Made by a program: the position numbers and the translations under genes
The notes under the pieces: model-generated
What the model saw: the letters and a program-made list of their open reading frames with translations, nothing else
The model's database searches: none
What the model was told of the DNA's origin: nothing
Assembly (NCBI GenBank): GCA_017745595.1
Contig: WMBV01000016.1
Span: forward strand, 1-64,000
Source of the DNA: Bordetella petrii
Lineage (GTDB): Bacteria > Pseudomonadota > Gammaproteobacteria > Burkholderiales > Burkholderiaceae_B
Reading direction: 5' to 3'
Length of the DNA: 64,000 nucleotides
Part shown: piece after piece, positions 1 through 64,000 of the stretch
How the letters are laid out: the number at the start of each line of letters is the position of its first letter
Numbering within the stretch: the stretch's first letter is position 1

Positions 1-87
1 TTGATGGCGCCGCTGGGCCACATCCCTCCGGCTGAGGCAGAACAGGCCTACTATACGAAAATCCAGAGTCTCGCCCTTGCGGCCTGA
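1..87 (+). CDS. IS3-family transposase (OrfB), C-terminal fragment
   Basis: Frame 1 is open from the window edge and encodes 28 residues ending ...LAA before TGA at 85-87. The stretch GHIPPAEAEQAYY matches the characteristic tail of IS3-family OrfB integrase-core transposases, where P-P-A-E-A-E followed by aromatic residues closes the protein. The DDE catalytic core must lie upstream of the window, so nothing can be said about activity. The terminal inverted repeat follows directly, as expected for this family. Confidence 0.7.
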   Translation: MMAPLGHIPPAEAEQAYYTKIQSLALAA

Positions 88-126
88 CTCACAACAAGGA
101 GACTCCGGCAAACCCGGGGCGGTTCA
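1..126 (+). mobile_element. right end of an IS3-type insertion sequence
   Basis: The window opens inside an insertion sequence. The end of a transposase reading frame (1-87) is followed by a short non-coding stretch and a terminal repeat at about 98-126 that ends in CA. Read on the complementary strand the repeat begins TGAACCGCCCCGGG, the usual TG...CA style of IS3-family ends. The rest of the element lies off the left edge. Family assignment rests on the C-terminal protein motif and the form of the end; the exact element is not identified. An 8-bp inverted match (109-116 with 136-143) links the IS end to the flank and may be a small hairpin or the relic of a second end. Confidence 0.7.
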
Positions 127-142
127 GATTTGCCGGGGTTTG

Positions 143-256
143 CAGGTGTCTGACTCCCGCCAGGGTGTCAGACACCGATGGCCCGCGCCAGCTGCTTGCT
201 TCGGTGTCAGGCACCTGCGGAGCCTGACACCTGGCTGATGCGGAGCCTGACGCCTG
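143..256. repeat. palindromic intergenic repeat cluster (copy 1)
   Basis: This lies between the IS end and the 3' end of the TonB receptor gene. A first unit at 143-176 has arms GGTGTCTGAC and GTCAGACACC around a CCCGCCAG-type centre. A second, diverged unit at 203-232 has arms GGTGTCAGGC and GCCTGACACC. A partial third copy reaches about 256. The same family recurs near 4600, 18364, 22187, 32531 and 43540, always outside genes. It may act as a hairpin downstream of the receptor gene; no T-run marks it as a classical terminator. Confidence 0.85.
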
Positions 257-266
257 GCTGAGCCCG

Positions 267-2744
267 CTACCAGCGGTAACTGGTGGTCAGCGTCACCAGC
301 CGGCCCAGGCCGTAGGCGCACGAGCCCCATTCCCAGCATTGGGTGAAGTACACCTTGTCGGTCAGGTTGCTGGCATTGAGCGCGACGCGCCAGTTGCGGT
401 TCTCCCAGGCCAGCATGGCATCGAGCAGGGTGACCGATGGGGTTTTGGGCACGTCGGTGCCGTCGGTGGATTCGTCCACGAATCCGCTGGCATAGTGCAC
501 GCCGGCGCCCACGGTGAAACCGTCCAGGTTGCCCAGCGAGAACCGGTAGGTGCTCCACAGGGCGGCCTGGCGCTTGGGCACGCCGGTCAATTCCCGGTCG
601 ACATTCAAATAGGTGAAGCTGGCATTGATATCCATTTGCGGCGTAACGGAACCCACCCATTCCAGTTCCAGCCCGGTATTGCGCGTGGAGCCGCGTTGCG
701 CGACTTGTGTTTCGGAAATCTCTACCGTGCGATTGACTTCGCGCAGCTCGAACACGGCGGCCGACGCGCGCCAGTCTTGCGCGGGCGGCTCGTACTTGAC
801 GCCGGCTTCCCATTGCTTGCCGCGCAAGGGCTGCAGCCGCTGCCCATAGCTGGTGTTGGCCTGGGGCATGAACGACTCCGCGTAGCTGATATACGGCAGC
901 AGCCCCGGCGCAATCTCGTACATCAGGCCCACCCGCAGCGAATTCTCGCGGTCGTTGCGGTCGTCGGTGCCGTCTTCCCAGTTCTTGGATTCGTCGTGGC
1001 GCCAGCCGGCCAGCAGAATCCAGTTCCGCCAGCGCATTTCGTCCTGGATGTAGACGCCCAGCTGCTTCACGCCGCTGGTGGCGATCGGCTCGCGGGGCGG
1101 CGGCTGATATCCGACCTGGTATACCGGGTTGAAGACGTCGATGGGGGCTAGCCCGGTGTAGTCATCGATGCCCGAGCCCGAATCTCGATATTGCATGTAA
1201 TCCAGGCCGATCAGCAGTTGGTGCGCCACCGAGCCGGTGGAGAATTTGCCCAGGAAATTCTGGTCGGTCGCCAGGATTTCCGTGTGGTGTTTCCAGAAAT
1301 AGCCGGCCCGGTCCAGCATGCGCTGTTCTTCGTCCAGGTACGGCGCAAACACGTCGAACGCGGCGTAATCGGTTTTGTTGTCGGTCCAGCGCGTGTTTTG
1401 CCGGAACGTCCATTGGTCGTTCAGCGCCTGGCGGAACGACCAGCCCGCCTGCAGGCTGTCGGCATCGAAATGGTCCAGGCCGGGCTGGCCTACAAAGGTG
1501 TGCCGCGATATGCGTCCGTTCGGGTTCGGCAATATCGTGCCATTCCAGGGCAGGGTGCTGCCGGAATCGCCGCTGGCCCGGTCTTTCTGCCACTTGAACC
1601 GCAGGGTCAGTTCGGTATCGGGGCTGGGGGCCCAGGTCAGCGACGGGGCAATCAATTGGCGGTCATCCTGGCCATAATCGACCTGCGTGCCGCTTTCGCG
1701 GCCCACGGCGACCAGCCGGTAGCGCCAGGTGCCGTCTTCCGTCAGCGGGCCGGTCAGGTCCGCCTGCAATTGGCGGGCGTCGTGGTTGCCGACCTGCACG
1801 CCTATTTCGTGCTGGGCCTCGGCCAGGGGCTGCTTGCTGACGTTGTTGATCAGGCCGCCCGTGCCGCCCTGGCCGTACAGCATGGAAGACGGCCCGCGCA
1901 GCACTTCCATGCGTTCCATCAGGTAGGGCTCTACGCGCGGGGTGCTGGTCCAGAAGTTCACGCGGTCTTTCAGGCCATCCAGGAAAATGTCCTCGATTTC
2001 CACGCCGCGCGCCTGGGCGGTATCCATGCGCGAGCTGGCGCCGTAGATCGACGTGCGCACGCCCGCGCTGTACACCAGGGCCTGGTCCAGCGTGTTGGAC
2101 GCCGTGTCGCGTATCTGATTGGCGGTGACTACCGAAATCGACTGCGGCGTTTCCACAATCGGGGTGTCGGTCTTGGTGGCGGTGGCGCTGCGCTGCGCCA
2201 TGTAGCCCACCACCGGGCCGGTGGCGAATTCGGTCTGGGCGGTGACGGTGACCGCCGGCAGTTCACTGACGCCGGTGCTGGCCGGCGGCAGGGGTTGCAG
2301 CACATAACGCCGGTTGGCATCCGGCACGGCTTGCAGGCCGCTGCCGGCCAGCACGCGCGCCAGGCCCTGCGCCACGGTGTAGCTGCCCTGCAGGCCGGGG
2401 CTGTGCTTGCCGTTCGCCAGGTCGATAGAACCCGCCAGGTAAATACCCGCCTCGCTCGCAAAGCGTGTCAGCACCGTGCGCAGCGGGCCGGCGGGAATGT
2501 CGTAGCGCTGCGCCGCGGGGGCGGCGGGCCCGGCCGGCGTTGCGGGTTGCGCCGCGGCATGAACCTGCCCAGGCAGCATGCCGCCGGCCACCATGGCCGC
2601 GACTGCCGCCGCCGTCGCCGTGCGACGCCACGCCGTTCCCGTGCGCGGTGCCGGCTGGCGGGGCGCCCGACTATCGCGGCGCGCGGCCGGGGCGGGCGGC
2701 GCGGTTCGGGCATGCGGCGGGGCGGGCGGAGAGCACCGGGACAT
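267..2744 (-). CDS. TonB-dependent siderophore-type receptor with N-terminal signalling (STN) domain
   Basis: An 825-residue outer-membrane receptor for energised uptake of a ferric chelate. A long Arg/Ala/Pro-rich leader ends near AAA at about residue 65. An STN domain follows (about 78-150, from YDIPAGPLRTVLTRFA), then a TonB-box region near 165-175, a plug domain (about 190-310) and a 22-strand-type barrel ending in an aromatic residue (SYRW). The STN domain is the part that talks to a FecR-type anti-sigma factor. It is the last gene after the sigma and FecR genes at 3934-4494 and 2881-3915, so this is a FecIRA/FpvA-type trans-envelope signalling set. The ATG is preceded by a good AAAGGAA site. 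Known relatives import ferri-siderophores; the specific ligand cannot be read from the sequence. Confidence 0.93.
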   Translation of the reverse strand: MSRCSPPAPPHARTAPPAPAARRDSRAPRQPAPRTGTAWRRTATAAAVAAMVAGGMLPGQVHAAAQPATPAGPAAPAAQRYDIPAGPLRTVLTRFASEAGIYLAGSIDLANGKHSPGLQGSYTVAQGLARVLAGSGLQAVPDANRRYVLQPLPPASTGVSELPAVTVTAQTEFATGPVVGYMAQRSATATKTDTPIVETPQSISVVTANQIRDTASNTLDQALVYSAGVRTSIYGASSRMDTAQARGVEIEDIFLDGLKDRVNFWTSTPRVEPYLMERMEVLRGPSSMLYGQGGTGGLINNVSKQPLAEAQHEIGVQVGNHDARQLQADLTGPLTEDGTWRYRLVAVGRESGTQVDYGQDDRQLIAPSLTWAPSPDTELTLRFKWQKDRASGDSGSTLPWNGTILPNPNGRISRHTFVGQPGLDHFDADSLQAGWSFRQALNDQWTFRQNTRWTDNKTDYAAFDVFAPYLDEEQRMLDRAGYFWKHHTEILATDQNFLGKFSTGSVAHQLLIGLDYMQYRDSGSGIDDYTGLAPIDVFNPVYQVGYQPPPREPIATSGVKQLGVYIQDEMRWRNWILLAGWRHDESKNWEDGTDDRNDRENSLRVGLMYEIAPGLLPYISYAESFMPQANTSYGQRLQPLRGKQWEAGVKYEPPAQDWRASAAVFELREVNRTVEISETQVAQRGSTRNTGLELEWVGSVTPQMDINASFTYLNVDRELTGVPKRQAALWSTYRFSLGNLDGFTVGAGVHYASGFVDESTDGTDVPKTPSVTLLDAMLAWENRNWRVALNASNLTDKVYFTQCWEWGSCAYGLGRLVTLTTSYRW

Positions 2745-2880
2745 AGCGGGTTCCTTTCAATGATGAGGGCAATGGCCGGCCCCAGCGTCCGCGCGCATGG
2801 CCGCGCCGGTCGACGTTGGGGCCGCCTCTATCCCTGAATCAATCGAGAGGGCAAAAAGCGGAACTCTTTTTTCAAAAAAA

Positions 2881-3915
2881 TCATCCGGCGGGGGGTTGCG
2901 CGGAGCGGGCTTCGATGGATATCCACCAGGACAGGGGGCGGTGCACGCGCAGCGACGCGGCCTGCGCCAGCATGGCCAGGGCCCCGTCCACGTCGCGCAG
3001 CGGGAAGGTTCCGAATACGCGCCGTTGCGCCACGTCGGGCGCCAGGCTGATATGGCCCGTGCAATAGCGGCCCAGTTCGTCCACCACCTGGGCCAGGGAC
3101 AGGTCCCAGGCGATCAGGTCTCCGCGGCTCCAGGCCTCGCGCGCGATATCGGCGGGGGCCTTGGCCGCGATGCGATCGGCATCGAACCGGGTCTGCCACC
3201 CGGCCGCGATGACGCGGGCCGTGCCGTTGCCCACCGTGCGGATCTCGACCGAACCCTCGTACACCGCCAGGAAAGTGTGGCCGCGTTCGCGGCGCACCGT
3301 GAAGCGCGTGCCCAGGGCGCGCATCCGGCCCTGCGGCGTGTCGACGACAAACGGGCGGGGGTCGCCGTGGGCGGTGGACACCAGCATCTCGCCCGCCGCC
3401 AGGGTCAGCCTGCGCAGGCCGGCCCGCATGTCGGCATCGAGCGCGCTGGCGGTATTCAGCCAGGCCCGCGACCCGTCCGCCAGCGTGAACTGGCGTATGT
3501 CGCCCGTGCCGGTGCGGTAATCCGCCGTCCAGGCGGCGATGGCCCTGGCCACGGGCGATTCCGGGCGGGCGGCCCAGCCGACGATGCCGGCGCCCGCCAA
3601 TGCGCCGATACCGGCCAGCACCCGGCGGCGCGACCGCGCGCGCGCCTGCGCGGCGCACACCTTGGCGGCCATCTGCCGCGGGTCGGGCGTGCCCTGCAGC
3701 GGCGCCAGCACGCGCTGGCTGACCGATTCCACGTATTGCCAGGCTTGCCGGTGATGCGGATGCGAGGCCAGCCAGGCCCGCCAGCGCGCCTGGTCGGCCG
3801 CGCCGGCCTCGCCCGATATCAGCAGCGCATACCACTGCGCCGCGTGTTCCATGACGGCATGCGGCGGCTGGGCATCGTCGCCCGGCAAGGCCGGGAAGCC
3901 GGGGTCAGCGGACAT
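2881..3915 (-). CDS. fecR: FecR-family anti-sigma factor / signal transducer
   Basis: A 344-residue inner-membrane regulator that links receptor occupancy to the ECF sigma factor. Residues about 22-62 (ending in the W-x-L-A-S-H-P-H-H-R-x-A-W pattern) are the N-terminal cytoplasmic DUF4880-type region. A hydrophobic segment at about 97-115 follows an RSRRRVL cluster and serves as the membrane anchor. The FecR domain fills about 120-225, with a periplasmic C-terminal part expected to touch the receptor STN domain. It starts 18 bp after the sigma gene stop and lies 136 bp before the receptor start, consistent with co-transcription. The gene symbol denotes family; orthology to E. coli fecR itself is not claimed. 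Confidence 0.9.
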   Translation of the reverse strand: MSADPGFPALPGDDAQPPHAVMEHAAQWYALLISGEAGAADQARWRAWLASHPHHRQAWQYVESVSQRVLAPLQGTPDPRQMAAKVCAAQARARSRRRVLAGIGALAGAGIVGWAARPESPVARAIAAWTADYRTGTGDIRQFTLADGSRAWLNTASALDADMRAGLRRLTLAAGEMLVSTAHGDPRPFVVDTPQGRMRALGTRFTVRRERGHTFLAVYEGSVEIRTVGNGTARVIAAGWQTRFDADRIAAKAPADIAREAWSRGDLIAWDLSLAQVVDELGRYCTGHISLAPDVAQRRVFGTFPLRDVDGALAMLAQAASLRVHRPLSWWISIEARSAQPPAG

Positions 3916-3933
3916 GGACCATGGCTCCGTCAG

Positions 3934-4494
3934 TCACAGCGGCGGCGCATGCCGCAGCGCGGCGGCGGTGTGCACGGCCTGGGCCTGCATGCAGCGCAAC
4001 ATGGCCTGGGCCACATATTTGCGCACCATGCGCGACGACACGCCGAGTTCGCCGGCTACGTCCGCCGCGGTCATGCCGCACACGGCCGACATCAGGAATG
4101 CCTGCGCCGCCTTGGCGGACAGGCTTTGCAGCAGCTCGGCGACTTCCTGCAGGGCTTCCAGCACGATGGCCTGGCGTTCCGCCGACGGCGCATACCCCCG
4201 GGGCTGGGCGGCCAGCGTATCCAGCCAGGCTTGTTCGATTTCGCGGCGGCGCCACAGGTTGACGCACATGCCCTGGGCCATGGCGCGTAAATACGCCCGC
4301 GCTTCGAGCGGACTGCCGAAACCGCGCGACGCCGGCTTCAGGATCAGGCGCAGGAACGCTTCATGCGCCAGGTCGGCCGCGTCCGCGGCGTTGCCCAGGC
4401 GCCGTTGCAGCCAGGCCCGCAGCCAGACATGATGATCCGCGTACAGCGTATCGATCGACGGCGGCGAAGGCGAAAGGGAAGGCGCGGCGTTCAC
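3934..4494 (-). CDS. fecI: FecI-like ECF sigma-70 factor
   Basis: A 186-residue extracytoplasmic-function sigma factor. Region 2 covers about residues 15-80 (LYADHHVWLRAWLQRR, then DAADLAHEAFLRL). Region 4 covers about 115-170, with the recognition helix in DVAGELGVSSRMVRKYV. The length is typical of iron-starvation sigma factors. It is the first gene of the sigma / FecR / receptor order and probably directs transcription of the receptor once the signal arrives. A possible Fur site lies 45-65 bp upstream. Identification to the FecI group is firm; the regulon is inferred from the neighbours. Confidence 0.92.
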   Translation of the reverse strand: MNAAPSLSPSPPSIDTLYADHHVWLRAWLQRRLGNAADAADLAHEAFLRLILKPASRGFGSPLEARAYLRAMAQGMCVNLWRRREIEQAWLDTLAAQPRGYAPSAERQAIVLEALQEVAELLQSLSAKAAQAFLMSAVCGMTAADVAGELGVSSRMVRKYVAQAMLRCMQAQAVHTAAALRHAPPL

Positions 4495-4539
4495 GGTGGA
4501 ACTCTCTTGGGGAGTCCTCGGCAGAGGAGGCGCCTAGAT

Positions 4540-4558
4540 GGTAATGGAAATAGTTCTT
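4540..4558 (-). promoter_or_regulatory. possible Fur box upstream of the ECF sigma gene
   Basis: The 19 bases at these positions match the classical Fur consensus (GATAATGATAATCATTATC) at about 12 of 19 positions by hand alignment. They lie 46-64 bp before the sigma start codon, where iron repression of such operons usually acts. A TATAAC element sits just upstream on the same strand. The match is moderate, so this is a candidate only. Confidence 0.4.
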
Positions 4559-4599
4559 GTTATAAAGTGCCGGATGATCATGGCGGCAAATGGGGGCTG

Positions 4600-4686
4600 G
4601 GTGTCTGACTCCCGGAGGGTGTCAGATACCGGAATGAGGCACCATCCGCTCGCTACGGTGTCAGGCACCTGCGGAGCCTGACACCT
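4600..4686. repeat. palindromic intergenic repeat pair (copy 2)
   Basis: Two units at 4600-4630 (arms GGTGTCTGAC / GTCAGATACC) and 4656-4686 (GGTGTCAGGC / GCCTGACACC), the same pair order as at 143-232. They lie in the 464-bp gap (4495-4958) between the divergently transcribed sigma gene and the RraA-like gene. The gap otherwise holds the possible Fur box and an ATTCCTT-C-AAGGAAT palindrome. No convincing gene is seen in it. Confidence 0.85.
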
Positions 4687-4867
4687 GCCTCTGCTCCGTC
4701 CGGGTTGATTCGCCATATAAGGATTTACCCCACCTTGCCCCATTGTGGTGCGCTGCCTGAACACGCGATGTCCCTTGGCAGAGATATGGCGTCTTGTTGA
4801 TAAGCCCTTGTCACAAAACAAGAAACTTCCCCAGCTCGCCTGTGGCAAGCGGAAGCTGTAAGGCATT

Positions 4868-4882
4868 ATTCCTTCAAGGAAT
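4868..4882. promoter_or_regulatory. 15-bp palindrome upstream of the RraA/aminotransferase/ABC operon
   Basis: ATTCCTTCAAGGAAT is a perfect dyad (7-bp arms, 1-base centre) placed 76 bp before the operon's first start codon in an A/T-rich stretch. It could be an operator or a small hairpin. No regulator can be paired with it from the sequence; the LysR at 9907-10848 is one candidate but sits closer to another operon. Confidence 0.35.
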
Positions 4883-4958
4883 AAAAACTTAAGCATTTAA
4901 TTCCCTTTTGGAGGGCCGGGCTTTTTTGCATGATCACTGCTCCAGGAGCACGAACCCC

Positions 4959-5630
4959 ATGCAGAACTCTACGCCATTCACGCTTAATTCCGCCCCGCCG
5001 GTCCTCGCCGCCGAACTGGCTGCCGCCTTGCAGCCCATTGTTACCCCGCATCTCAGCGACAACCTGCACCGCCAGCGCGGCGTGGTGGGACTGTCGCGCT
5101 ACAACCGGCGCGGCAAGCTGGTGGGCAGCGCGCTCACTGTCAAGACGCGGCCGGGCGACAATCTGTTCATCTACAAGGCCATGACCCTGATCCAGCCCGG
5201 CCATGTGCTGGTGGTGGACGCGGGCGGCGACCTGACCAATGCCTGCGTGGGCGAGATCATGAAACGCTACCTGCAGCAGCGCGGCTGCGCGGGCCTGATC
5301 GTCGATGGCGCCATCCGCGATGTGGTGGCGTTCGAGAACGACGATTTTCCCTGTTACGCGCGCGGCCACGTGCACCGCGGCCCCTACAAAGACGGCCCGG
5401 GCGAAGTGAACGTGCCGGTCACCATCGGCGGGCAGGTCATCCAGCCCGGCGACGTGATCGTGGCCGACGAAGACGGCATCGTGTCGTTCCCGGTCAGCCA
5501 GGCCGACGTCCTGGTGCAGAAGGCGCGCGAGCACGCGGCCAAAGAAGAACGGATCATGGCCGAGATCGCCACGGGCGTCGAACGCCAGAGCTGGCTGCAT
5601 TCGGTATTGGAAGCAAAGAACCTGCTGTAG
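4959..5630 (+). CDS. RraA-like / 4-hydroxy-2-oxoacid (HMG/CHA) aldolase family protein
   Basis: A 223-residue protein of the RraA / HMG-CHA aldolase fold. Members of the catalytic branch cleave 4-hydroxy-4-methyl-2-oxoglutarate or related acids to pyruvate with a divalent metal. The G-D-L-T...G-E-I stretch (90-100) and the V-D-G-A-I-R-D motif (115-121, R120 and D121) match the Arg-Asp metal/substrate motif of the aldolases. I start at ATG 4959, with AGGAG ten bases upstream, rather than at the in-frame upstream ATG at 4908, which would add 17 residues not typical of the family. It is followed 7 bp later by an aminotransferase and then an amino-acid ABC transporter, which points to a catabolic aldolase rather than the RNase E regulator RraA. 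The substrate is inferred. Confidence 0.8.
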   Translation: MQNSTPFTLNSAPPVLAAELAAALQPIVTPHLSDNLHRQRGVVGLSRYNRRGKLVGSALTVKTRPGDNLFIYKAMTLIQPGHVLVVDAGGDLTNACVGEIMKRYLQQRGCAGLIVDGAIRDVVAFENDDFPCYARGHVHRGPYKDGPGEVNVPVTIGGQVIQPGDVIVADEDGIVSFPVSQADVLVQKAREHAAKEERIMAEIATGVERQSWLHSVLEAKNLL

Positions 5631-5637
5631 ACCCATT

Positions 5638-6867
5638 ATGACTGCCACGACCCCCCAACAAGATTCGGCCCAGTTCCTGGCGCGGCGCATGGGCGCCATC
5701 AAGCCTTCGCCCAGCATGGCGGCCAAGCGCAAGGTCGATACCCTGCGCGCCGAAGGCAAGACCATCATCGATTTCACCATCGGCGAACCCGATGTCGGCA
5801 CGCCGGCGCACATTGCGCGGGCGGGCATCGCCGCCATCGAAAGCGGCGCCGTGAAGTACACCTCGTCGTCCGGCATACGCGAACTGCTGGTGGCCGTGCA
5901 GCAGAAGTTCAGCCGCGAAAACAATTTGTCGTTCACGCTGGACCAGCTGGTCGTGGGCACGGGCGCCAAGCAGCTGATTTTCTCGGCCCTGCAGGCCACG
6001 CTGAATGACGGCGACGAAGTCATTATTCCCACGCCGTACTGGGTGTCGTATCCCGACATGGTGCTGCTCAACGACGGCAAGCCCGTCGTGGTGTCCACCA
6101 CCGAGGCGCAGGATTTCAAGCTGACGCCCGCCGCGCTGGAAGCGGCCATTACGCCTCGCACCAAATGGCTGCTGCTGAACGCGCCCAATAATCCGTCCGG
6201 CGCCATTTATACCGAGGCCGAACTGGCCGCGCTGCTGGCGGTGCTGGAACGCCATCCGCACGTATTGCTGATGGTCGACGAAATCTACGAACATTTCTGC
6301 TACGACGGCCGCTATGTGTCGCCGCTGGCCGTCAAGCCCGGCCTGGCGCCGCGCGTGCTGCTGGTGAACGGGGTGTCGAAGGCCTATGCCATGACGGGCT
6401 GGCGCGTCGGCTACGCCGCCGGGCCCGCCTGGCTGGCCAAGGCGATCTCGACGCTGATTTCCCAGTCGACCTCGTGCGCCAGCCAGATCTGCCAGGTGGC
6501 GGCGGCCACCGCGCTGTCGGCCGACCAGCAATGCGTGGCCGACATCATTGCCTTGTACAAAGAACGCCGCGACATTATCGTCGGACTGCTCAATGGCATT
6601 GAATCGATGTCGTGCCCGAAGCCGGCCGGCGCGTTCTATGTGTTTCCCAATATCCAGGGCTTCATCGGCAAGCGCACGCCTGCCGGCAAGGTCATCGCCA
6701 ACGACCTGGATTTCGTGCATTACCTGCTGGACACCGCCGGCGTCGCCGTATTGGACGGCACCGCCTATGGCAACCCCGGCTACATGCGCATGAGTTTCGC
6801 CACCGACCTCGACACGATACGGACCGGGTGCGAAAAGCTGGCTTGGGCATGCGGCCAACTTCAATAA
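5638..6867 (+). CDS. class I/II aminotransferase (aspartate-aminotransferase-like)
   Basis: A 409-residue PLP enzyme of fold type I. Landmarks are TIGEPDVGTP near residue 47, P-N-N-P-S-G at 183-188, VDEIYE near 213-218 with the cofactor-contacting Asp, and the Schiff-base lysine K248 in NGVSKAYAMTGWR. A late Arg in the YMRMSF segment should bind the substrate carboxylate. The enzyme would convert an imported amino acid to its 2-oxo acid. Placed between the aldolase-like gene (7 bp away) and the ABC transporter (20 bp away), it probably makes the 2-oxo acid that the aldolase then splits. Reaction class is clear; substrate is not. Confidence 0.92.
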   Translation: MTATTPQQDSAQFLARRMGAIKPSPSMAAKRKVDTLRAEGKTIIDFTIGEPDVGTPAHIARAGIAAIESGAVKYTSSSGIRELLVAVQQKFSRENNLSFTLDQLVVGTGAKQLIFSALQATLNDGDEVIIPTPYWVSYPDMVLLNDGKPVVVSTTEAQDFKLTPAALEAAITPRTKWLLLNAPNNPSGAIYTEAELAALLAVLERHPHVLLMVDEIYEHFCYDGRYVSPLAVKPGLAPRVLLVNGVSKAYAMTGWRVGYAAGPAWLAKAISTLISQSTSCASQICQVAAATALSADQQCVADIIALYKERRDIIVGLLNGIESMSCPKPAGAFYVFPNIQGFIGKRTPAGKVIANDLDFVHYLLDTAGVAVLDGTAYGNPGYMRMSFATDLDTIRTGCEKLAWACGQLQ

Positions 6868-6886
6868 CATTTCACGGGAGATAACC

Positions 6887-7717
6887 ATGAGCTTCAAGTC
6901 TATTCTGAAGGCGGTGCCGCTGCTGGCGTGCCTGGGCCTGGCCGGCGTGGCGCACGCGGATGCACTGGCCGACATCAAGGCGCGCGGCACGCTGGTGTGC
7001 GGCACGCTGGGAACATCCGAGCCTTTCAGCTTCCAGGATCCGAAGACCCGCCAGGTGGTCGGCTATGAAGTCGATCTGTGCAAGGAAATCGCCGACGATC
7101 TGGGCGTCAAGCTCGAAGTCAAGATGATCGCCGTGGCCGCGCGCATTCCCGAACTGGCCGGCGGCCGGGTCGACGTGGTGGCCGCCAACCTGGGCTGGAG
7201 CCCCGACCGCGCGAAGCAGATCGACTACAGCTACCAGCACTATGTCAGCCCGCAGAAGATCCTGATCCGCCGCGACGACGCCGGTACCCTGAAGACCCCC
7301 GCCGACCTGGCCGGCAAGCGCGTCAGCGCGGTGTCGGGCTCGTCGTCGGAAGCCGGCGCCAAGCGCTTGATTCCGGACGTGACCACCGTTACTTTCAAAG
7401 ATCCGCCCACCGCGTTCATGGCGCTGCAGCAGAAGAAAGTGTCGGGTTTCGTGGGTTCGGAACTGATGCTGCTGAAGTTCAAGCAAGACGCCGAGTCGTC
7501 GCCCGTCAAGCTCGACATCATCGAAAAGCCGCTGTTCGTCGAGCCCTGGGGCATCGGCATGGCCAAGGGTGAAGAAGGCCTGCGCAACGAGGTCAACAAG
7601 GTGCTGGCCAAGCTGGAAGAATCGGGCAAGATGCAGACTATTTTCGACCGCTGGTTCGGCCCGGACACCAAGTTCCCGACCAAACGCGTCTTCAAGGTCG
7701 AAGAAATCAAGGGTTGA
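6887..7717 (+). CDS. polar amino-acid ABC transporter, periplasmic binding protein
   Basis: A 276-residue exported binding protein of SBP family 3. The signal peptide runs to about AHA at residue 24, and the mature part begins with the usual IKARGTLVCGT strand. E-P-F-S-F and GYEVDLCKEIADDLG are typical ligand-pocket and lobe motifs of the glutamate/glutamine/histidine binders. GGGAGA lies before the ATG. It is followed by two permeases and an ATPase in one direction, a complete importer. Ligand is most likely an acidic or polar amino acid; given the two enzyme genes upstream, a 4-substituted glutamate is a reasonable guess. Confidence 0.92.
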   Translation: MSFKSILKAVPLLACLGLAGVAHADALADIKARGTLVCGTLGTSEPFSFQDPKTRQVVGYEVDLCKEIADDLGVKLEVKMIAVAARIPELAGGRVDVVAANLGWSPDRAKQIDYSYQHYVSPQKILIRRDDAGTLKTPADLAGKRVSAVSGSSSEAGAKRLIPDVTTVTFKDPPTAFMALQQKKVSGFVGSELMLLKFKQDAESSPVKLDIIEKPLFVEPWGIGMAKGEEGLRNEVNKVLAKLEESGKMQTIFDRWFGPDTKFPTKRVFKVEEIKG

Positions 7718-7741
7718 GCCCGGCGGGGCGGGTAGCTGCTT

Positions 7742-8446
7742 ATGAACTACACATTGGATTTCGGTGCGTTACTCGGTAACGGCTACCCGACGCTGATTCT
7801 GGGGGGATTGGTCACCACCCTGCAGATGACCATACTGGCCTGGCTGCTGGCGTTTGCGCTGGGCAGCCTGCTGGCGGTGCTGCGCATGCTGAACATACGG
7901 CCGCTGAACTACCTGATCATGCTGTATGTGGCGTTTCACCGCAACGTGCCCATGCTGGTGCACATTCTGTTGTGGTATTTCGGCGTGGCGGCCATCGTGC
8001 CGGCCCCGATCAACGATGCCATCAACGTCATCGGCGGCGAATTTTTCTACGCCACCGTCGCCATCGGCCTGGTGACCTCGGCCTACGTCAGCGAAGACCT
8101 GCGCAGCGCGATCCGGGCGATTCCGCGCGGGCAGATGGAAGCGGCGCGCAGCCTGGGCCTGAGCTACCTGCAGGCCATGCGCAAGGTGATATTGCCGCAG
8201 GCCTTCAAGATTTCGATTCCGCCGCTTACCAACCAGACGCTGCTGCTGTTCAAGAACACCAGCCTGGCCATGGCCATCGGCCTGATCGAACTCACCGGCG
8301 CGGGCCGCGAGATCGAGTCCGCCACCTTCAAGACGTTCGAGATTTATTTCGTGGTCACCGTGCTGTACCTGGCGATTTCGCTGCTGTTGATGCTGGCCGG
8401 TGCCCGCCTTTCCAAACGGGTCGCTTACGTGACCAGGACCCGGTAA
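7742..8446 (+). CDS. amino-acid ABC transporter permease (HisM/GlnP family), subunit 1
   Basis: A 234-residue inner-membrane permease with about five membrane spans. The conserved EAA loop that docks onto the ATPase reads QMEAARSLGLSYLQAMRKV (about 132-150). The N-terminal L-I-L-G-G-L-V-T-T-L-Q-M-T pattern is the standard start of His/Glu/Gln/Arg/opine-type permeases. It begins 24 bp after the binding-protein gene and is followed 6 bp later by a second permease, so the two form a heterodimeric channel. Confidence 0.92.
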   Translation: MNYTLDFGALLGNGYPTLILGGLVTTLQMTILAWLLAFALGSLLAVLRMLNIRPLNYLIMLYVAFHRNVPMLVHILLWYFGVAAIVPAPINDAINVIGGEFFYATVAIGLVTSAYVSEDLRSAIRAIPRGQMEAARSLGLSYLQAMRKVILPQAFKISIPPLTNQTLLLFKNTSLAMAIGLIELTGAGREIESATFKTFEIYFVVTVLYLAISLLLMLAGARLSKRVAYVTRTR

Positions 8447-8452
8447 GCCGCC

Positions 8453-9145
8453 ATGCTGGAAATTCTGTCTGATAACTGGCTGCTGTTGCTGGTGGGCCAA
8501 TGGCCCAACGGCCCCATGGGCGGCCTGGTGGCCACGGTGGGGCTGGCGCTGGTCAGCCTGGCCCTGGCGTTTCCCATTGGCGTGCTGCTGGCGCTGGGGC
8601 GCATCAGTTCGCACAAGATCTTTTATTGGCCGGCCACGGCCGTGGTGTACCTGGTGCGCGGGCTGCCGCTCATCATGTTCATCTTCTGGGCCTATTTCTT
8701 CCTGCCCCTGCTGATCGGCAATTCGGTCAGCGGCGTGGTCACCATGGCCGCCGCGCTCATCATCTACGAAGGCGCCTACCTGTCGGAAATCATCCGCAGC
8801 GGCATCCAGGCGCTGCCCGCCGGGCAAATGGAAGCGGGGCGCTCGCTGGGCTTGTCCCACATGCAGACCATGCGCAAGATCGTGTTGCCGCAGGCGCTGT
8901 ACAACACCATTCCCAGCATGCTCAGCCAGTTCATCTCGACGGTGAAAGAAACCTCGCTGGGTTTCGTCATCAGCGTGCACGAACTGACTTTCGCCGCGGC
9001 GCAGGTCAACAACATGCTGCTGACCAAGCCGTTCGAAGTGTTCACGCTGCTGGCGCTGACCTACTTCGTGCTGAACCTGATTCTTACCGGCATCGTCAAG
9101 CTCGTTGAGGCCCGCATGGGCGGAACGCGCACCGTGACGGCCTAG
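8453..9145 (+). CDS. amino-acid ABC transporter permease (HisM/GlnP family), subunit 2
   Basis: A 230-residue permease paralogous to its upstream neighbour. The EAA loop is QMEAGRSLGLSHMQTMRKI (about 123-141). The first helix contains GGLVATVGLALVSLALAFP, and a further hydrophobic segment at about 57-76 includes L-V-R-G-L-P-L-I. Its stop is 13 bp before the ATPase start. Together with 7742-8446 it forms the membrane part of the importer; the order of the pair matches the GltJK/HisQM type. Confidence 0.92.
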   Translation: MLEILSDNWLLLLVGQWPNGPMGGLVATVGLALVSLALAFPIGVLLALGRISSHKIFYWPATAVVYLVRGLPLIMFIFWAYFFLPLLIGNSVSGVVTMAAALIIYEGAYLSEIIRSGIQALPAGQMEAGRSLGLSHMQTMRKIVLPQALYNTIPSMLSQFISTVKETSLGFVISVHELTFAAAQVNNMLLTKPFEVFTLLALTYFVLNLILTGIVKLVEARMGGTRTVTA

Positions 9146-9158
9146 GGCTTGTTAAACC

Positions 9159-9881
<723 letters not shown>

Positions 9882-9882
9882 G

Positions 9883-9902
9883 CCCGGCGCCGGCACGCCG
9901 GG
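9883..9902. terminator. GC hairpin between convergent genes
   Basis: CCCGGCG at 9883-9889 pairs with CGCCGGG at 9896-9902 across a 6-base loop, between the stops of the ATPase and the LysR gene. The position fits a bidirectional stop signal. There is no T-run on either strand, so intrinsic termination is uncertain. Confidence 0.35.
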
Positions 9903-9906
9903 GCGC

Positions 9907-10848
9907 CTACAGCAGTTCTTTCGCGTGCCTCTCGATGCACTGGTACAGCGCCTGTACCGATTCCAGTTCCAGCGCGTCTTTGCGCGCAAAGAACATCAAC
10001 GGCCCCAGGCCGGCCGGCCACCGTATGGCGACTTCCGAAACGATGCCGTAGCGGCAGTATTTTTCGACGGCGGTGGCCGTCGAAATCGTCAGTAACCGGG
10101 TGGCCGCGGCCAAATGGAAGTTGGACGCGAAAGACATCGATTCCACGACGGGAAACGGCGGTATCAAGCCCTTTTGCGTAAAGGCCTGCTCAAACGCCCA
10201 ACGCGATCCGGTTCCGGGCGGAAGCAGGATCCACGCTTCTTGCTGAAGGGCTTCCAGCGTGACATGGGCCCGCTTTCTGATGGGGTGATTGCGGGCGCAG
10301 GCGATTTTCATCGGAACGTTGAATATGGCCTTGAACTCGATGTCGCTTTCTTGCAGGGCATGCAGTTCAGAGCCCAGCCGCCCCAAGGCGCAGTCGAAGT
10401 CGCCCGTCGCGACACCGGCGACCATTTCCTCGACCGTGCCTTCCACGAATTCGAAGGTCATGTCGGGCCGCGTCTGCCTTAGGGTGGCCAGGGCCTTGGG
10501 CATCAGCTCGAGCATGGCAAACGATAGCGCCCCGACCCGCAAATGGGGGCGCGGAGGCGCGGTCAGCAAGGTGGCTTCCACGCCGCGCAGCGCGTTCAGA
10601 ACCAGCCGCAGCCTTTCGCGGACGGCGTCGCCCGCGGGTGTCAGGCGGGCGCCTTGCTGGTCGCGGTCTACCAGCTTTACGTCCAGCAGCGATTCCAGTT
10701 CTTGCAGCATCGCGGTCACGGCGGGCTGCGTTACCGAAAGAACGTTCGCCGCCTGGCGTAAAGAGCCGCCTTCGGCAACGATCTCGAGCAATGCCAGGTG
10801 GCGCACTCGCAGCTTGGACAAGCGGGGCAGCGTGGTACGGTAGGTCAT
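9907..10848 (-). CDS. LysR-type transcriptional regulator
   Basis: A 313-residue LTTR. The winged HTH is at about 14-72 (LALLEIVAEGGSLRQAANVL, then S-V-T-Q-P-A-V-T-A-M-L-Q-E-L-E), followed by a LysR_substrate domain at about 95-300. It reads away from the dioxygenase/Bug operon with a 112-bp A/T-rich intergenic space, the normal LTTR arrangement, so it probably controls 10961-13933. It converges on the amino-acid ABC operon and could in principle also act there. The effector is unknown. Confidence 0.92.
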   Translation of the reverse strand: MTYRTTLPRLSKLRVRHLALLEIVAEGGSLRQAANVLSVTQPAVTAMLQELESLLDVKLVDRDQQGARLTPAGDAVRERLRLVLNALRGVEATLLTAPPRPHLRVGALSFAMLELMPKALATLRQTRPDMTFEFVEGTVEEMVAGVATGDFDCALGRLGSELHALQESDIEFKAIFNVPMKIACARNHPIRKRAHVTLEALQQEAWILLPPGTGSRWAFEQAFTQKGLIPPFPVVESMSFASNFHLAAATRLLTISTATAVEKYCRYGIVSEVAIRWPAGLGPLMFFARKDALELESVQALYQCIERHAKELL

Positions 10849-10960
10849 AGATTTTGGTTATCACGAGATCATATCTTCTGAATTTACTCTTATCGCGCCC
10901 GTTCATAAACTCGGTATCAGTCTCGAGCACCGACTATCCCTGGCATAAAGGACGAACGCG

Positions 10961-11830
10961 ATGAATCTGGAATTGAAGCCTCTTGCTGCCTCGATTGGAG
11001 CCGAGGTCCTGAATATCGATCTTGCCCAGCCCCTGAGCGCGGAAACGGCGAAAGAGCTTGACGATGCCTTCAATAAATACAGCGTGCTGCTGTTCCGCGG
11101 GCAAAACATGAAGGAAGACCAGCACATTGAATTCAGCCGGCATTTCGGCGACCTGGAAATCCACGTGCTGCGGCAGTATTTGCTGGCCGACCACCCCGAG
11201 ATCCTGGTGATTTCGAATATCGAAGAGAACGGCCGGGGCATCGGCATCAGCGACGCGGGCCAGTACTGGCACACCGATTTGTCCTACAAGCAGAACCCCA
11301 GCCGCTGCTCGGTACTGTATGCGCTGGAAATTCCCGCTCCCGCCGACGGCAAGACATACGGAGACACGTGTTTCGTCAGCACCATCGCGGCCTTCGAAGA
11401 CCTGGACGACGAAACGCGGTCGTACCTGCAGGGCCTGCAGGCGCGCCATCATTACCAGGCCCGCTATCACAAGATGAAGGCGAACAACCAGGCCCGCCAA
11501 GACCTGACCGAAGCGCAGAAAAACGAAGTTCCGCCCGTGGTGCATCCGGTGGTGCGCACGCATCCCTATACGGGCCGGAAATCGCTATACGTCAATGAAG
11601 GCTTCACCACCGAAATTGTGGGGTTGCCCCAGGAAGACAGCGACAAGCTCTTGAACCGGCTATATGCGCACTGTGCGCAAGAGAAGTTCATGTATCGCCA
11701 CCAATGGCGCAAGGGCGACGTGCTGATGTGGGACAACAGCGCGACCCAGCACCTGGCGATCGCCGATTACGCGCTGCCGCAGCGCAGGCGCATGCATCGG
11801 ACGACCGTGGCGGGTTCCGCCGTCTTCTAG
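10961..11830 (+). CDS. TauD/TfdA-family Fe(II)/2-oxoglutarate-dependent dioxygenase
   Basis: A 289-residue dioxygenase. The metal triad is visible as H104-x-D106 in QYWHTDLSY and H264 in ATQHLAIADY. Arg 280 in MHRTTV is the expected 2-oxoglutarate carboxylate ligand. Relatives hydroxylate taurine, other sulfonates or aryloxyalkanoates next to the heteroatom, releasing sulfite or a phenol; the substrate here is not evident. The gene is divergent from a LysR regulator and followed by two solute receptors, suggesting an induced uptake-and-oxidation unit. An AAAGGA site precedes the ATG. Confidence 0.9.
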   Translation: MNLELKPLAASIGAEVLNIDLAQPLSAETAKELDDAFNKYSVLLFRGQNMKEDQHIEFSRHFGDLEIHVLRQYLLADHPEILVISNIEENGRGIGISDAGQYWHTDLSYKQNPSRCSVLYALEIPAPADGKTYGDTCFVSTIAAFEDLDDETRSYLQGLQARHHYQARYHKMKANNQARQDLTEAQKNEVPPVVHPVVRTHPYTGRKSLYVNEGFTTEIVGLPQEDSDKLLNRLYAHCAQEKFMYRHQWRKGDVLMWDNSATQHLAIADYALPQRRRMHRTTVAGSAVF

Positions 11831-11868
11831 CGTGCCGAGGCAGGGTCTTACCGCGTGGATTCTTGAAT

Positions 11869-11909
11869 AAAAAAGTGCCGCCCCGCCCCGCCACGGCGGA
11901 AGGCGGCAC
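11869..11909 (-). terminator. hairpin plus A/T run, oriented as a minus-strand terminator
   Basis: GTGCCGCC (11875-11882) pairs with GGCGGCAC (11902-11909); a run of six A precedes the stem at 11869-11874. Read on the minus strand this is stem-loop then TTTTTT, a textbook intrinsic terminator. Both flanking genes are on the plus strand, so it would stop antisense transcription coming from the right. On the plus strand it lacks a T-run. Confidence 0.55.
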
Positions 11910-11949
11910 ATTGCTACACCGCATTCCGATACCAAGATGGGAGAGAGAC

Positions 11950-12909
11950 ATGAGCAAAGCCTTATTGCGCCGGTTGCTGGCGGCGACCGGATTTTTCCTG
12001 GCCTGTACGGCAAGCGCCGCCTACCCCGACAGGCCGATCACCCTGGTCGTGCCGTTCGCCGCGGGCAGCGCCACCGACAGCGTCGGGCGGATCGTGGCCG
12101 ACGGCCTGACCAAGCGCCTGGGGCAGACGGTGATCGTCGAGTCCAAGCCGGGGGCTACCGGGCGGATCGGAACGGATTACGCGGCCAAGGCCGAGCCCGA
12201 CGGCTACACCCTGCTCATGGCCACCAGCGGCATTCTGGCGGTCAATCCCGCGCTGTATAAGGACGTCAACTACGATTCGGCCCGCGATTTTGCGCCGATT
12301 TTATTGGTCGGCGAGGTACCCTTTGCGCTGGTCGTCAATAACGACCTGCCAGTCAAGTCGGCTCGGCAACTGATCGATTACGCCAAGTCGGCAAAGAAGG
12401 ACCTGTTTTTTGCCTATGCATCGCCGACGGCCCAGGTCGCCAGCGAGATTTTCGTGCGCGACGCGCATTTCGATGCCATTGCCGTGTCTTATAAGTCCAG
12501 CCCCAACGCCGCGCTGGGGCTGATCAGCAACGAAACCCAGTTCTACTTTATCGATTTCGGAACGGGCCTGGGTCATATCAAGAACAACAAGGTCCGGGCA
12601 CTGGCCGTGGCGGGCGAACCCTCGAACCTGTTGCCGGGCGTGCCCCCGATCAGCGAAACCGTGCCCGGTTTTTCCATCACATCATGGAACGGGATACTGG
12701 CCCCGGCGGGAACGCCGCCCGCCATTGTGACCAGGCTGAACGATGAACTGAAGGCCGTGCTCGACGATCCCGAAGTCAGGGGCAAACTGGGAAACATCGG
12801 CTTCGAGGTCGCGGGGCAAGGCAGCCCGGATGATTTTTCAGAACTGATCAAGAACGACGTCAAGAAATGGCGCGACTGGGTCACGGAACTCAACATCAAG
12901 ATGCCGTGA
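11950..12909 (+). CDS. Bug-family (TctC) periplasmic solute receptor
   Basis: A 319-residue exported receptor. The signal peptide runs to about SAA at residue 24, then YPDRPITLVVPFAAGSATD, the family's opening strand and ligand loop. EPDGYTLLMATSG and LAPAGTPP are further family landmarks. I use ATG 11950 (GAGAGAGAC upstream) instead of an in-frame start at 11704 that would overlap the dioxygenase gene. Bug receptors bind small carboxylates or other metabolites and normally pair with TctAB, of which none is in the window. It follows the dioxygenase by 119 bp and precedes another Bug gene. Confidence 0.92.
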   Translation: MSKALLRRLLAATGFFLACTASAAYPDRPITLVVPFAAGSATDSVGRIVADGLTKRLGQTVIVESKPGATGRIGTDYAAKAEPDGYTLLMATSGILAVNPALYKDVNYDSARDFAPILLVGEVPFALVVNNDLPVKSARQLIDYAKSAKKDLFFAYASPTAQVASEIFVRDAHFDAIAVSYKSSPNAALGLISNETQFYFIDFGTGLGHIKNNKVRALAVAGEPSNLLPGVPPISETVPGFSITSWNGILAPAGTPPAIVTRLNDELKAVLDDPEVRGKLGNIGFEVAGQGSPDDFSELIKNDVKKWRDWVTELNIKMP

Positions 12910-12943
12910 CGGCATGCTGTGTCGTCGGTTCGATATGCAACGG

Positions 12944-13933
12944 ATGGGGAACAACTTGAAAACAGCCATATGCTTGCTGGCAGCCGCGCTGGGCTGCGCC
13001 GGCGCGTTTTCCGCGCAGGGCGCGGACGCCTTTCCGACGCAGCCCGTGCGGCTGATCGTGGGGTATTCGGCGGGCGGCACCGCCGACGTGGTGGCGCGGG
13101 CCCTGGCGCAGGAGATGGGGAAATCCCTGGGGCAGCCGGTGGTGGTGGAAAACAAGGCGGGCGCCAATGCCCTGATCGCCACCAACGAAATCCTGCGGGC
13201 CAAGCCAGACGGCTATACGCTGCTGATGGCATCTTTATCGCACGTCGTGAACCCCATCCTGAGTCCGGACCGGGCCGATTATGACCCCGTCGCGGATTTC
13301 TCGCCCATCTCGCGCGCGGGTGTCTTGCCGCTGGTATTGACCACCAGCCATGGATCGCGCTTTTCTTCTGTGGCCGATCTGGTCCAAGAGGCGCGCGCGC
13401 ATCCGGGAACCGTCAGTTATGGCTCGGCCGGCGTGGGCGGCTCGGGCCACCTGGCGGGCGCGATGCTGGAACAGGAAACCGGCACGACAATGCTGCATGC
13501 CCCATTCAAGGGGAATGCCCCCGCGCTGCTCGAGGTCATCGCCGGAAGAATCTCGTTCATGTTTTACCCCACGATAGGAATCGCGCAGCAAATCGACGAA
13601 AAAAGAATCAGGGTTCTGGGCGTTGCCAGCCAGCAAAGACTGGCGCAGTTTCCCGATGTGCCCACCCTGGAAGAAGCCGGTTTCCCGGGCTTCGAAAACA
13701 CGGCGATCTGGCTGGGCATCCTGGCCCCCAAGGCCACGCCGGGCCCGGTCGTGGATCGTTTGGCCCAGGCGGTTTCGAAGGCACTGTCCGATCCGGCCTT
13801 GAAAGCCAGAATCCACGACATGGGTTTGCAGCCCATCGACAACGATACGCCGCAAGCGTTCGCTAAATTCTTGCACGAAGACCACGACCGATGGTCTCGC
13901 GTCATCCAGAAGGCGGGGCTGCTTCCTCAGTAG
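12944..13933 (+). CDS. Bug-family (TctC) periplasmic solute receptor
   Basis: A receptor of about 329 residues. The signal peptide ends near QGADA, followed by FPTQPVRLIVGYSAGGTAD and KPDGYTLLMAS. The start is uncertain. ATG 12944 is used here, but TTG 12956 has a better GGGGA ribosome site at 12946-12950 and gives the more usual leader MKTAICLLAAALG; an upstream ATG at 12914 is less likely. It is a tandem neighbour of the Bug gene at 11950 but clearly diverged from it, so the two probably bind different ligands. No TctA/TctB partner is present. It ends 32 bp before a convergent LysR gene. Confidence 0.9.
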   Translation: MGNNLKTAICLLAAALGCAGAFSAQGADAFPTQPVRLIVGYSAGGTADVVARALAQEMGKSLGQPVVVENKAGANALIATNEILRAKPDGYTLLMASLSHVVNPILSPDRADYDPVADFSPISRAGVLPLVLTTSHGSRFSSVADLVQEARAHPGTVSYGSAGVGGSGHLAGAMLEQETGTTMLHAPFKGNAPALLEVIAGRISFMFYPTIGIAQQIDEKRIRVLGVASQQRLAQFPDVPTLEEAGFPGFENTAIWLGILAPKATPGPVVDRLAQAVSKALSDPALKARIHDMGLQPIDNDTPQAFAKFLHEDHDRWSRVIQKAGLLPQ

Positions 13934-13964
13934 GCGAACGCCAGGCGCGAATTCCAGGCCGGCA

Positions 13965-14873
13965 TCAGGCACTGAGCCCGCCGCCGTAGGGGCGGGTAAA
14001 GTCGCACACGTCGCGCGCGATGCGCGCGATTTCCTGGTAGAACATAGGATTCGACTGCTTGGCGTACATGGCGCAGTACATCGAACTAGGCAGCGGCTTG
14101 GTGGTGCGCGCCTGCACCAGCTTGCGGCTTTTGAACAGGTCGGAAAAATAGCCGATGGGAATGCAGGCTACGCCGAAGCCCGCTACCGTCAAGCCCACCA
14201 TGGCCTGCAGGCTGTTGATGGTGAACAGGTTCGACTGCGATGTGTAGGGCGCCAGCCATTCGTCGTAGATGGCGTTCAGCGCCGAATCGGGGTCTTGCCG
14301 GATGATGTGCATGCGCGAAATTTCTTCTGGCGTGTAGACCTGGGCGGGGGATATCACCGCCGGGCTGCCCGCCCAGCCGAAGTCGACCTGCGCGATGGGT
14401 TCGGCTTCCAGATGAGGGTTGCGGATTTCCCAATGCAGAATGGCCATGTCCAGCTGCCCGTTCAACAGGCTTTGCTGCAGGTGCCAGGCCATGCCGATCT
14501 TCAGTTGCACGCTCAGCTCGGGAAACGCGGTGCGCAGCGCGTGCATCAATTGAGGAAGCCAGGTCATCGCCGTGATCTCGGTGATGCCCAGCCGCAGCGT
14601 GCCCGAAAAGGGCTTGAAGCCCTTCATCTTCAGCAGCATCTGGTCGCGCCGGCCGAGCAGGTCGGCCGCCATTTCAAGCAAGTCTTCGCCGGTGCGGGTC
14701 AGAGTGGCTTTCTGGCCGCTGCGGTCGAAGATCTGGATGTTGAAGCTGGTTTCCAGTTCCTGGATGCGCTTGGTAATGGCCGACTGGGTGGTATTGAGCC
14801 GTTCCGCCGCATTGGCGAAACCGCCCAATTGCACCACCCAGTAAAGCGCTTCGATCTGTTTGAAGGTCAGCAT
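13965..14873 (-). CDS. LysR-type transcriptional regulator
   Basis: A 302-residue LTTR. The HTH is at about 3-60 (FKQIEALYWVVQLGGFANAA, then T-T-Q-S-A-I-T-K-R-I-Q-E-L-E); the substrate-binding domain runs from about 92 to 295. It lies 43 bp downstream of a Bug receptor on the same strand. It is therefore probably co-transcribed with the Bug / small protein / SSS symporter set, not divergent from its target as LTTRs usually are. Effector unknown. Confidence 0.92.
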   Translation of the reverse strand: MLTFKQIEALYWVVQLGGFANAAERLNTTQSAITKRIQELETSFNIQIFDRSGQKATLTRTGEDLLEMAADLLGRRDQMLLKMKGFKPFSGTLRLGITEITAMTWLPQLMHALRTAFPELSVQLKIGMAWHLQQSLLNGQLDMAILHWEIRNPHLEAEPIAQVDFGWAGSPAVISPAQVYTPEEISRMHIIRQDPDSALNAIYDEWLAPYTSQSNLFTINSLQAMVGLTVAGFGVACIPIGYFSDLFKSRKLVQARTTKPLPSSMYCAMYAKQSNPMFYQEIARIARDVCDFTRPYGGGLSA

Positions 14874-14916
14874 GGTGGCCCGTGCTTGCGTTGGCGGCCC
14901 GCTGCGCGGTGGCCGG

Positions 14917-15888
14917 TCAGTCGACCGACGCGCCCGAGCGCTTCACGGCCTTGCCCCATTTTTCGACTTCGGCATCCACGAAGCGCCCGCCCTCGTCGGG
15001 CGCGTAGACCAGCGGCTGGCCGCCCCGTTCGGCCAGGGCCTTGGCCATTTCGGGCGACTTCAGAATCGCATTGACCTTCTGGTTAAGGTAGGCCACCACG
15101 TCGGCGGGCGTTTTCGCGGGCGCGAAAATCATCGCCCAACCCACCGCTTCGAAGCCGGGCAGGCCCGATTCGGCCACGGTGGGCACGTCGGGCAACTGCG
15201 GCACGCGGTCGCGCGTCGTCACGGCCAGCGGCACCGCCGCCTTCGACTTCACGTGGGGCAGGGCGGCGGTTACCGAATCCACCATCAGCGGCACGTGATT
15301 GCCCAGGAAATCCGCCTGCGCGGGGCCGCTGCCCTTGTACGGAATATGGCGCAGCTCGACGTTGGCATCGGCCTTGAACATCTCGGCCGACAAATGCTGC
15401 GTGCCGCCGATGCCCGCGCTGGCGTAGGCCAGCTCGTTCGGATTGGCCTTGGCTTTTTCGATGAGCTGCGACAGCGAGGTGATGCCGCTTTGCGGCGTGG
15501 CCAGGAAGATCAGGGGCACGGTAAAGATGCCGCCCACCGGCACGAAGTCGCTTTTCAGCGAGTAGCCGGGGTTGCTGTACAGCGTCTGGTTGACCGCCGC
15601 GGCGCTGCCGCCCACGACCAGCGTGTAGCCGTCGGGCGTCGCGCGCGCCACGTGCTGCATGCCGATATTGCTGCCCGCGCCGGCCTTGTTTTCCACCACC
15701 ACCGGCTGGCCGATTTCTTTGGCCAGCTGCTCGGCCACCATGCGGGCAAAGATGTCGGTGGCCTGTCCGGGCGGGAAGGGCACCACCAGATTGACGGGGC
15801 GCTCGGGGTACGCGGCGTGGGCCACGCCAGCGATGCCGATGAACAGGCTGGCCATAAGGCCGCTCAGGCAATTGAATCGGGGCAACAT
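14917..15888 (-). CDS. Bug-family (TctC) periplasmic solute receptor
   Basis: A 323-residue receptor starting [12 protein letters not shown] hydrophobic leader ends at AHA (about 27), then [30 protein letters not shown] and [11 protein letters not shown], all family landmarks. A longer in-frame start at 16119 would run through the intergenic space and overlap the small membrane protein, so I use ATG 15888, although its ribosome site is weak. It lies downstream of the SSS symporter and its companion, and upstream of a LysR gene, on one strand. Confidence 0.9.
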
Positions 15889-16070
15889 GAAACTGGGTCC
15901 AAGAAAGCTGGGGGGAACGCGGCCAGGGCGCGGCGGCCAGGCCCGGATGCGCCGGGGGCCGTGGGCACCCTGGCGATGGCCTGGATTGTAATGGCTAAGC
16001 CGTGGTTCACCGCCCGGCCGCAAGGGAAAACGCAGCCCGATATTCGTGTTCCCCCGAAAGAATGGTGCCC

Positions 16071-16193
16071 TCAGATCATCGACTTGCCGCTGCGCTTGGC
16101 ATGGCGCAGGTCGCGCCACAAGGCCGCGACGAGAACCGCCAGGATCACTGTCGAGATGACGGGCCAGATAAGAATGTAAAGAGTCATCAGCAT
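16071..16193 (-). CDS. small single-span membrane protein, putative SSS transporter small subunit
   Basis: A 40-residue peptide too short for ordinary gene calling. It has one hydrophobic span (about 5-25, [17 protein letters not shown]), then a basic tail ([12 protein letters not shown]). A strong AAGGAG lies six bases before ATG 16193. It starts 16 bp after the stop of the SSS symporter gene on the same strand. Tiny one-span proteins of this form are known next to SSS- and NSS-type transporters and are annotated as transporter small subunits. Function here is inferred from position and form. Confidence 0.75.
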
Positions 16194-16209
16194 TTCGGTC
16201 TCCTTGGAA

Positions 16210-17901
16210 TCAGGCTTGTGCCGGGGCGGCGGACGGTTGCCGCGCGGAAGGCGCCAGCATCGCGTCGTGGTCGCGCTGGAACGACGTGACGCGGTCGGCC
16301 AGGACCGTGAAGTCGAACCGTTCGCGGCTGAGCATGCTCAGGGCCACGCACACGGTGGCGCTGACGCCGTATGCGGTAAGCGAACCGGTCAATACGATGT
16401 AGTCGCGCAAATAGCCGACGAACAGCGGCAGCATGACCAGAGCCGCCACCGTGCCCACCACCAGCGCGGCGCGGCGGCCGAAGAAGCCGAACGCCATCAG
16501 GCCCAGCACCACGCCGCCGCCCACCGCGGCGCATATTTCGAAGAACACGGCCACGGCGCCTTCGATAGGCACCAGTTCGAAGCGCACCACCGTGAACAGC
16601 GCCACGGCCGACAGCACCGACCACACGAAAGCGCGGTTATCGACCCGGTTCCAGTAGAAACTGGCGATGACCGGGAATACGATGGCGCCCCACAGCGCGC
16701 CCACGAATACCAGCATGACCAGGATGTCCAGCCGCAGGCTGGCGAAGATCACGCCCGCCATCGTGGCGACGATCATCGTGGCGCGGCCCCACCACAGCAT
16801 GCGGCGCGGGTCCGGCCGGCCCTTGGCCACGTTCTTGGCGTAGACGTCGGTCATGACGATGGCCGAAAGCGCGGCCAGGTCGGAGTCGGCCGTCGACGAC
16901 AGCGAGCCCACCACCAGGATGAAGAACAGCGCGATGCCGACCGGCGGCAGATAGCTGGATGCCATTTGCGGAATGATGTTGTTCATGTTGCCATTGGCGG
17001 GCTGCAGCCCCACGAACAAGGCCAGCAGGCCCAGCATGCCCAGGCCGATGACCACCGCCCCGTAGCCGATGGTGGCGGTCAGGAAGGTCGACTTGATCAA
17101 GTCTTCGCGCACGGCGAACAGGCGCTGCGCGATGGTCTGGTTGCCGATGGCGTAGGCCAGCACCGCGACGAAATAGGGCGCGCCCTGCTCCAGGATGGCG
17201 GTGGTGGAATAGAAGTCCGCCTGCTCGGCCGACAGCCGCCACAGGTTGGCGTCCAGCAGATCCGGGCCGCCGGCATTGAAGAAAATCAGCGGAATGATGA
17301 TCACGGCCGACAGCAGCATCGCTATCAACTGGGCGAAGTCGGTCATGACCGATGCGCGAAAGCCCGACCAGAACGAATAAGACAGCACGCCCAGGCCGGC
17401 GATCAGCACGCCCTGGATGAATGTCAGGGGGCTTAGCACGGAAACCAGCGCGCCCGCCGCGGTGAAGTTCACCATCAGGCTGATACAGCTGCCCACGATG
17501 TTCGACACCGCCATGATCATCTGGCTGGATGTGCCATGCCGGGCATGTAGGATTTCGGCCAGGGTGTGCGCCTTGGGGGCGAGCTGCCGAAAGCGCCTGC
17601 CGAAGGGGTAGATGAACAGGATCATCAGCGCGCCCCACAGGCCGTAATGAATCGGCCCCGACAGGCCGTACTTGAAGCCCGAGGTGGCGCTTGCATAGAA
17701 AGAAGCCGCCCAGATCCAGGTGGCGATCATGCTGGCGGCGGAAAGCCCGAATCCGACAGCGTTGTTCGAAGTCATGTAGCCGTCCACGTTTTCGTTGCGC
17801 TTGCCTATCAGCAGCGACATCAGAAACGTGGCGCCATAAAACCCGACCAACAAAATGATGGCCGTCGTGCCTGATAACTGAAAGAACTCCGTTTCCTGCA
17901 T
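16210..17901 (-). CDS. sodium:solute symporter (SSS family)
   Basis: A 563-residue inner-membrane permease with about 13 membrane spans, starting MQETEFFQLSG. Family landmarks are NNAVGFGLSAASMIATWIWA in the first third, the SFWSGFRASVMTDFAQ loop and the GSLSSTADSDLAALSAI helix, which carries the Ser/Thr residues that line the second sodium site in relatives. An in-frame extension to 18093 adds an Arg-rich, non-membrane stretch and is rejected; AAGGAC precedes ATG 17901. It is followed by the 40-residue companion. The cluster also contains a Bug receptor and LysR. Substrate unknown; carboxylates, amino acids or urea-like compounds are all possible in this family. Confidence 0.9.
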   Translation of the reverse strand: MQETEFFQLSGTTAIILLVGFYGATFLMSLLIGKRNENVDGYMTSNNAVGFGLSAASMIATWIWAASFYASATSGFKYGLSGPIHYGLWGALMILFIYPFGRRFRQLAPKAHTLAEILHARHGTSSQMIMAVSNIVGSCISLMVNFTAAGALVSVLSPLTFIQGVLIAGLGVLSYSFWSGFRASVMTDFAQLIAMLLSAVIIIPLIFFNAGGPDLLDANLWRLSAEQADFYSTTAILEQGAPYFVAVLAYAIGNQTIAQRLFAVREDLIKSTFLTATIGYGAVVIGLGMLGLLALFVGLQPANGNMNNIIPQMASSYLPPVGIALFFILVVGSLSSTADSDLAALSAIVMTDVYAKNVAKGRPDPRRMLWWGRATMIVATMAGVIFASLRLDILVMLVFVGALWGAIVFPVIASFYWNRVDNRAFVWSVLSAVALFTVVRFELVPIEGAVAVFFEICAAVGGGVVLGLMAFGFFGRRAALVVGTVAALVMLPLFVGYLRDYIVLTGSLTAYGVSATVCVALSMLSRERFDFTVLADRVTSFQRDHDAMLAPSARQPSAAPAQA

Positions 17902-18363
17902 TGGGTGGTCCTTGCTCCTTTGCAGCGCCACGCCGCGAGGCGTGCGCGCGCGCCCTGCCATTTCCGCACCACGCGATGGGTGGCAACACCCCATTGGCGC
18001 GCTGAAACACGGCTCGGGCGCGAAAGACGCGCGAGCGCTATCCTGCGCGGCCATGCCGGGGTGGCCGGCTGGACGAGCAGCATAAAGACGCACACAAAGG
18101 TGCCGCGCTACCCCACGGGTTGGAGTCCTGGAAGGTGCCCCGGTGTCGGTAAGCGATGAACCAGCCTGGTGGGCCGGTTATGTTGTCACGCGGCCAAAAT
18201 GGCCGGCTTCATGTGTTTCAGCAAAAATGCCGGGCCGCTGTGCGCGGCCTTGTGAGAGGCGGCTCGATTGGCTAGATAGCCCAAGCCGCCCTGTAAAGAC
18301 CTTGGAGTATAAAGAGATGAGGCGGGTCTGTCTATATGTGGGGGGCGGCGCAGGTGGTTGCAG

Positions 18364-18518
18364 CAGGTGTCTGGCTCCCGCAGGGTGCCTGACACCGCTG
18401 TGTGCGGGCTGCCTGGGTTGCTTCGGTGTCTGACACCCTGCGGGAGTCAGACACCTGGTGTGCTCGTCGGAGTCAGACACCTGGTGCGCTCGTCGGCGTC
18501 AGGCACCTGATGCGCCGG
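18364..18518. repeat. palindromic repeat pair plus 26-bp tandem repeat (copy 3)
   Basis: One unit at 18364-18396 (arms GGTGTCTGGC / GCCTGACACC) and one at 18424-18456 (GGTGTCTGAC / GTCAGACACC) face each other. The right arm then continues as a direct tandem repeat of period 26 (18444-18469, 18470-18495, partial 18496-18518), with the second copy differing at one base. The array ends 2 bp before the DbpA stop codon. It occupies the right end of a 618-bp gene-free stretch (17902-18519). The remainder of that stretch shows short GC hairpins, such as GGCGGCT 18258-18264 with AGCCGCC 18284-18290, and no convincing gene. Confidence 0.85.
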
Positions 18519-18519
18519 C

Positions 18520-19908
18520 TCAGAACTCTTCCAGGAACCGCATGCGGAACCGGCGCCCCTTGATGTTGCTGTTGGAAAGGCGCGCGTACGCCTGCTTGGC
18601 AATGTTGCGGTCCAGCGCTACGTACGCGCTGAATTCGGCGATGTTGATCTTGCCCACTTGCTCGAAGGCCAGGCCGCCATCGCCAGTCAGAGCCCCCAGC
18701 AGGTCGCCGGGGCGCAGCTTGTCTTTCTTGCCGCCCTGGATGCACAAGGTGATCATCGGCGCGCGCAGGGGGCGATCAGACTTGGGGCGCAGCGATCCGA
18801 TGTCTGCCCATTTCAGGGGGGCGCCCTGGTATTGCTCGATGAGATTGGCCCAGCGCATTTCGGCGGGCGAACACAGGCTCAGCGCCAATCCTTTCTGGTC
18901 GCCGCGGCCGCTGCGGCCGATGCGGTGCACGTGGACTTCGGTGTCCTTGGTGACGTCCACATTGATCACGGCGCCCAGGTTCTGGATGTCCAGGCCGCGG
19001 GCGGCGACGTCGGTGGCCACCAGTACGGCGCAGCTCTGGTTGGCGAACTGGATCAGGATCTCGTCGCGCTCGCGCTGTTCCAGGTCGCCATTGAGCGCCT
19101 GCGCGCTGATGCCCCGGGAACGCAGGTGTTCGACCAGGTCATGGCTGCGGATCTTGGTATTGCAGAACGCCAGCGTGGACACGGGGCGATAGTGGGCCAG
19201 CAGGGCGGCAACGGCGTCCAGCCGCTTTGCGTCGTCGATTTCGTAGAAGATCTGTTCGATGCGGCTGGCGTCGTGCAGGGCCTCTACCTTGACTTCGGCC
19301 GGGTTGCGCAGGAAGCGGGCGCTGAGCTTGCGGATGTTGTCGGGATAGGTGGCCGAGAACAGCAGCGTCTGGCGCTTGGCGGGGCAGTGCGAGGCGATGG
19401 CGACGATGTCGTCATAGAAGCCCATGTCCACCATCCGGTCGGCTTCGTCCAGCACCAGCGTGTTCAGGCCGGACAGGTCCAGGCTGCCGCGCTCGAGGTG
19501 GTCCTGGATGCGGCCGGGCGTGCCCACCACCAGGTGCGCGCCGCGCGCCAGCGACTCGGCCTGGGGGCGGGCCGCGGCGCCGCCGCACAGCGTCAGTATC
19601 TTTACGTTGGGGATCAGGCGGGCCAGCCGGCGCAGTTCCTGGGCGACCTGGTCGGCCAGTTCGCGGGTCGGGCAAAGCAGCAGCGCTTGCGGAGCCAGCC
19701 GGCCGACATCCAGATTCTGCAGTACGCCCAGGCCGAACGCGGCGGTCTTGCCGCTACCGGTCTTGGCTTGCGCGATCAGGTCGCGGCCTTCCAGAATAAG
19801 CGGCAAGCTTTGCGCCTGGATGGGCGTCATCCGTTCGAAACCCAGCCCTTGCAGGTTGTCCTGCAAGGCGGGCAAAAGGGGCAGCGATGAAAAGGCCGTA
19901 TCGGTCAC
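18520..19908 (-). CDS. dbpA: ATP-dependent RNA helicase DbpA
   Basis: A 462-residue DEAD-box helicase. Motif I is AKTGSGKT (48-55), motif Ia PTREL, motif II DEAD (154-157), motif III SAT (185-187); the second RecA domain carries ATDVAARGLD and HRIGRSGR. A C-terminal domain of about 75 residues (KDKLRPGDLLGALTG onward) corresponds to the DbpA RNA-binding module that recognises hairpin 92 of 23S rRNA. The role is late assembly of the 50S ribosomal subunit. The start is GTG 19908, three bases after the stop of the HdeD-type gene. That spacing suggests coupling even though the functions look unrelated. Confidence 0.93.
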   Translation of the reverse strand: MTDTAFSSLPLLPALQDNLQGLGFERMTPIQAQSLPLILEGRDLIAQAKTGSGKTAAFGLGVLQNLDVGRLAPQALLLCPTRELADQVAQELRRLARLIPNVKILTLCGGAAARPQAESLARGAHLVVGTPGRIQDHLERGSLDLSGLNTLVLDEADRMVDMGFYDDIVAIASHCPAKRQTLLFSATYPDNIRKLSARFLRNPAEVKVEALHDASRIEQIFYEIDDAKRLDAVAALLAHYRPVSTLAFCNTKIRSHDLVEHLRSRGISAQALNGDLEQRERDEILIQFANQSCAVLVATDVAARGLDIQNLGAVINVDVTKDTEVHVHRIGRSGRGDQKGLALSLCSPAEMRWANLIEQYQGAPLKWADIGSLRPKSDRPLRAPMITLCIQGGKKDKLRPGDLLGALTGDGGLAFEQVGKINIAEFSAYVALDRNIAKQAYARLSNSNIKGRRFRMRFLEEF

Positions 19909-19911
19909 GAA

Positions 19912-20493
19912 TCAACGGGCCTTGCGCAACGCCAGGCCCGCGAACAACAGCGACCATCCTTGGAACAGCAAGTCGAAGCCCAGCAGCAGGCCCAGGATCT
20001 TCAGGCTGTTGGCGGGCCAGCCTATGGCGATCAGGATGCCGACGGCCAGGGTGACCAGGCCCGAGAACGCCAGCCAGCCGGAACCTTGCTGGCTACGGTT
20101 CTGGAACCATACCCATAGCCGGAAAGCGCCGGCACCGATAAGCGTCGCGCCCAGGAACAGCGTCAGCATGACGGCGCCCGCCAAGGGGTTCACGATGGCC
20201 AGCACGCCTGCCGCGCCGTACAGCAATCCGCTCAGGGACCAGACAAAAAAACCGCTCCAGTTCTTGACCCGCCACGCCTGGATCAGCAGGCCCACGGCGG
20301 CGGCCAGCATCATGGCGCCAATGAAAATCACCTTGACCAGCGTGGCTGCCAGTACGTGGACCAGGGCGATGGCGCCCAGTATCACCATTGCGATACCGAT
20401 CGCCACGAACCAGCCCCAGTGCGCCCGCAGGGCATTGAGCGACTGGGAAATTTGCTCAGTCGGGCGAGGGAAGCTATTGATGGGGTCTGCCAT
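19912..20493 (-). CDS. hdeD: HdeD-family membrane protein
   Basis: A 193-residue protein with six predicted spans arranged as three hairpins, the HdeD pattern. The opening WGWFVAIGIAMVILGAIAL is typical, and the repeated G-x-L-x-L-x-x-G-I-L-x-x-x-x-P spacing recurs (LAIVNPLAGAVMLT, ILIAIGWPANSLKILG). In E. coli HdeD contributes to acid resistance; in other bacteria the role is not established. It lies three bases upstream of dbpA. The symbol denotes the family. Confidence 0.8.
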   Translation of the reverse strand: MADPINSFPRPTEQISQSLNALRAHWGWFVAIGIAMVILGAIALVHVLAATLVKVIFIGAMMLAAAVGLLIQAWRVKNWSGFFVWSLSGLLYGAAGVLAIVNPLAGAVMLTLFLGATLIGAGAFRLWVWFQNRSQQGSGWLAFSGLVTLAVGILIAIGWPANSLKILGLLLGFDLLFQGWSLLFAGLALRKAR

Positions 20494-20568
20494 GTTCTTC
20501 CGTCCTGAGAAATAGGTTGAAGGGGATTGGAACTTTACTGTAGCACCGTGTACAGGCCAGGGGGGCTT

Positions 20569-22119
20569 TTATCTCATGCCGTCGGGCTGCACAGAAGGAA
20601 AGCGCGCCCGGGCCTTGGCCTCGGCCGCCCCGTTGGCGCGCACGAAGCGCCGTGCATCGTCGCGGCCGGCTTGGAAGTTCCAGTCGGGAAAATGGCCCGA
20701 TGCGGCCGCGACCTGCTTCAGGAACAGGCGGCGTTTCTGGCTGGCCAGAATGTCCTGATGCAGCGTTTCGGGGTTCCAGCGATCCAGCACCAGCGCCAGC
20801 AGGCGCTGCACATCCCCCTGGCGGGCGGGGTCTTGCGCCAGGTTGCGCAGTTCCCGCGGGTCTGTCGCAAGGTGGTAAAGCTGCAACGGATAGCCGTGGG
20901 TGTAGATCAGTTTGTAGTCGCCGTCGCGCACCATCCGCGCCGGCGCGATCACTCCCATATCGGTGTATTCGGACAACACGGGTCGGGGAGGCACCCGCGC
21001 TTCGTTGCCCGCCAGCAACGGAACCAGCGAGCGGCCGTCGATGGGGTCGACGTAATCGGGTTCGCCCCCGGCAAGCTCGAGCAAGGTGGGCAGCAGGTCG
21101 AGCAAAGTCACGGGCTGCCGTACGCGCTTGCCGCCCGCCAGGCTCTCGCCCGGCGCGTGGATCAGCAACGGTACGCGTACCGAGGGCTCGAAGAAGTTCT
21201 GCTTGTACCACATGCCCCGTTCGCCCAGCATTTCGCCGTGATCCGACGTAAAGACCACCACCGTGTCGTCGGCCAGCTGGCATTGCCGCAGCGTGTCTAG
21301 CAAGCGCCCCACCTGGTCGTCAATGTAGGAAATCATGCCGTAATAGGCGTGGCGGGCGTTGCGCAACTGGGCTTCGGTAATGGGCGTAGTGTCGCCCCCA
21401 TGCGACAGGTGCAGCCATTGGCTGAGCGCGTCGCGCTCATGTTCCGGAATGGGGCCGACGGCGGGCATATCGATGGCGCCGTGATCGTAGCGGTTCCAGT
21501 ATTCTGCGCTGATGGTAAAGGGCGGATGGGGATGGCTGAACGACACCGTCAGGAAAAACGGACGGTCATCGGTGTCGCGCGCCAGGTCGTACAGTTTTTG
21601 TCGGGCGAAGTACGCCACTTCGTCGTCGTAGTCGAGCTGCAGGCTGCGCGCGCATTGGCCGGCCTGCGTCACGTTGCGCAGGCTGATGCCCGACGGCTTG
21701 TCCGTGGGCCCCGCGCGCCAATTCGGCGTCCAGGAAAAGTCGGCCGGATAGATGTCGGTGACCAGCCGTTCTTCGTACCCATGCAGCTGGTCGGGGCCGA
21801 TGAAGTGCATCTTGCCGGCCAGTATGCCGCGATAACCCGCCAGGCAAAGATAGTGCGCCAGGGTGGGCGTGGACGCCGCGAATTCGCTGGCGTTGTCGTA
21901 GGCGCCTATGGTGGTGGGCAGCCGCGAACTCAGCATCGAAAAGCGGGACGGCGCGCAGATGGGCGAACCGCAGTAGGCGTTTTCGAACACCACGCCGGTG
22001 TCGGCCAAGGCCTGCAGATGGGGCGCGCGCACCACGTTGCCGCCATACATGGGCAAGGGCATGGCCGCCATCTGGTCGGCCATGATGAAGAGAATATTGG
22101 GTTGCTTGGCTCGGTCCAT
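20569..22119 (-). CDS. betC: choline-sulfatase (sulfatase family, FGly type)
   Basis: A 516-residue cytoplasmic sulfatase without signal peptide. The formylglycine motif is C55-A-P-S-R59. The metal Asp is in MADQ (13-16), which is characteristic of choline sulfatases. SFSHPHPPF, SDHGEMLGERGMWYK and a C-terminal 'choline sulfatase' tail with W-N-P-E-T and PDWNFQ also match BetC. The reaction is choline-O-sulfate to choline plus sulfate, feeding glycine betaine or sulfur nutrition. GGGAG precedes ATG 22119; the longer frame to 22515 runs through repeat DNA and is rejected. No betA/betB is next to it. The upstream gene is a Bug receptor separated by palindromic repeats. The Cys must be converted by an FGE such as the one at 30661. 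Confidence 0.88.
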   Translation of the reverse strand: MDRAKQPNILFIMADQMAAMPLPMYGGNVVRAPHLQALADTGVVFENAYCGSPICAPSRFSMLSSRLPTTIGAYDNASEFAASTPTLAHYLCLAGYRGILAGKMHFIGPDQLHGYEERLVTDIYPADFSWTPNWRAGPTDKPSGISLRNVTQAGQCARSLQLDYDDEVAYFARQKLYDLARDTDDRPFFLTVSFSHPHPPFTISAEYWNRYDHGAIDMPAVGPIPEHERDALSQWLHLSHGGDTTPITEAQLRNARHAYYGMISYIDDQVGRLLDTLRQCQLADDTVVVFTSDHGEMLGERGMWYKQNFFEPSVRVPLLIHAPGESLAGGKRVRQPVTLLDLLPTLLELAGGEPDYVDPIDGRSLVPLLAGNEARVPPRPVLSEYTDMGVIAPARMVRDGDYKLIYTHGYPLQLYHLATDPRELRNLAQDPARQGDVQRLLALVLDRWNPETLHQDILASQKRRLFLKQVAAASGHFPDWNFQAGRDDARRFVRANGAAEAKARARFPSVQPDGMR

Positions 22120-22186
22120 GGGTTGCTCCCTGGTCAGGATGCGGGCTCCTCCGGCGGCAGCCGGACGGCGGGCTTTAGTTAGCCTA

Positions 22187-22270
22187 AGGTGTCTGACACC
22201 CTTGCGGATGTCAGACACCTGCGCAGAGAATTTGTCAGGTGTCTGGCTCCCGCAAGGGTGCCGGACACCG
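22187..22270. repeat. palindromic intergenic repeat pair (copy 4)
   Basis: Units at 22187-22220 (GGTGTCTGAC / GTCAGACACC) and 22236-22270 (GGTGTCTGGC / GCCGGACACC) lie between the choline-sulfatase start and the Bug gene stop. They fill much of the 173-bp gap, so they could separate two otherwise co-oriented transcription units. Confidence 0.85.
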
Positions 22271-22292
22271 CCGGTTAGAAGAACCCGTCTCG

Positions 22293-23264
22293 TCAGTCTA
22301 TGCGGGCGCCGGCTTTTGCCACGATCTGCGCCCAGCGCTGCTGTTCTTTCAATATGGTCTGGGCAAACTGCTTGGGCGGCATCGTGACCACGTCGGCGCC
22401 ATTCTGCTTGAAAAAGGCGGCCATATCCGGCTCGGCCAGGCTGGCGACCGTGGCGTCGTACAGGGTTTGAATCACCGCGTCGGGCGTGCCCGCCGGCGCC
22501 ATCAGGCCGTACCACGATTCGACCACGAATCCGGGCAGCCCGGCTTCCTGCATCGACGGATATTGCGGCGTGGCTTCAGAGCGTTTGCCCGTGGTCACGG
22601 CCAATGCCCGCAGGGCGCCGGATTGCACATGGGGCAACGCCAGCGGCGTATTCACGAACGCGAAATCCACATGCCCCGCGATCAGGTCGGTGACCGCCTG
22701 CGTGGCGCTTTTATAGGGAACGTGCAATACGTTGATGCCGGCCAGCTGTTTCAGCAGTTCCCCCGACAAATGGTTGGACGTGCCGTTGCCGAACGACGCG
22801 AAACTGTACTTGCCCGGGTTGGCCTTGGCCGATTTGATGAACTCGTCCAACGACTTGAACGGCAGCTTGCCATTCAGCACGAACAGGTTGGGCACGGAAG
22901 CCACCATGGTGATGGGGGCGAAATCTTTGTTGGCATCGAACGGCATCTGGGCATAGACCGCGGGATTGATCGTATGCGTGCCGGTGGTGGCCATGACCAG
23001 GGTATAGCCATCGGGCGCGGCGTGGGCGACTTCCGCCGTGCCCACGTTGCCCCCGGCGCCGGTCACGTTCTTCACGACGATCTGCTGGCCCAGCCGCCGG
23101 CTCATCGAATCCGCCAGTTTGCGCGTCAGGATATCGACGCCGCCGCCGCTGGCGAACGGCACGACGATGGTCACGGGTTTGGCCGGAAAATCGGCCTGGG
23201 CCATTGCCGGGGCGGTACACCCCAGTGCGACGGCGATACTCAGCATGCGGGCAATCTTCTTCAT
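22293..23264 (-). CDS. Bug-family (TctC) periplasmic solute receptor
   Basis: A 323-residue receptor. The signal peptide runs to about AMA (22), then FPAKPVTIVVPFASGGGVD, APDGYTLVMATTG and LMAPAGTPD, all family landmarks. AGGAG lies ten bases before the ATG. It is flanked by a LacI-type regulator upstream and the choline-sulfatase gene downstream on the same strand. No TctA/TctB is present. Confidence 0.92.
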   Translation of the reverse strand: MKKIARMLSIAVALGCTAPAMAQADFPAKPVTIVVPFASGGGVDILTRKLADSMSRRLGQQIVVKNVTGAGGNVGTAEVAHAAPDGYTLVMATTGTHTINPAVYAQMPFDANKDFAPITMVASVPNLFVLNGKLPFKSLDEFIKSAKANPGKYSFASFGNGTSNHLSGELLKQLAGINVLHVPYKSATQAVTDLIAGHVDFAFVNTPLALPHVQSGALRALAVTTGKRSEATPQYPSMQEAGLPGFVVESWYGLMAPAGTPDAVIQTLYDATVASLAEPDMAAFFKQNGADVVTMPPKQFAQTILKEQQRWAQIVAKAGARID

Positions 23265-23402
23265 TGTGCTCTCCTGGTTGAGCGGATCCGGCTCGCTCGG
23301 TTGCCTGTATTGTCAGGCGAATGAAATCGATTTCATTCTTTATTCTGACTGGCCAAGGTGACGGCGTTGTGTCAGAGGAGTTCTTGAACGAAGGCCCGGC
23401 GC

Positions 23403-24449
23403 TCAAGAGCCCGGGGGCGCGGTGCTGCCCCGGTAGACGATGTCGACCGGAAGCTGCTGGAAGGCTTCGTAGGGCTGGCCGTTCAGGCGCGCGATGATCT
23501 GCGAGGCCGCGGCGTGGCCGATTTCGATGATGGGGGTGCTGATGCTGGTCAGGCCGGGCGTCTGGGTGGCGCCCAGGTCGGTGTTGTCGACCCCGGTAAT
23601 GGACAGGTCTTCGGGAATGCGCACCCCCGCCTTGCGGCACGCGATCATGCCGCCCACGGCGAAGACGTCGTTGGTGGCCACGACGGCCGTGGGGCGCCGG
23701 GGCAGGGCCAGCAGCCTGGCCATGGCCTCTTCGGCGCTTTTCAATGAAATGGGCGCGTACTGCACGCAGGTTGCATCCAGCGCCAGCCCGGCTTCGGCCA
23801 GGGCCTGCCGCACGCCCGCGCCGCGCGACAGCGCGCGGTCGTTGCCGGGCAGCGGCGCGCTGAGCAGGCCGAAGTGCCGATGCCCCAGTTCGAGCAGGTG
23901 CCGGGTGATCTGGTAGGTGGCCGCCTGGTTGTCGAAACCGATGCTGGGATGGCGCCGCATGGGGTCGACGCCCCAGGTCAATACATAAGGCCGGCCGTAG
24001 TCTTCCAGCAAGGAAAACAGGCCTGGGTCGTGATCCAGGCCCACGAAGACGAAGGCGTCCACGCCGTGCTGCAGCAGCTGGCCGGCAATGCGCAGTTCCG
24101 AATTCAGGTCGTAGTGCTGTTCGGCCAGCACCAGCGAATAGCCGCGCGCGTCCAGCTCTTGCTGCAAGGCGCTGGTGGTGCGGGCGTACAGGGCATATTC
24201 GAACGAAGGCACCACCGCGCCGATCATTTTGCTGCGCTGGCTGCGCAGCGACCGCGCCGCGCCATGCGGCACATAGCGCAGCTTGGCCGCGGCATCCAGC
24301 ACGCGCTGCCGGGTTTCGGGCTCGACCTGTTCGGGGTTGTTCAGGGCGCGCGAGACGGTGGCGGTGGAAACGCCGGCCAGTTGCGCGACGTCTTTCGCGC
24401 CCGTGCGGGGCTTGCTGTCGTCGCGCCTGGAGCGGGTGGAGTGTCTCAT
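23403..24449 (-). CDS. LacI-family transcriptional regulator
   Basis: A 348-residue repressor. The HTH is at about 18-37 (AKDVAQLAGVSTATVSRALN), the hinge helix near 55-65 (AARSLRSQRS), and a sugar-binding-protein-like effector domain fills the rest. It is divergent from a sugar-type ABC operon at 24698. ATG 24449 has no ribosome site, but a TATAAT at 24456-24461 (minus) with TTACAA 17 bases upstream puts +1 at about the ATG itself, so the mRNA may be leaderless. An alternative ATG at 24494 lies inside an operator and upstream of that promoter. Likely effector: the sugar or sugar sulfate handled by 24698-31641. Confidence 0.9.
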   Translation of the reverse strand: MRHSTRSRRDDSKPRTGAKDVAQLAGVSTATVSRALNNPEQVEPETRQRVLDAAAKLRYVPHGAARSLRSQRSKMIGAVVPSFEYALYARTTSALQQELDARGYSLVLAEQHYDLNSELRIAGQLLQHGVDAFVFVGLDHDPGLFSLLEDYGRPYVLTWGVDPMRRHPSIGFDNQAATYQITRHLLELGHRHFGLLSAPLPGNDRALSRGAGVRQALAEAGLALDATCVQYAPISLKSAEEAMARLLALPRRPTAVVATNDVFAVGGMIACRKAGVRIPEDLSITGVDNTDLGATQTPGLTSISTPIIEIGHAAASQIIARLNGQPYEAFQQLPVDIVYRGSTAPPGS

Positions 24450-24455
24450 ATAGAA

Positions 24456-24484
24456 ATTATAGATAGATATTTCCTTCTTTGTAA
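24456..24484 (-). promoter_or_regulatory. sigma-70 promoter of the LacI gene (leaderless)
   Basis: On the minus strand TTACAA (24484-24479) and a perfect TATAAT (24461-24456) are separated by 17 bases. The ATG begins seven bases after TATAAT, which makes the start codon the probable transcription start. The -35 box overlaps the left operator, implying autoregulation. Confidence 0.6.
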
Positions 24485-24493
24485 TCGATTGCA
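24480..24493. promoter_or_regulatory. LacI-type operator, left site
   Basis: TGTAATCGATTGCA is a near-perfect 14-bp dyad with a central CG, the usual LacI/GalR operator form. It overlaps the -35 box of the LacI gene promoter. Its centre is 101 bp from that of the right site, so looping between two dimers is possible. Confidence 0.7.
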
Positions 24494-24545
24494 TAGTATG
24501 CAGAGGCCCGCAAAACATATGCGGGTTAACGCCAATCAATATTTC

Positions 24546-24574
24546 TTGAAGCCATAAGGCAGTGCTGCTACATT
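24546..24574 (+). promoter_or_regulatory. sigma-70-like promoter of the sugar ABC/sulfatase operon
   Basis: TTGAAG (24546-24551), a 17-base spacer and TACATT (24569-24574) face the ABC operon. The predicted start near 24581 lies at the edge of the right operator, so bound repressor would block initiation. Confidence 0.5.
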
Positions 24575-24580
24575 GGCGGC

Positions 24581-24594
24581 TGTAATCGATTACA
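24581..24594. promoter_or_regulatory. LacI-type operator, right site
   Basis: TGTAATCGATTACA is a perfect 14-bp palindrome with central CG, differing from the left site at one base. It sits 7 bp after the predicted -10 box and about 100 bp before the first gene of the operon. Confidence 0.75.
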
Positions 24595-24697
24595 TGAGAG
24601 GACGCGCACGGTTCCGCCGCAGCTCGCCCGCGTAACGGTTGCGCCCCCGACGCGGTCTGGCCGCGCCTGTCGGCATCAGCATTCCAGGAGACCCATC

Positions 24698-26107
24698 TTG
24701 CAGAAGCGATCCGCAGTTCCGTTCCTTCCCCGGCGTAGCGTACTGAAGCAGGCCGCCGCCCTTGGAGCCCTGGCCGTGGCGGGGCCCGGCGCGATGTCCC
24801 GCGCCATTGCACAAGCGGCCCCCGATCTGGAACCCTACCGCCGCGCCAAGATCGATTGGCGCCAGGCCGACGGCGAGTCGATCACCATCGCGGTGATTCC
24901 CGCCAGCTACTTCGACAACCTGGGATCGCTGGTGCCGCAGTTCGAGGCGCTGACCGGCATCAAGGTGCGGGTCGAGAAGGTGCCGCCGGGGCAGATCAGG
25001 CAAAAGGCCATGCTGGATCTGTCGTCGCGCACCGCTACCTATGCCACCCACGCCGCGGATCCGATGTATTACCCGCTGTACGTGGCGAACAAGTGGGTAG
25101 ACCCGCTGGATACGTACCTGAACGACGCCAAGCTGACCGATCCGGACTGGTTCGCCTATGACGACATCTTGAAGGCCTGGCGGGAAGCGGCGTCTATCGA
25201 CGGCAAGCCCTACGGCATTCCGTACGACGGCGAAGTCACCGTGCAGGTTTACCGCAAAGACCTGTACGACGCCAAGGGCCTGAAGCCCGCCCAGACGTAC
25301 GACGAGCTGCTGGCCAACGCCAAGGCCTTGAACGACCCCGCCGGCCGCTTGTACGGCCTGGCCTTGCGAGGCTTCGCGGGCGCCGGCCAGAACATGTATA
25401 TCTATCCGTCCATTTTTCGCGGATTCGGCGGCGAGTGGTTCGACGGCAAGGCCCTGAAGGTGAATTCGCCCCAGGCGGTCAGCGCGCTCGAGTGGTATGT
25501 GAACGCGCTCAGCCAGTATGCCCCGCCCGCGGTGCGCAACTGGAACTGGCCCGACATCGCCGATGCGTTTTCGCAGGGCACGGTGGCCTGCTATATCGAT
25601 GCGCACTCGTCCGCGGCGGTCATTTCCAATCCCGAAAAATCCAAGGTGGTGGGCAAGATCGCCTACGCGCGCTGGCCCGCGGGGCCGGCGGGCAAGCGGG
25701 TAACGTCGATCTGGAATTGGGGTTTCCCCATCAATGCCGCGTTGAAGCCGCGCGCGAAGGTCGCCACCTGGCTGTTCATCGCGTGGGCCGCGTCCGCGGA
25801 AACGCAGGCCCGTACTTCGTGGAAATTCGCGGGTCCCGCCAAGCGCTCCGGCATCAACCGAACTTCGCTGTGGAAATCGCCCGAGTTCGCCGCCGCCATG
25901 CAAAGCGCGGGCTACAACTTCATTCCGGCCGCCCTCGAGTCGCTGGAGCTGGACACCGATGTGGACTGGCGGCCGCGCGTGCCGCAATGGCCGGCCATCG
26001 GCGACACCATGGCCACGGGCATCCAGGCCGCGCTGGTGGGCCAGAAGACGTCGCAAGACGCCCTGAATGAAGCGCAAAGCCGCATCGACCAGTTCATGAA
26101 AAGCTGA
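24698..26107 (+). CDS. sugar-type ABC transporter binding protein, Tat-exported
   Basis: A 469-residue binding protein of the MalE/UgpB class (SBP family 1). Its leader carries a twin-arginine motif, P-R-R-S-V-L-K at 11-17, followed by a hydrophobic segment to about AIAQA (39). The mature part shows the family pattern ...FEALTGIKVRVEKV and GKPYGIPYDGE. The start is TTG 24698 with CCAGGAG seven bases upstream. Tat export of an ABC binding protein suggests folding before export. It is the first gene of the LacI-controlled operon, followed with one-base overlap by a permease. Ligand is probably a saccharide, perhaps sulfated, given the sulfatase downstream. Confidence 0.9.
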   Translation: MQKRSAVPFLPRRSVLKQAAALGALAVAGPGAMSRAIAQAAPDLEPYRRAKIDWRQADGESITIAVIPASYFDNLGSLVPQFEALTGIKVRVEKVPPGQIRQKAMLDLSSRTATYATHAADPMYYPLYVANKWVDPLDTYLNDAKLTDPDWFAYDDILKAWREAASIDGKPYGIPYDGEVTVQVYRKDLYDAKGLKPAQTYDELLANAKALNDPAGRLYGLALRGFAGAGQNMYIYPSIFRGFGGEWFDGKALKVNSPQAVSALEWYVNALSQYAPPAVRNWNWPDIADAFSQGTVACYIDAHSSAAVISNPEKSKVVGKIAYARWPAGPAGKRVTSIWNWGFPINAALKPRAKVATWLFIAWAASAETQARTSWKFAGPAKRSGINRTSLWKSPEFAAAMQSAGYNFIPAALESLELDTDVDWRPRVPQWPAIGDTMATGIQAALVGQKTSQDALNEAQSRIDQFMKS

Positions 26108-27072
26108 TGGGCGCGGCAACTTCCGAGCCGGTGGCGGCCATGAGCCCCGCGAGCCCCCCCGTGGCCGGCCGCGGCGCCCCGCAAGGGCGCTCGCGCCGTG
26201 CCTCGCTGGTCGTCCACGAGCGGCGCTTCGCCCTGGCGCTGCTGGCGCCGGCCCTGCTGGTATTGCTGCTGATCACCACCGCGCCGCTGGTCTACCTGCT
26301 ATGGAACAGCGTGCAGCGCATCGACCTGAGCATGCCGTGGCTGTCCGGCTTCGCGGGCCTGGAAAACTATGCCCGCATGGGCAGCGATCCGCGCTTCTGG
26401 AATTCGCTGTGGCTGACCTTTATTTATACGGGCAGCACCGTGGTGCTGCAGGTACTGGTCGGGCTGGGGCTGGCCTTGCTGGTGCTGCAGATTCCCAAGG
26501 GGCAGGGCATCTTGCGGGTCGCGGCCATTTTGCCGATCGTGCTGGCGCCGGTGGTGGTGGGGCTGTTCTGGCGCACGCTGGTGCTGGCGCCCGACGTGGG
26601 GCTGGTCGACCTGGTGACGCGCGCGCTGGGGCTGGGCAGCTATAACTGGCTGGGCGACCCGCAGCTGGCGCTGATCTCGGTCATTGCCATCCATACCTGG
26701 CAATGGACGCCGTTCGCCTTCCTGGTGCTGTTGGCCACGCTGTCTACCTTGCCGCCCGACATCTACGAGGCCGCGCGCCTGGACCGCGCCAATGCGTGGC
26801 AGCGTTTCATGCACATTACGCTGCCCCTGATACGGCCCGCCATCGTGGTGGTGATGATCATGCGCATGATGACCGCGCTGTCGGCTTTCGCGGCCATTTT
26901 TGCCGCGACCGGGGGCGGGCCGGGCTCGGCCACCGAAATTCTCAATCTCTACGCCTACCGCACCGCGTTTTCGGAATTGAACATCGGCTATGGCTCGTCG
27001 CTGGCGGTCGTGCTGATGGCGATCACGCTGGGTATTTCGTATTTTCTGTTCCGTCTGCGGAGGGCGCGATGA
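26107..27072 (+). CDS. sugar ABC transporter permease (MalF/UgpA type)
   Basis: A 321-residue permease with a long Pro/Ala-rich N-terminal tail (about 1-40) and six predicted spans. The EAA loop reads YEAARLDRANAWQRFMHITL (about 220-239). Its start codon overlaps the stop of the binding-protein gene (TGATG), and its stop overlaps the next start (ATGA). Pairs with 27069-27923. Confidence 0.92.
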   Translation: MGAATSEPVAAMSPASPPVAGRGAPQGRSRRASLVVHERRFALALLAPALLVLLLITTAPLVYLLWNSVQRIDLSMPWLSGFAGLENYARMGSDPRFWNSLWLTFIYTGSTVVLQVLVGLGLALLVLQIPKGQGILRVAAILPIVLAPVVVGLFWRTLVLAPDVGLVDLVTRALGLGSYNWLGDPQLALISVIAIHTWQWTPFAFLVLLATLSTLPPDIYEAARLDRANAWQRFMHITLPLIRPAIVVVMIMRMMTALSAFAAIFAATGGGPGSATEILNLYAYRTAFSELNIGYGSSLAVVLMAITLGISYFLFRLRRAR

Positions 27073-27923
27073 CCCCGTCCGCCGTCGCCCGGGCCCGGGC
27101 ACGCCGCACTGCGCTGTGGCTGGTCGCCGGGCTGTTGCTGGCCGTGTGGGCCTTTCCCGTGCTGTGGGGGCTGCTGACGTCGTTCAAGACCGAACGCGAC
27201 GTGCTGGCGTATCCGCCGGTATGGCTGTTCGAGCCCACGCTGAACAACTATCGCGATGTCTTGTTCGGCAGCGCGTCCATCGTGCCCAACCTGTGGTCCA
27301 GCCTGGTGGTGTCCACCCTGACCACGGCGCTGACGATGTTGTTCGCGGTGCCCGCCGCGTATGCGCTGGCGCGGCTGAATTACCCCGGCAAGCGGGGCTC
27401 GGGCTTTTACGTGCTGGCCACCCAGATGCTGCCGCCGGTGGGGCTGATCATTCCGTTTTACCTGGTGCTGCAAAAGGTGGGGCTGCTGGATTCGTACAGC
27501 GGCCTGACCACGATATACCTGACGTTCTCGCTGCCTTTCGCGATCTGGCTGCTGGTGTCGTACTTCGAGGATATTCCGTACGAGATGGAAGAGGCCGCCT
27601 TGCTGGACCGGGCGGGCCGCCTGCGCACGCTGTGGTACGTGATCTTGCCGCAGGTGCGCGGCGGCATCGCCGTGACCACGATTTTCGTGTTCCTGAATGC
27701 CTGGAACGAATTCCTGTTCGCGGTGGTGCTGGGCGGCAACAACGTCAGGCCGGTCACCGTGGCGATGTTCAATTTCATATCGGTCGAGCAGACGCAATGG
27801 GCGCGGCTGGCCGCGGGCGCCATGCTGGCCATGGCGCCGGTCATCGTGATCGGGTTGGTCGCGCAGCGGCATATCGTCAAGGGGTTGACAGTGGGAGCAG
27901 TCAAAGGAGGGGGGCGCCGATGA
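27069..27923 (+). CDS. sugar ABC transporter permease (MalG/UgpE type)
   Basis: A 284-residue permease with six spans. The EAA loop is MEEAALLDRAGRLRTLWYVI (about 174-193), and NAWNEFLFAVVL follows as usual for this subunit. An upstream in-frame extension to 26703 lies inside the previous gene and is rejected, because ATG 27069 forms an ATGA overlap with it. The stop in turn overlaps the ATPase start by four bases. Confidence 0.92.
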   Translation: MTPSAVARARARRTALWLVAGLLLAVWAFPVLWGLLTSFKTERDVLAYPPVWLFEPTLNNYRDVLFGSASIVPNLWSSLVVSTLTTALTMLFAVPAAYALARLNYPGKRGSGFYVLATQMLPPVGLIIPFYLVLQKVGLLDSYSGLTTIYLTFSLPFAIWLLVSYFEDIPYEMEEAALLDRAGRLRTLWYVILPQVRGGIAVTTIFVFLNAWNEFLFAVVLGGNNVRPVTVAMFNFISVEQTQWARLAAGAMLAMAPVIVIGLVAQRHIVKGLTVGAVKGGGRR

Positions 27924-28975
27924 ATCCGCCTGGAAACGTGCGCCTGGAAGGGGTGGTGAAGCAGCATGGCGCCTTCACGGCGCTGCATGGCATCGATCTG
28001 GAAATACAGCCGGGCGAGTTCTTCGCGCTGCTGGGGCCGTCGGGGTCGGGCAAGACCACCACGCTGCGCATCCTGGCCGGCCTGGAGCCCGTCAATGGCG
28101 GGCGCGTGCTGCTCGACGGGGTAGACGTCACCGACGCGCAACCCGGCGAGCGCGACGTGGCCATGGTGTTCCAGAGCTACGCGCTGTATCCCCACATGAC
28201 GGTGGCCGAGAACATCGCGTTTCCCCTGAAGATGGTGCGCACCCCCGCGGCCGAGATCGAGCGGGCCGTCAACGAGGCCGCGGCCAAGGTGGACATCGCG
28301 CATTTGCTGGCGCGCCGCCCGGGCCAATTGTCGGGCGGGCAGCAGCAGCGCTGCGCGCTGGCGCGCGCCATTGTGCGCAAGCCGCGGCTGTTCTTGCTGG
28401 ACGAACCGCTGTCGAACCTGGATGCCAAGCTGCGGGTCGAGACCCGCGCGGAATTGCGCCGCCTGCAGCGCTCGCTGGGCGTGACGGCGGTGTATGTCAC
28501 GCACGACCAGGAAGAAGCCATGACGATGGCGGACCGCATGGCGGTGTTCATGGAAGGCCGCATCATCCAGGTGGGCACCCCCAAGAGCATTTACCTGCAA
28601 CCCGCCAATGTGGCGGTGGCGGCCTTCATCGGCACGCCGCCCATGAACCTGCTGCCGGCGCAGCTGCGGGACGGCACGGCGATGGTGGCCGGCGCCAGCG
28701 TGCCGCTGCGGCACGAGGGCGCCGAGGCGCGCGACGTGATCCTGGGCGTGCGGCCGGGCGATCTGTGCATCGGCCAGACGGGCATTCCGGCAGTCGTGGA
28801 ATTCGTGGAAGACCTGGGCGACAGCGTCATCGTGAATCTGCAAGTCGGCGAGCAGCGGCTGAAGGCGCGCCGCGATCCGCAGGGGCCGCCGCTGGCCGAG
28901 GGCCAGCCGGTGGGCCTGTCTTTCGCGCCGGCGGCGGCGCACGTGTTCGACCGCGAAACAGGGCTGCGGCTGTAG
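27920..28975 (+). CDS. sugar ABC transporter ATP-binding protein (MalK/UgpC type)
   Basis: A 351-residue ATPase. Walker A is GPSGSGKT (39-46), the signature LSGGQQQR, Walker B LFLLDEPLSNLDAKLR, and the switch segment VYVTHDQEEAMTMADR. A C-terminal TOBE/regulatory region (about 235-350) is typical of carbohydrate importers. With the binding protein and two permeases it completes the transporter. The sulfatase gene follows 28 bp later. Confidence 0.95.
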   Translation: MNPPGNVRLEGVVKQHGAFTALHGIDLEIQPGEFFALLGPSGSGKTTTLRILAGLEPVNGGRVLLDGVDVTDAQPGERDVAMVFQSYALYPHMTVAENIAFPLKMVRTPAAEIERAVNEAAAKVDIAHLLARRPGQLSGGQQQRCALARAIVRKPRLFLLDEPLSNLDAKLRVETRAELRRLQRSLGVTAVYVTHDQEEAMTMADRMAVFMEGRIIQVGTPKSIYLQPANVAVAAFIGTPPMNLLPAQLRDGTAMVAGASVPLRHEGAEARDVILGVRPGDLCIGQTGIPAVVEFVEDLGDSVIVNLQVGEQRLKARRDPQGPPLAEGQPVGLSFAPAAAHVFDRETGLRL

Positions 28976-29003
28976 CCTTTCTTATCCTGAGAGCAAACGA
29001 ATC

Positions 29004-30647
29004 ATGCAAAGCGACGCGGCACGCAAGAAGCCCAATATTGTCCTGATCCTGAACGACGACATGGGGTATTCGGACATCGGCTGCTATGGCGGCGAGATCG
29101 ATACGCCCAACCTGGACCGCCTGGCGGCCGGGGGCCTGCGGTTCTCGCAGTTCTACAACACGGCGCGCTGCAGCCCATCGCGGGCGTCGCTGCTGACCGG
29201 GCTGCATCCGCACCAGACGGGCATAGGCATCCTGACCTACGATTTCGGGCCCGAGGGGTATGCCGGCAACCTGAACAAGCAGTGCGTCACCATTCCGCAG
29301 GCCCTGAAGGCAGGCGGGTACCGCGCCTACATGAGCGGCAAGTGGCATGTGGCCGGCAACCTGGTGCGGCCCACCGACGCCTGGCCCCTGCAGCGGGGCT
29401 TCGACGAGTTCTTCGGCACCATCATCGGGGCCGGCAGTTTTTACGATCCGAATACCCTGACGCGCGGCAACGAGAACATCGAACACGAGGCGGCCCGGGA
29501 CCAGGAGTTCTTCTATACCGATGCCATCAGCGACCAGGCGGTGGACTATATCCGCGAACACCAGCGGCTGTACCCCGGCCAGCCGTTCTTCGAGTATGTG
29601 GCCTATACCGCGCCGCACTGGCCCCTGCATGCCCACGATGAAGACATTGCCAAATATCGCGGCCGTTTCGACCAGGGCTGGGATACCTTGCGCGCCGAAC
29701 GCCTGCGGCGCCTGGTCCAGAGCGGCATTCTGAAAGATTCGTGGCCGCTCAGCGGGCGCGATCCCAGCCAGCCCGAATGGAGCGAGGCGGAAGAAAAAGC
29801 CTGGCTGCTGCGCTGCATGGAAGTCTATGCCGCGCAGATCGACCGCATGGACCAGGGCATCGGGCGCATCCTGGCGGCCCTGGAAGAAACCGGGCAACTG
29901 GACAACACGCTGGTCATTTTCTTGTCCGACAACGGCGCATGCGCCGAAGATATCCCCGAAGGGGTGACGGTGGACGAGCTGGTGAACAACCTGATGATCG
30001 CCAAGTCGCACACGCGCGCGGGCGAGCCGGTGCGGTTCGGCAACAATCCGTCCATCATGCCCGGCCCCGAAGACACCTACCAAAGCTACGGCACGGCCTG
30101 GGCCAATCTGTCGAACACCCCGTTCCGCCTGTACAAGCACTGGATCCATGAAGGCGGCATCGCCACGCCGCTGATCATGCACTGGCCCGCGGGTATCGCG
30201 GACCGGGGCGGCATCCGCCACAGCCCGGGCTACCTGCCCGACATCATGGCGACTTTGCTGGATGTCACCGGCGTACCGTATCCGGCGCAATGGGAAGGCA
30301 ACGACATCGCGCCGCTCGAAGGCCACACGCTGCGTCCGGTGTTCCAGGCCGAAACCGATAGCCGGCCGCCGATGTTCTGGGAGCACGAGGGCAATGCGGC
30401 GGTGCGCATCGGCAAATGGAAGCTGGTGAAGAAGTATCCCGAGCCTTGGGAGCTGTACGACATGGACGCCGACCGTACCGAACTGCAGAACCTGGCCCAG
30501 GCTCATCCCGACCGGGTGCGCGAGATGGCGGCGCTGTACGACGAGTGGGCCGCGCGCTGCGGTGTCATTCCCCGCGAGAAAATCCTGGACCTGATGCAAC
30601 AGCAGAATACCCCGCCGGCGTTCTGGGAAGAGCAAGAACAGAACTGA
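29004..30647 (+). CDS. cytoplasmic arylsulfatase-type sulfatase (FGly type)
   Basis: A 547-residue alkaline-phosphatase-superfamily sulfatase. The formylglycine motif is C56-S-P-S-R60, metal residues are in LNDDMGYSD (16-24) and SDNGA, and the second signature is G-Y-R-A-Y-M-S-G-K-W-H. There is no signal peptide (MQSDAARKKPNIVLILND), so it should act in the cytoplasm on a sulfate ester that has been imported intact. Position directly after a LacI-controlled sugar importer and 13 bp before an FGE gene supports a sulfated saccharide or glycoside as substrate. Sulfate would be released for sulfur supply or simply removed to free the carbon skeleton. Confidence 0.9.
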   Translation: MQSDAARKKPNIVLILNDDMGYSDIGCYGGEIDTPNLDRLAAGGLRFSQFYNTARCSPSRASLLTGLHPHQTGIGILTYDFGPEGYAGNLNKQCVTIPQALKAGGYRAYMSGKWHVAGNLVRPTDAWPLQRGFDEFFGTIIGAGSFYDPNTLTRGNENIEHEAARDQEFFYTDAISDQAVDYIREHQRLYPGQPFFEYVAYTAPHWPLHAHDEDIAKYRGRFDQGWDTLRAERLRRLVQSGILKDSWPLSGRDPSQPEWSEAEEKAWLLRCMEVYAAQIDRMDQGIGRILAALEETGQLDNTLVIFLSDNGACAEDIPEGVTVDELVNNLMIAKSHTRAGEPVRFGNNPSIMPGPEDTYQSYGTAWANLSNTPFRLYKHWIHEGGIATPLIMHWPAGIADRGGIRHSPGYLPDIMATLLDVTGVPYPAQWEGNDIAPLEGHTLRPVFQAETDSRPPMFWEHEGNAAVRIGKWKLVKKYPEPWELYDMDADRTELQNLAQAHPDRVREMAALYDEWAARCGVIPREKILDLMQQQNTPPAFWEEQEQN

Positions 30648-30660
30648 GCCCGCGCGCGAC

Positions 30661-31641
30661 ATGGACCACGACGGCGCGCGCAAATCGTGCTGCATGCCAG
30701 CCGCCGGCCCCTCGGCGGACGCGGGGGCGCCGGCCGTTGCCGCGTTGGCCGCGACGGCAGCGGCCGGCCGGCCCGATCGGCTGGTGTGCATCGCGGGCGG
30801 CGAATTCCGCATGGGCAGCGACTATGCCGGCGGTTTCGCGGCCGACGGCGAGGGCCCGGTGCGCAGCGTGATCGTGGGCAGTTATCGCATATCCGCCACG
30901 GCGGTCACCAACCGCGAGTTCGGCGATTTCGTGCGGGCCACGGGATACGTGACCACCGCCGAACGGCTGGGCGCCTCGTTCGTCTTTTATCTGCAGGTGC
31001 CGCTGGCGGCGCGCCAGGCCATCCGGCAGGTGCCGCGCGGACTGCCATGGTGGCTGAACATCGAGCAGGCCTGCTGGCAGCGGCCCGAAGGGCCGGGTTC
31101 GCATATCCACGCGCGGCTGGACCATCCGGTGGTGCATGTGTCGTGGGACGACGCCCAGGCCTATTGCGCCTGGGCCGGGCTGCGCCTGCCCACCGAAGCG
31201 GAATGGGAACACGCCGCGCGTGGCGGCCTGGACCAGAAACTGTACCCGTGGGGCGATGCCCTGGAGCCCGGCGGGCAGCCGTGCTGCAACATCTGGCGCG
31301 GGAATTTCCCAAACGAGCCGCGGGCCGGCTGGCAGCCCGGTACGGTGCCGGCCCGGTGGTTCGAACCCAATGGCCATGGCCTGTATAACGTATCGGGCAA
31401 TGTCTGGGAATGGTGCGCGGATTGGTTCTCGCCCACTTACCACACCGCTACCGACAGCCGCGATCCGTTCCAGGGCACGCCCACCGGGCGGCGGTCGATG
31501 CGCGGCGGCTCGTTTCTGTGCCATGACTCGTACTGCAACCGCTACCGGGTGGGGGCGCGCAATGCCAACACGCCGGCCAGTACGTCCAGCAACGCGGGCT
31601 TCCGGGTGGCGGGCGCCGCACCCGTGCCGCCGCCCCGCTAA
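30661..31641 (+). CDS. formylglycine-generating enzyme (FGE, SUMF1 family), cytoplasmic
   Basis: A 326-residue SUMF1-type enzyme that oxidises the Cys of C-x-P/A-x-R in sulfatases to formylglycine, using O2 and copper. The two active-site cysteines are visible as C287 and C292 in RGGSFLCHDSYCNRYR. LPTEAEWEHAARGG and NVSGNVWEWCADWF are family landmarks. An N-terminal S-C-C-M-P (9-13) resembles the paired-Cys leader of several bacterial FGEs. No signal peptide. It is directly downstream of the sulfatase at 29004 and would also activate the choline sulfatase at 20569. Confidence 0.93.
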   Translation: MDHDGARKSCCMPAAGPSADAGAPAVAALAATAAAGRPDRLVCIAGGEFRMGSDYAGGFAADGEGPVRSVIVGSYRISATAVTNREFGDFVRATGYVTTAERLGASFVFYLQVPLAARQAIRQVPRGLPWWLNIEQACWQRPEGPGSHIHARLDHPVVHVSWDDAQAYCAWAGLRLPTEAEWEHAARGGLDQKLYPWGDALEPGGQPCCNIWRGNFPNEPRAGWQPGTVPARWFEPNGHGLYNVSGNVWEWCADWFSPTYHTATDSRDPFQGTPTGRRSMRGGSFLCHDSYCNRYRVGARNANTPASTSSNAGFRVAGAAPVPPPR

Positions 31642-31746
31642 GGCAGCTACTGGTGTTACAAACATAGCGACCTGTATACGCCTGGAATCAGGCTGGCGGC
31701 CAGCGATCGGAAATAATGAATGTTTGTTTTGCCCAGGGGTGTGCCC

Positions 31747-32523
31747 ATGCTTTTTACGCCCATCCGATCCATGCCTATTCCGTTTTCCCGTCTTGCCGGC
31801 CTGCTGGCTTGCTGCGCGCTGCTGGCCGCCTGCACCACCCCGCCACCGACCATCGACGAACGCGATTCCTTTACGCACGGCGACACCTATTCCCGCAGTT
31901 TCCCCGGGCCCAGCGAGGTGGCCTGCGAAGCCGGACGGCGTTCGCTGCTGGGGCAGGGATACATCATCGACAAGGCCGAGCCCAACCAGATCAGCGGACA
32001 CAAGAATTACCAGGACCAGGAAAACGACAACCAGCACGCGCAGATCCTGTTCAACATCGATTGCACGCCCGGCGGCGATGGCAACACGCTGATGTACGTC
32101 AGCGCGCTGCGCGACCTTTACACGATGAAGAAGTCCAGTAATTCGGCCAGTGTCGGACTGAGCGTGCTGGGCGCGGTGTCGATGCCGGTGGGAGCCAGCG
32201 ACGATTCGCTGGTCAAGACCTCCAGCGAAACGATATCGCGCGGCGCGTTTTACGACGGATTCTTCGCACAAGTGAAGCAGAACCTCGGCTCGGCCAAGGC
32301 CGCGATCGACGCCGGCACGACACCGGCGCAACAGCCATCGGCCACGCGACCGGCGCAGCCGGATAAGCCTGCGCCTACACCTACGCCCGCGCCAGCGCCA
32401 GCGTCTACGCCCGCACCCACGCCAGCGCCCACGCCTAAGCAGGAGGCCACGCCTACGCCTACGCCCGCGCCCGCGCCCACGGCCAAGCCGGAGGCCACGC
32501 CAACGCCTACGCCGGCGCCATAA
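31747..32523 (+). CDS. DUF2242-like lipoprotein with Pro/Thr/Ala-rich tail
   Basis: A lipoprotein of about 258 residues. Lipobox L-L-A-A-C (Cys at residue 29 from ATG 31747) is followed by TTPPPTID. The globular part (about 45-175) contains SEVACEAGRRSLLGQGYII, a pattern I associate with the DUF2242 family of Burkholderiales lipoproteins; function unknown. From about residue 190 the chain is low-complexity (T-P-A-P and T-P-T-P repeats with K-P-E-A spacers), likely an extended cell-wall-spanning linker. ATG 31747 has AGGGG upstream; ATGs at 31720 and 31771 are alternatives. No operon partner is evident. Confidence 0.7.
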   Translation: MLFTPIRSMPIPFSRLAGLLACCALLAACTTPPPTIDERDSFTHGDTYSRSFPGPSEVACEAGRRSLLGQGYIIDKAEPNQISGHKNYQDQENDNQHAQILFNIDCTPGGDGNTLMYVSALRDLYTMKKSSNSASVGLSVLGAVSMPVGASDDSLVKTSSETISRGAFYDGFFAQVKQNLGSAKAAIDAGTTPAQQPSATRPAQPDKPAPTPTPAPAPASTPAPTPAPTPKQEATPTPTPAPAPTAKPEATPTPTPAP

Positions 32524-32530
32524 AGTTGCC

Positions 32531-32616
32531 AGGTGTCTGACTCCCGCCAGGGTGTCAGACACCGCGGTGTTCATATGCCCTTCGGTGTCTGACACCCTGG
32601 CGGGAGTCAGACACCT
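32531..32616. repeat. perfect 34-bp inverted repeat of the palindromic family (copy 5)
   Basis: Left arm 32531-32564 and right arm 32583-32616 are exact reverse complements over 34 bases, separated by 18 bases. Each arm is itself a palindromic unit (GGTGTCTGAC ... GTCAGACACC), so alternative cruciform or hairpin forms are possible. It lies 8 bp after the lipoprotein stop and before the FGGY kinase gene. A decayed further half-unit continues to about 32652. Confidence 0.92.
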
Positions 32617-32704
32617 AGGCACAAGACACCCGGGCACAGTCGGACACCTGGTCAATTGCGCGTAGACTCGCGCAATGACTACGGCACACAGGGAACAAGC
32701 AACA

Positions 32705-34228
32705 ATGACCTACGTCCTGGCGGTGGACCTGGGCGGTACGCGGTTTCGCGCGGCGCTGGTGGACATGGCGGGCGATGCCGCGCAGTCTTGCGCCATCGAT
32801 AGCCCGCCGGGCGTGGCGGCGCACCCGGGCTGGGACGAAATCGATGCCGACGCCTGGTGGCGCGGCCTGCAGACCCTGGCCGACACCCTGGCGGACCGGG
32901 CGGGCGCCGCCTTCGATGCGATCGAGGCCATTGCCATTTGCGGCGTCACGCGCACGCAAGTGTTTATCGATGCGCAGGGCGCGGCCATCCGGCCCGCCAT
33001 CACCTGGCGCGATGCGCGCGCGGCGGCGGACGTGGCCGCGTGGCGGGCCGCCATGCCGGCGTCCCATCACGAAGCCGCGCAGATCAACGCCTTTCATCCC
33101 TGGGCCCGCATCGCCTGGCTGCTGCGGGCCGAACCCCAACAGGCGGCGCGCGTGCGCACGGTGCTGGAGCCCAAGGACTATCTCAACTTCCGCCTGACGG
33201 GCAGGGCGGCCAGCGATACGGTGTCGATGGCGCGGCTGGCGGCGGCCGCCGCGCCCGACGCGTCGCAGGCAGACCTGCTGACGGCGGTAGGCGCGCCGGC
33301 CGCGTGGGTGCCGCCCTTGCTCGGCCCCCTGGATGTCGTCGGGCCGGTGCGCGCCGGCCTGCCGGGGGCGCTGGCCCGCCTGGCCGGGCGTCCCGTCGTC
33401 GCCTGTTCCAACGACACCTGGGCCGCCGTGGCGGGGCTGGGGGCGCTGCGGCCGGGCTATGCCTACAACATCTCGGGTACTACCGAAGTCTTCGGGGCCG
33501 TCGGCGCCGAGCCGGTGCAGGCGCAAGGCCTGATGACGGTAGATTGGGGCCATGGCCACCACCAGATCGGCGGCCCCGGTCAGAACGGCGCCGACACCAT
33601 CGCCTGGCTGCTGCCCTTGCTGGGCCGGCTGCATGGCCCGGACTCGGCCGCCGTGGCCGACGCACTGGACGCCCTGCTCGGCGCGCCGCGCGACCCGCAG
33701 CCGGCGCTCTTCCTGCCGTACCTGCAGGGCGAGCGCGTGCCTTACTGGGATCCGCATCTGCGCGGCGCGTTCGTGGGCCTGAACCGCCGCCACGGCCCGG
33801 GCGACCTGGCCTGGGCGGTGCTGGAGGGCGTGGCGTTCCTGAACCGGGTCGTGCTGGAACGCGCCGAGGCCGCGCTGGGCGGCGCGGTGCAAGAAATCCG
33901 CTTTGGCGGCGGCGCGGCATCCAATGCGCGCTGGTGCCAGGCCAAGGCCGATATCTGCGAGCGCGCCATCGTCGTGGGCCGGGCCGAGCAGCCCGGCGTG
34001 GTGGGCGCGGCGGCGGCGGCCTGGACCGCGCTGGGACGCCACGCCAGTTTCGCGGCCGCGCAAGACGCGCTGGCGCGGGTGGCGCGGCGCTACGAACCGC
34101 GGCCGCGGCAGGCGCGGGCCTATCGCCCGCTGTATGCGCAGTTCCGCGCCGCCGAGGCCGCGCTGGCGCCTGTGTCGCGCGCATTGGCGGGCCTCCAGCT
34201 GCCCGTGTCCGGCGCCACCGGGGTATAA
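32705..34228 (+). CDS. FGGY-family carbohydrate kinase (xylulokinase-like)
   Basis: A 507-residue sugar kinase. The N-terminal phosphate loop is AVDLGGTRFRAALVD (5-19). ITWRDARA and the central NISGTTEVFG segment match FGGY signature regions, and FGGGAASNARWCQAKAD marks the C-terminal ATP-binding lobe. ATG 32705 with AGGGAAC upstream is preferred to ATG 32675. It would phosphorylate the sugar imported by the ABC system encoded next (34315-36984). Known family substrates include xylulose, ribulose, fuculose, glycerol and erythritol; the exact one is not evident. No isomerase or regulator gene is adjacent. Confidence 0.88.
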   Translation: MTYVLAVDLGGTRFRAALVDMAGDAAQSCAIDSPPGVAAHPGWDEIDADAWWRGLQTLADTLADRAGAAFDAIEAIAICGVTRTQVFIDAQGAAIRPAITWRDARAAADVAAWRAAMPASHHEAAQINAFHPWARIAWLLRAEPQQAARVRTVLEPKDYLNFRLTGRAASDTVSMARLAAAAAPDASQADLLTAVGAPAAWVPPLLGPLDVVGPVRAGLPGALARLAGRPVVACSNDTWAAVAGLGALRPGYAYNISGTTEVFGAVGAEPVQAQGLMTVDWGHGHHQIGGPGQNGADTIAWLLPLLGRLHGPDSAAVADALDALLGAPRDPQPALFLPYLQGERVPYWDPHLRGAFVGLNRRHGPGDLAWAVLEGVAFLNRVVLERAEAALGGAVQEIRFGGGAASNARWCQAKADICERAIVVGRAEQPGVVGAAAAAWTALGRHASFAAAQDALARVARRYEPRPRQARAYRPLYAQFRAAEAALAPVSRALAGLQLPVSGATGV

Positions 34229-34314
34229 ACTACGACGCCATCAACGCCGGGCCGCGGTCCGGCAGGCGGCCCGCGGCGGCCGCATCATCATCAAATGCAG
34301 CAGGGGTTGAGTCG

Positions 34315-35256
34315 ATGCGCGGCATCCTGGAAAAATACGGCACGGCAATCGCGGGATTGGCCCTGGTGGGCTTCTTCGCGTTGGCGGCCCCGAATTTCGC
34401 GGCGCCCAACAATCTTTTGAACATCGCCAAGGAAACCAGCTTCCTGGCCATCATCGCCATCGGCTTTACGCTGGCGCTGGTCACCGCCGAACTGGATCTG
34501 TCGGTGGCCGACGTCGCCAGCCTGGCCGCCGTGGTCACCGGGGCGCTGGTGCATACTGGCCAGCCCGCGCTCTTGGCCATTGCCGCGGGCCTGAGCATCG
34601 GGCTGCTGTGCGGCCTGGTCAACGGCATCGCCGTCACGCGCCTGCGCGTTCCTTCGCTGATCGCCACGCTGGGCATGGCCGCCATGGCGCGCGGCTTCGC
34701 CTTCATGCTGACCGACGGTGTGTCGTACGTGGGCCGCTGGCCCGCCGCCTTCACGGGCCTGGCGCGCGGCAAGCCCCTGGGCATCCCCGCGCCCGTGCTA
34801 TGGATGCTGGCGGCCGTGCTGCTTGCCATCTTCCTGGTCAAATGGACCCGCACCGGCGCCCGCATGACCGCCACGGGCGAGGCCGGCGAATCCGCGCGCC
34901 TGGCAGGCATCGACATCCGCGCCATGAAAAGCATCGGCCTGATGCTGTCCGGCCTGTGCGCGGGCCTGGCCGCGGTGCTGCTTACCGCCAGCCTGTCTTC
35001 CGCCGCCCCCAACATGGCGGGCGACTATTTCCTGTACGCGATCGCCGCCGTGCTGCTGGGCATGACCATGTTCAACCCCGGCCACGCCAACATTCCCGGC
35101 ACGCTGGTCGCCGCGCTGATACTGAAAGTGCTGGGCAACGGCCTGGTCTTGATGGGGGCACCGTACTACGTGCAGGATATCGTCCTGGGTTTCATCATCA
35201 TCGCCTCTGTCGCGGTGTCGTCGGCCGTGCTGAAGAAAGCGGCTTTCAAATTCTGA
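34315..35256 (+). CDS. ribose-type ABC transporter permease (RbsC family)
   Basis: A 313-residue permease with eight to ten hydrophobic spans. Family landmarks are GFTLALVTAELDLSVADVAS (about 49-68), which matches the G-I-D-L-S-V-G motif of RbsC proteins, and the ATGEAGESARLAGIDI loop that contacts the ATPase. It follows the kinase gene by 86 bp and is 19 bp before the binding protein. Confidence 0.9.
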   Translation: MRGILEKYGTAIAGLALVGFFALAAPNFAAPNNLLNIAKETSFLAIIAIGFTLALVTAELDLSVADVASLAAVVTGALVHTGQPALLAIAAGLSIGLLCGLVNGIAVTRLRVPSLIATLGMAAMARGFAFMLTDGVSYVGRWPAAFTGLARGKPLGIPAPVLWMLAAVLLAIFLVKWTRTGARMTATGEAGESARLAGIDIRAMKSIGLMLSGLCAGLAAVLLTASLSSAAPNMAGDYFLYAIAAVLLGMTMFNPGHANIPGTLVAALILKVLGNGLVLMGAPYYVQDIVLGFIIIASVAVSSAVLKKAAFKF

Positions 35257-35275
35257 GCTATAGGGGAAGACCACC

Positions 35276-36232
35276 ATGATCCGCTCCGTGAAACGCACCT
35301 TGTTGCTGGGCGCCTTCGCCGTCCAGGCGCTGGCGGCCGGCACGGCCCATGCCTTCGATGTGGGCGTCGTCGCGTTCCAGATGTCGTCGGAAACCCACGC
35401 GCGCGTGGCCAACGCCGCCGCCGAGGCGGCCCGCGCCAAAGGCTGGACCGTCACCCAGCTCAATGCCGAGGGCTCTTTGCCCAAGCTGGCCGAGCAGCTG
35501 GATACGCTGGTCAACAAGAAGGTCGACGCCATCGTCATCGCCATGGGCAAGCCCGTTGAAACCGACGCGCAACTGCAAGCCGCCAAGGAAAACGGCATTC
35601 CGGTCATCGGCGTGATGTCCGGCGCCAGCCCGCACATGCTGTTCGACATCGAAGTCAACGAATACGCCACCGGCGCGCAGTCGGTGCTGTACCTGCTGGG
35701 CAAGCTGGGTTACCAGGGCAACATCCTGTCCGCGCGTTTCGACGGCAATTCGGGTACCCGCATCCGCGGCAAAATGCTGGATGCCGTGCTGTCCGAAAAC
35801 ACCGCCGTCAAAGACCTGGCCAAGTTCAGCATGGCCCGCACCCAAAGCTGGCGCGACGACGTGCGCAACGGCATGCAGGCGCTGTTCCTGCGCCACCAGG
35901 GCCAGTTCCAGGGCGTCTGGGCCTCGTTCGACGGCCAGGCCTACGTCATCGACGACCTGCTGCAGGCCCAGGGCATGAAAAAGGGCGACATTACCCTGGT
36001 GTCGGTGGATGGCGCCGCCGAAACCTATCGCCGCATTGCCGACCCCAACAGCCTCGTGACCGCCACGATGATGATTCCCTTCGAGCAAATGGGCACGCGC
36101 GCCATCGAGGCGATCGATCGTATCGTGGTGAAGAAAGAGCCCAAGGAAACGATCACCGAAGGCCCTTATCTGTTCATGGATTCGGTGCTGGTCGATGCCA
36201 GCAACGTCCAGAAATTCCTGCAATCCAAGTAA
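35276..36232 (+). CDS. ribose-type periplasmic sugar-binding protein (RbsB family)
   Basis: A 318-residue exported binding protein of peripla_BP_4 type. The signal peptide ends at T-A-H-A (about 26), mature FDVGVVAFQMSSETHARV. NKKVDAIVIAMGKP and GVWASFDGQAYVIDDLL are the hinge-strand patterns of ribose/xylose/inositol binders. It lies between the permease and ATPase genes; order permease-binding protein-ATPase differs from the E. coli rbs operon. Confidence 0.9.
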   Translation: MIRSVKRTLLLGAFAVQALAAGTAHAFDVGVVAFQMSSETHARVANAAAEAARAKGWTVTQLNAEGSLPKLAEQLDTLVNKKVDAIVIAMGKPVETDAQLQAAKENGIPVIGVMSGASPHMLFDIEVNEYATGAQSVLYLLGKLGYQGNILSARFDGNSGTRIRGKMLDAVLSENTAVKDLAKFSMARTQSWRDDVRNGMQALFLRHQGQFQGVWASFDGQAYVIDDLLQAQGMKKGDITLVSVDGAAETYRRIADPNSLVTATMMIPFEQMGTRAIEAIDRIVVKKEPKETITEGPYLFMDSVLVDASNVQKFLQSK

Positions 36233-36243
36233 GGGCCGCTTCC

Positions 36244-36984
36244 ATGTCCGTCGCGTTGTCGCTACGCCAGATCAAGAAATCCTACGGCGCCGTCGAAGCC
36301 CTGAAAGGCATCGACCTGGACGTGCCCGAAGGCAAGGTCATGGCCATTTGCGGCGACAACGGCGCGGGCAAGTCCACCTTGATCCGCATTATCTCGGGCG
36401 CCCAGGAGCCCAGCGGCGGGCAGCTCGGCCTGAACGGCAGCAAGGTGGTGTTCGCTTCTCCGCACGATGCGCTCGTCCAGGGCATCGCGACCATTTACCA
36501 AGACCTAGCCCTGGCGCCGCGCCTGTCCATCTGGGAAAACATCTTCATGGGCGCCGAACTGGTGCGCCGCATGGGGCCATTGCGCATCCTGGACAAGCGC
36601 CGCATGGCGCGCGAGGCGCGGGGGTATTTGCAGCGGCTGTCGGTGCCGATCGAAGACATGTCCCGGCCGGTAGAGCGCATGTCGGGCGGCCAGCGCCAGG
36701 CCGTGGCGATTGCGCGCGCGCTGCGCTGGAACGCGCGCGTCGTCATCATGGACGAGCCCACCGCGGCGCTGGGCGTGAAAGAAACCGCCCTGGTGCTGAA
36801 CCTGGTCCGCAAACTGCGCGAAGAAGGGCGCACGGTGATCCTGATCAGCCACAACATGGCCGATGTCGTGGCTCTGGCCGACCGGGTGGCCATTCTGAAG
36901 AACGGCGCCAAGGTCATCGAGCGCGATGTGGCGGGGCTGGATGCCGATGCCCTGGCGCATATGGTAATGACGGGCAAGCAGTAG
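36244..36984 (+). CDS. monosaccharide ABC transporter ATP-binding protein, single domain
   Basis: A 246-residue ATPase. Walker A is GDNGAGKST (37-45), signature MSGGQRQAVAIARAL and Walker B VVIMDEPTAALG. It is half the length of RbsA-type proteins, which carry two fused ATPase domains, so it presumably works as a homodimer, as in the FrcA/xylose-type systems. It is the last gene of the FGGY kinase/transporter operon. Confidence 0.92.
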   Translation: MSVALSLRQIKKSYGAVEALKGIDLDVPEGKVMAICGDNGAGKSTLIRIISGAQEPSGGQLGLNGSKVVFASPHDALVQGIATIYQDLALAPRLSIWENIFMGAELVRRMGPLRILDKRRMAREARGYLQRLSVPIEDMSRPVERMSGGQRQAVAIARALRWNARVVIMDEPTAALGVKETALVLNLVRKLREEGRTVILISHNMADVVALADRVAILKNGAKVIERDVAGLDADALAHMVMTGKQ

Positions 36985-37052
36985 CCTGGGCGCCAGGCGC
37001 CGCCAGCAGAGTGCTGTCCGTCGGCCTGGGCCCAGATGCGGGCATCCCGCGC

Positions 37053-37411
37053 TCAGGCGCCAAGGGAAGGCCCGGCAGCGGCCAGCCGTGCAATCATTCC
37101 CGCATCATCGAGCTTCGGCAGATTCCAGCAAGCCTGGATCAGGCTGCCTGCCTGTCCGTCGGGCAATATCGACTGAACCAGCCCGCGGAATTTCTCTTCC
37201 AGATCCGCATCGCTCATGGGATGCGCCAGCGTTCCCAGGGCCTCGGGAACGTGGCGCTCCAGGACTTCCCCGTCGCGCAGCACGATACGTACCCGCCCTT
37301 CCAGCTTGCGCATCGCGGGGTCGACCACGGCATGGACGCGCTCGCGCAGCGCCACTACTGCGGGGTCGCGTACGGCTTCCGTGCTGAACTGCGCCTCGCC
37401 GGCCGCGCCGC
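37053..37411 (-). pseudogene. C-terminal remnant of an MmgE/PrpD-family gene
   Basis: The minus-strand frame from about 37411 to the stop at 37053 encodes roughly the last 118 residues of an MmgE/PrpD protein. It contains QFSTEAVRDPAVVALRERV, VRIVLRDGEVLERHV and HPMSDADLEEKFRGLV. The same three blocks occur near the C-terminus of the intact relative at 40491-41855. Upstream of about 37411 the frame stays open to 37505 but the similarity ends. The DNA there belongs to a plus-strand gene end instead. The first three quarters of the gene are missing, so this is a truncated relic. Confidence 0.65.
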
Positions 37412-37520
37412 GCACGTCATCGGCATCCACGAGGCGGACGATCTGGAAAAGCGGTTCCTGACCGAGGCGCAGTACCGCGCCAAATATGGCGCTGGCACGG
37501 TCCACGGGGCCATCCGATGA
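37411..37520 (+). pseudogene. unidentified gene 3' remnant coupled to the amidohydrolase gene
   Basis: A plus-strand frame ends at TGA 37518-37520 with the ATGA overlap that joins genes in an operon (the amidohydrolase starts at 37517). The last approximately 36 codons read HEADDLEKRFLTEAQYR, then A-K-Y-G-A-G-T-V-H-G-A-I-R. This looks like a natural protein C-terminus rather than a shadow frame, but I cannot assign a family. Upstream of about 37411 the DNA is the opposite-strand PrpD relic, so the gene's 5' part appears to be lost. Confidence 0.4.
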
Positions 37521-38344
37521 CGCGTCGGCCTGTCACGGGCATCGACGCGCATGCCCACGTGATGAGCGTGTCGGCGCAACTGGCCAGCGAGCGCCATTCC
37601 GCGCCCCGGCGCGACGTGACCGTCCAGGAATATATCGGCCTGCTGGATACCAACGGCTTGTCGCATGGGGTCTTGACCGCGCCGAGCTTCCTGGGCACCG
37701 ACAATTCGCTGCTGCTGCAGGCGCTGGATGCGTTTCCCGGCCGGCTGGCCGGCACCGCCATTGTCGATCCCGCCACCGACGAAGCGGCCCTGGCCGACCT
37801 GCGCGGCCGCGGCGTGGCGGGAATACGCCTGAACTGGACGCGCCGCACCCATCTGCCCGACATGGACAGCGCCGAGTATGCCCGCCTGTTCAAGACGCTG
37901 AACAAGCTGCGCATGCACGTGGAACTGTTCGTTGAAGACATTCACGCGGCGCGCATCATTCCGCGCCTGCTGGACCACGGCGTGGCCGTGGTGATCGACC
38001 ATTTCGGGGCGCCCGACCCGGTCCTGGGCATCCGCGGACCGGGCTTTCAGCAGGTGCTGCGCGCGGCGGCCTCGCGGCAGGCCTGGGTGAAGCTGTCGGC
38101 GCCGTATCGGCTGGGAGGCGTGGATCCGCGCCGCTACGTAGATGCCCTGCTGCAGTCGGGCGGGCCGGAACAGCTGATGTGGGGCAGCGATTTTCCCTGG
38201 GTCAGCCACGAAGATTACCTGGGCGGGCCGACCTTCCAGGGCTGCCTGCAATGGCTGGCGCAGTGGGTGCCCGACGCGGCCGCGCGCAGCGTCATTCTTT
38301 GCGATACGCCGGCAAGGGTGTTTGGATTTCGCGCCGCCGGCTGA
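37517..38344 (+). CDS. amidohydrolase-2 family metal-dependent hydrolase
   Basis: A 275-residue TIM-barrel hydrolase. The metal motif H12-x-H14 in GIDAHAHVM, a further His in VVIDHFGAP and the catalytic Asp in MWGSDFPW are visible. The family includes 2-pyrone-4,6-dicarboxylate lactonases, 4-sulfomuconolactone hydrolases and ACMSD-type decarboxylases; length and the D-F-P-W motif favour the lactonase branch, but the substrate is uncertain. The ATG overlaps the stop of a truncated upstream gene. It converges on a LysR gene. Confidence 0.85.
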   Translation: MTRRPVTGIDAHAHVMSVSAQLASERHSAPRRDVTVQEYIGLLDTNGLSHGVLTAPSFLGTDNSLLLQALDAFPGRLAGTAIVDPATDEAALADLRGRGVAGIRLNWTRRTHLPDMDSAEYARLFKTLNKLRMHVELFVEDIHAARIIPRLLDHGVAVVIDHFGAPDPVLGIRGPGFQQVLRAAASRQAWVKLSAPYRLGGVDPRRYVDALLQSGGPEQLMWGSDFPWVSHEDYLGGPTFQGCLQWLAQWVPDAAARSVILCDTPARVFGFRAAG

Positions 38345-38389
38345 GGCCGCGCGCGGGCCGCGATCCGGCCGCGTGGCAGCCCGCCCGCC

Positions 38390-39304
38390 TCAGCGCGTGT
38401 CCGGCTCGTTGGCGCCGTCCGCCGCCAGGGCCTCGATCAGCGCCGTTGCCGCCGGGGTCAGCGCGGCCATGTCGCGCACCCCGATGCACAGTTCCCGGCT
38501 GGCCCAGGCATTGGCCAGCGGCACGATGGCGATGTGCATGGTGCGCGCCTGCCGGAGCGCGGCCGAATGCGGGACAGCCGCGATGCCCACGCCCGACTCG
38601 ACCAGGCCGCATACCGCCGCAAAACTGTTGGCCTGGATGCGCAGCCGCATCGGGATGCCCTCGGCGGCCGCCTTGCGCAGCATGAACACCTGCAGCGGCG
38701 CGTGTTCGGGCATGCCCACGTAGTCGTATTGCAGCGTCGCGGCGAATTCGACGCTGTCGAGGCCGGCCAGCGGATGTTCGCCGGGCGTTACCAGGACCAG
38801 CCGCTCGGTGCGGTAGGCACGGCAGATCAGTGATTCGTCGGGGACGTCGGTGGCCAGGATGCCGATATCGGCGGCGCCCTGTTTCAGGGCCCGGGCGATT
38901 TCACCCGATGGCCGTTCGTGCAGATCGATATTCATGCGGGGGTGGGCCAGCAGGAATTTCTCGATCACCGACGGAATGGTGTCGCCCATCGACAAGGTAT
39001 TGACGAACAAACGGATACAGCCGTCCAGGCTACCGGCCTGCGAGCGCAGCGTTTCGTTCAGATGGTGCAGCTCTTCCAGTACCGTGCGGGCGTGGCGTAC
39101 GAAATTGCGGCCCGCGGTGGTGGGCACCAGCCCCTGGGTGGTGCGATAGAACAACTGGGTTGCCAGCGATTCCTGCACCTTCTTCAAGCGCGCGCTGGCG
39201 GCCGGGGCCGACATGTGCGAACGCTCGGCGCCGCGCGTCAGGCTGGCCGTGTCGACAACGTTGACGATCAGTCGCAGATCGGTAAGGTCGTAGTCGAAAC
39301 GCAT
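38390..39304 (-). CDS. LysR-type transcriptional regulator
   Basis: A 304-residue LTTR. The HTH is at about 6-65 (LRLIVNVVDTASLTRGAERS, then M-S-A-P-A-A-S-A-R-L-K-K-V-Q), and the substrate-binding domain runs from about 90 to 295. It is divergent from the Bug/PrpD/amidase operon at 39515, with a 210-bp intergenic region, and is therefore the probable regulator of 39515-43481. Confidence 0.92.
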   Translation of the reverse strand: MRFDYDLTDLRLIVNVVDTASLTRGAERSHMSAPAASARLKKVQESLATQLFYRTTQGLVPTTAGRNFVRHARTVLEELHHLNETLRSQAGSLDGCIRLFVNTLSMGDTIPSVIEKFLLAHPRMNIDLHERPSGEIARALKQGAADIGILATDVPDESLICRAYRTERLVLVTPGEHPLAGLDSVEFAATLQYDYVGMPEHAPLQVFMLRKAAAEGIPMRLRIQANSFAAVCGLVESGVGIAAVPHSAALRQARTMHIAIVPLANAWASRELCIGVRDMAALTPAATALIEALAADGANEPDTR

Positions 39305-39514
39305 GGTGCTTGGGCGGGTCCGTGAAAAAAGGATGGAACAAAGGCCCGGGGGCGGGCAGCCGGTCGGGCCATGTTACTTGCATGGCCGCCCGGCGGACAA
39401 CGGCTGGCGGGCATCTTAAGCATTGGTGAACTGCCTGGCCACAGAAAACAAATTGCCCCGGCCGCCGATCGCGGCGAAGCTTGCCGCGTGCTGTATTCAG
39501 ACCGGAGACTCAAT

Positions 39515-40483
39515 ATGAAAAAAACTACACGCCTGTTTGCCACGCTTCTTTCCGCCGGCGCCCTGCTTGCGACGGACGCCGCGCTGGCTCAGGGTTATCC
39601 CGAAAAAGCCGTGACCATTGTCGTGCCGTATGCGGCGGGCGGCGGGGCCGATATTCTGGCCCGCCTGCTGAGCCAGAAGCTGGGGCCGATCTGGGGCCAG
39701 CCCGTGGTGGTGGAAAACCGCCCCGGCGCCGGCGGATCGGTAGGGTCTGCGCATGCCTCCCGGGCCGCGCCGGATGGGTACACGCTGCTGATGGCTTCGC
39801 CCAGCCACACCATCAACGCGTCGCTGTACAAGAGTCTGCCGTTTGATGCCGTGAAGGATTTCGATCCGGCGGTGCTGGTGGCATCCGGCCCGCTGGCGCT
39901 GGTGGTGCCAGCGCAGGGCAGCATCCAGACGCTGGACGATTTCGTAAAGCAGGTGAAAGAGCCCGGAGCCATCAATTTTGCGTCGGCCGGCGTGGGCAGC
40001 TCGCCGCATCTGGCGGGGGAACTGTTCAATCAGATGGCGCACGCGAAGATGACCCATATCCCCTACAAGGGCACGGCGCCGGCCTTGACCGACTTGCTGG
40101 CCGACCGGGTGCAGGTGATGTTCGCGCCGGTGCCCACGGTGATGCCGCACCTCAAGAGCGGCGCCTTGAAGGTCCTGGCGGTAACGTCGCTGGAACCTTT
40201 TGCCGCGTTGCCTGGCGTGCCGGCATTGGCCCAGCGGTTTCCGGGCTACGAAGTGCTGCAGTGGTGGGGCCTGGTGGCACCGGCAGGCACACCTCCCGCA
40301 GTGCTCGGAAAATTGAATACCGACGTGGCCACCGTGCTGCGCAGTCCCGACGTGCAGGAACGGCTGGCAGCGCTTGGCGCTGTGGCGGGCGGCCAGCCGG
40401 CCAGCCAGTTTGGCGACCTGATCAAGGGCGAGATTCCCAAATGGGCCGAAGTCATCAAAGCGGCCAACGTACAGCCGGAGTAA
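39515..40483 (+). CDS. Bug-family (TctC) periplasmic solute receptor
   Basis: A 322-residue receptor. The leader MKKTTRLFATLLSAGALLA ends near ALAQ, followed by YPEKAVTIVVPYAAGGGAD, APDGYTLLMASPS and LVAPAGTPP. I start at ATG 39515 (CCGGAGA upstream) rather than at the in-frame 39371. It is the first gene of an operon with an MmgE/PrpD protein, a small subunit and an amidase, so the ligand is probably an acid or amide that these enzymes process. Confidence 0.92.
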   Translation: MKKTTRLFATLLSAGALLATDAALAQGYPEKAVTIVVPYAAGGGADILARLLSQKLGPIWGQPVVVENRPGAGGSVGSAHASRAAPDGYTLLMASPSHTINASLYKSLPFDAVKDFDPAVLVASGPLALVVPAQGSIQTLDDFVKQVKEPGAINFASAGVGSSPHLAGELFNQMAHAKMTHIPYKGTAPALTDLLADRVQVMFAPVPTVMPHLKSGALKVLAVTSLEPFAALPGVPALAQRFPGYEVLQWWGLVAPAGTPPAVLGKLNTDVATVLRSPDVQERLAALGAVAGGQPASQFGDLIKGEIPKWAEVIKAANVQPE

Positions 40484-40490
40484 ACACAGC

Positions 40491-41855
40491 ATGCGTATCA
40501 CCCGCGAGCTTGCAGAATTCGTGGTAACAACGCCATCGGCATCGATCCCTGCCGAGGTGCGGCAGCACACGGTCCGGACCATGGTTAACTGGGTCGCCTG
40601 CGCCCTGGGCGGGGCGCACGACCCTACCGTGCTGGCGGCGCGCAATGCCCTGCAGCCTTTCATGGGCCCCCCGCGGGCCACCCTGATCGGCCATGCGGGC
40701 AAGGTCGATGCCTTGCATGGGGCATTGCTCAATGGCATCAGCTCGCATGTGCTGGACTTCGACGACACGCACCTGGAAACGCTGGTGCATCCCAGCGGCC
40801 CGGTGCTGGCCGCGTTGCTGGCGCTGGCGCAGCAACGTCCGATTGCTGGCCGGGATTTCATCGATGCCGCCGTGCTGGGCATCGAGGCCGAATGCCGCAT
40901 TGCACTGGGGCTGGGCAAGGCGCACTACGATGCCGGCTGGCACGTGACGGGCACCGCCGGCGTCTGCGGCGCAGCCGTCGCGGCCGGCCGTGCGCTGGGA
41001 CTGGATGCGCGCGGCATGGCATGGGCGCTGGGCACCGCTGCAACCCAGGCGGCCGGGTTGCGCGAGATGTTCGGTTCGATGTGCAAGAGCCTGCATGCCG
41101 GCCGGGCCGCGCAGAATGGCCTGTCGGCGGCGCTGATGGCGCAGGCCGGCTTTAGCAGTTCGGAACAAGCCCTCGAGGCGCCGCGCGGCATGGCCCGCGT
41201 TATGTCCAGCCAGCCCGACCTGCCACGCATCCTGCAGGACCTGGGAACCGTGTGGGAAACCCTGGCCAATACTTTCAAGCCCTACGCGTGCGGGCTGGTC
41301 ATCCATCCGGTGATCGACGCGTGCCGCGACGTCGCCGGCCAGGGGGTGGCTGCGCAGGCCATTGCCGAGGTGGTGCTGCATGTGCACCCGCTGGTGGTCG
41401 AGCTGACGGGGAAGCCTTCGCCCACCACCGGGCTGGAAGCGAAGTTCAGCGTCTTCCACTGCGCCGCTGCCACGCTGATCGACGGCGCCAGCCGGCATTC
41501 GCATTTCTCCGAAGCATGTGTGGCCGACCCGCGCATGGCGGCCTTGCGCGACCGGGTGCGAGTACAAGTGCAAGAGGGTATGCGTCCGGACGAGGCGCGC
41601 GTGGTGGTGATACTGCGCGACGGCACTCGCCGCGAAGCGTATGTGGCCCATGCCCTGGGCAGTATCCAGCGGCCGATGTCGGAAGATGATTTGTCCGAGA
41701 AGTTCCGGGCCCTGGCCGCCGAGTCGTTGCCTGCAGACCGCATCGATACGGTGCTGCGGCAATGCTGGGCCGTCGATGCCTGCCCCGACGTCGCCGCCTT
41801 GGCCGATGCCTTGGCGGGCACGGACCGCCGGCACAGCAGCCGAGATGCCGCATGA
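40491..41855 (+). CDS. MmgE/PrpD family protein
   Basis: A 454-residue all-helical MmgE/PrpD protein. HTVRTMVNWVACALGG near the N-terminus, GISSHVLDFDDTH with paired Asp in the active-site region, GTAATQAAGLREMFGSMCKS and FKPYACGLVIHPVIDA are family landmarks. Known members are 2-methylcitrate dehydratase, cis-aconitate decarboxylase and iminodisuccinate epimerase; many Bordetella-type paralogues are uncharacterised. It begins 7 bp after the Bug gene and overlaps the next gene by four bases (ATGA). A truncated relative lies at 37053-37411. Confidence 0.9.
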   Translation: MRITRELAEFVVTTPSASIPAEVRQHTVRTMVNWVACALGGAHDPTVLAARNALQPFMGPPRATLIGHAGKVDALHGALLNGISSHVLDFDDTHLETLVHPSGPVLAALLALAQQRPIAGRDFIDAAVLGIEAECRIALGLGKAHYDAGWHVTGTAGVCGAAVAAGRALGLDARGMAWALGTAATQAAGLREMFGSMCKSLHAGRAAQNGLSAALMAQAGFSSSEQALEAPRGMARVMSSQPDLPRILQDLGTVWETLANTFKPYACGLVIHPVIDACRDVAGQGVAAQAIAEVVLHVHPLVVELTGKPSPTTGLEAKFSVFHCAAATLIDGASRHSHFSEACVADPRMAALRDRVRVQVQEGMRPDEARVVVILRDGTRREAYVAHALGSIQRPMSEDDLSEKFRALAAESLPADRIDTVLRQCWAVDACPDVAALADALAGTDRRHSSRDAA

Positions 41856-42073
41856 CCGGCAAAGCCCCGGGCCTGGACGAACTGGTCGCGGCCGCGTGGC
41901 CGCAGGCCAGCCTGGTCGATGCGCGCCGCATGGCCGAACTGGTCGGCGAAGTGCGCATCATCGCGCAGGCGGCGCGGCGCGCGGCGCACGGCAATGCGTT
42001 CAACGACGAACCCAGCCGCTACGCTGCCGTGCTGCACAGCCTGGCCGAACCGGATGGGGCTGGCGATGCCTGA
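41852..42073 (+). CDS. small AtzG/GatC-like amidase subunit
   Basis: A 73-residue helical protein, start overlapping the PrpD stop (ATGA) and end overlapping the amidase start by eight bases. The pattern LDELVAAAWPQASLVDARRM, then an Ala/Arg-rich helix and a C-terminal E-P-S-R-Y-A-A-V-L resembles the small AtzG-type (DUF4089) and GatC-type subunits that wrap around GatA-like amidases. Such proteins stabilise the large subunit. The assignment is from size, helicity and coupling to the amidase gene; sequence resemblance is modest. Confidence 0.55.
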   Translation: MTGKAPGLDELVAAAWPQASLVDARRMAELVGEVRIIAQAARRAAHGNAFNDEPSRYAAVLHSLAEPDGAGDA

Positions 42074-43481
42074 CCTGCCGCCATTGCTGGGCATGGATCT
42101 GTGCGAGGCGGCCCGGCGCATCCGCGACCGCGAAGTGTCGTCTGAAGCGTTGACGCGGCTGGCCCTTCAGCGTGCGCGCGCGGTGCAGCCAACAGTGAAC
42201 TGCTTTATCGCCATCGACGAGCAACAGGCGCTGCAAGACGCCTGCGCGGCCGACCAGGCCGTGGCGCGGGGCGATACGCTGGGCGCGCTGCATGGCGTGC
42301 CGCTGGCGCACAAAGACATGTTCTATCGCGCCGGGCACATCACCACCGGCGGCAGCAAGCTGCTGGCCGGGTATCGGCCAGCCATTACCGCCACGGTTGC
42401 ACGGCGGCTGCAAGAGGCCGGCGCCATCTGGCTGGGTGCGTTGCACATGGCCGAATTCGCGGCCAACCCGATCGGGCAGAACGCGTCGTACGGCGATTGC
42501 CGCAACGCCTGGGATCCAGCGCGGATCAGCGGAGGGTCTTCCAGCGGCTCGGCGGTCGCCGTGGCGCTGCGGGCCTGCTACGGTTCGCTGGGGTCCGACA
42601 CCGGCGGGTCGATACGCATGCCGGCTGCCCTGAATGGCGTCGTCGGGCTGCGCCCCACCTACGGCCGCGTCAGCCGCTATGGAATCCTGCCGCGCACCTG
42701 GAGCATGGATGCCGTCGGCCCCCTGGCACGGACTGCCAGAGACTGCGCGCGGCTGCTCGGCGTCATCGCCGGGGCGGATCCGCAGGACGCGACCGCGAGT
42801 TCACTGCCGGTTCCCGACTACGAAAAGCAACTGACCGGCAATATCGAAGGGCTGCGCATCGCGGTGCCGGCCAACTATTTCCAAGACGAAACGACCTTCG
42901 AAGTACAGCAGGGCCTGGCGCGCAGCCGGCGTGTGCTGGCCGGGCTGGGCGCGCGGATTGTCGAGGTGTCGGTGCCGGACCCCGCCCAGCTGTACCAGTT
43001 GGGCAACCTGATCAGCCAGGTCGAGGCGGCCGCCATCCATGCCGACCTTGTGCAGCGTACCGGCGAGGAGTATCCGCTGGTGTTGAAGACCCGCATGCAA
43101 TCCGGGGCATACGTGTCGGCGGTCGACTATCTGGGGGCCTTGTCGGCACGGGCGCGCCTGGCGCAGGAATTCTGCGGCGCGGTGTTTGCGTGCGCGGACG
43201 TGCTGCACGTACCGGTCATCGGCATGGCCGCGCCCACGCTGGAAGAAGTGTCTCCAGCGGTGCCGTCCGACGTGTTTCCGTTGCTGGCGCGCACGGCGCG
43301 CTGCACACGTCCGTTCAGCACATTGGGCATGCCGGCGCTTGCGGTGCCCGCGGGTTTTACCCCGCAAGGACTGCCCATCGCCTTCCAGCTGGTGGGCCGG
43401 CCGTTTTCCGAAGGCCTGTTGTTGCGGGTGGCCGACGCCTATCAGCAGGCCACCGACTGGCACACTCGGGCACCGCATTAA
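42066..43481 (+). CDS. amidase-signature family amidase (AtzE/GatA-like)
   Basis: A 471-residue amidase. The Ser-cisSer-Lys triad is visible as K83 in LAHKDMF, the GGSSSGS loop at 156-162 and S182 in GSDTGGSIR. TLGALHGVPLAHKD and GLPIAFQLVGRPF are signature blocks. Start ATG 42066 follows the overlapping small-subunit gene; the in-frame 41919 start lies within that gene. It would hydrolyse an amide or carboxybiuret-like compound. With the PrpD protein and the Bug receptor it forms a four-gene catabolic operon, probably controlled by the LysR at 38390. Confidence 0.92.
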   Translation: MPDLPPLLGMDLCEAARRIRDREVSSEALTRLALQRARAVQPTVNCFIAIDEQQALQDACAADQAVARGDTLGALHGVPLAHKDMFYRAGHITTGGSKLLAGYRPAITATVARRLQEAGAIWLGALHMAEFAANPIGQNASYGDCRNAWDPARISGGSSSGSAVAVALRACYGSLGSDTGGSIRMPAALNGVVGLRPTYGRVSRYGILPRTWSMDAVGPLARTARDCARLLGVIAGADPQDATASSLPVPDYEKQLTGNIEGLRIAVPANYFQDETTFEVQQGLARSRRVLAGLGARIVEVSVPDPAQLYQLGNLISQVEAAAIHADLVQRTGEEYPLVLKTRMQSGAYVSAVDYLGALSARARLAQEFCGAVFACADVLHVPVIGMAAPTLEEVSPAVPSDVFPLLARTARCTRPFSTLGMPALAVPAGFTPQGLPIAFQLVGRPFSEGLLLRVADAYQQATDWHTRAPH

Positions 43482-43539
43482 TGCGCCTGGCCGCCATGGC
43501 CCTGCCTTGAGACGCACAGCCGGGTCTTGTCCGGATTGC

Positions 43540-43572
43540 CAGGAGTCTGACACCTTCGGAGTCAGACTCCTG
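43540..43572. repeat. short palindromic repeat (copy 6, degenerate)
   Basis: CAGGAGTCTGAC (43540-43551) pairs with GTCAGACTCCTG (43561-43572) around a 9-base loop, a variant of the repeat family with GAGTCTGAC arms. It lies in the 288-bp space after the amidase gene and could end that operon's transcript, although no T-run follows. Confidence 0.75.
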
Positions 43573-43679
43573 CAACATCATCACGTAGCTGGCCTGGATG
43601 CCGACAGCCTGGCCCATATGGCGATGACCGGCCGGGAATAATCCCGCGCATCTTGGGGTAAACCCCCGTAAGAGTTGGC

Positions 43680-43708
43680 TTGACCATCGCCTCCATTGCG
43701 AGGATATT
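43680..43708 (+). promoter_or_regulatory. sigma-70 promoter of the D-amino-acid/peptide gene cluster
   Basis: TTGACC (43680-43685), a 17-base spacer and GATATT (43703-43708) form a good housekeeping promoter facing the FAD oxidoreductase gene. Start of transcription would be near 43715, leaving a leader of about 55 bases. The -10 box is the left edge of a 40-bp dyad. Confidence 0.6.
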
Positions 43709-43742
43709 TTCGTTTTCGAGAATTCTCATATTCGAAAATATC
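43703..43742. promoter_or_regulatory. 40-bp nested dyad, candidate operator
   Basis: Outer arms GATATTTTCG (43703-43712) and CGAAAATATC (43733-43742) are exact inverted repeats. The centre GAGAATTCTC (43718-43727) is a perfect palindrome on the same axis; only the five bases between each pair mismatch. The dyad covers the -10 box and the expected start site, the classical place for a repressor. The XRE-cupin regulator at 54720 is the obvious candidate protein. A hairpin in the mRNA leader is an alternative. Confidence 0.65.
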
Positions 43743-43769
43743 GGCCGTTGGGCAAAAGGATGGCGTTTC

Positions 43770-44924
43770 ATGGCAGTCGCGAAGGTGTATGACTATCTGA
43801 TTATCGGCGCGGGCATGGCGGGGGCTTCGCTCGCCTATCGATTGAAAGATCGTGGCGCGACGCTGGTCGTCGAGCGCGAAACGCAGGCGGGCTACCATTC
43901 TTCGGGCCGCTCGGCCGCCATGTTCATGGAAACCTATGGCACGCCCACCATCCGCGCGCTGACCCGGGCCAGCCGGCCCTTCTTCGAGGCGCCGCCGCCG
44001 GGGTTCAGCGAACACAGCCTGCTGCATGACCGGGGCGTCCTGTACATTGCCCGCGAGGGCCAGGAAGCCCTGCTGGCCGATACGCTGCGGGAACTGCAGG
44101 CCACGGGCGCCACGGTGCGCGCCGCGACGGCCGACGAGGTCGTGGCCCGGGTGCCGTGCGTGCGGCGGCAGGGGCTGATCGGCGCGATCGAAGAGGTCGA
44201 CGCCAAAGACATCGACGTGCATGCCCTGCTTCAAGGGTTCCTGAAAGGGGCCAGGCAGGCCGGCGTGGAATTCGCCTACGGCGCCGAAGTCCGTGGCGCG
44301 CAACGCGACGGCGAAACCTGGAACGTGCAGTTGTCGAATGGCGGCAGCGTGGCCGCGAAGCATGTGATCAATGCGGCGGGCGCCTGGGGGCAGCAAGTCG
44401 CCGACTGCTTCGGCGCCGCTCGCATCGGCCTGCAGCCCAAGCGCCGCAGCGCGTTCACCTTCAAGGCCGAAGGCGCCGCGGGCAGCGCCTGGACCGGCGT
44501 CGAACGCTGGCCCGCGGTCGTGGGGGTGGACGAGTCGTTCTACTTCAAGCCCGATGCGGGGCAGTTGCTGGGGTCGCCCGCCAACGCCGATCCGGTCGAG
44601 CCGCACGATGTCGTGGCGGAAGAGCTGGATGTCGCGATCGGCATCGACCGCATTACCACCGCGACCACCCTGGATATCCGTCGGCCCAGCCACACGTGGG
44701 CCGGCCTGCGCTCGTTCTTGCCCGACGGCGACTTCGCCATCGGCTGGGACCCGAATGCCGCCGGCTTCTTCTGGCTGGTCGGCCAGGGGGGCTACGGCAT
44801 CCAGACCTCGCCGGGCGCCTCGCTGCTGGCCGCGCATCTGCTGCTGGGCACCGCGCTGGACCCGGTCCTGCAGGCCGAAAACCTGGATTTGTCCATTGTT
44901 TCACCGGCGCGCTGCGTCGCCTGA
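43770..44924 (+). CDS. FAD-dependent oxidoreductase (DAO / D-amino-acid dehydrogenase-like)
   Basis: A 384-residue flavoprotein of the D-amino-acid-oxidase fold. The Rossmann motif G-A-G-M-A-G (13-18) is followed by an acidic E at the end of strand 2, and YHSSGRSAAMF is the FAD-adjacent loop. A C-terminal FFWLVGQGGYGIQTSPGASL closes the FAD site. ATG 43770 has AAAAGGA upstream; the in-frame start at 43680 lies at the promoter and is rejected. It would oxidise an amine or amino acid to an imine, which fits the RidA gene 33 bp downstream. Given the D-amino-acid-releasing hydrolases in the same cluster, a D-amino acid is the likely substrate; a glycine, sarcosine or opine type cannot be excluded. 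Confidence 0.88.
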   Translation: MAVAKVYDYLIIGAGMAGASLAYRLKDRGATLVVERETQAGYHSSGRSAAMFMETYGTPTIRALTRASRPFFEAPPPGFSEHSLLHDRGVLYIAREGQEALLADTLRELQATGATVRAATADEVVARVPCVRRQGLIGAIEEVDAKDIDVHALLQGFLKGARQAGVEFAYGAEVRGAQRDGETWNVQLSNGGSVAAKHVINAAGAWGQQVADCFGAARIGLQPKRRSAFTFKAEGAAGSAWTGVERWPAVVGVDESFYFKPDAGQLLGSPANADPVEPHDVVAEELDVAIGIDRITTATTLDIRRPSHTWAGLRSFLPDGDFAIGWDPNAAGFFWLVGQGGYGIQTSPGASLLAAHLLLGTALDPVLQAENLDLSIVSPARCVA

Positions 44925-44957
44925 TCCGATCCACCCGAAACCTACCGAGCCACTGAC

Positions 44958-45323
44958 ATGAGCATCGAACGCTACGAATCGCCTTTGGGCCTGCCTTTTT
45001 CCCGCATGGTGCGCGCCGGCGGATTTGTTTTCTTTTCCGGACAGATCCCCATGGACAGCAAGGGGCAGGTCGTGCGCGGCGACATCAAGACGCAGACCCT
45101 GGCCGTGATGGACCGGCTGGCCGACAGCCTGGCCGAGGCCGGGCTGGGCTTCGAAGACGTGGTGAAGGCCACGGTGTGGCTGTCGGACCTGTCTCTGTTC
45201 GCCGATTTCAACGAGACGTATCGCCCCTACTTCAAGGCCGGCCTGCCGGTCCGTTCGACGGTCGAGGCCAAGCTGGCCATGGGCGTCGACCTGGAAATCG
45301 AGATCCAGGCACTGGATCGCTGA
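44958..45323 (+). CDS. RidA-family enamine/imine deaminase
   Basis: A 121-residue Rid protein. FFSGQIPMD, LAEAGLGFEDVVKATVWLSD and LPVRSTVEAKLAMGVDLEIE are the family blocks. R99, the counterpart of the catalytic Arg of RidA, and E115 near the C-terminus are present, which points to an active imine hydrolase. It would convert the unstable imino acid produced by the neighbouring FAD enzyme to the keto acid and ammonia. Confidence 0.9.
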   Translation: MSIERYESPLGLPFSRMVRAGGFVFFSGQIPMDSKGQVVRGDIKTQTLAVMDRLADSLAEAGLGFEDVVKATVWLSDLSLFADFNETYRPYFKAGLPVRSTVEAKLAMGVDLEIEIQALDR

Positions 45324-45344
45324 CCCCTGGCCGAAGGAAGAACA

Positions 45345-46799
45345 ATGCGCATATTCACGGCCTCGCTGTCGACCGAAACCAATACGTTTTCCCCCATCCC
45401 GACGGGCATTGATTCTTTCAAGGCCCGTGGCTATTACCCCGCGGGCGAGCATCCCGACGCCATGCTGCAGTTTTCCGGGCCGCTGTGGGCGGCGCGGCAG
45501 CGCGCCAAAGCGCACGGCTGGACCGTCATCGAGGGCACCGTGGCGGGCGCCGTGCCCGCGGGCCTGACGACCCGCCATGCCTTCGAGACGCTGCGCGACG
45601 AAATCCTGCAAGACCTGAAGAACGCCGGCCAGGTGGATGTGGTGGTGCTGGGCCTGCATGGCGCCATGGTGGCCGATGGCTATGACGACTGCGAGGGCGA
45701 GCTGATTTCCCGCGTGCGCGAGATCGTCGGGCCCGGCGTGGTGATCGGCGCCGAGCTCGATCCGCATTGCCACATGACCGCCTTGATGCACGAGAACGCC
45801 GACTTCCTGGTGTGCTTCAAGGAGTATCCGCATACCGATATTCTCGAACGGGCCTACGACCTGGTCGACCTCTGCGCGGCCAAGCAGCAGGGCAAGATCC
45901 GGCCCGCGCTGGGCGTGTACGACTGCGAGATGATTTCCATCATGCATACCAGCCGCGAACCGATGCGCAGCTTCGTCGACCGGCTGCTGCAGATGGAGCA
46001 AGAGCCGGGCATTTTGTCGATTTCGATCGCGCACGGCTTTCCGTGGGGCGACGTGCCGGGCATGGGGTCCAAGGTACTGGTCTACACCGACGGCGATGCC
46101 GAGCGGGCGCGGCAGCTGGCCGAAAGCCTGGGCCAAGAGATCATCGGCTTTCGCGACGCCCTGCAAACCCCCAACCCGACCACCGTCGAGGCGCTGCGGA
46201 TCGTTGCGGAAAACCGGCGCTATCCCGCCGTGCTGGCCGATTCCGCCGACAATGCCGGCGGCGGCGCCGGCAGCGACTCTACGTTCGTGCTGGCGGACTT
46301 CATTGCCAACCAGGTGCGCGATGCCGTCATCGGGCCCGTGTGGGACCCGGGCGCCGTGGGGCTGTGCATGAATGCCGGCGAGGGCGCCGTTATTCAATTG
46401 CGCATCGGCGGCAAGGTGTCGCAGGCGTCCGGCCAGCCGGTAGACGCGCTGTGCACGGTGAAGGCATTGCGGCGCGACGCCTATATGACCGGCCTTTCGA
46501 ACACCCCGTCGCTGCTGGGCGATACGGCCGTGGTGGAAACGGACGGCATCACCCTGGTGCTGACCTCGGTGCGCAACCAAGCCGTCGGGCGCGACCTGTT
46601 CACCCAGTTCGGCATCGACCTGGCCCAATGCAAATTCATCGTCGTGAAATCATCGCAGCACTTCTACGCCGACTTTTCGAAAGTGGCCGCCCAGGTGATC
46701 TATTTGAATACGCCCGGATCGGTTTCGTCGGACATCAACACACTGCCGTACAAAAAACTGGTTTATCCCAAGTGGCCGCTGGCCACGCCGGCCCGTTAA
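45345..46799 (+). CDS. MlrC-family (M81) metallopeptidase-like protein
   Basis: A 484-residue protein of the MlrC / DUF1485 family. Landmarks: STETNTFSPIPTG at the N-terminus, VLGLHGAMVADGYDDCEGEL, and GAELDPHCHMT with the expected zinc His residues, then DNAGGGAGSDSTF and VVKSSQHFYADFS in the C-terminal MlrC_C domain. The name-giving enzyme cleaves the linear tetrapeptide in microcystin degradation, a substrate with non-standard residues. It lies 21 bp after the RidA gene and 37 bp before a peptide-importer binding protein, which supports a peptidase role here. Confidence 0.88.
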   Translation: MRIFTASLSTETNTFSPIPTGIDSFKARGYYPAGEHPDAMLQFSGPLWAARQRAKAHGWTVIEGTVAGAVPAGLTTRHAFETLRDEILQDLKNAGQVDVVVLGLHGAMVADGYDDCEGELISRVREIVGPGVVIGAELDPHCHMTALMHENADFLVCFKEYPHTDILERAYDLVDLCAAKQQGKIRPALGVYDCEMISIMHTSREPMRSFVDRLLQMEQEPGILSISIAHGFPWGDVPGMGSKVLVYTDGDAERARQLAESLGQEIIGFRDALQTPNPTTVEALRIVAENRRYPAVLADSADNAGGGAGSDSTFVLADFIANQVRDAVIGPVWDPGAVGLCMNAGEGAVIQLRIGGKVSQASGQPVDALCTVKALRRDAYMTGLSNTPSLLGDTAVVETDGITLVLTSVRNQAVGRDLFTQFGIDLAQCKFIVVKSSQHFYADFSKVAAQVIYLNTPGSVSSDINTLPYKKLVYPKWPLATPAR

Positions 46800-46836
46800 C
46801 ACAACACAGCATATACGCATGCACACGGAGAACATA

Positions 46837-48420
46837 ATGAAGATCAAATCCACCTGCGTGAAAGCGCTCGTTGCCGGCATGACCGCCGCCGGCCTGTTGC
46901 TGGGCGGCGGCGCGGCCTGGGCGACGACCACCGTGCGCCTTGCGCCCACGGCCGACCTGAAGACGCTGGACCCGCTGTTCAACACCGCCTACATCACGCG
47001 CAACCATGGCTACATGGTGTTCGACACGTTGTTCGCGCAGGACAGCAAGGGCAAGGTCCAGCCCCAGATGGTGGACAAGTGGACCCGTTCGGAAGACGGC
47101 AAGCAGTGGTCGTTTACCCTGCGCGACAAGCTGCAGTTCAATGACGGAACGCCGGTGACCGCGGCCGATTGCGTCGCGTCCATCGGGCGCTGGGCCAAGA
47201 AAGACACCCTGGGCCGCCTGTTGATGAAAGCGGGCGCCACGTTCAAGGTCGTCGACGACAAAACCTTCGAGATCGCGCTTGAAAAGCCGTTCGGACTGGT
47301 GCTGGCGGCGCTGTCCAAGCCTTCGGGCATGCCGTTGTTCATCATGCCCAAGCGCCTGGCCGATACGGACCCCAGCGTGCCCGTCACCGAAATGGTGGGC
47401 TCGGGCCCCTTCTTGTTCAAGAAAGACGAATGGGTGCCCGGCAACAAGGTGGTGTACGTAAAGAACCCGAACTACACGCCGCGCGCCGAGCCCGCCGACG
47501 GCCTGGCCGGCGGCAAGGTCGTCAAGGTCGACCGCGTCGAGTGGGTTTATATTCCCGACGCCAACACGTCGGCCGCGGCGCTGCAGAACGGCGAGATCGA
47601 CATGATCGAGAGCGTCACGCCCGACTTCCTGCCCGTGCTCGAGTCCAATTCCGAGATCAATCTGATCCCGTCGCTGGCGTCGCAGGGCATGATCGTGCCC
47701 AATCATCTGTTCCCGCCGTTCAATAACGTCAAGGCGCGGCAGGCGATGTACCATGTCATCGACCAGGCGGCGTTCGTGTCGGCGGTGGGCTACGGCGACA
47801 AGTACCGCACCGAGTATTGCCCGTCGATGTATACCTGCAGCTCGCCGTTTGCCACCGACGTCGGCGCCGCGCAGTACAAGAAGCCCGATTTCGAAAAAGC
47901 GAAGCAGCTGCTCAAAGAGTCGGGCTACAAGGGTGAGAAGGTCGTCATTCTTTATCCGACCGACAACGTCAACTCGCCCGCCAACCTGGTATTGGCCCAG
48001 GCGCTGCAGAAAGCCGGGTTCAATGTCGACCTGCAGGCGATGGACTGGGCCTCGGTGGCCGCGCGCCGCCTGAAGAAAGATCCCCCTGAAGACGGCGGCT
48101 GGAACATCTTCCTGACGCACGGCGGGTATTTCGACGCGAGCACGCCGGTGACCAACCCGTGGCTGTCGGCGCCTTGCGGCAACGGCCTGCCGGGCTGGCC
48201 CTGCGACGAGGAACTGGACCGGCTGCGCAGCCAATGGATCGCCGAGGACGACGAAGCGAAAAGCAAAGAGCTGGCCGCCCAGATCCAGGCCCGTGCCTAC
48301 GAGACGGTTCCGTATGTCATCTGGGGCGAATTCAAGCCCGTCATCGCCACGCGCGGCCTGACGCATACCGAGTTGATGAAGATCGGCATTCCCGTCATGT
48401 GGAACGTCGAGAAGAAATAA
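46837..48420 (+). CDS. peptide-type ABC transporter binding protein (DppA/OppA family)
   Basis: A 527-residue SBP family 5 protein. The signal peptide runs to about AAWA (28), then TTTVRLAPTADLKTLDPLF. FTLRDKLQFNDGTPVTAADCVASI is the family signature region. ATG 46837 with CGGAG upstream is used; 46819 is a less likely start. Ligands in this family are di- or oligopeptides, but also nickel, heme or opines. The flanking MlrC and acyl/carbamoyl-D-amino-acid hydrolases favour a peptide or N-substituted amino acid. Confidence 0.92.
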   Translation: MKIKSTCVKALVAGMTAAGLLLGGGAAWATTTVRLAPTADLKTLDPLFNTAYITRNHGYMVFDTLFAQDSKGKVQPQMVDKWTRSEDGKQWSFTLRDKLQFNDGTPVTAADCVASIGRWAKKDTLGRLLMKAGATFKVVDDKTFEIALEKPFGLVLAALSKPSGMPLFIMPKRLADTDPSVPVTEMVGSGPFLFKKDEWVPGNKVVYVKNPNYTPRAEPADGLAGGKVVKVDRVEWVYIPDANTSAAALQNGEIDMIESVTPDFLPVLESNSEINLIPSLASQGMIVPNHLFPPFNNVKARQAMYHVIDQAAFVSAVGYGDKYRTEYCPSMYTCSSPFATDVGAAQYKKPDFEKAKQLLKESGYKGEKVVILYPTDNVNSPANLVLAQALQKAGFNVDLQAMDWASVAARRLKKDPPEDGGWNIFLTHGGYFDASTPVTNPWLSAPCGNGLPGWPCDEELDRLRSQWIAEDDEAKSKELAAQIQARAYETVPYVIWGEFKPVIATRGLTHTELMKIGIPVMWNVEKK

Positions 48421-48459
48421 TGAAGCGGCCCGGCGGGACAGCGCGCAAGGAGTGTTGAA

Positions 48460-49395
48460 TTGCTATACATATTGCGAAGGCTGATCGCAACCTTGCCAGT
48501 CATGGTTGTCGTCGCGGTATTTGTCTTCCTGCTGGCCCACATGTCGCCGGGCGATCCGGCGGCGGTGCTGGCTGGAGACAACGCCACGGTCGAAGACGTG
48601 GAGAAAATCCGCGCCAGCATGGGGCTGGACAAGCCGCTGATCGAGCAGTTCCTGATCTGGGGCGGCAATGTCCTGCAGGGCGACCTGGGCATGTCCACGT
48701 CCACCAACGTGCCGGTGCTGAAGCTCATCCACCAGCGCATGGGGCCGACGCTTTCCATTGCGCTGTTCACCATTTTGCTGGCGGTGCTGCTGGCGGTGCC
48801 GCTGGGCATCGTGGCCGCCTGGAAGGCGGGTTCGCTGACCGACCGGCTGATCATGCTGGGCTCGGTGCTGGCGTTTTCCATTCCCGTGTTTCTTATCGGG
48901 TACGGCCTGGCCTATGTTTTTTCGGTGAAGATGAGCCTGCTGCCGGTACAGGGGTACAAGCCGATGTCCGCCGGCCTCGGCCTGTACTTCAAGCACTTGC
49001 TGCTGCCCTGTATTTCGCTGGGCCTGGTGTACATGGCGCTGCTGACCCGCATGACCCGCGCCACCATGCTCGAGGCCCTGGGCGAAGACTACATCCGCAC
49101 CGCCCGCGCCAAGGGCCTGGATTCGCGCCTGGTGATCTGGCACGCGCTGAAGAACGCCGCGAACCCCATCGTGACCACCGTCGGCGTGGGCATCGCGATG
49201 CTGATCGGCGGCGTGGTGGTGACTGAAACCGTATTCGCCATTCCCGGCCTGGGCCGGCTGACCGTGGACGCGGTATTGCGCCACGACTACCCGGTCATAC
49301 AGGGAGTCCTGCTGATCGCCTCGGCGATATACGTGCTGATCAATCTTTTAGTGGATCTCAGCTACCGGATTTTCGACCCAAGAATGGATCGCTGA
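48460..49395 (+). CDS. peptide ABC transporter permease (DppB/OppB type)
   Basis: A 311-residue permease with six spans, beginning LLYILRRLIATLPVMVVV, the normal DppB opening. The EAA-type loop EALGEDYIRTARAKGLDSRL (about 205-224) is present. The start is TTG 48460 with AAGGAG (48447-48452) seven bases upstream. It follows the binding-protein gene by 39 bp and pairs with the next permease. Confidence 0.92.
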   Translation: MLYILRRLIATLPVMVVVAVFVFLLAHMSPGDPAAVLAGDNATVEDVEKIRASMGLDKPLIEQFLIWGGNVLQGDLGMSTSTNVPVLKLIHQRMGPTLSIALFTILLAVLLAVPLGIVAAWKAGSLTDRLIMLGSVLAFSIPVFLIGYGLAYVFSVKMSLLPVQGYKPMSAGLGLYFKHLLLPCISLGLVYMALLTRMTRATMLEALGEDYIRTARAKGLDSRLVIWHALKNAANPIVTTVGVGIAMLIGGVVVTETVFAIPGLGRLTVDAVLRHDYPVIQGVLLIASAIYVLINLLVDLSYRIFDPRMDR

Positions 49396-49400
49396 TTGCC

Positions 49401-50267
49401 ATGCAGACGCTCGCAACTGGCTCGATGAGCCGCGGTAAAAAAATAGGGATCACGCTGCGCCGGCAACCCACCATGTATTTCGGGATAGCGGTGCTGGCGA
49501 TACTGGCCCTGGTCGCCATTTTCGCGCCCTTGCTGGCCGGCATGAACCCGCTTGAAATCAACCCCCTGGCCCGCATGAAGCCGCCCTCGGCGGAGCATTT
49601 CTTCGGCACGGACGCGCTGGGCCGCGACGTGTTCGCGCGCGTGGTGTGGGGCGCGCGGGTCTCGCTGGTGGTGGGCGTGGCGGTGGCCGTGGCCAGCGTG
49701 GTGCTGGGCGTGCTGATCGGCATGCTGGCGGGCTATTTCTCGAAGCTCGACATGCTGATCATGCGCATCATGGACGGCCTGATGGCCATTCCCAACATCT
49801 TGCTGGCCATCGCGCTGATGGCGGTGCTGAAAGGCGGCCTGAGCACTGTGATCATCGCCATCATCATTCCCGAAGTGCCGCGCGTGGTGCGCCTGGTGCG
49901 GGCGCTGGTGCTGTCGATACGCAACCAGCCCTACGTCGAGGCGGCCCATGCCGTGGGCACGCGCACGCACAAGATCCTGGCCATGCATATCCTGCCGAAC
50001 CTGTTCGCGCCCCTGATGGTGCAGGCCACTTTCATCGCGGCGTCGGCCATCATCACCGAGGCGGTGCTCAGCTTCCTGGGCGTGGGCATTCCGCCGCAGA
50101 CGCCCAGCTGGGGCAACATCATGGCCGACGGCCGGAATTTCCTGTCGATCGCGTTCCACATCATTCTGTTTCCCGGGCTGTTCCTGGCCATGACGGTGCT
50201 GGCCGTGAACATGCTGGGAGACGGCCTGCGCGACATGCTGGATCCCAAGCTGGCGAATAAGATCTGA
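49401..50267 (+). CDS. peptide ABC transporter permease (DppC/OppC type)
   Basis: A 288-residue permease. An N-terminal cytoplasmic stretch is followed by the first span near 33-53, then the FFGTDALGRDVFARVVWGAR block that defines DppC-type proteins and the EAAHAVGTRTHKILAMHILP loop. It begins five bases after the DppB-like gene and ends 12 bases before the first ATPase. Confidence 0.93.
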   Translation: MQTLATGSMSRGKKIGITLRRQPTMYFGIAVLAILALVAIFAPLLAGMNPLEINPLARMKPPSAEHFFGTDALGRDVFARVVWGARVSLVVGVAVAVASVVLGVLIGMLAGYFSKLDMLIMRIMDGLMAIPNILLAIALMAVLKGGLSTVIIAIIIPEVPRVVRLVRALVLSIRNQPYVEAAHAVGTRTHKILAMHILPNLFAPLMVQATFIAASAIITEAVLSFLGVGIPPQTPSWGNIMADGRNFLSIAFHIILFPGLFLAMTVLAVNMLGDGLRDMLDPKLANKI

Positions 50268-50279
50268 GGCGGGGAAACC

Positions 50280-51257
50280 ATGAGCGAAAAGGACATACTG
50301 CGCGTCGATAACCTGTGCGTTCAATTCGAGGGGCGGGACCGCACGGTCGTCGCGGTGAACGATCTTTCTTTTCACGTCCGCGCCGGCGAAACGCTGGGCA
50401 TCGTCGGCGAGTCCGGCTGCGGCAAAAGCGTGACTTCGCTGGCCATCATGCGGCTGCTGGCGAAGTCCGCCCGCGTGGTGCGGGGAACGATCGACTTCGA
50501 AGGGCAGAATCTGCTTGCGTTGACCGAAAAGCAGATGCGGGCCGTGCGCGGCAACAAGCTGTCGATGATCTTCCAAGAGCCGATGACGTCGCTGAACCCG
50601 GTGTTCACGGTGGGCCGGCAGATTGCCGAGTCCATCGTGCGGCACCAGGGCAAGACGTACAAGCAGGCGCTGGTCGATGCCCAGGGGCTGCTCGAGCTCG
50701 TCCAGGTGTCCGATCCGCTCAAGCGCCTGTCGAACTATCCGTACGAGCTGTCGGGCGGCATGCGCCAGCGCGTCATGATCGCCATCGCGCTGGCCTGCAA
50801 GCCGCGCCTGCTGATCGCCGACGAACCCACCACGGCGCTGGATGTCACCATCCAGGCGCAGATCCTGCAGATACTTAAAGATATCCAGCAGCAGCTGGGG
50901 ACGGCGATCGTGCTGATCACGCACGACCTGGGCGTGGTGGCGGAATCGTGTGATCGCGTGATGGTCATGTATGCGGGATCGAAAGTCGAAGAAGGCCAGG
51001 TGTCGGACGTGCTTTACCGCGCCCGGCATCCGTATACCCAGGCGCTGATCCGTTCGCTGCCCGCCTTTGCCGACGACGGCGCCGGCCGGCAGCGGCTGGA
51101 GGAATTGCCCGGCATTGTTCCCACCATTACGCCCCAGGCGCGCGGCTGCGCATTCGCCTCGCGCTGCGCGCGCGCCATTGCCGCATGCGAATCGGTGGCG
51201 CCCGTGCTGGTGCCGGCCGGAGAGGCGCACCGGTACTGGTGCCGGGTGGCGTCGTAG
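50280..51257 (+). CDS. peptide ABC transporter ATPase (DppD/OppD type)
   Basis: A 325-residue ATPase. Walker A is GESGCGKS (about 40-47), signature [12 protein letters not shown], Walker [14 protein letters not shown]. The C-terminal oligopeptide-transporter domain includes the Cys-containing GCAFASRC block that often carries an iron-sulfur cluster ligand set in this group. It forms a heterodimer with 51291-52280. Confidence 0.94.
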
Positions 51258-51290
51258 CGGCCCGGACGAAATAAACAGCGAGTAGCGAAT

Positions 51291-52280
51291 ATGGCCTACG
51301 AAAACATGCCCGCCGCGCACGCCGGCGACATACAGATGGAAGTCGTCGGACTCGGCAAGCGCTTTACCGTAAAAAGCCAGGGCAAGAATGCCGTGCTGAA
51401 TGCGGTCAGCGATGTCTCGTTCACGGTAAGAAAAGGCGAAACCTTCAGCATCGTCGGCGAGTCGGGCTGCGGGAAATCCACGCTGGGCCGCTGCCTGGCG
51501 CGTTTGCTGGAGCCTTCCGAGGGCCAGGTGCTGTTCGAGGGCCGCGACATCGGCCAGCTCGAGCACGGCGCGCTGCGGCAACTGCGGAAACGGATCCAGT
51601 TCATTTTCCAGGATCCGTATTCGTCGATGAATCCGCGCATGCGCGTGCGTTCCATCCTGGCCGAGCCGCTGCGCAATTTTTCCGTGCCGGCGGCGCGGGT
51701 GGCCGCCCGCCTGGACGAGCTGCTGCGCCTGGTAAGCCTGAAGCCCGAGTCGCTGGACAAGTACCCGCACCAGTTTTCGGGCGGGCAGCGGCAGCGGCTG
51801 GTGATCGCTCGCGCCCTGGCGCTCGAGCCGGACTTCATCGTCTGCGACGAGCCGGTGTCCGCGCTGGACGTCTCGGTGCAGGCCCAGGTCATCAATCTGC
51901 TGGTCGACCTGCAGAAAACCCTGCGGCTGACCTACCTGTTCATTTCGCATGACCTGAGCGTGGTGCGGCACCTGAGCCATTCGGTGGCGGTGATGTACCT
52001 GGGGCGCATCGTCGAGGTCGGCACGTGCGGCGAAATCTTCAACACGCCGCGCCACCCCTATACCAAGGCGCTCATGGCCGCGGTGCCGCGCTTTTCGGAA
52101 GCCAGCCGCGGGCAGGCCAAGCCGCTGCGCCTGTCGGGCGAAATTCCCAGCCCCTTGTCGCCGCCTTCCGGCTGCGCTTTCCGTACCCGCTGCCCGAATG
52201 CCCAGGCGGTATGCGCCCAGTCGCTGCCCGAGGCCCGGCGTTTCAGCGATAGCCACGTCGTGGCCTGCCATTTCGCGTAA
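51291..52280 (+). CDS. peptide ABC transporter ATPase (DppF/OppF type)
   Basis: A 329-residue ATPase. Walker A is GESGCGKST, signature FSGGQRQRLVIARAL, Walker B DFIVCDEPVSALDVSVQAQ, and the C-terminal block GCAFRTRCPNAQ. Completes the five-gene importer 46837-52280. The next gene, a D-aminoacylase, begins 23 bp downstream, so transporter and enzymes are probably one transcript. Confidence 0.94.
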   Translation: MAYENMPAAHAGDIQMEVVGLGKRFTVKSQGKNAVLNAVSDVSFTVRKGETFSIVGESGCGKSTLGRCLARLLEPSEGQVLFEGRDIGQLEHGALRQLRKRIQFIFQDPYSSMNPRMRVRSILAEPLRNFSVPAARVAARLDELLRLVSLKPESLDKYPHQFSGGQRQRLVIARALALEPDFIVCDEPVSALDVSVQAQVINLLVDLQKTLRLTYLFISHDLSVVRHLSHSVAVMYLGRIVEVGTCGEIFNTPRHPYTKALMAAVPRFSEASRGQAKPLRLSGEIPSPLSPPSGCAFRTRCPNAQAVCAQSLPEARRFSDSHVVACHFA

Positions 52281-52303
52281 TTGCACCCTACCGGAGCCCG
52301 AGC

Positions 52304-53755
52304 ATGAATCATCCGACAACCGAACCCTTCGATTTCATCTTGTCAGGCGGCCGGGTGATCGACGGCACGAATACCCCGCCTTACGTGGCCGATATCGGCG
52401 TGCGCGGCGACCGCGTCGCGGCCATCGGCGACCTGGGCGGCGCGGCGGCGGGCCGGCGGGTGGACGTGTCGAACCTTGCCGTGTCGCCGGGGTTCATCGA
52501 TTCGCACACCCATGACGACAATCTGCTGCTGCGCAAGCGGTCGATGGAGCCCAAGATATCCCAGGGCGTCACGACCGTCGTTACGGGGAACTGCGGCATC
52601 AGCCTGGCCCCCTTGCTGCACGACAGCCCGCCGCCGCCGCTCGACCTGCTGGACCTGGGCGGAAGCTACGCGTTTTCGACGTTCGCCGGCTACCTGGACG
52701 CCTTGCGCGCGGCGCCCCCCGCGCTGAACTGCGCCTGCATGCTGGGCCATTCGACGCTGCGGGCCGCGATCATGCCCAATCTGGACCGCAACGCCACGCC
52801 GGACGAGATCGCCCGGATGCAAAGCCTGGCGCTCGAAGGCATGCGGGCGGGGGCCATCGGCATTTCCACGGGCACCTTTTACCCGCCCGCCGCGCACGCC
52901 ACCACGGAAGAGATCATCGAGGTCTGCCAGCCGCTGACGGATCATCGCGGCATATACGCCACCCACATGCGGGACGAAGGCGACAACATTGTCGAGGCGC
53001 TGAACGAGACGTTCCGCATCGGCAAGGAACTGAGCGTGCCGGTGGTCATTTCCCACCACAAGCTGATGGGCCGGCAGAACTTCGGCCGGTCTACCGAAAC
53101 GCTGGCGATCATTTCCGAGGCGATGAAGAAGCAGGAAATTTCCCTGGACGCCTATCCCTATGTGGCGGGCTCGACCATACTGAAGAAAGACCGCGCCTTG
53201 CTGTCGGCCAAAACCATCATTACCTGGTGCAGGCCGCATCCCGAATACACCGGCCGCGACCTGGACGACATCGCCAGGGAACGAGGCAAGGATCGCTGGG
53301 ACGTGGTCGATGAGCTGATGCCGGCCGGCGCCATTTATTTCATGATGGACGAAGACGACGTCCAGCGCATCATGTCTTTTCCCGACACCATGATCGGTTC
53401 CGACGGCTTGCCCCACGATACGCACCCCCATCCGCGCCTTTGGGGCACGTTTCCGCGCGTACTGGGCCATTACAGCCGCGACCTGGGGCTGTTTCCCATC
53501 GAGACCGCGGTGTGGAAAATGACCGGCCTGACGGCCAGCCGGTTCGGGCTGAAAGACCGCGGCGTGATCCAGGAAGGCGCGTTCGCCGACCTGGTGGTGT
53601 TCGATCCCGCCACGATCGCCGACGTCGCCACGTTCGATTCGCCCATGGAGCGCTCGAGCGGCATCCAGCACGTTTATGTGAACGGCGCCCAGGTCTGGGA
53701 CGCCGACGATCATTTCACCGGAAACTACGCCGGCCGCGTGTTGCAACGCGCCTGA
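52304..53755 (+). CDS. D-aminoacylase (N-acyl-D-amino-acid deacylase)
   Basis: A 483-residue amidohydrolase-superfamily enzyme that removes acyl groups from N-acyl-D-amino acids. Metal ligands line up one residue later than those I recall for the Alcaligenes enzyme: H68 and H70 in IDSHTHDD, C97 in VTGNCGIS, H221 in ATHMRDEGD, H251 in VISHHKLMG and D367 in GSDGLPHD. This Cys-ligated zinc site is specific to the D-aminoacylase branch and separates it from dihydropyrimidinases. Length is normal. It lies between the peptide importer and a carbamoylase, and supplies D-amino acids for the FAD oxidoreductase at 43770. Confidence 0.9.
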   Translation: MNHPTTEPFDFILSGGRVIDGTNTPPYVADIGVRGDRVAAIGDLGGAAAGRRVDVSNLAVSPGFIDSHTHDDNLLLRKRSMEPKISQGVTTVVTGNCGISLAPLLHDSPPPPLDLLDLGGSYAFSTFAGYLDALRAAPPALNCACMLGHSTLRAAIMPNLDRNATPDEIARMQSLALEGMRAGAIGISTGTFYPPAAHATTEEIIEVCQPLTDHRGIYATHMRDEGDNIVEALNETFRIGKELSVPVVISHHKLMGRQNFGRSTETLAIISEAMKKQEISLDAYPYVAGSTILKKDRALLSAKTIITWCRPHPEYTGRDLDDIARERGKDRWDVVDELMPAGAIYFMMDEDDVQRIMSFPDTMIGSDGLPHDTHPHPRLWGTFPRVLGHYSRDLGLFPIETAVWKMTGLTASRFGLKDRGVIQEGAFADLVVFDPATIADVATFDSPMERSSGIQHVYVNGAQVWDADDHFTGNYAGRVLQRA

Positions 53756-53778
53756 CCAACTCACACCAGGAGTGCGAC

Positions 53779-54699
53779 TTGAAATTGCATATCGCCGTGG
53801 CCCAGATGGGGCCCATTGCGCGCAGCGACGCGCGCAGCCACACTGTCGCGCGCTTGTGCGACCTGCTGAAAGACGCCGCGGGCCGGGGCGCCAAATGGGT
53901 GACCTTTCCCGAGCTTGCGCTTACCACCTTCTTTCCGCGCTGGGACATCGCGGATCCGCAAGAGGCGCAAAGCTTTTTCGAAAAGGAAATGCCGGGTAAA
54001 GACACCCAGCCGCTGTTCGACCTGGCCCGCAAGCTGGGGGTGGGGTTCTACCTGGGGTACGCCGAACTGGATGGCGGGCGGCAGTTCAATACCAGCATCC
54101 TGGTCGACGGCCAGGGCGACATCATCGGGAAGTACCGCAAGATCCATATTCCGGGCGACGCGCAGTCCCAGGACGGCTATCCCATCCAGCACCTGGAAAA
54201 GAAGTACTTCGAGGTGGGCGACCTGGGCTTTCCGGTGTTCGATGCCGGCGAAACCCGTATCGGCATGTGCATCTGCAATGACCGGCGCTGGCCCGAAACC
54301 TATCGGGTCATGGGCCTGCAGGCCGTCGACCTGGTCATGCTGGGCTACAACACGCCCACTGGCTACGGCCGGCTGGGCGAACCCAGGCATTTGCCGCTGC
54401 ACCATCATCATCTGTCGCTGCAGGCGTCGGCCTACCAGAACACCTGCTGGATCGCGGCCGCGGCCAAGGCCGGCGTGGAAGAGGGCATCCACATGATAGG
54501 CGGTTCGTGCATCGTCGCGCCCACCGGCGAAATCGCCGTCCAGGCTCTTTCCGAGGACGACGAGGTCATCAACTATGTATGCGACATGAACCTGGCCGAG
54601 GGCTACCGGGGTAATATTTTCCATTTTGAACGGCACCGACGGCCCGAGCACTACCGGGCCATTGTGGAGCGGGTCGGGTCCAGCCGGCAGCCTTTATAA
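53779..54699 (+). CDS. N-carbamoyl-D-amino-acid hydrolase (nitrilase superfamily)
   Basis: A 306-residue carbon-nitrogen hydrolase with catalytic Glu45 (FPELALTTFFPRW), Lys121 (RKIHIPG) and Cys166 (C-I-C-N-D-R-R-W-P-E). CNDRRWPETYRVMGL, GYNTPT and GGSCIVAPTGEI match the Agrobacterium D-carbamoylase closely from memory. Reaction: N-carbamoyl-D-amino acid to D-amino acid, CO2 and ammonia. The start is TTG 53779 with AGGAG six bases upstream. No hydantoinase gene is next to it, so the carbamoyl compounds may arise elsewhere or be imported. Confidence 0.9.
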   Translation: MKLHIAVAQMGPIARSDARSHTVARLCDLLKDAAGRGAKWVTFPELALTTFFPRWDIADPQEAQSFFEKEMPGKDTQPLFDLARKLGVGFYLGYAELDGGRQFNTSILVDGQGDIIGKYRKIHIPGDAQSQDGYPIQHLEKKYFEVGDLGFPVFDAGETRIGMCICNDRRWPETYRVMGLQAVDLVMLGYNTPTGYGRLGEPRHLPLHHHHLSLQASAYQNTCWIAAAAKAGVEEGIHMIGGSCIVAPTGEIAVQALSEDDEVINYVCDMNLAEGYRGNIFHFERHRRPEHYRAIVERVGSSRQPL

Positions 54700-54719
54700 A
54701 AACGAGACGGAGGGCATTC

Positions 54720-55364
54720 ATGGCCTCGAGAGTGGATGCGGGCAAACAGCAAGGCTTTTCCAAGCAGGCCATGGGCGCCCGCCTTCGGGGCATACGCAAA
54801 GACAAGGGGTTCACCCTCAAGCAGTTATCGGCGGTTTCGGGGGTGGCCCTGTCTACCCTGTCGAAGGCCGAGCTGGGGCAGACGGCCCTGAGCTACGAAA
54901 AATTCGTGGCCATCGCTCTGGCGCTCGACGTGGATATGTCGCTGTTGTTGCAGGGCGGCGGCGACCAGCTGCCGCACCGCCTGAACGGCGAAGTGCTGAC
55001 CGCCAGCACCCTGGAGCAGCACGACTACCAGACCGCGACCTATCGCCATCAGTTCCTGTTCAGCGAGGCCTCGGGCAAGGTCATGACGCCCATCCTGGCC
55101 ACCATTTTTTCTCGCGACCTGAAAGAGTTCGCCGAATACATCAAGCACCCGGGCCAGGAATTCACCTACGTGCTGTCGGGCGCGGTACGCATCGTGTTCG
55201 AAAATGGAGAGGTGATCCGGCTCAAGCGCCACGAAGCGGCTTACTTCGACAGTTCGATCGGCCACGTGTATTTGTCGACCAGCAAGGCGCCCGCCCGCGT
55301 GCTGGCGGTTTGCACGGATATGCCGGAACAGGCGTACGCTAGAACGGCCAGAAAACCGGGATGA
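54720..55364 (+). CDS. XRE-family regulator with C-terminal cupin domain
   Basis: A 214-residue regulator. The HTH_3 domain is at about 19-73 (ARLRGIRKDKGFTLKQLSAV, then S-G-V-A-L-S-T-L-S-K) and the cupin at about 125-200 (EFTYVLSGAVRIVFENGEVI). The architecture is that of PuuR/MppR-like sensors of small metabolites. It is the last gene of the D-amino-acid/peptide cluster (20 bp after the carbamoylase) and the natural candidate to bind the dyad at 43703-43742. Its last 26 bases overlap the end of the convergent SLC13 gene. Confidence 0.9.
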   Translation: MASRVDAGKQQGFSKQAMGARLRGIRKDKGFTLKQLSAVSGVALSTLSKAELGQTALSYEKFVAIALALDVDMSLLLQGGGDQLPHRLNGEVLTASTLEQHDYQTATYRHQFLFSEASGKVMTPILATIFSRDLKEFAEYIKHPGQEFTYVLSGAVRIVFENGEVIRLKRHEAAYFDSSIGHVYLSTSKAPARVLAVCTDMPEQAYARTARKPG

Positions 55365-57105
55365 AGATCACCCCCAGCACCCAGAAAATCAGGTTCAGCG
55401 GCAACCCGACCTTCAAGAAATCGCTGAAGCGATAGCCCCCTGCGCCATAGACCATGGTGTTGGTCTGGTAGCCCACCGGCGTGGCAAAGCTGGTCGAGGC
55501 CGCGAAGGTGACGGCGATCAGGAAGGGCGTGGCGTCCACGTCCATCATCTTGGCCGTGGACATGCCGATGGGCGTAAGCAGTACGGCGGCCGCGGCGTTG
55601 CTCATGAATTCGGTCAGCACTAGCGACATCAGGTACAAGACGGCCAGTACCGTCAAGGGCCCGTACGCGCTTACCAGCCCGACGGTGTTCTGCACCAGGA
55701 ACTGGGCCGCGCCGGTCTGGCTCATGGCGACGCCCAGCGGCAGCAGGCCGCCCATCAGGATGATGATGCGCCAGTCGATGGCGTCGTAGACGTCTTCGGC
55801 GTCGAGGCAGCCGGCCAGCGTCATGGCCACCGCGCCCACCAGCGAGGTAATGGCGATGGGCGCCCACCCGATGGCCGAAACGCCGATGACCAGCGCCATG
55901 GTGACCAGCGCGAAAGGCGCGCGCCAGCTTCCGGATTTGTCGGGCTGCCGTTCCGACAGCACGATGACGTTGGTGTCTTTGCGCAGGCCGGCCATGCCCG
56001 CTTCGGGAAGCAGGATCAGCAGAATATCGCCGACCTGCAGGCGCACGTTGCGCAGTTCGTCTCGCAGCACCTGGCCGCGGCGGTGGATGCCCAGCGTGGT
56101 CGTGTCGTGGTGCCAGCCCGGGTCCAGCATGCCGAGCGTGCTGCCGATAAGGCGCGAGCGCGGGGCGATCATGACTTCGGCCAGGACCTGCTCTACTTCT
56201 TCGAACGAGCGCTGCTTCAGTTTGAATTCGGCGTTGACTTCCAGCCCGGCGTCGTTGCGCAGTTCGTCCAGCTTCGACCAGTCGCCGCGCGCCAGCAGAA
56301 TATCGCCTTCTTGCAGCGTTTGCGACCGGGGCGACCATACCTTTCTGTTGCCGCGCAGCAGTTCCAGGACGAAGACGCCGAATTCTTCGCTGAGCTTGGC
56401 TTCGCCCACCGAGGTGCCGATGAGGGATGATTCGGGCATGACCCGCAATTCGGTAATGTATTTGCCCAGCTCGTAGTGTTCGACCAGTTCGGCACTGCGG
56501 GTTTCCGGCAGCAGCCAGCGCCCCAGCGTCAGCAGATACAGGCAGCCCGCCACGAAGCAGATTACGCCCAGCCGGGTGAATTCGAACATGGTGAAGCCGG
56601 GGTGGCCCAGGTCTTTGGCCATGCCGTTGACCAGCAGGTTGGTCGAGGTGCCCACCAGCGTGCACACCCCGGCCATTTGCGACACGTACGACAAGGGAAT
56701 CAGCGCCTTGGACGCGGGCATGCCGACGCTGGCCGTGGCCGCCATCACGATCGGCATGAACACCGCCACGACGGCGGTATTGTTCACGAACGGCGCGATG
56801 GCCGCGAGCGCGACGAACAGGATGATCAGGAACTGCGCGGGCGACTTGGCGCGCCCGAGCAAATTGCCGATGCCGGTAAGCGCGCCGCTGTTCTGCAGGC
56901 CCGCGGCCAGCACGAACATGGCCGCCACCGTGACCGTGGCGCTGTTGCTGAAGCCGCTGAGGGCCTGGCCGGTATCCACCAGGCCGGTGAGCGCCAGGCC
57001 GGCAAGCACCAGCAAGGCCACGGCGTCGATGCGCAGTTTTTCGGTGGCGAACAGCACCACCGCGCCGAGAGCAATAGCAAGGACTACGGCGATTTCGATC
57101 GTCAT
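55339..57105 (-). CDS. SLC13-family permease with two TrkA-C (RCK_C) domains
   Basis: A 588-residue inner-membrane transporter. N-terminal spans (about 1-185) include TGQALSGFSNSATVTVAAMF and FVNNTAVVAVFMPIV, the SLC13/CitM-type SNT and NNT motifs. Two cytoplasmic TrkA-C domains occupy about 205-290 and 300-385, and further spans (about 400-588) contain TEFMSNAAAAVLLTPIG. Relatives move dicarboxylates, sulfate or related anions with sodium; substrate unknown. It is convergent with the D-amino-acid cluster and overlaps it by 26 bp, so it is probably a separate unit. Confidence 0.9.
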   Translation of the reverse strand: MTIEIAVVLAIALGAVVLFATEKLRIDAVALLVLAGLALTGLVDTGQALSGFSNSATVTVAAMFVLAAGLQNSGALTGIGNLLGRAKSPAQFLIILFVALAAIAPFVNNTAVVAVFMPIVMAATASVGMPASKALIPLSYVSQMAGVCTLVGTSTNLLVNGMAKDLGHPGFTMFEFTRLGVICFVAGCLYLLTLGRWLLPETRSAELVEHYELGKYITELRVMPESSLIGTSVGEAKLSEEFGVFVLELLRGNRKVWSPRSQTLQEGDILLARGDWSKLDELRNDAGLEVNAEFKLKQRSFEEVEQVLAEVMIAPRSRLIGSTLGMLDPGWHHDTTTLGIHRRGQVLRDELRNVRLQVGDILLILLPEAGMAGLRKDTNVIVLSERQPDKSGSWRAPFALVTMALVIGVSAIGWAPIAITSLVGAVAMTLAGCLDAEDVYDAIDWRIIILMGGLLPLGVAMSQTGAAQFLVQNTVGLVSAYGPLTVLAVLYLMSLVLTEFMSNAAAAVLLTPIGMSTAKMMDVDATPFLIAVTFAASTSFATPVGYQTNTMVYGAGGYRFSDFLKVGLPLNLIFWVLGVIFIPVFWPF

Positions 57106-57144
57106 GCACGGGTTCCCGGGGAATCGTTCGGGAACACTCTACAT

Positions 57145-57171
57145 GATAAGTTGCCGCCGTTGCCACTTATC
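57145..57171. promoter_or_regulatory. small hairpin upstream of the SLC13 gene
   Basis: GATAAGT (57145-57151) pairs with ACTTATC (57165-57171), 40-66 bp before the permease start codon on the minus strand. It may be an operator or the end of the glycine-zipper transcript; nothing more specific is visible in this 100-bp gap. Confidence 0.3.
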
Positions 57172-57205
57172 GGCGTGGCGGATTTTCTACATGAAGCGCG
57201 GGGGC

Positions 57206-57547
57206 CTAGCGGTGATGGCGCTTGCGCCAATGCTTGTCGCCGCGATATTTGTCGTGGCCGCGATAGCCCGCCTGCTTGTAATGGCGGCGGTCGCCGCGGT
57301 CCCAGTGGCGGCGGTGCTTGCGGTGGTCGTCGTCGTCGGTGATGACATGGCCCAGCACGCCGCCGGCGGCGGCGCCGCCCAGGGTCATCCACGGATCGCC
57401 ATCGGACAGCAGCGCCCCGGCCACGCCGCCCAGCCCGGCGCCGATGACCGCATTGCGGGCCTGCTCGTCGGCCAGCGCGGTGGCGCCGGCGCCCAGTGCC
57501 AGCACGCCCGCGAGAACCGCTTGAATCACTCGTTGGTTGAAAGCCAT
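57206..57547 (-). CDS. glycine-zipper 2TM-type small exported protein
   Basis: A 113-residue protein starting MAFNQRVIQAVLAGVLA with a cleavable leader ending near ALA (26). A glycine-zipper region (about 31-68, GAGLGGVAGALLSDGDP then GGAAAGGVLG) is followed by a very basic, His/Arg/Asp-rich tail (DDDDHRKHRRHW...). Such proteins sit in the envelope and are often stress-related, but no function is established for this one. AGGAG lies before ATG 57547; the longer frame from 57604 is less likely. Confidence 0.75.
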   Translation of the reverse strand: MAFNQRVIQAVLAGVLALGAGATALADEQARNAVIGAGLGGVAGALLSDGDPWMTLGGAAAGGVLGHVITDDDDHRKHRRHWDRGDRRHYKQAGYRGHDKYRGDKHWRKRHHR

Positions 57548-57698
57548 CGTTATTCTCCTGTTGCCGGCGGGCCTCGCGATGCGCATGTAGCGAGCCGTAC
57601 GCATCGTGCCCCAGCCGGAATGACCAGCCTGGCAAGCAAGTTATCACTGCCGGGGCGTATCAGTCAGGCAGACAGGGATACCGGGTGTATAAGCTGTT

Positions 57699-59567
57699 TC
57701 AGCCGCTTTCTGGCACCCAGGCGCCCTGAGGCGGCTGAAACCCGTCCGCGCGGGGCTCCGCCGCGTCGGCCGACAGGCGCGGCGGCAGCGTCAGCGTCAC
57801 CCGCGTGCCGTCGGCCAGCGCCTCGATGCGGACCGAGCCGCCCAGGAAGGCGGCGCGCCGGCCCATGTTTCGCACGCCCGTTCCGCCATTGACCGCGCCG
57901 GCATAGGAAACGCCGTCATTGTCGATGGTGATCAGGCCTTCGCCTTGCGGGCCGACGCCGCCGCGCACCGCGATGCGCGTGGCCGGCCCGTGGCGCAAGG
58001 CATTGGTGACGGCTTCTTGCACGATGCGTAGCACGTTCAGCGCGTGTGCCGGCGTCACGCCGGATATCTCGGGCAGCCGCAGCATCGACCATTCCAGCCC
58101 CACGCCCAGGCGCTTCAGCTGGGGTTCGAGCCGCTCGCGCAGGCTGGACAGCGCGGCCACGAGCTCGCGGTCGCCGATGTCCAGGGAATGGATCACGAGG
58201 CGCAGGTCGTCGAGCGCCTCGCGCGCGGTGTGCTCGATGCCGGCCGAGTTTTCACGTTCGGCCAGCGCGATGATCGATGCCAGGTGGCCGCTCAGGCCGT
58301 CGTGCAGGTCTACCGTCAGCCGGTGGCGCTCTTCGCTGCGCACGCGGCCGGCCGCTACGATGCGCTCTTCTTCGTGCAGGCGCCGCAGTTCCGCCTCGCG
58401 CGCGGCCAGCCGCTGCTTGAGATGGGCGTTGGCGCCGTCCACGCGCATCAGGCTCAGGCCCAGCCGGCGCATCAGGATTACCGCGATCGCCACGATCAGC
58501 AATTGGCGATAGTAAAGCGACAGGAAAACCGGGCCGTCGACCTTGCCGGCGACCAACGCGCCGTCGTGCAGCGTGGCCAGGGCAAAGAAGCACAGCGGCA
58601 GCAGCAGCAGCCAGGCTTCCTGTACCTTTTTCGCCAGCGCCCCCCAGGCCGAGATGAGCATCGTGATCAGCGGCGAGACCACCATGATGGGCATTACCAC
58701 GGCGAACAGCACGACGCGGGGCGGCGCCACGCCCAGCGCCATCGCCAGCAGGCAGGCGCCGGGCACGGCCACCACGCAGGCGCGCAGCCAGCGCGGCGGC
58801 GTGGCGCCGTTGATCTTCAGCGCGATGATGTGCAGGATGAAGACGCTCGACATGCTGACCGTGAAGGCATAAGGCAGCCAGCCGAACACGCCGGGAAAGA
58901 TGTCTGCCAGCATGCCCGCATACGAGGCGGTGGACACCACGTGCAGCAGGAACAGCCAGCCGTACAGCGATTCCTGGGGCCGGTAGAGCCAGGCCATCAG
59001 CGTCGCGATGGCCAGCAGCAGCTGGCAGGCCAGCACCATCATGCGCGTGTGCTCCAGCACCAGGATACGCAGCCGGTGATACGGGGCGATCTGCTGCGCA
59101 GTGCCCACGTACACGGGCGACAGGTAGCCGCGCGTGACGCCTGGCGCCTCGAGCAGGATGTCGACCACATGGCGGCCCGCGGCCAGCTGGCGGCCCGACA
59201 ACGGCACCAGGGCCGACACGCCCAGCGTGATGCCCGGGATCAGCGAGTTCGCGCCGGTATCCAGCGCCACGTCGCCGTCCACCGCGATGACGGCGCGGTA
59301 GCTCAGCATGGGAATGAACAGGTATAGCTGCTGCGCGGGCGCCTGGGCCAGCTCGAAGACCATGCGGTAGTAGCCCTGGGCGCGGCCGCGGCCCTGTACG
59401 TGCGGCAGGCCGACCAACGCGGAGGCGTTGTCGGCCGCCGTGAACTGCGCCTGGTCGATGACCTGGGTGTGCCGCGGTACCGGCAGCGTCAGCCACAGCG
59501 GGGTGCTGGCCACCGCCGTTGCCAGCACGGCGAGCACGGCCCAGAACCAGCGCCGGCCTACAGCCAT
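57699..59567 (-). CDS. sensor histidine kinase, 7TM-type, HisKA_3 family
   Basis: A 622-residue sensor. One N-terminal span (about 8-28) leads to a periplasmic jelly-roll-like domain (about 35-165). Seven hydrophobic spans follow (about 168-370), then a coiled coil (380-410), a HisKA_3 dimerisation domain with the phospho-acceptor H422 in V-D-L-H-D-G-L-S-G-H-L, and an HATPase domain (NVLRIVQEAVTNALRHG onward). The layout recalls 7TMR-DISM receptors, which sense small extracellular ligands. ATG 59567 overlaps the regulator stop by ten bases. Divergence from the sulfatase/FGE pair suggests it senses a sulfated compound. Confidence 0.9.
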   Translation of the reverse strand: MAVGRRWFWAVLAVLATAVASTPLWLTLPVPRHTQVIDQAQFTAADNASALVGLPHVQGRGRAQGYYRMVFELAQAPAQQLYLFIPMLSYRAVIAVDGDVALDTGANSLIPGITLGVSALVPLSGRQLAAGRHVVDILLEAPGVTRGYLSPVYVGTAQQIAPYHRLRILVLEHTRMMVLACQLLLAIATLMAWLYRPQESLYGWLFLLHVVSTASYAGMLADIFPGVFGWLPYAFTVSMSSVFILHIIALKINGATPPRWLRACVVAVPGACLLAMALGVAPPRVVLFAVVMPIMVVSPLITMLISAWGALAKKVQEAWLLLLPLCFFALATLHDGALVAGKVDGPVFLSLYYRQLLIVAIAVILMRRLGLSLMRVDGANAHLKQRLAAREAELRRLHEEERIVAAGRVRSEERHRLTVDLHDGLSGHLASIIALAERENSAGIEHTAREALDDLRLVIHSLDIGDRELVAALSSLRERLEPQLKRLGVGLEWSMLRLPEISGVTPAHALNVLRIVQEAVTNALRHGPATRIAVRGGVGPQGEGLITIDNDGVSYAGAVNGGTGVRNMGRRAAFLGGSVRIEALADGTRVTLTLPPRLSADAAEPRADGFQPPQGAWVPESG

Positions 59568-60271
59568 ATCAGGCCCAGGCGCGAGGCCTCGAACACTGCC
59601 TCGGAACGGTTGCCCACCTGCAGCTTGCGGTAGATGTTCTTGATGTGTACGGGCACGGTCTGGCGCGACAGGCCAAGCTGCTCGGCCACTTCGGCGTAGG
59701 TCAGGCCTTTGGCGATGCCCCACAAGATCTCTGTCTCGCGCGGCGTCAGGGCGGCGGTTTCCCGGCAGGGCGCCGAGGCCTGGGCCGGCTGTCCGCGTTC
59801 GCCCAGCCGCCGCACGATGACGCGCGCGATCGACGACGAAATCGGCGAGCGCCCGGCGCGCAATTCTTCAATGGCTTCGATCAGGTCGGCCGGGCCGACA
59901 TCTTTCAACAGGTAACCGGTCGCGCCCGCCTCAATGGCGGCGATCACGATCTCGTTGTCGGCCAGGGCCGAGACCACCATGGCTTCGGCCCGCGGATTGA
60001 TCGCGCGCAGGCGGCGGATACCCTGGATGCCGTGGCCGTCGGGCAGGCGCAGGTCGGTGATGAGCAGGTCGACGGGCTCGCTTTGCAGCACGGCCATGGC
60101 CTGGTCCAGCGTGCCGCAGGCCGCGACCAGGCGGCCGCCCCGCCAGCCCGACAGGATCGACGCGAAACGCAGGCGCAGGGGCTCGTCGTCTTCGACCAGC
60201 AGCGTGCGGCAGAGCGTCGCGTTGCTGTCCCGCCCGGGGTCGGCGCCCGGGCGTTCACTGCCAGATTCCAT
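59558..60271 (-). CDS. NarL/LuxR-family response regulator
   Basis: A 237-residue regulator. The receiver domain (about 22-140) has acidic E27-D28-D29 and phospho-acceptor D73 in LLITDLRLPDG; the LuxR-type HTH (about 170-232) reads LTPRETEILWGIAKGLTYAE, then V-A-E-Q-L-G-L-S-R-Q-T-V. ATG 60271 is chosen because an AAGGGTAAGG site precedes it; ATGs at 60289 and 60349 are possible. It is transcribed before the histidine kinase and diverges from the sulfatase gene. The TGTCAC iterons at 60325-60400 are its likely target. Confidence 0.9.
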   Translation of the reverse strand: MESGSERPGADPGRDSNATLCRTLLVEDDEPLRLRFASILSGWRGGRLVAACGTLDQAMAVLQSEPVDLLITDLRLPDGHGIQGIRRLRAINPRAEAMVVSALADNEIVIAAIEAGATGYLLKDVGPADLIEAIEELRAGRSPISSSIARVIVRRLGERGQPAQASAPCRETAALTPRETEILWGIAKGLTYAEVAEQLGLSRQTVPVHIKNIYRKLQVGNRSEAVFEASRLGLIWL

Positions 60272-60324
60272 CGACCTTACCCTTTTCATGGTATAGGCCA
60301 GCGGCGGGCCGACCTTTAATCTAA

Positions 60325-60400
60325 TGTCACTAGTTTTATCTATTGTCACCAGTTTTCTTAGTTTGTCACGAGACTGGTCGACTTGTCACGCTACTTGTCA
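60325..60400. promoter_or_regulatory. five TGTCA direct repeats, four of them with ~20-bp period
   Basis: TGTCAC begins at 60325, 60344, 60364 and 60384, spacings of 19, 20 and 20 bases, and a fifth partial copy (TGTCA) begins at 60396. Spacing near two helical turns puts the first four on one DNA face. They fill the 162-bp space between the response-regulator and sulfatase starts. The array is probably a regulator-binding site set controlling the divergent promoters. Confidence 0.7.
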
Positions 60401-60433
60401 GCCGATTTTGCCCAGAAAAGGAGCCGCACGCCC

Positions 60434-62785
60434 ATGCTCGCAAGAACTTCCCTGCCGGCGGCCGCCCTGGTGGCCCTGGCCGCGCTGCTGGCGGCGTGTT
60501 CCGACGGCGGGTCGGACGACCCGCCCACGCCTGTCGCTTCGGACAAGCCCAACATCCTGTTCATCGTGCTGGACGACCTGGGCGTGGACCAGATGGTGTC
60601 CTACGGCTACGGCGGCGCCGCCCCGCCCAGGACGCCCAACCTGACGGCCATTGCCCAGGCCGGCGTGCAGTTCCGCAATGCGTGGGCGATGCCCGACTGC
60701 ACCCCCACGCGCGCCACTTTCTTTACCGGCCGCTATCCGTCGCAGAACAACGTGCTGAACGCCCTGGTGGCGACCGACCTGGCCAATTCCGCGCCATCGC
60801 CGTACGAGATGACGCTGCCCAAGCTGCTGAAGGCCCAGGGCTACACCAGCGCGCTGATCGGCAAGATGCACCTGACCGGCTCGGACCTGAACGGCGGGTT
60901 CAACCTGCCCTACGGCTACGACAGCATGTGGAAGCTGGGCTGGGATTATTTCGACGGCTTCCTGGACGGCGCGCCCTATAACATCGATACCCGGGCCGGC
61001 CTGGCGACCAAGGGCGCCGACGTCGACAGCGGCCCGTACAAGTGCGGCTTCGTTCCCACCACGAGAATCGACGCCGCCAACGGCGCCGATGCCGGCGCGT
61101 GCTATTTCGCCAACGGCAGCTGCTCGCAGCTCGCGATAGGCGGCGAAGTCGCCACGCCGGGCCGCACCTGCATGGAACGCGGCGGCATCCTGGACCCGGG
61201 CCAGTCCTGCCAGGCCACGACGCCCAGCTACATCGACTTCACGGCGCAGAATGGCTATTACACCGGCCGGTGGGTAAAGAGCACCGCCCACGGCAACGGC
61301 CAGGTCATCCCGGCGTCCGACCCGTCTTCGCGCGGCTACCGCAGCATCCTGGAAACCGAGCGCGCCCTGGAATGGGCCGGGCAGCAGCCCGACGACAGGC
61401 CCTGGATGCTGACGGTGGGCTATTCGGCCATCCATACGCCCCTGCAGGTGCCGCCCGTCGAGCTGATCGCCGACGACACGCCGGGCCGCAACGACAATCT
61501 GGTGTGCTCGCCATTGGCCGACTCGGAAAGCACGCCGGTGCTGACGCAGCTTACCGACCTGGTCGACGCCCATCTCATCACCAACCTGATGATCGAGGCC
61601 GTGGACAGGAAGATCGGCGACCTGCTGGTGGGTCTGGACCTGGCCAAGTACAACACCGACGGCACGCTGGACTACCACCCCGAGCAAACCAATACGGTGG
61701 TCGTCGTGGTGGGCGACAACGGCACCTATGTGAACAGCGTCAAGTTCACGTCGCCGGGCAAGTTCGACCCCATGCGCGCCAAGGCGTCGCCTTACCAGAC
61801 GGGGGTGTGGGTGCCGCTGCTGGTGGCCGGCCCGATGGTCGCCTCGCCCGGGCGCGAGGTGCCGCACATGGTGGGCTCGGTGGACCTGTACCGGCTGTTC
61901 GCCGATATCGCGGGCGCCGACGTGGACGGGGCCACCCCGGCCAATCGCCCGCTCGATGCGCAACCCATGCTGGCCTACCTGACCGATGCGGGGCAGGCCG
62001 GCATCCGCGGCACCAACTTCACCGAAATGGGTACCAACCTGCGGGCGGTGGGCTCGGCCGATGACCAGTATGCCTGCGTGGTGCCCGCCGCCAACAATGT
62101 GTGCACCACGCTGTTCCCGCAAAAGGGAGTGTGCCTGGCCCAGGGCGGCATCTGGTACGGCGACAACCAGTCCAGCGAAACCAGCGGCGTGCCCGCGACG
62201 GGCTATCACAATTGCTGCCAGGTGCAGGCGTACCGGTTGGCCCGCGGCGAAGCCACCAACTTCCTGCCCACCGCCACCAAGGCGGTCACCGACGGCACCT
62301 ACAAGCTGGTGCGCCAGACACGCAACCAGTGCGATCCAGTTATGGGCAATGCCCCCGACCCCAGCGCCTACGCCTATAGCGCCACCGGCTACGACGTGAC
62401 CGACGAGCTTTACCAGATCGACACGGCTACCCCCGATCCCAAGCTGGACAAGGACGGCAGCCAGCTGGCCGCCGTGGCCCCGCCGCCGCTGGACACCGCG
62501 TCGCTGAACGCCGCGCAGCAGCAGGCCTACGCCAATCTGAAGTCCGAGATGGAACGGCACGATGCCGTGGCCAGCTACAACCAGGACTACGACACGGTGA
62601 ATTGCCCGGGCGATGGCAACCGCGACCTGGTGGTGGACCAGCAAGACCTGGATAACTGGCGGGAACTGAGCCAGCTGAACAACGGCCAGTCGAGTTGGTA
62701 CGACTTCAACCACGATGGCAAGACCGACGCGGCCGACCAGGCCATTATCCAGAATCACATGGGCCAGACGTGCTCCGCCGTATGA
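60434..62785 (+). CDS. sulfatase lipoprotein with C-terminal dockerin-like EF-hand pair
   Basis: A 783-residue exported sulfatase. The lipobox is L-L-A-A-C22, the mature N-terminus is Asp/Pro-rich, and the sulfatase core starts KPNILFIVLDDLGVDQ. The formylglycine motif is C89-T-P-T-R93 and VVVVGDNGTY supplies metal ligands. The chain is rich in Cys (inserts around 200-260 and 550-650), fitting disulfides in the periplasm or on the outer membrane. Residues about 720-775 hold two calcium-loop-like segments (D-G-N-R-D-L-V-V-D-Q-Q-D and D-F-N-H-D-G-K-T-D), a type-I-dockerin-like pair bracketed by Cys. AAGGAG precedes ATG 60434. The stop overlaps the FGE gene by ATGA. Substrate unknown; a large extracellular sulfate ester is plausible. 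Confidence 0.85.
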   Translation: MLARTSLPAAALVALAALLAACSDGGSDDPPTPVASDKPNILFIVLDDLGVDQMVSYGYGGAAPPRTPNLTAIAQAGVQFRNAWAMPDCTPTRATFFTGRYPSQNNVLNALVATDLANSAPSPYEMTLPKLLKAQGYTSALIGKMHLTGSDLNGGFNLPYGYDSMWKLGWDYFDGFLDGAPYNIDTRAGLATKGADVDSGPYKCGFVPTTRIDAANGADAGACYFANGSCSQLAIGGEVATPGRTCMERGGILDPGQSCQATTPSYIDFTAQNGYYTGRWVKSTAHGNGQVIPASDPSSRGYRSILETERALEWAGQQPDDRPWMLTVGYSAIHTPLQVPPVELIADDTPGRNDNLVCSPLADSESTPVLTQLTDLVDAHLITNLMIEAVDRKIGDLLVGLDLAKYNTDGTLDYHPEQTNTVVVVVGDNGTYVNSVKFTSPGKFDPMRAKASPYQTGVWVPLLVAGPMVASPGREVPHMVGSVDLYRLFADIAGADVDGATPANRPLDAQPMLAYLTDAGQAGIRGTNFTEMGTNLRAVGSADDQYACVVPAANNVCTTLFPQKGVCLAQGGIWYGDNQSSETSGVPATGYHNCCQVQAYRLARGEATNFLPTATKAVTDGTYKLVRQTRNQCDPVMGNAPDPSAYAYSATGYDVTDELYQIDTATPDPKLDKDGSQLAAVAPPPLDTASLNAAQQQAYANLKSEMERHDAVASYNQDYDTVNCPGDGNRDLVVDQQDLDNWRELSQLNNGQSSWYDFNHDGKTDAADQAIIQNHMGQTCSAV

Positions 62786-63945
62786 ACGACCGTTCCAGCA
62801 AGAAAAACCGCCTGGGCCTGGCCGCGGCCGCCTGCGCCGCCATCGTGGCGGCGGGCGGGCTGGCCGCGTGGGCGCTGACCGCGCCGGCCCAAAGCGTGGG
62901 GGTTGCCGGGGTGGCCAGGCCCATCCTGGGCAATGGCGTCGATACGCCCAGGGACATGGCCTGGGTGCCGGGCGGCACTTTCCTGATGGGCAGCGACAGC
63001 AAGCAGGCCAGCGCCAATGAACGCCCGGCCCACCCGGTGCGGGTGCGCGGCTTCTGGATGGACGTGACGGACGTCACCAACGACCAGTTCGCCGAATTCG
63101 TGCGGCAGACCGGCTATGTGACCACCGCGCAGCGCAAGCCCGATTGGGACACCGTGCGCGTGCAATTGCCGCCCGGCACGCCGAAACCGCCCGACAGCGT
63201 GCTGGTGCCCGGCGGCATGGTGTTCACGGGCACGGCCGCGCCGGTGCGGCTGGACCAGTACTGGCAATGGTGGCGCTTCGTGCCCGGCGCGGACTGGCGC
63301 CACCCGCAGGGTCCGGGCAGCAGTATCGAGGGCAAGGGCGACCATCCCGTGGTGCAGGTCAGCTACGAAGACGCGCAGGCCTATGCCAGGTGGGCGGGCA
63401 AGCGCCTGCCCACCGAAGCCGAATGGGAATTCGCCGCGCGCGGCGGCCTGGAGCAGGCCGACTACGCCTGGGGCAACGAGCTGGCGCCCGGCGGCACGAA
63501 GCGCGCCAATTACTGGGACGCGGACCAGGGCGCCTTTCCCGTGCTGCCGCCGGGCAGCACGGTCGCCGCGCCGGGCACGCAGCCCGTCAAGACGTATCCC
63601 GAGAATGCCTACGGCCTGTACGACATGACCGGCAATGCCTGGCAATGGGTGGCCGACTGGTATCGGGCCGATTATTTCGCGCGGCAGGCCGGCAAGGCGG
63701 GCAAGGGCACGGCCATCAGCAACCCGGTGGGTCCGGCCGACAGCTACGACCCCTCTGACCCGGGCGTGCCGGCCAACGCGCCGCGCCGGGTCATCCGAGG
63801 CGGCTCGTTTCTGTGCAACGAGGATTTCTGTACGTCGTACCGCCCCAGCGCGCGGCGCGGCGCCGACCCCTACAACCCGATGTCGCACCTGGGCTTCCGG
63901 CTGGTCAAGGATGCCCCGCCCGCGGTCGCCCGCGCGGGAGACTGA
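62782..63945 (+). CDS. membrane-anchored FGE-like (SUMF1 family) protein
   Basis: A 387-residue SUMF1-domain protein with an N-terminal cytoplasmic basic stub (RSSKKNR) and a hydrophobic segment (11-33) ending A-P-A-Q, i.e. a signal peptide or anchor; the catalytic domain should face the periplasm. The FGE cysteine pair is kept: C345 and C350 in RGGSFLCNEDFC. LPTEAEWEFAARGG and MTGNAWQWVADWY are family landmarks. Unlike the cytoplasmic FGE at 30661 it lacks the N-terminal Cys-Cys. Translational coupling to the exported sulfatase suggests it activates that protein after secretion. A non-FGE SUMF1 role is possible but the retained Cys pair argues for catalysis. Confidence 0.85.
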   Translation: MNDRSSKKNRLGLAAAACAAIVAAGGLAAWALTAPAQSVGVAGVARPILGNGVDTPRDMAWVPGGTFLMGSDSKQASANERPAHPVRVRGFWMDVTDVTNDQFAEFVRQTGYVTTAQRKPDWDTVRVQLPPGTPKPPDSVLVPGGMVFTGTAAPVRLDQYWQWWRFVPGADWRHPQGPGSSIEGKGDHPVVQVSYEDAQAYARWAGKRLPTEAEWEFAARGGLEQADYAWGNELAPGGTKRANYWDADQGAFPVLPPGSTVAAPGTQPVKTYPENAYGLYDMTGNAWQWVADWYRADYFARQAGKAGKGTAISNPVGPADSYDPSDPGVPANAPRRVIRGGSFLCNEDFCTSYRPSARRGADPYNPMSHLGFRLVKDAPPAVARAGD

Positions 63946-63948
63946 ACC

Positions 63949-64000
63949 ATGGAGATGGTCTTGAAGAAACCTCTTTCCACGCTGCTGGCGGCAGGGTTTG
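63949..64000 (+). CDS. 5' end of an exported-protein gene (truncated by window)
   Basis: Three bases after the FGE-like stop, ATG 63949 opens MEMVLKKPLSTLLAAGF, the start of a signal peptide that runs off the window. ATG 63955 is an alternative. Position suggests a third member of the sulfatase/FGE operon; nothing more can be said. Confidence 0.6.
   Translation, partial: MEMVLKKPLSTLLAAGF

Follow-up and report, generated by a model that had tools for sequence, protein, structure and literature searches.

Exported sulfatases can be served by anSME – a radical-SAM enzyme that acts in the cytosol before export – and the FGE-related protein PvdO is exported and has a role other than that of FGE. 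For FGE itself, PMC4505483 gives the ER as its location in eukaryotes and the cytosol as that in prokaryotes, and our literature search found no description in bacteria of an exported sulfatase-activating FGE like the one considered here.

Here, we analyse a Bordetella petrii locus in which a gene for an FGE (FGEx) with a putative N-terminal anchor lies between the genes for two lipoprotein sulfatases, S1 and S2. FGEx shares its fold with PorK/GldK, OCTIN, and PvdO; according to published work, PorK and OCTIN reside in the envelope or periplasm and, unlike FGEx, lack the catalytic Cys pair. As judged from sequence comparison, FGEx of B. petrii and many relatives appears to work outside the inner membrane together with its exported sulfatases.

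Organization of the locus

The window is the whole stretch of DNA analysed, 64,000 nucleotides, and contains the following features:

60434..62785, + strand: S1, a Cys-type sulfatase and predicted lipoprotein (783 aa; ATG 60434, stop 62785)
62782..63945, + strand: FGEx, an FGE with an N-terminal anchor/signal helix (387 aa; ATG 62782, stop 63945)
63949..64000, + strand: S2, a second lipoprotein Cys-type sulfatase, beginning inside the window and continuing to C7:66141 on the contig
29004..30647, + strand: a CSPSR sulfatase lacking a signal peptide, located 13 nt before the FGEc start
30661..31641, + strand: FGEc, an FGE of the cytosolic type, lacking an export signal, with the catalytic sequence GGSFLCHDSYC
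20569..22515, - strand: an ORF with a further non-exported sulfatase-fold protein (CAPSR), its true start probably internal, at MDRAKQPN
57699..60349, - strand: a sensor kinase (57699-59723) and a LuxR-type response regulator (59558-60349), divergent from and adjoining the S1-FGEx operon

The FGEx start and the S1 stop share ATGA, S2 begins 3 nt past the FGEx stop (C7:63949-66141, extending into the contig beyond the window), and a T2SS operon lies downstream of S2 on the contig, outside the window. The kinase and LuxR-type regulator are a possible regulatory pair for the S1-FGEx operon. An earlier sequence-only reading had pointed to this ATGA overlap, to an N-terminal signal/anchor and the Cys pair C345/C350 in FGEx, and to a lipobox and many cysteines in S1; all of these are seen in the sequence, the S1 lipobox ending at C22 and the protein having 16 Cys in total. 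The same FGE type was found in 20 genomes of the family and in the best 80 of 210 candidate loci (some being from the same genomes as the 20), and the arrangement is therefore far beyond chance.

S1 matches the Pfam Sulfatase family (E=1.2e-28), carries its nucleophile C89 within CTPTR (CxPxR), and has a structure model with a sulfatase fold (Z 31.4 to 6hr5); by motif and modelled fold it is a type I (S1) sulfatase. In S2, C94 lies within CSPGR. The lipoboxes read LAAC22 in S1 and LSAC25 in S2, with C22 of S1 invariant across 21 aligned rows. Asp at lipobox position +2 is the inner-membrane retention rule, and we rejected it as a retention signal for S1 and S2 because the position varies (D, G, S, N, and others; 46 sequences). 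The S1 C-terminus is weakly dockerin-like, with Pfam dockerin matches at the sulfatase C-terminus staying below cut-off (E 0.08 and 0.21).

Family membership and export signal of FGEx

FGEx matches Pfam FGE-sulfatase (E=8e-78) and has Cys residues at positions 18, 345, and 350 only. C345/C350 fall in the alignment columns of the Cys pair in FGEs of known structure. Neither residue varies across an alignment of 40 rows, and the Cys-pair motif recurs in every one of the 160 distinct FGE sequences gathered, each scoring at least 60 bits. The closest structural match of the FGEx model is 5nxl, the Thermomonospora curvata FGE (Z 37.2, 49% identity over 272 residues); Z values are 35.5-37.2 against catalytic FGEs, compared with 31.2 for SUMF2, 31.1 for CalU17, 26.8 for PorK, and 26.2 for PvdO. 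By its modelled fold and its Cys pair, FGEx is thus a true catalytic-type FGE, for which copper-dependent formylglycine activity is predicted. Assignment as EgtB, PorK/GldK, or PvdO was rejected on weaker structural matches and a best NCBIfam score of 126 bits (GldK, cut-off 350), and as SenA on an NCBIfam match far below cut-off. The genome encodes one more FGE-domain protein, its third, which is the EgtB (NCBIfam 597 bits, cut-off 360).

The FGEx N-terminus reads MNDRSSKKNR and continues into an uncharged run, the structure model has a helix at residues 8-33, and an anchor is present in 98 of 98 assessable members of the FGEx clade. On the basis of this helix, the charge bias, and the low Cys count, the catalytic domain is predicted to lie on the periplasmic side. 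We rejected lipidation at C18, which is inside the hydrophobic run and missing in Bordetella ansorpii, and also Tat as a general route, given that the RR motif occurs in 46 of 117 exported FGEs and is absent from FGEx of the window; any Tat-exported FGE would fold in the cytosol first.

Survey of catalytic FGEs

Export was called from a 12-residue hydrophobic window with positive charge ahead of it, trying every start codon, and the final threshold was loosened after clade members such as L073, L085, L119, and L120 were seen to be missed. One truncated sequence (L097) was left out, and the L266 FGE was set by hand to cytosolic, its upstream start being false and having no counterpart in congeners. 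With this rule-based and partly hand-corrected procedure, 117 of 159 assessable catalytic-type FGEs are predicted to be exported and 42 are not; a stricter threshold gives 110 exported and 50 not, 8 of these 50 being low-Cys. Positive charge is greater before the core than after it in 101 of the 117, equal in 9, and reversed in 7, the export rule itself having required at least +1 before the core.

Catalytic domains of exported FGEs contain two (97), three (17), or four (3) Cys, and those of the non-exported FGEs four (1), five (23), six (10), seven (6), or eight (2); the low number in the exported group would be a signature of an oxidising compartment. Where a Cys-type sulfatase lies within 3 kb of an exported FGE, the neighbour is exported in 89 of 89 cases and the nearest such sulfatase is non-exported in none (0/89), with the other 28 of the 117 having no Cys-type sulfatase in that range. 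The sulfatases near 31 cytosolic FGEs comprise 15 with no signal, 9 Tat-like, and 7 Sec/lipoprotein, and these 7 pairs, elsewhere in the phylum, make cytosolic maturation before Sec export seem possible there. Hand correction of sulfatases set L073, L241, and L338 to exported and L259, L262, and L267 to Tat-like. The sulfatase motif rule overlooks some proteins (that at 20569-22515 in the window, and CVPAR types), which makes the non-exported counts for the 20 FGEx genomes lower bounds.

In a tree of 91 rows – 30 hand-picked from the 98 clade members, plus the full sets of 19 other exported and 42 cytosolic FGEs – the data are compatible with a single clade of exported FGEs (p-AU 0.71, with 2 label changes). 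Cys depletion, partner matching, and similar agreements are therefore not independent events, and a test on independent pairs, of which there were 1-2, lacked power.

FGEc and its kin (L067, L292, L295, L299, and L300) are, like FGEx, catalytic-type FGEs, but differ in having no export signal, 5-8 Cys, a Cys-rich N-terminus, and a place in a separate clade. A non-exported Cys-type sulfatase adjoins the FGEc-type gene in the window, L067, L292, and L295. The earlier suggestion that a second, cytosolic FGE serves the cytosolic sulfatases of the window fits this pattern, in that FGEc adjoins a sulfatase without signal peptide, and comparison favours a putative division of labour.

Co-occurrence of FGEx and exported sulfatases

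Strong S1/S2-type sulfatases were found in 13 of 101 related genomes, all 13 with FGEx. Each of the 20 FGEx genomes has exported Cys-type sulfatases, recognised by the motif in 19 and by a variant in G026, whose sole exported sulfatase (L055) reads CSLGR, outside the motif. None was found in 8 relatives without FGEx (0/17 proteins by rule, 0/3 more by eye), although non-exported ones are present; 19 sulfatase-domain matches without the motif in these control genomes comprise, by eye, 3 Cys-type without signal, 7 Thr-type, and 9 untypable. Among the family genomes compared, exported Cys-type sulfatases were found only alongside FGEx, and operon transfer could be the source of part of this co-occurrence.

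None of the 20 FGEx genomes has an anSME match above cut-off (10 have weak sub-threshold matches), and another catalytic FGE was not found in 16 of the 20, one weak split match in G026 being left aside. G010 (one contig) encodes a single FGE-domain protein, FGEx, and the two Cys-type sulfatases found there are both exported. Non-exported Cys-type proteins occur in many of the FGEx genomes that lack a catalytic cytosolic FGE, so maturation by another route, or by FGEx present in the cytosol, is possible.

Proposed maturation pathway and alternatives

The sequence-only reading had proposed maturation after export in an ER-like arrangement, and we infer the same, with the conserved anchor, the 0/89 non-exported nearest sulfatases, and the co-occurrence in its support. 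We consider it probable that S1, FGEx, and S2 form an export-coupled maturation unit, and that it is in the periplasm that the exported FGE lineage gives Sec-exported sulfatases their formylglycine. S1 and S2 would cross the inner membrane unfolded via Sec, and FGEx, tethered at the periplasmic face, would use copper and O2 to turn C89 of S1 and C94 of S2 into formylglycine before or during oxidative folding, with the remaining sulfatase cysteines forming disulfides. The finished lipoproteins would remain in the envelope, or T2SS may secrete them folded where the genes adjoin a T2SS operon, a gene neighbourhood by which S1 and S2 may be T2SS substrates. FGEc would act separately on the cytosolic sulfatase encoded directly upstream. 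It is also fairly likely that these proteins belong to an ancient FGE lineage, periplasmic and copper-dependent, spanning at least two classes of Pseudomonadota and maturing Sec-exported and lipoprotein sulfatases post-translocation. In some species it would stand at the start of a periplasmic pathway that proceeds from formylglycine to disulfides and on to type II secretion, and so would be the bacterial equivalent of ER sulfatase maturation.

If the sulfatases were instead converted while still cytosolic, ahead of export by Sec, and this was done by FGEc or by a not yet exported FGEx, the FGEx anchor would be incidental or only translocon-directing. The presence of FGEc in the same genome, the 7 cytosolic FGEs adjoining Sec/lipoprotein sulfatases elsewhere, and the RR motif of those 46 exported FGEs that may fold in the cytosol first all speak for this reading, but members of the FGEx clade retain both the anchor and a low number of Cys, no exported FGE has a non-exported nearest Cys-type sulfatase, and most FGEx genomes (16/20) have no other catalytic FGE that we could find and none has anSME over cut-off; we regard it as unlikely.

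That FGEx is exported but is a structural or other redox protein of the FGE fold, as with PorK/GldK, OCTIN, or PvdO, is highly unlikely: exported FGE-fold proteins thought to be non-FGE are published (PorK and OCTIN), but they lack the Cys pair common to all 160 sequences, and the structural similarity of FGEx to catalytic FGEs exceeds that to SUMF2, CalU17, PorK, and PvdO, the GldK, SenA, EgtB, and PvdO NCBIfam matches are far below cut-off, and the gene is coupled to CxPxR sulfatases. We give almost no credence to S1 and S2 working without formylglycine or through another maturation system, with FGEx helping something else. According to PMC6189696, choline sulfatase retains some activity when unmodified, and the machinery with which E. 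coli converts Cys has yet to be identified. In addition, 6 of 8 control genomes have non-exported Cys-type proteins without any catalytic FGE found; against this, no exported Cys-type sulfatase was found in the 8 control genomes, though non-exported ones were.

Comparison with known systems

Periplasmic maturation by an exported FGE lineage, if true, would break the ER/cytosol location rule stated in PMC4505483, and bacterial sulfatase maturation could no longer be assigned simply to the cytosol. It would offer a bacterial test bed for FGE in an oxidising compartment, where thiol substrate, copper supply, and competing disulfide formation all come into play. Proteins that a Gram-negative cell has already exported could, in principle, be given aldehyde tags.

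FGEx resembles the aerobic FGEs of bacteria (S. coelicolor 2q17 and 6muj; T. curvata 5nxl and 6s07) in fold, Cys pair, and sequence (47-49% identity), and differs in its anchor and in having fewer Cys than the cytosolic-type FGEs compared, prokaryotic FGE being generally called cytosolic in PMC4505483. With eukaryotic FGE (SUMF1) it shares the fold (Z 35.9 to 1y1e, 46% identity), the Cys pair and, by prediction, work in an oxidising compartment – the ER lumen for SUMF1, according to PMC4505483. Unlike SUMF1, FGEx is bacterial, apparently membrane-anchored, and encoded with its substrates, and the Cys residues of its catalytic domain are the active pair only.

FGEx and its sulfatase neighbours

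Contig C7 belongs to a genome of 6.1 Mb, and its first 64 kb make up the window, which contains S1, a Cys-type sulfatase predicted to be a lipoprotein, and FGEx, an FGE with an N-terminal anchor or signal helix. A second predicted lipoprotein sulfatase, S2, starts 3 nt past the FGEx stop and runs on beyond the window edge; after it, on the other strand, come type II secretion genes.

60434-62785, + strand: S1 sulfatase, 783 aa (Pfam Sulfatase, 1.2e-28)
62782-63945, + strand: FGEx, 387 aa (Pfam FGE-sulfatase, 8e-78)
C7:63949-66141, + strand: S2 sulfatase, 730 aa (lipobox C25; C94 in CSPGR)
L041:10174-18974 (C7, outside the window), strand opposite to S2: type II secretion genes F, E, D, N, M, K (Pfam)

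The sequence-only reading had S1 and FGEx overlapping by ATGA, which the coordinates bear out, and had described S1 as having a lipobox and many cysteines; the lipobox ends at C22 and 16 Cys are counted, with C89 lying within CTPTR. The catalytic pair it assigned to FGEx, C345/C350, is conserved without exception across 40 aligned FGEs, and the only other Cys in FGEx is at position 18. The S1 model, with a pLDDT of only 73, has a type I sulfatase fold (Z 31.4 against 6hr5). An alignment of 21 S1/S2-type proteins shows no variation at the lipobox Cys, the nucleophile Cys or 12 other Cys; the even count of these would fit six disulfides. At their C-termini S1 and S2 carry repeats, CPGDGNxDxVVxxxDL...DGxTDxxD, that look like a type I dockerin/calcium-binding pair and score under the Pfam cut-off.

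Sequence and fold both identify FGEx as a true FGE. Among solved structures it best matches the FGEs of T. curvata, S. coelicolor and human, and its AlphaFold model (pLDDT 88.8) superimposes on T. curvata FGE with Z 37.2 and 1.9 A over 272 residues at 49% identity; the nearest non-FGE structures are SUMF2 (Z 31.2), CalU17 (31.1), PorK (26.8) and PvdO (26.2). The genome encodes three FGE-domain proteins: FGEx, the cytosolic-type FGEc (30661-31641), and an EgtB (597 bits, cut-off 360). A Cys-Cys or Cys-Gly-Cys motif stands near the N-terminus of FGEc-clade FGEs (window 30661-31641, L067, L292, L295, L299 and L300), followed in one of them by a His-rich stretch; the motif is possibly a copper-acquiring tail.

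Predicted compartment and phylogeny of FGEs

From fetched loci L041-L148 and L241-L300 we collected 160 distinct FGEs scoring at least 60 bits, all 160 with the Cys-pair motif; one is truncated, leaving 159 assessed. Export was predicted from an N-terminal hydrophobic segment preceded by positive charge, a rule of our own that was loosened once and hand-corrected, and by it 117 of the 159 are exported and 42 are not. Net charge is greater before the segment than after it in 101 of the 117 (equal in 9, smaller in 7), which predicts a catalytic domain outside, although this count leans toward that outcome because the rule itself required at least +1 before the segment. Catalytic-domain Cys number 2 (97 proteins), 3 (17) or 4 (3) in exported FGEs, and 4 (1), 5 (23), 6 (10), 7 (6) or 8 (2) in the others. 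Where a Cys-type sulfatase lies within 3 kb of an exported FGE, the nearest is itself predicted to be exported in 89 of 89 cases (41 Sec, 38 lipoprotein, 10 with an RR motif), and 28 of the 117 have none; for the 42 cytosolic-type FGEs the nearest such sulfatase is non-exported in 15 cases, Tat-like in 9 and Sec/lipoprotein in 7, and 11 have none within 3 kb. A twin-arginine-like motif precedes the anchor in 46 of the 117 (e.g. L088, L101, L126), and some exported FGEs may travel folded via Tat.

A 91-row tree was built from every one of the 42 FGEs not called exported, the full set of 19 exported FGEs outside the FGEx clade, and 30 of that clade's 98 members. On it, as few as 2 changes suffice to separate exported from cytosolic-type FGEs, against a mean of 30 after shuffling, and constraining all 49 exported rows together improves the likelihood by 12.7 (p-AU 0.71). 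Exported FGEs may therefore form one deep lineage, found in the class of the window and in one or more further classes of the phylum; those outside the window's class we take to be mostly Alphaproteobacteria. Cys depletion and partner matching are accordingly long-conserved correlates rather than repeated independent events.

Distribution and co-occurrence with exported sulfatases

Of 101 related genomes, 22 have FGEx relatives (E<=1e-40), and 20 of these genomes belong to the same family, with identities of at least 61%; the congener G004 has 92% identity by the FGEx gene. Among the best 80 of 210 candidates in named records, a comparison that may leave out records of the window's own genome, the closest is from Bordetella ansorpii, whose best segment is 83% identical. 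These 80 loci are mostly from Burkholderiales and include Bordetella, Pusillimonas, Castellaniella, Pigmentiphaga, Cupriavidus, Paraburkholderia, Caballeronia, Pandoraea, Polynucleobacter and others. Strong S1/S2-type matches occur in 13 of the 101 relatives, with FGEx in 13 of 13, and one more match, in G013, is weak; in loci read without S1/S2-type genes the neighbouring sulfatase is often shorter, with a Sec signal. Among 98 distinct FGEx-clade loci, gsp genes neighbour FGEx in 11 of the 33 loci of S1/S2 type, including the window's own, and in 2 of the 65 without S1/S2-type genes, counts limited to fetched flanks of differing length.

At least one exported Cys-type sulfatase is present in each of the family's 20 FGEx genomes (36 identified by rule, L338 by hand, and a variant S2-type protein in G026, L055:6332-8590, reading CSLGR instead of CSPGR), and several stand away from FGEx, as in G010. 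None was found in 8 relatives lacking FGEx, where 17 Cys-type sulfatase-fold proteins recognised by rule and 3 by eye are all non-exported and 9 further sulfatase-domain matches are untypable. The difference, 20/20 versus 0/8, has a Fisher p=3e-7 that ignores relatedness, and the 20 genomes were chosen for having FGEx. As to other maturation enzymes, the radical-SAM enzyme anSME is under the cut-off in all 20 (weak matches in 10), and catalytic-type FGEs besides the FGEx type were found in four (G000, G035, G054, G057). The other FGE-domain matches read lack the Cys-pair motif, with two weak split matches (G026, G035) left out. Further FGE-domain proteins without this motif were seen at L201 and L360 (G036, G045), L202 and L358, those at L201 and L360 having an N-terminal hydrophobic stretch.

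Counting against the simplest story, the 20 FGEx genomes contain 30 or more non-exported Cys-type proteins, and many of these genomes lack a catalytic cytosolic FGE. Sulfatase-fold proteins that are non-exported and Cys-type (CGPSR, CMPNR, CAPSR, CVPTR and others) are also present in G002, G003, G006, G007, G019 and G025, six of the 8 relatives lacking FGEx, in which no FGE with a catalytic Cys-pair motif was found, so such proteins need not depend on FGEx. Those of the six genomes may be unmodified, or may be matured by some other route.

Proposed mechanism and relation to known systems

Most likely, FGEx at the periplasmic face would convert the sulfatase Cys after translocation. This proposal draws on features read from sequence, namely FGE family membership and the active-site pair, the anchor, lipoprotein signals, recognition motifs and genetic coupling. 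We infer the periplasmic location and activity of FGEx, as we do its copper supply, when conversion takes place relative to folding, and a possible part for the adjacent type II secretion system.

A search of literature by title and abstract start, with subscription journals mostly outside its coverage, gave no description of a catalytic exported bacterial FGE among the matches listed. In the literature consulted, FGE is placed in the ER in eukaryotes and the cytosol in prokaryotes (PMC4505483), sulfatases of the Cys type are said to be typically cytosolic and those of the Ser type periplasmic (PMC3920027), and the exported FGE-fold proteins that were found, OCTIN and PorK, both lack the catalytic Cys pair (PMC5915273, PMC12421860).
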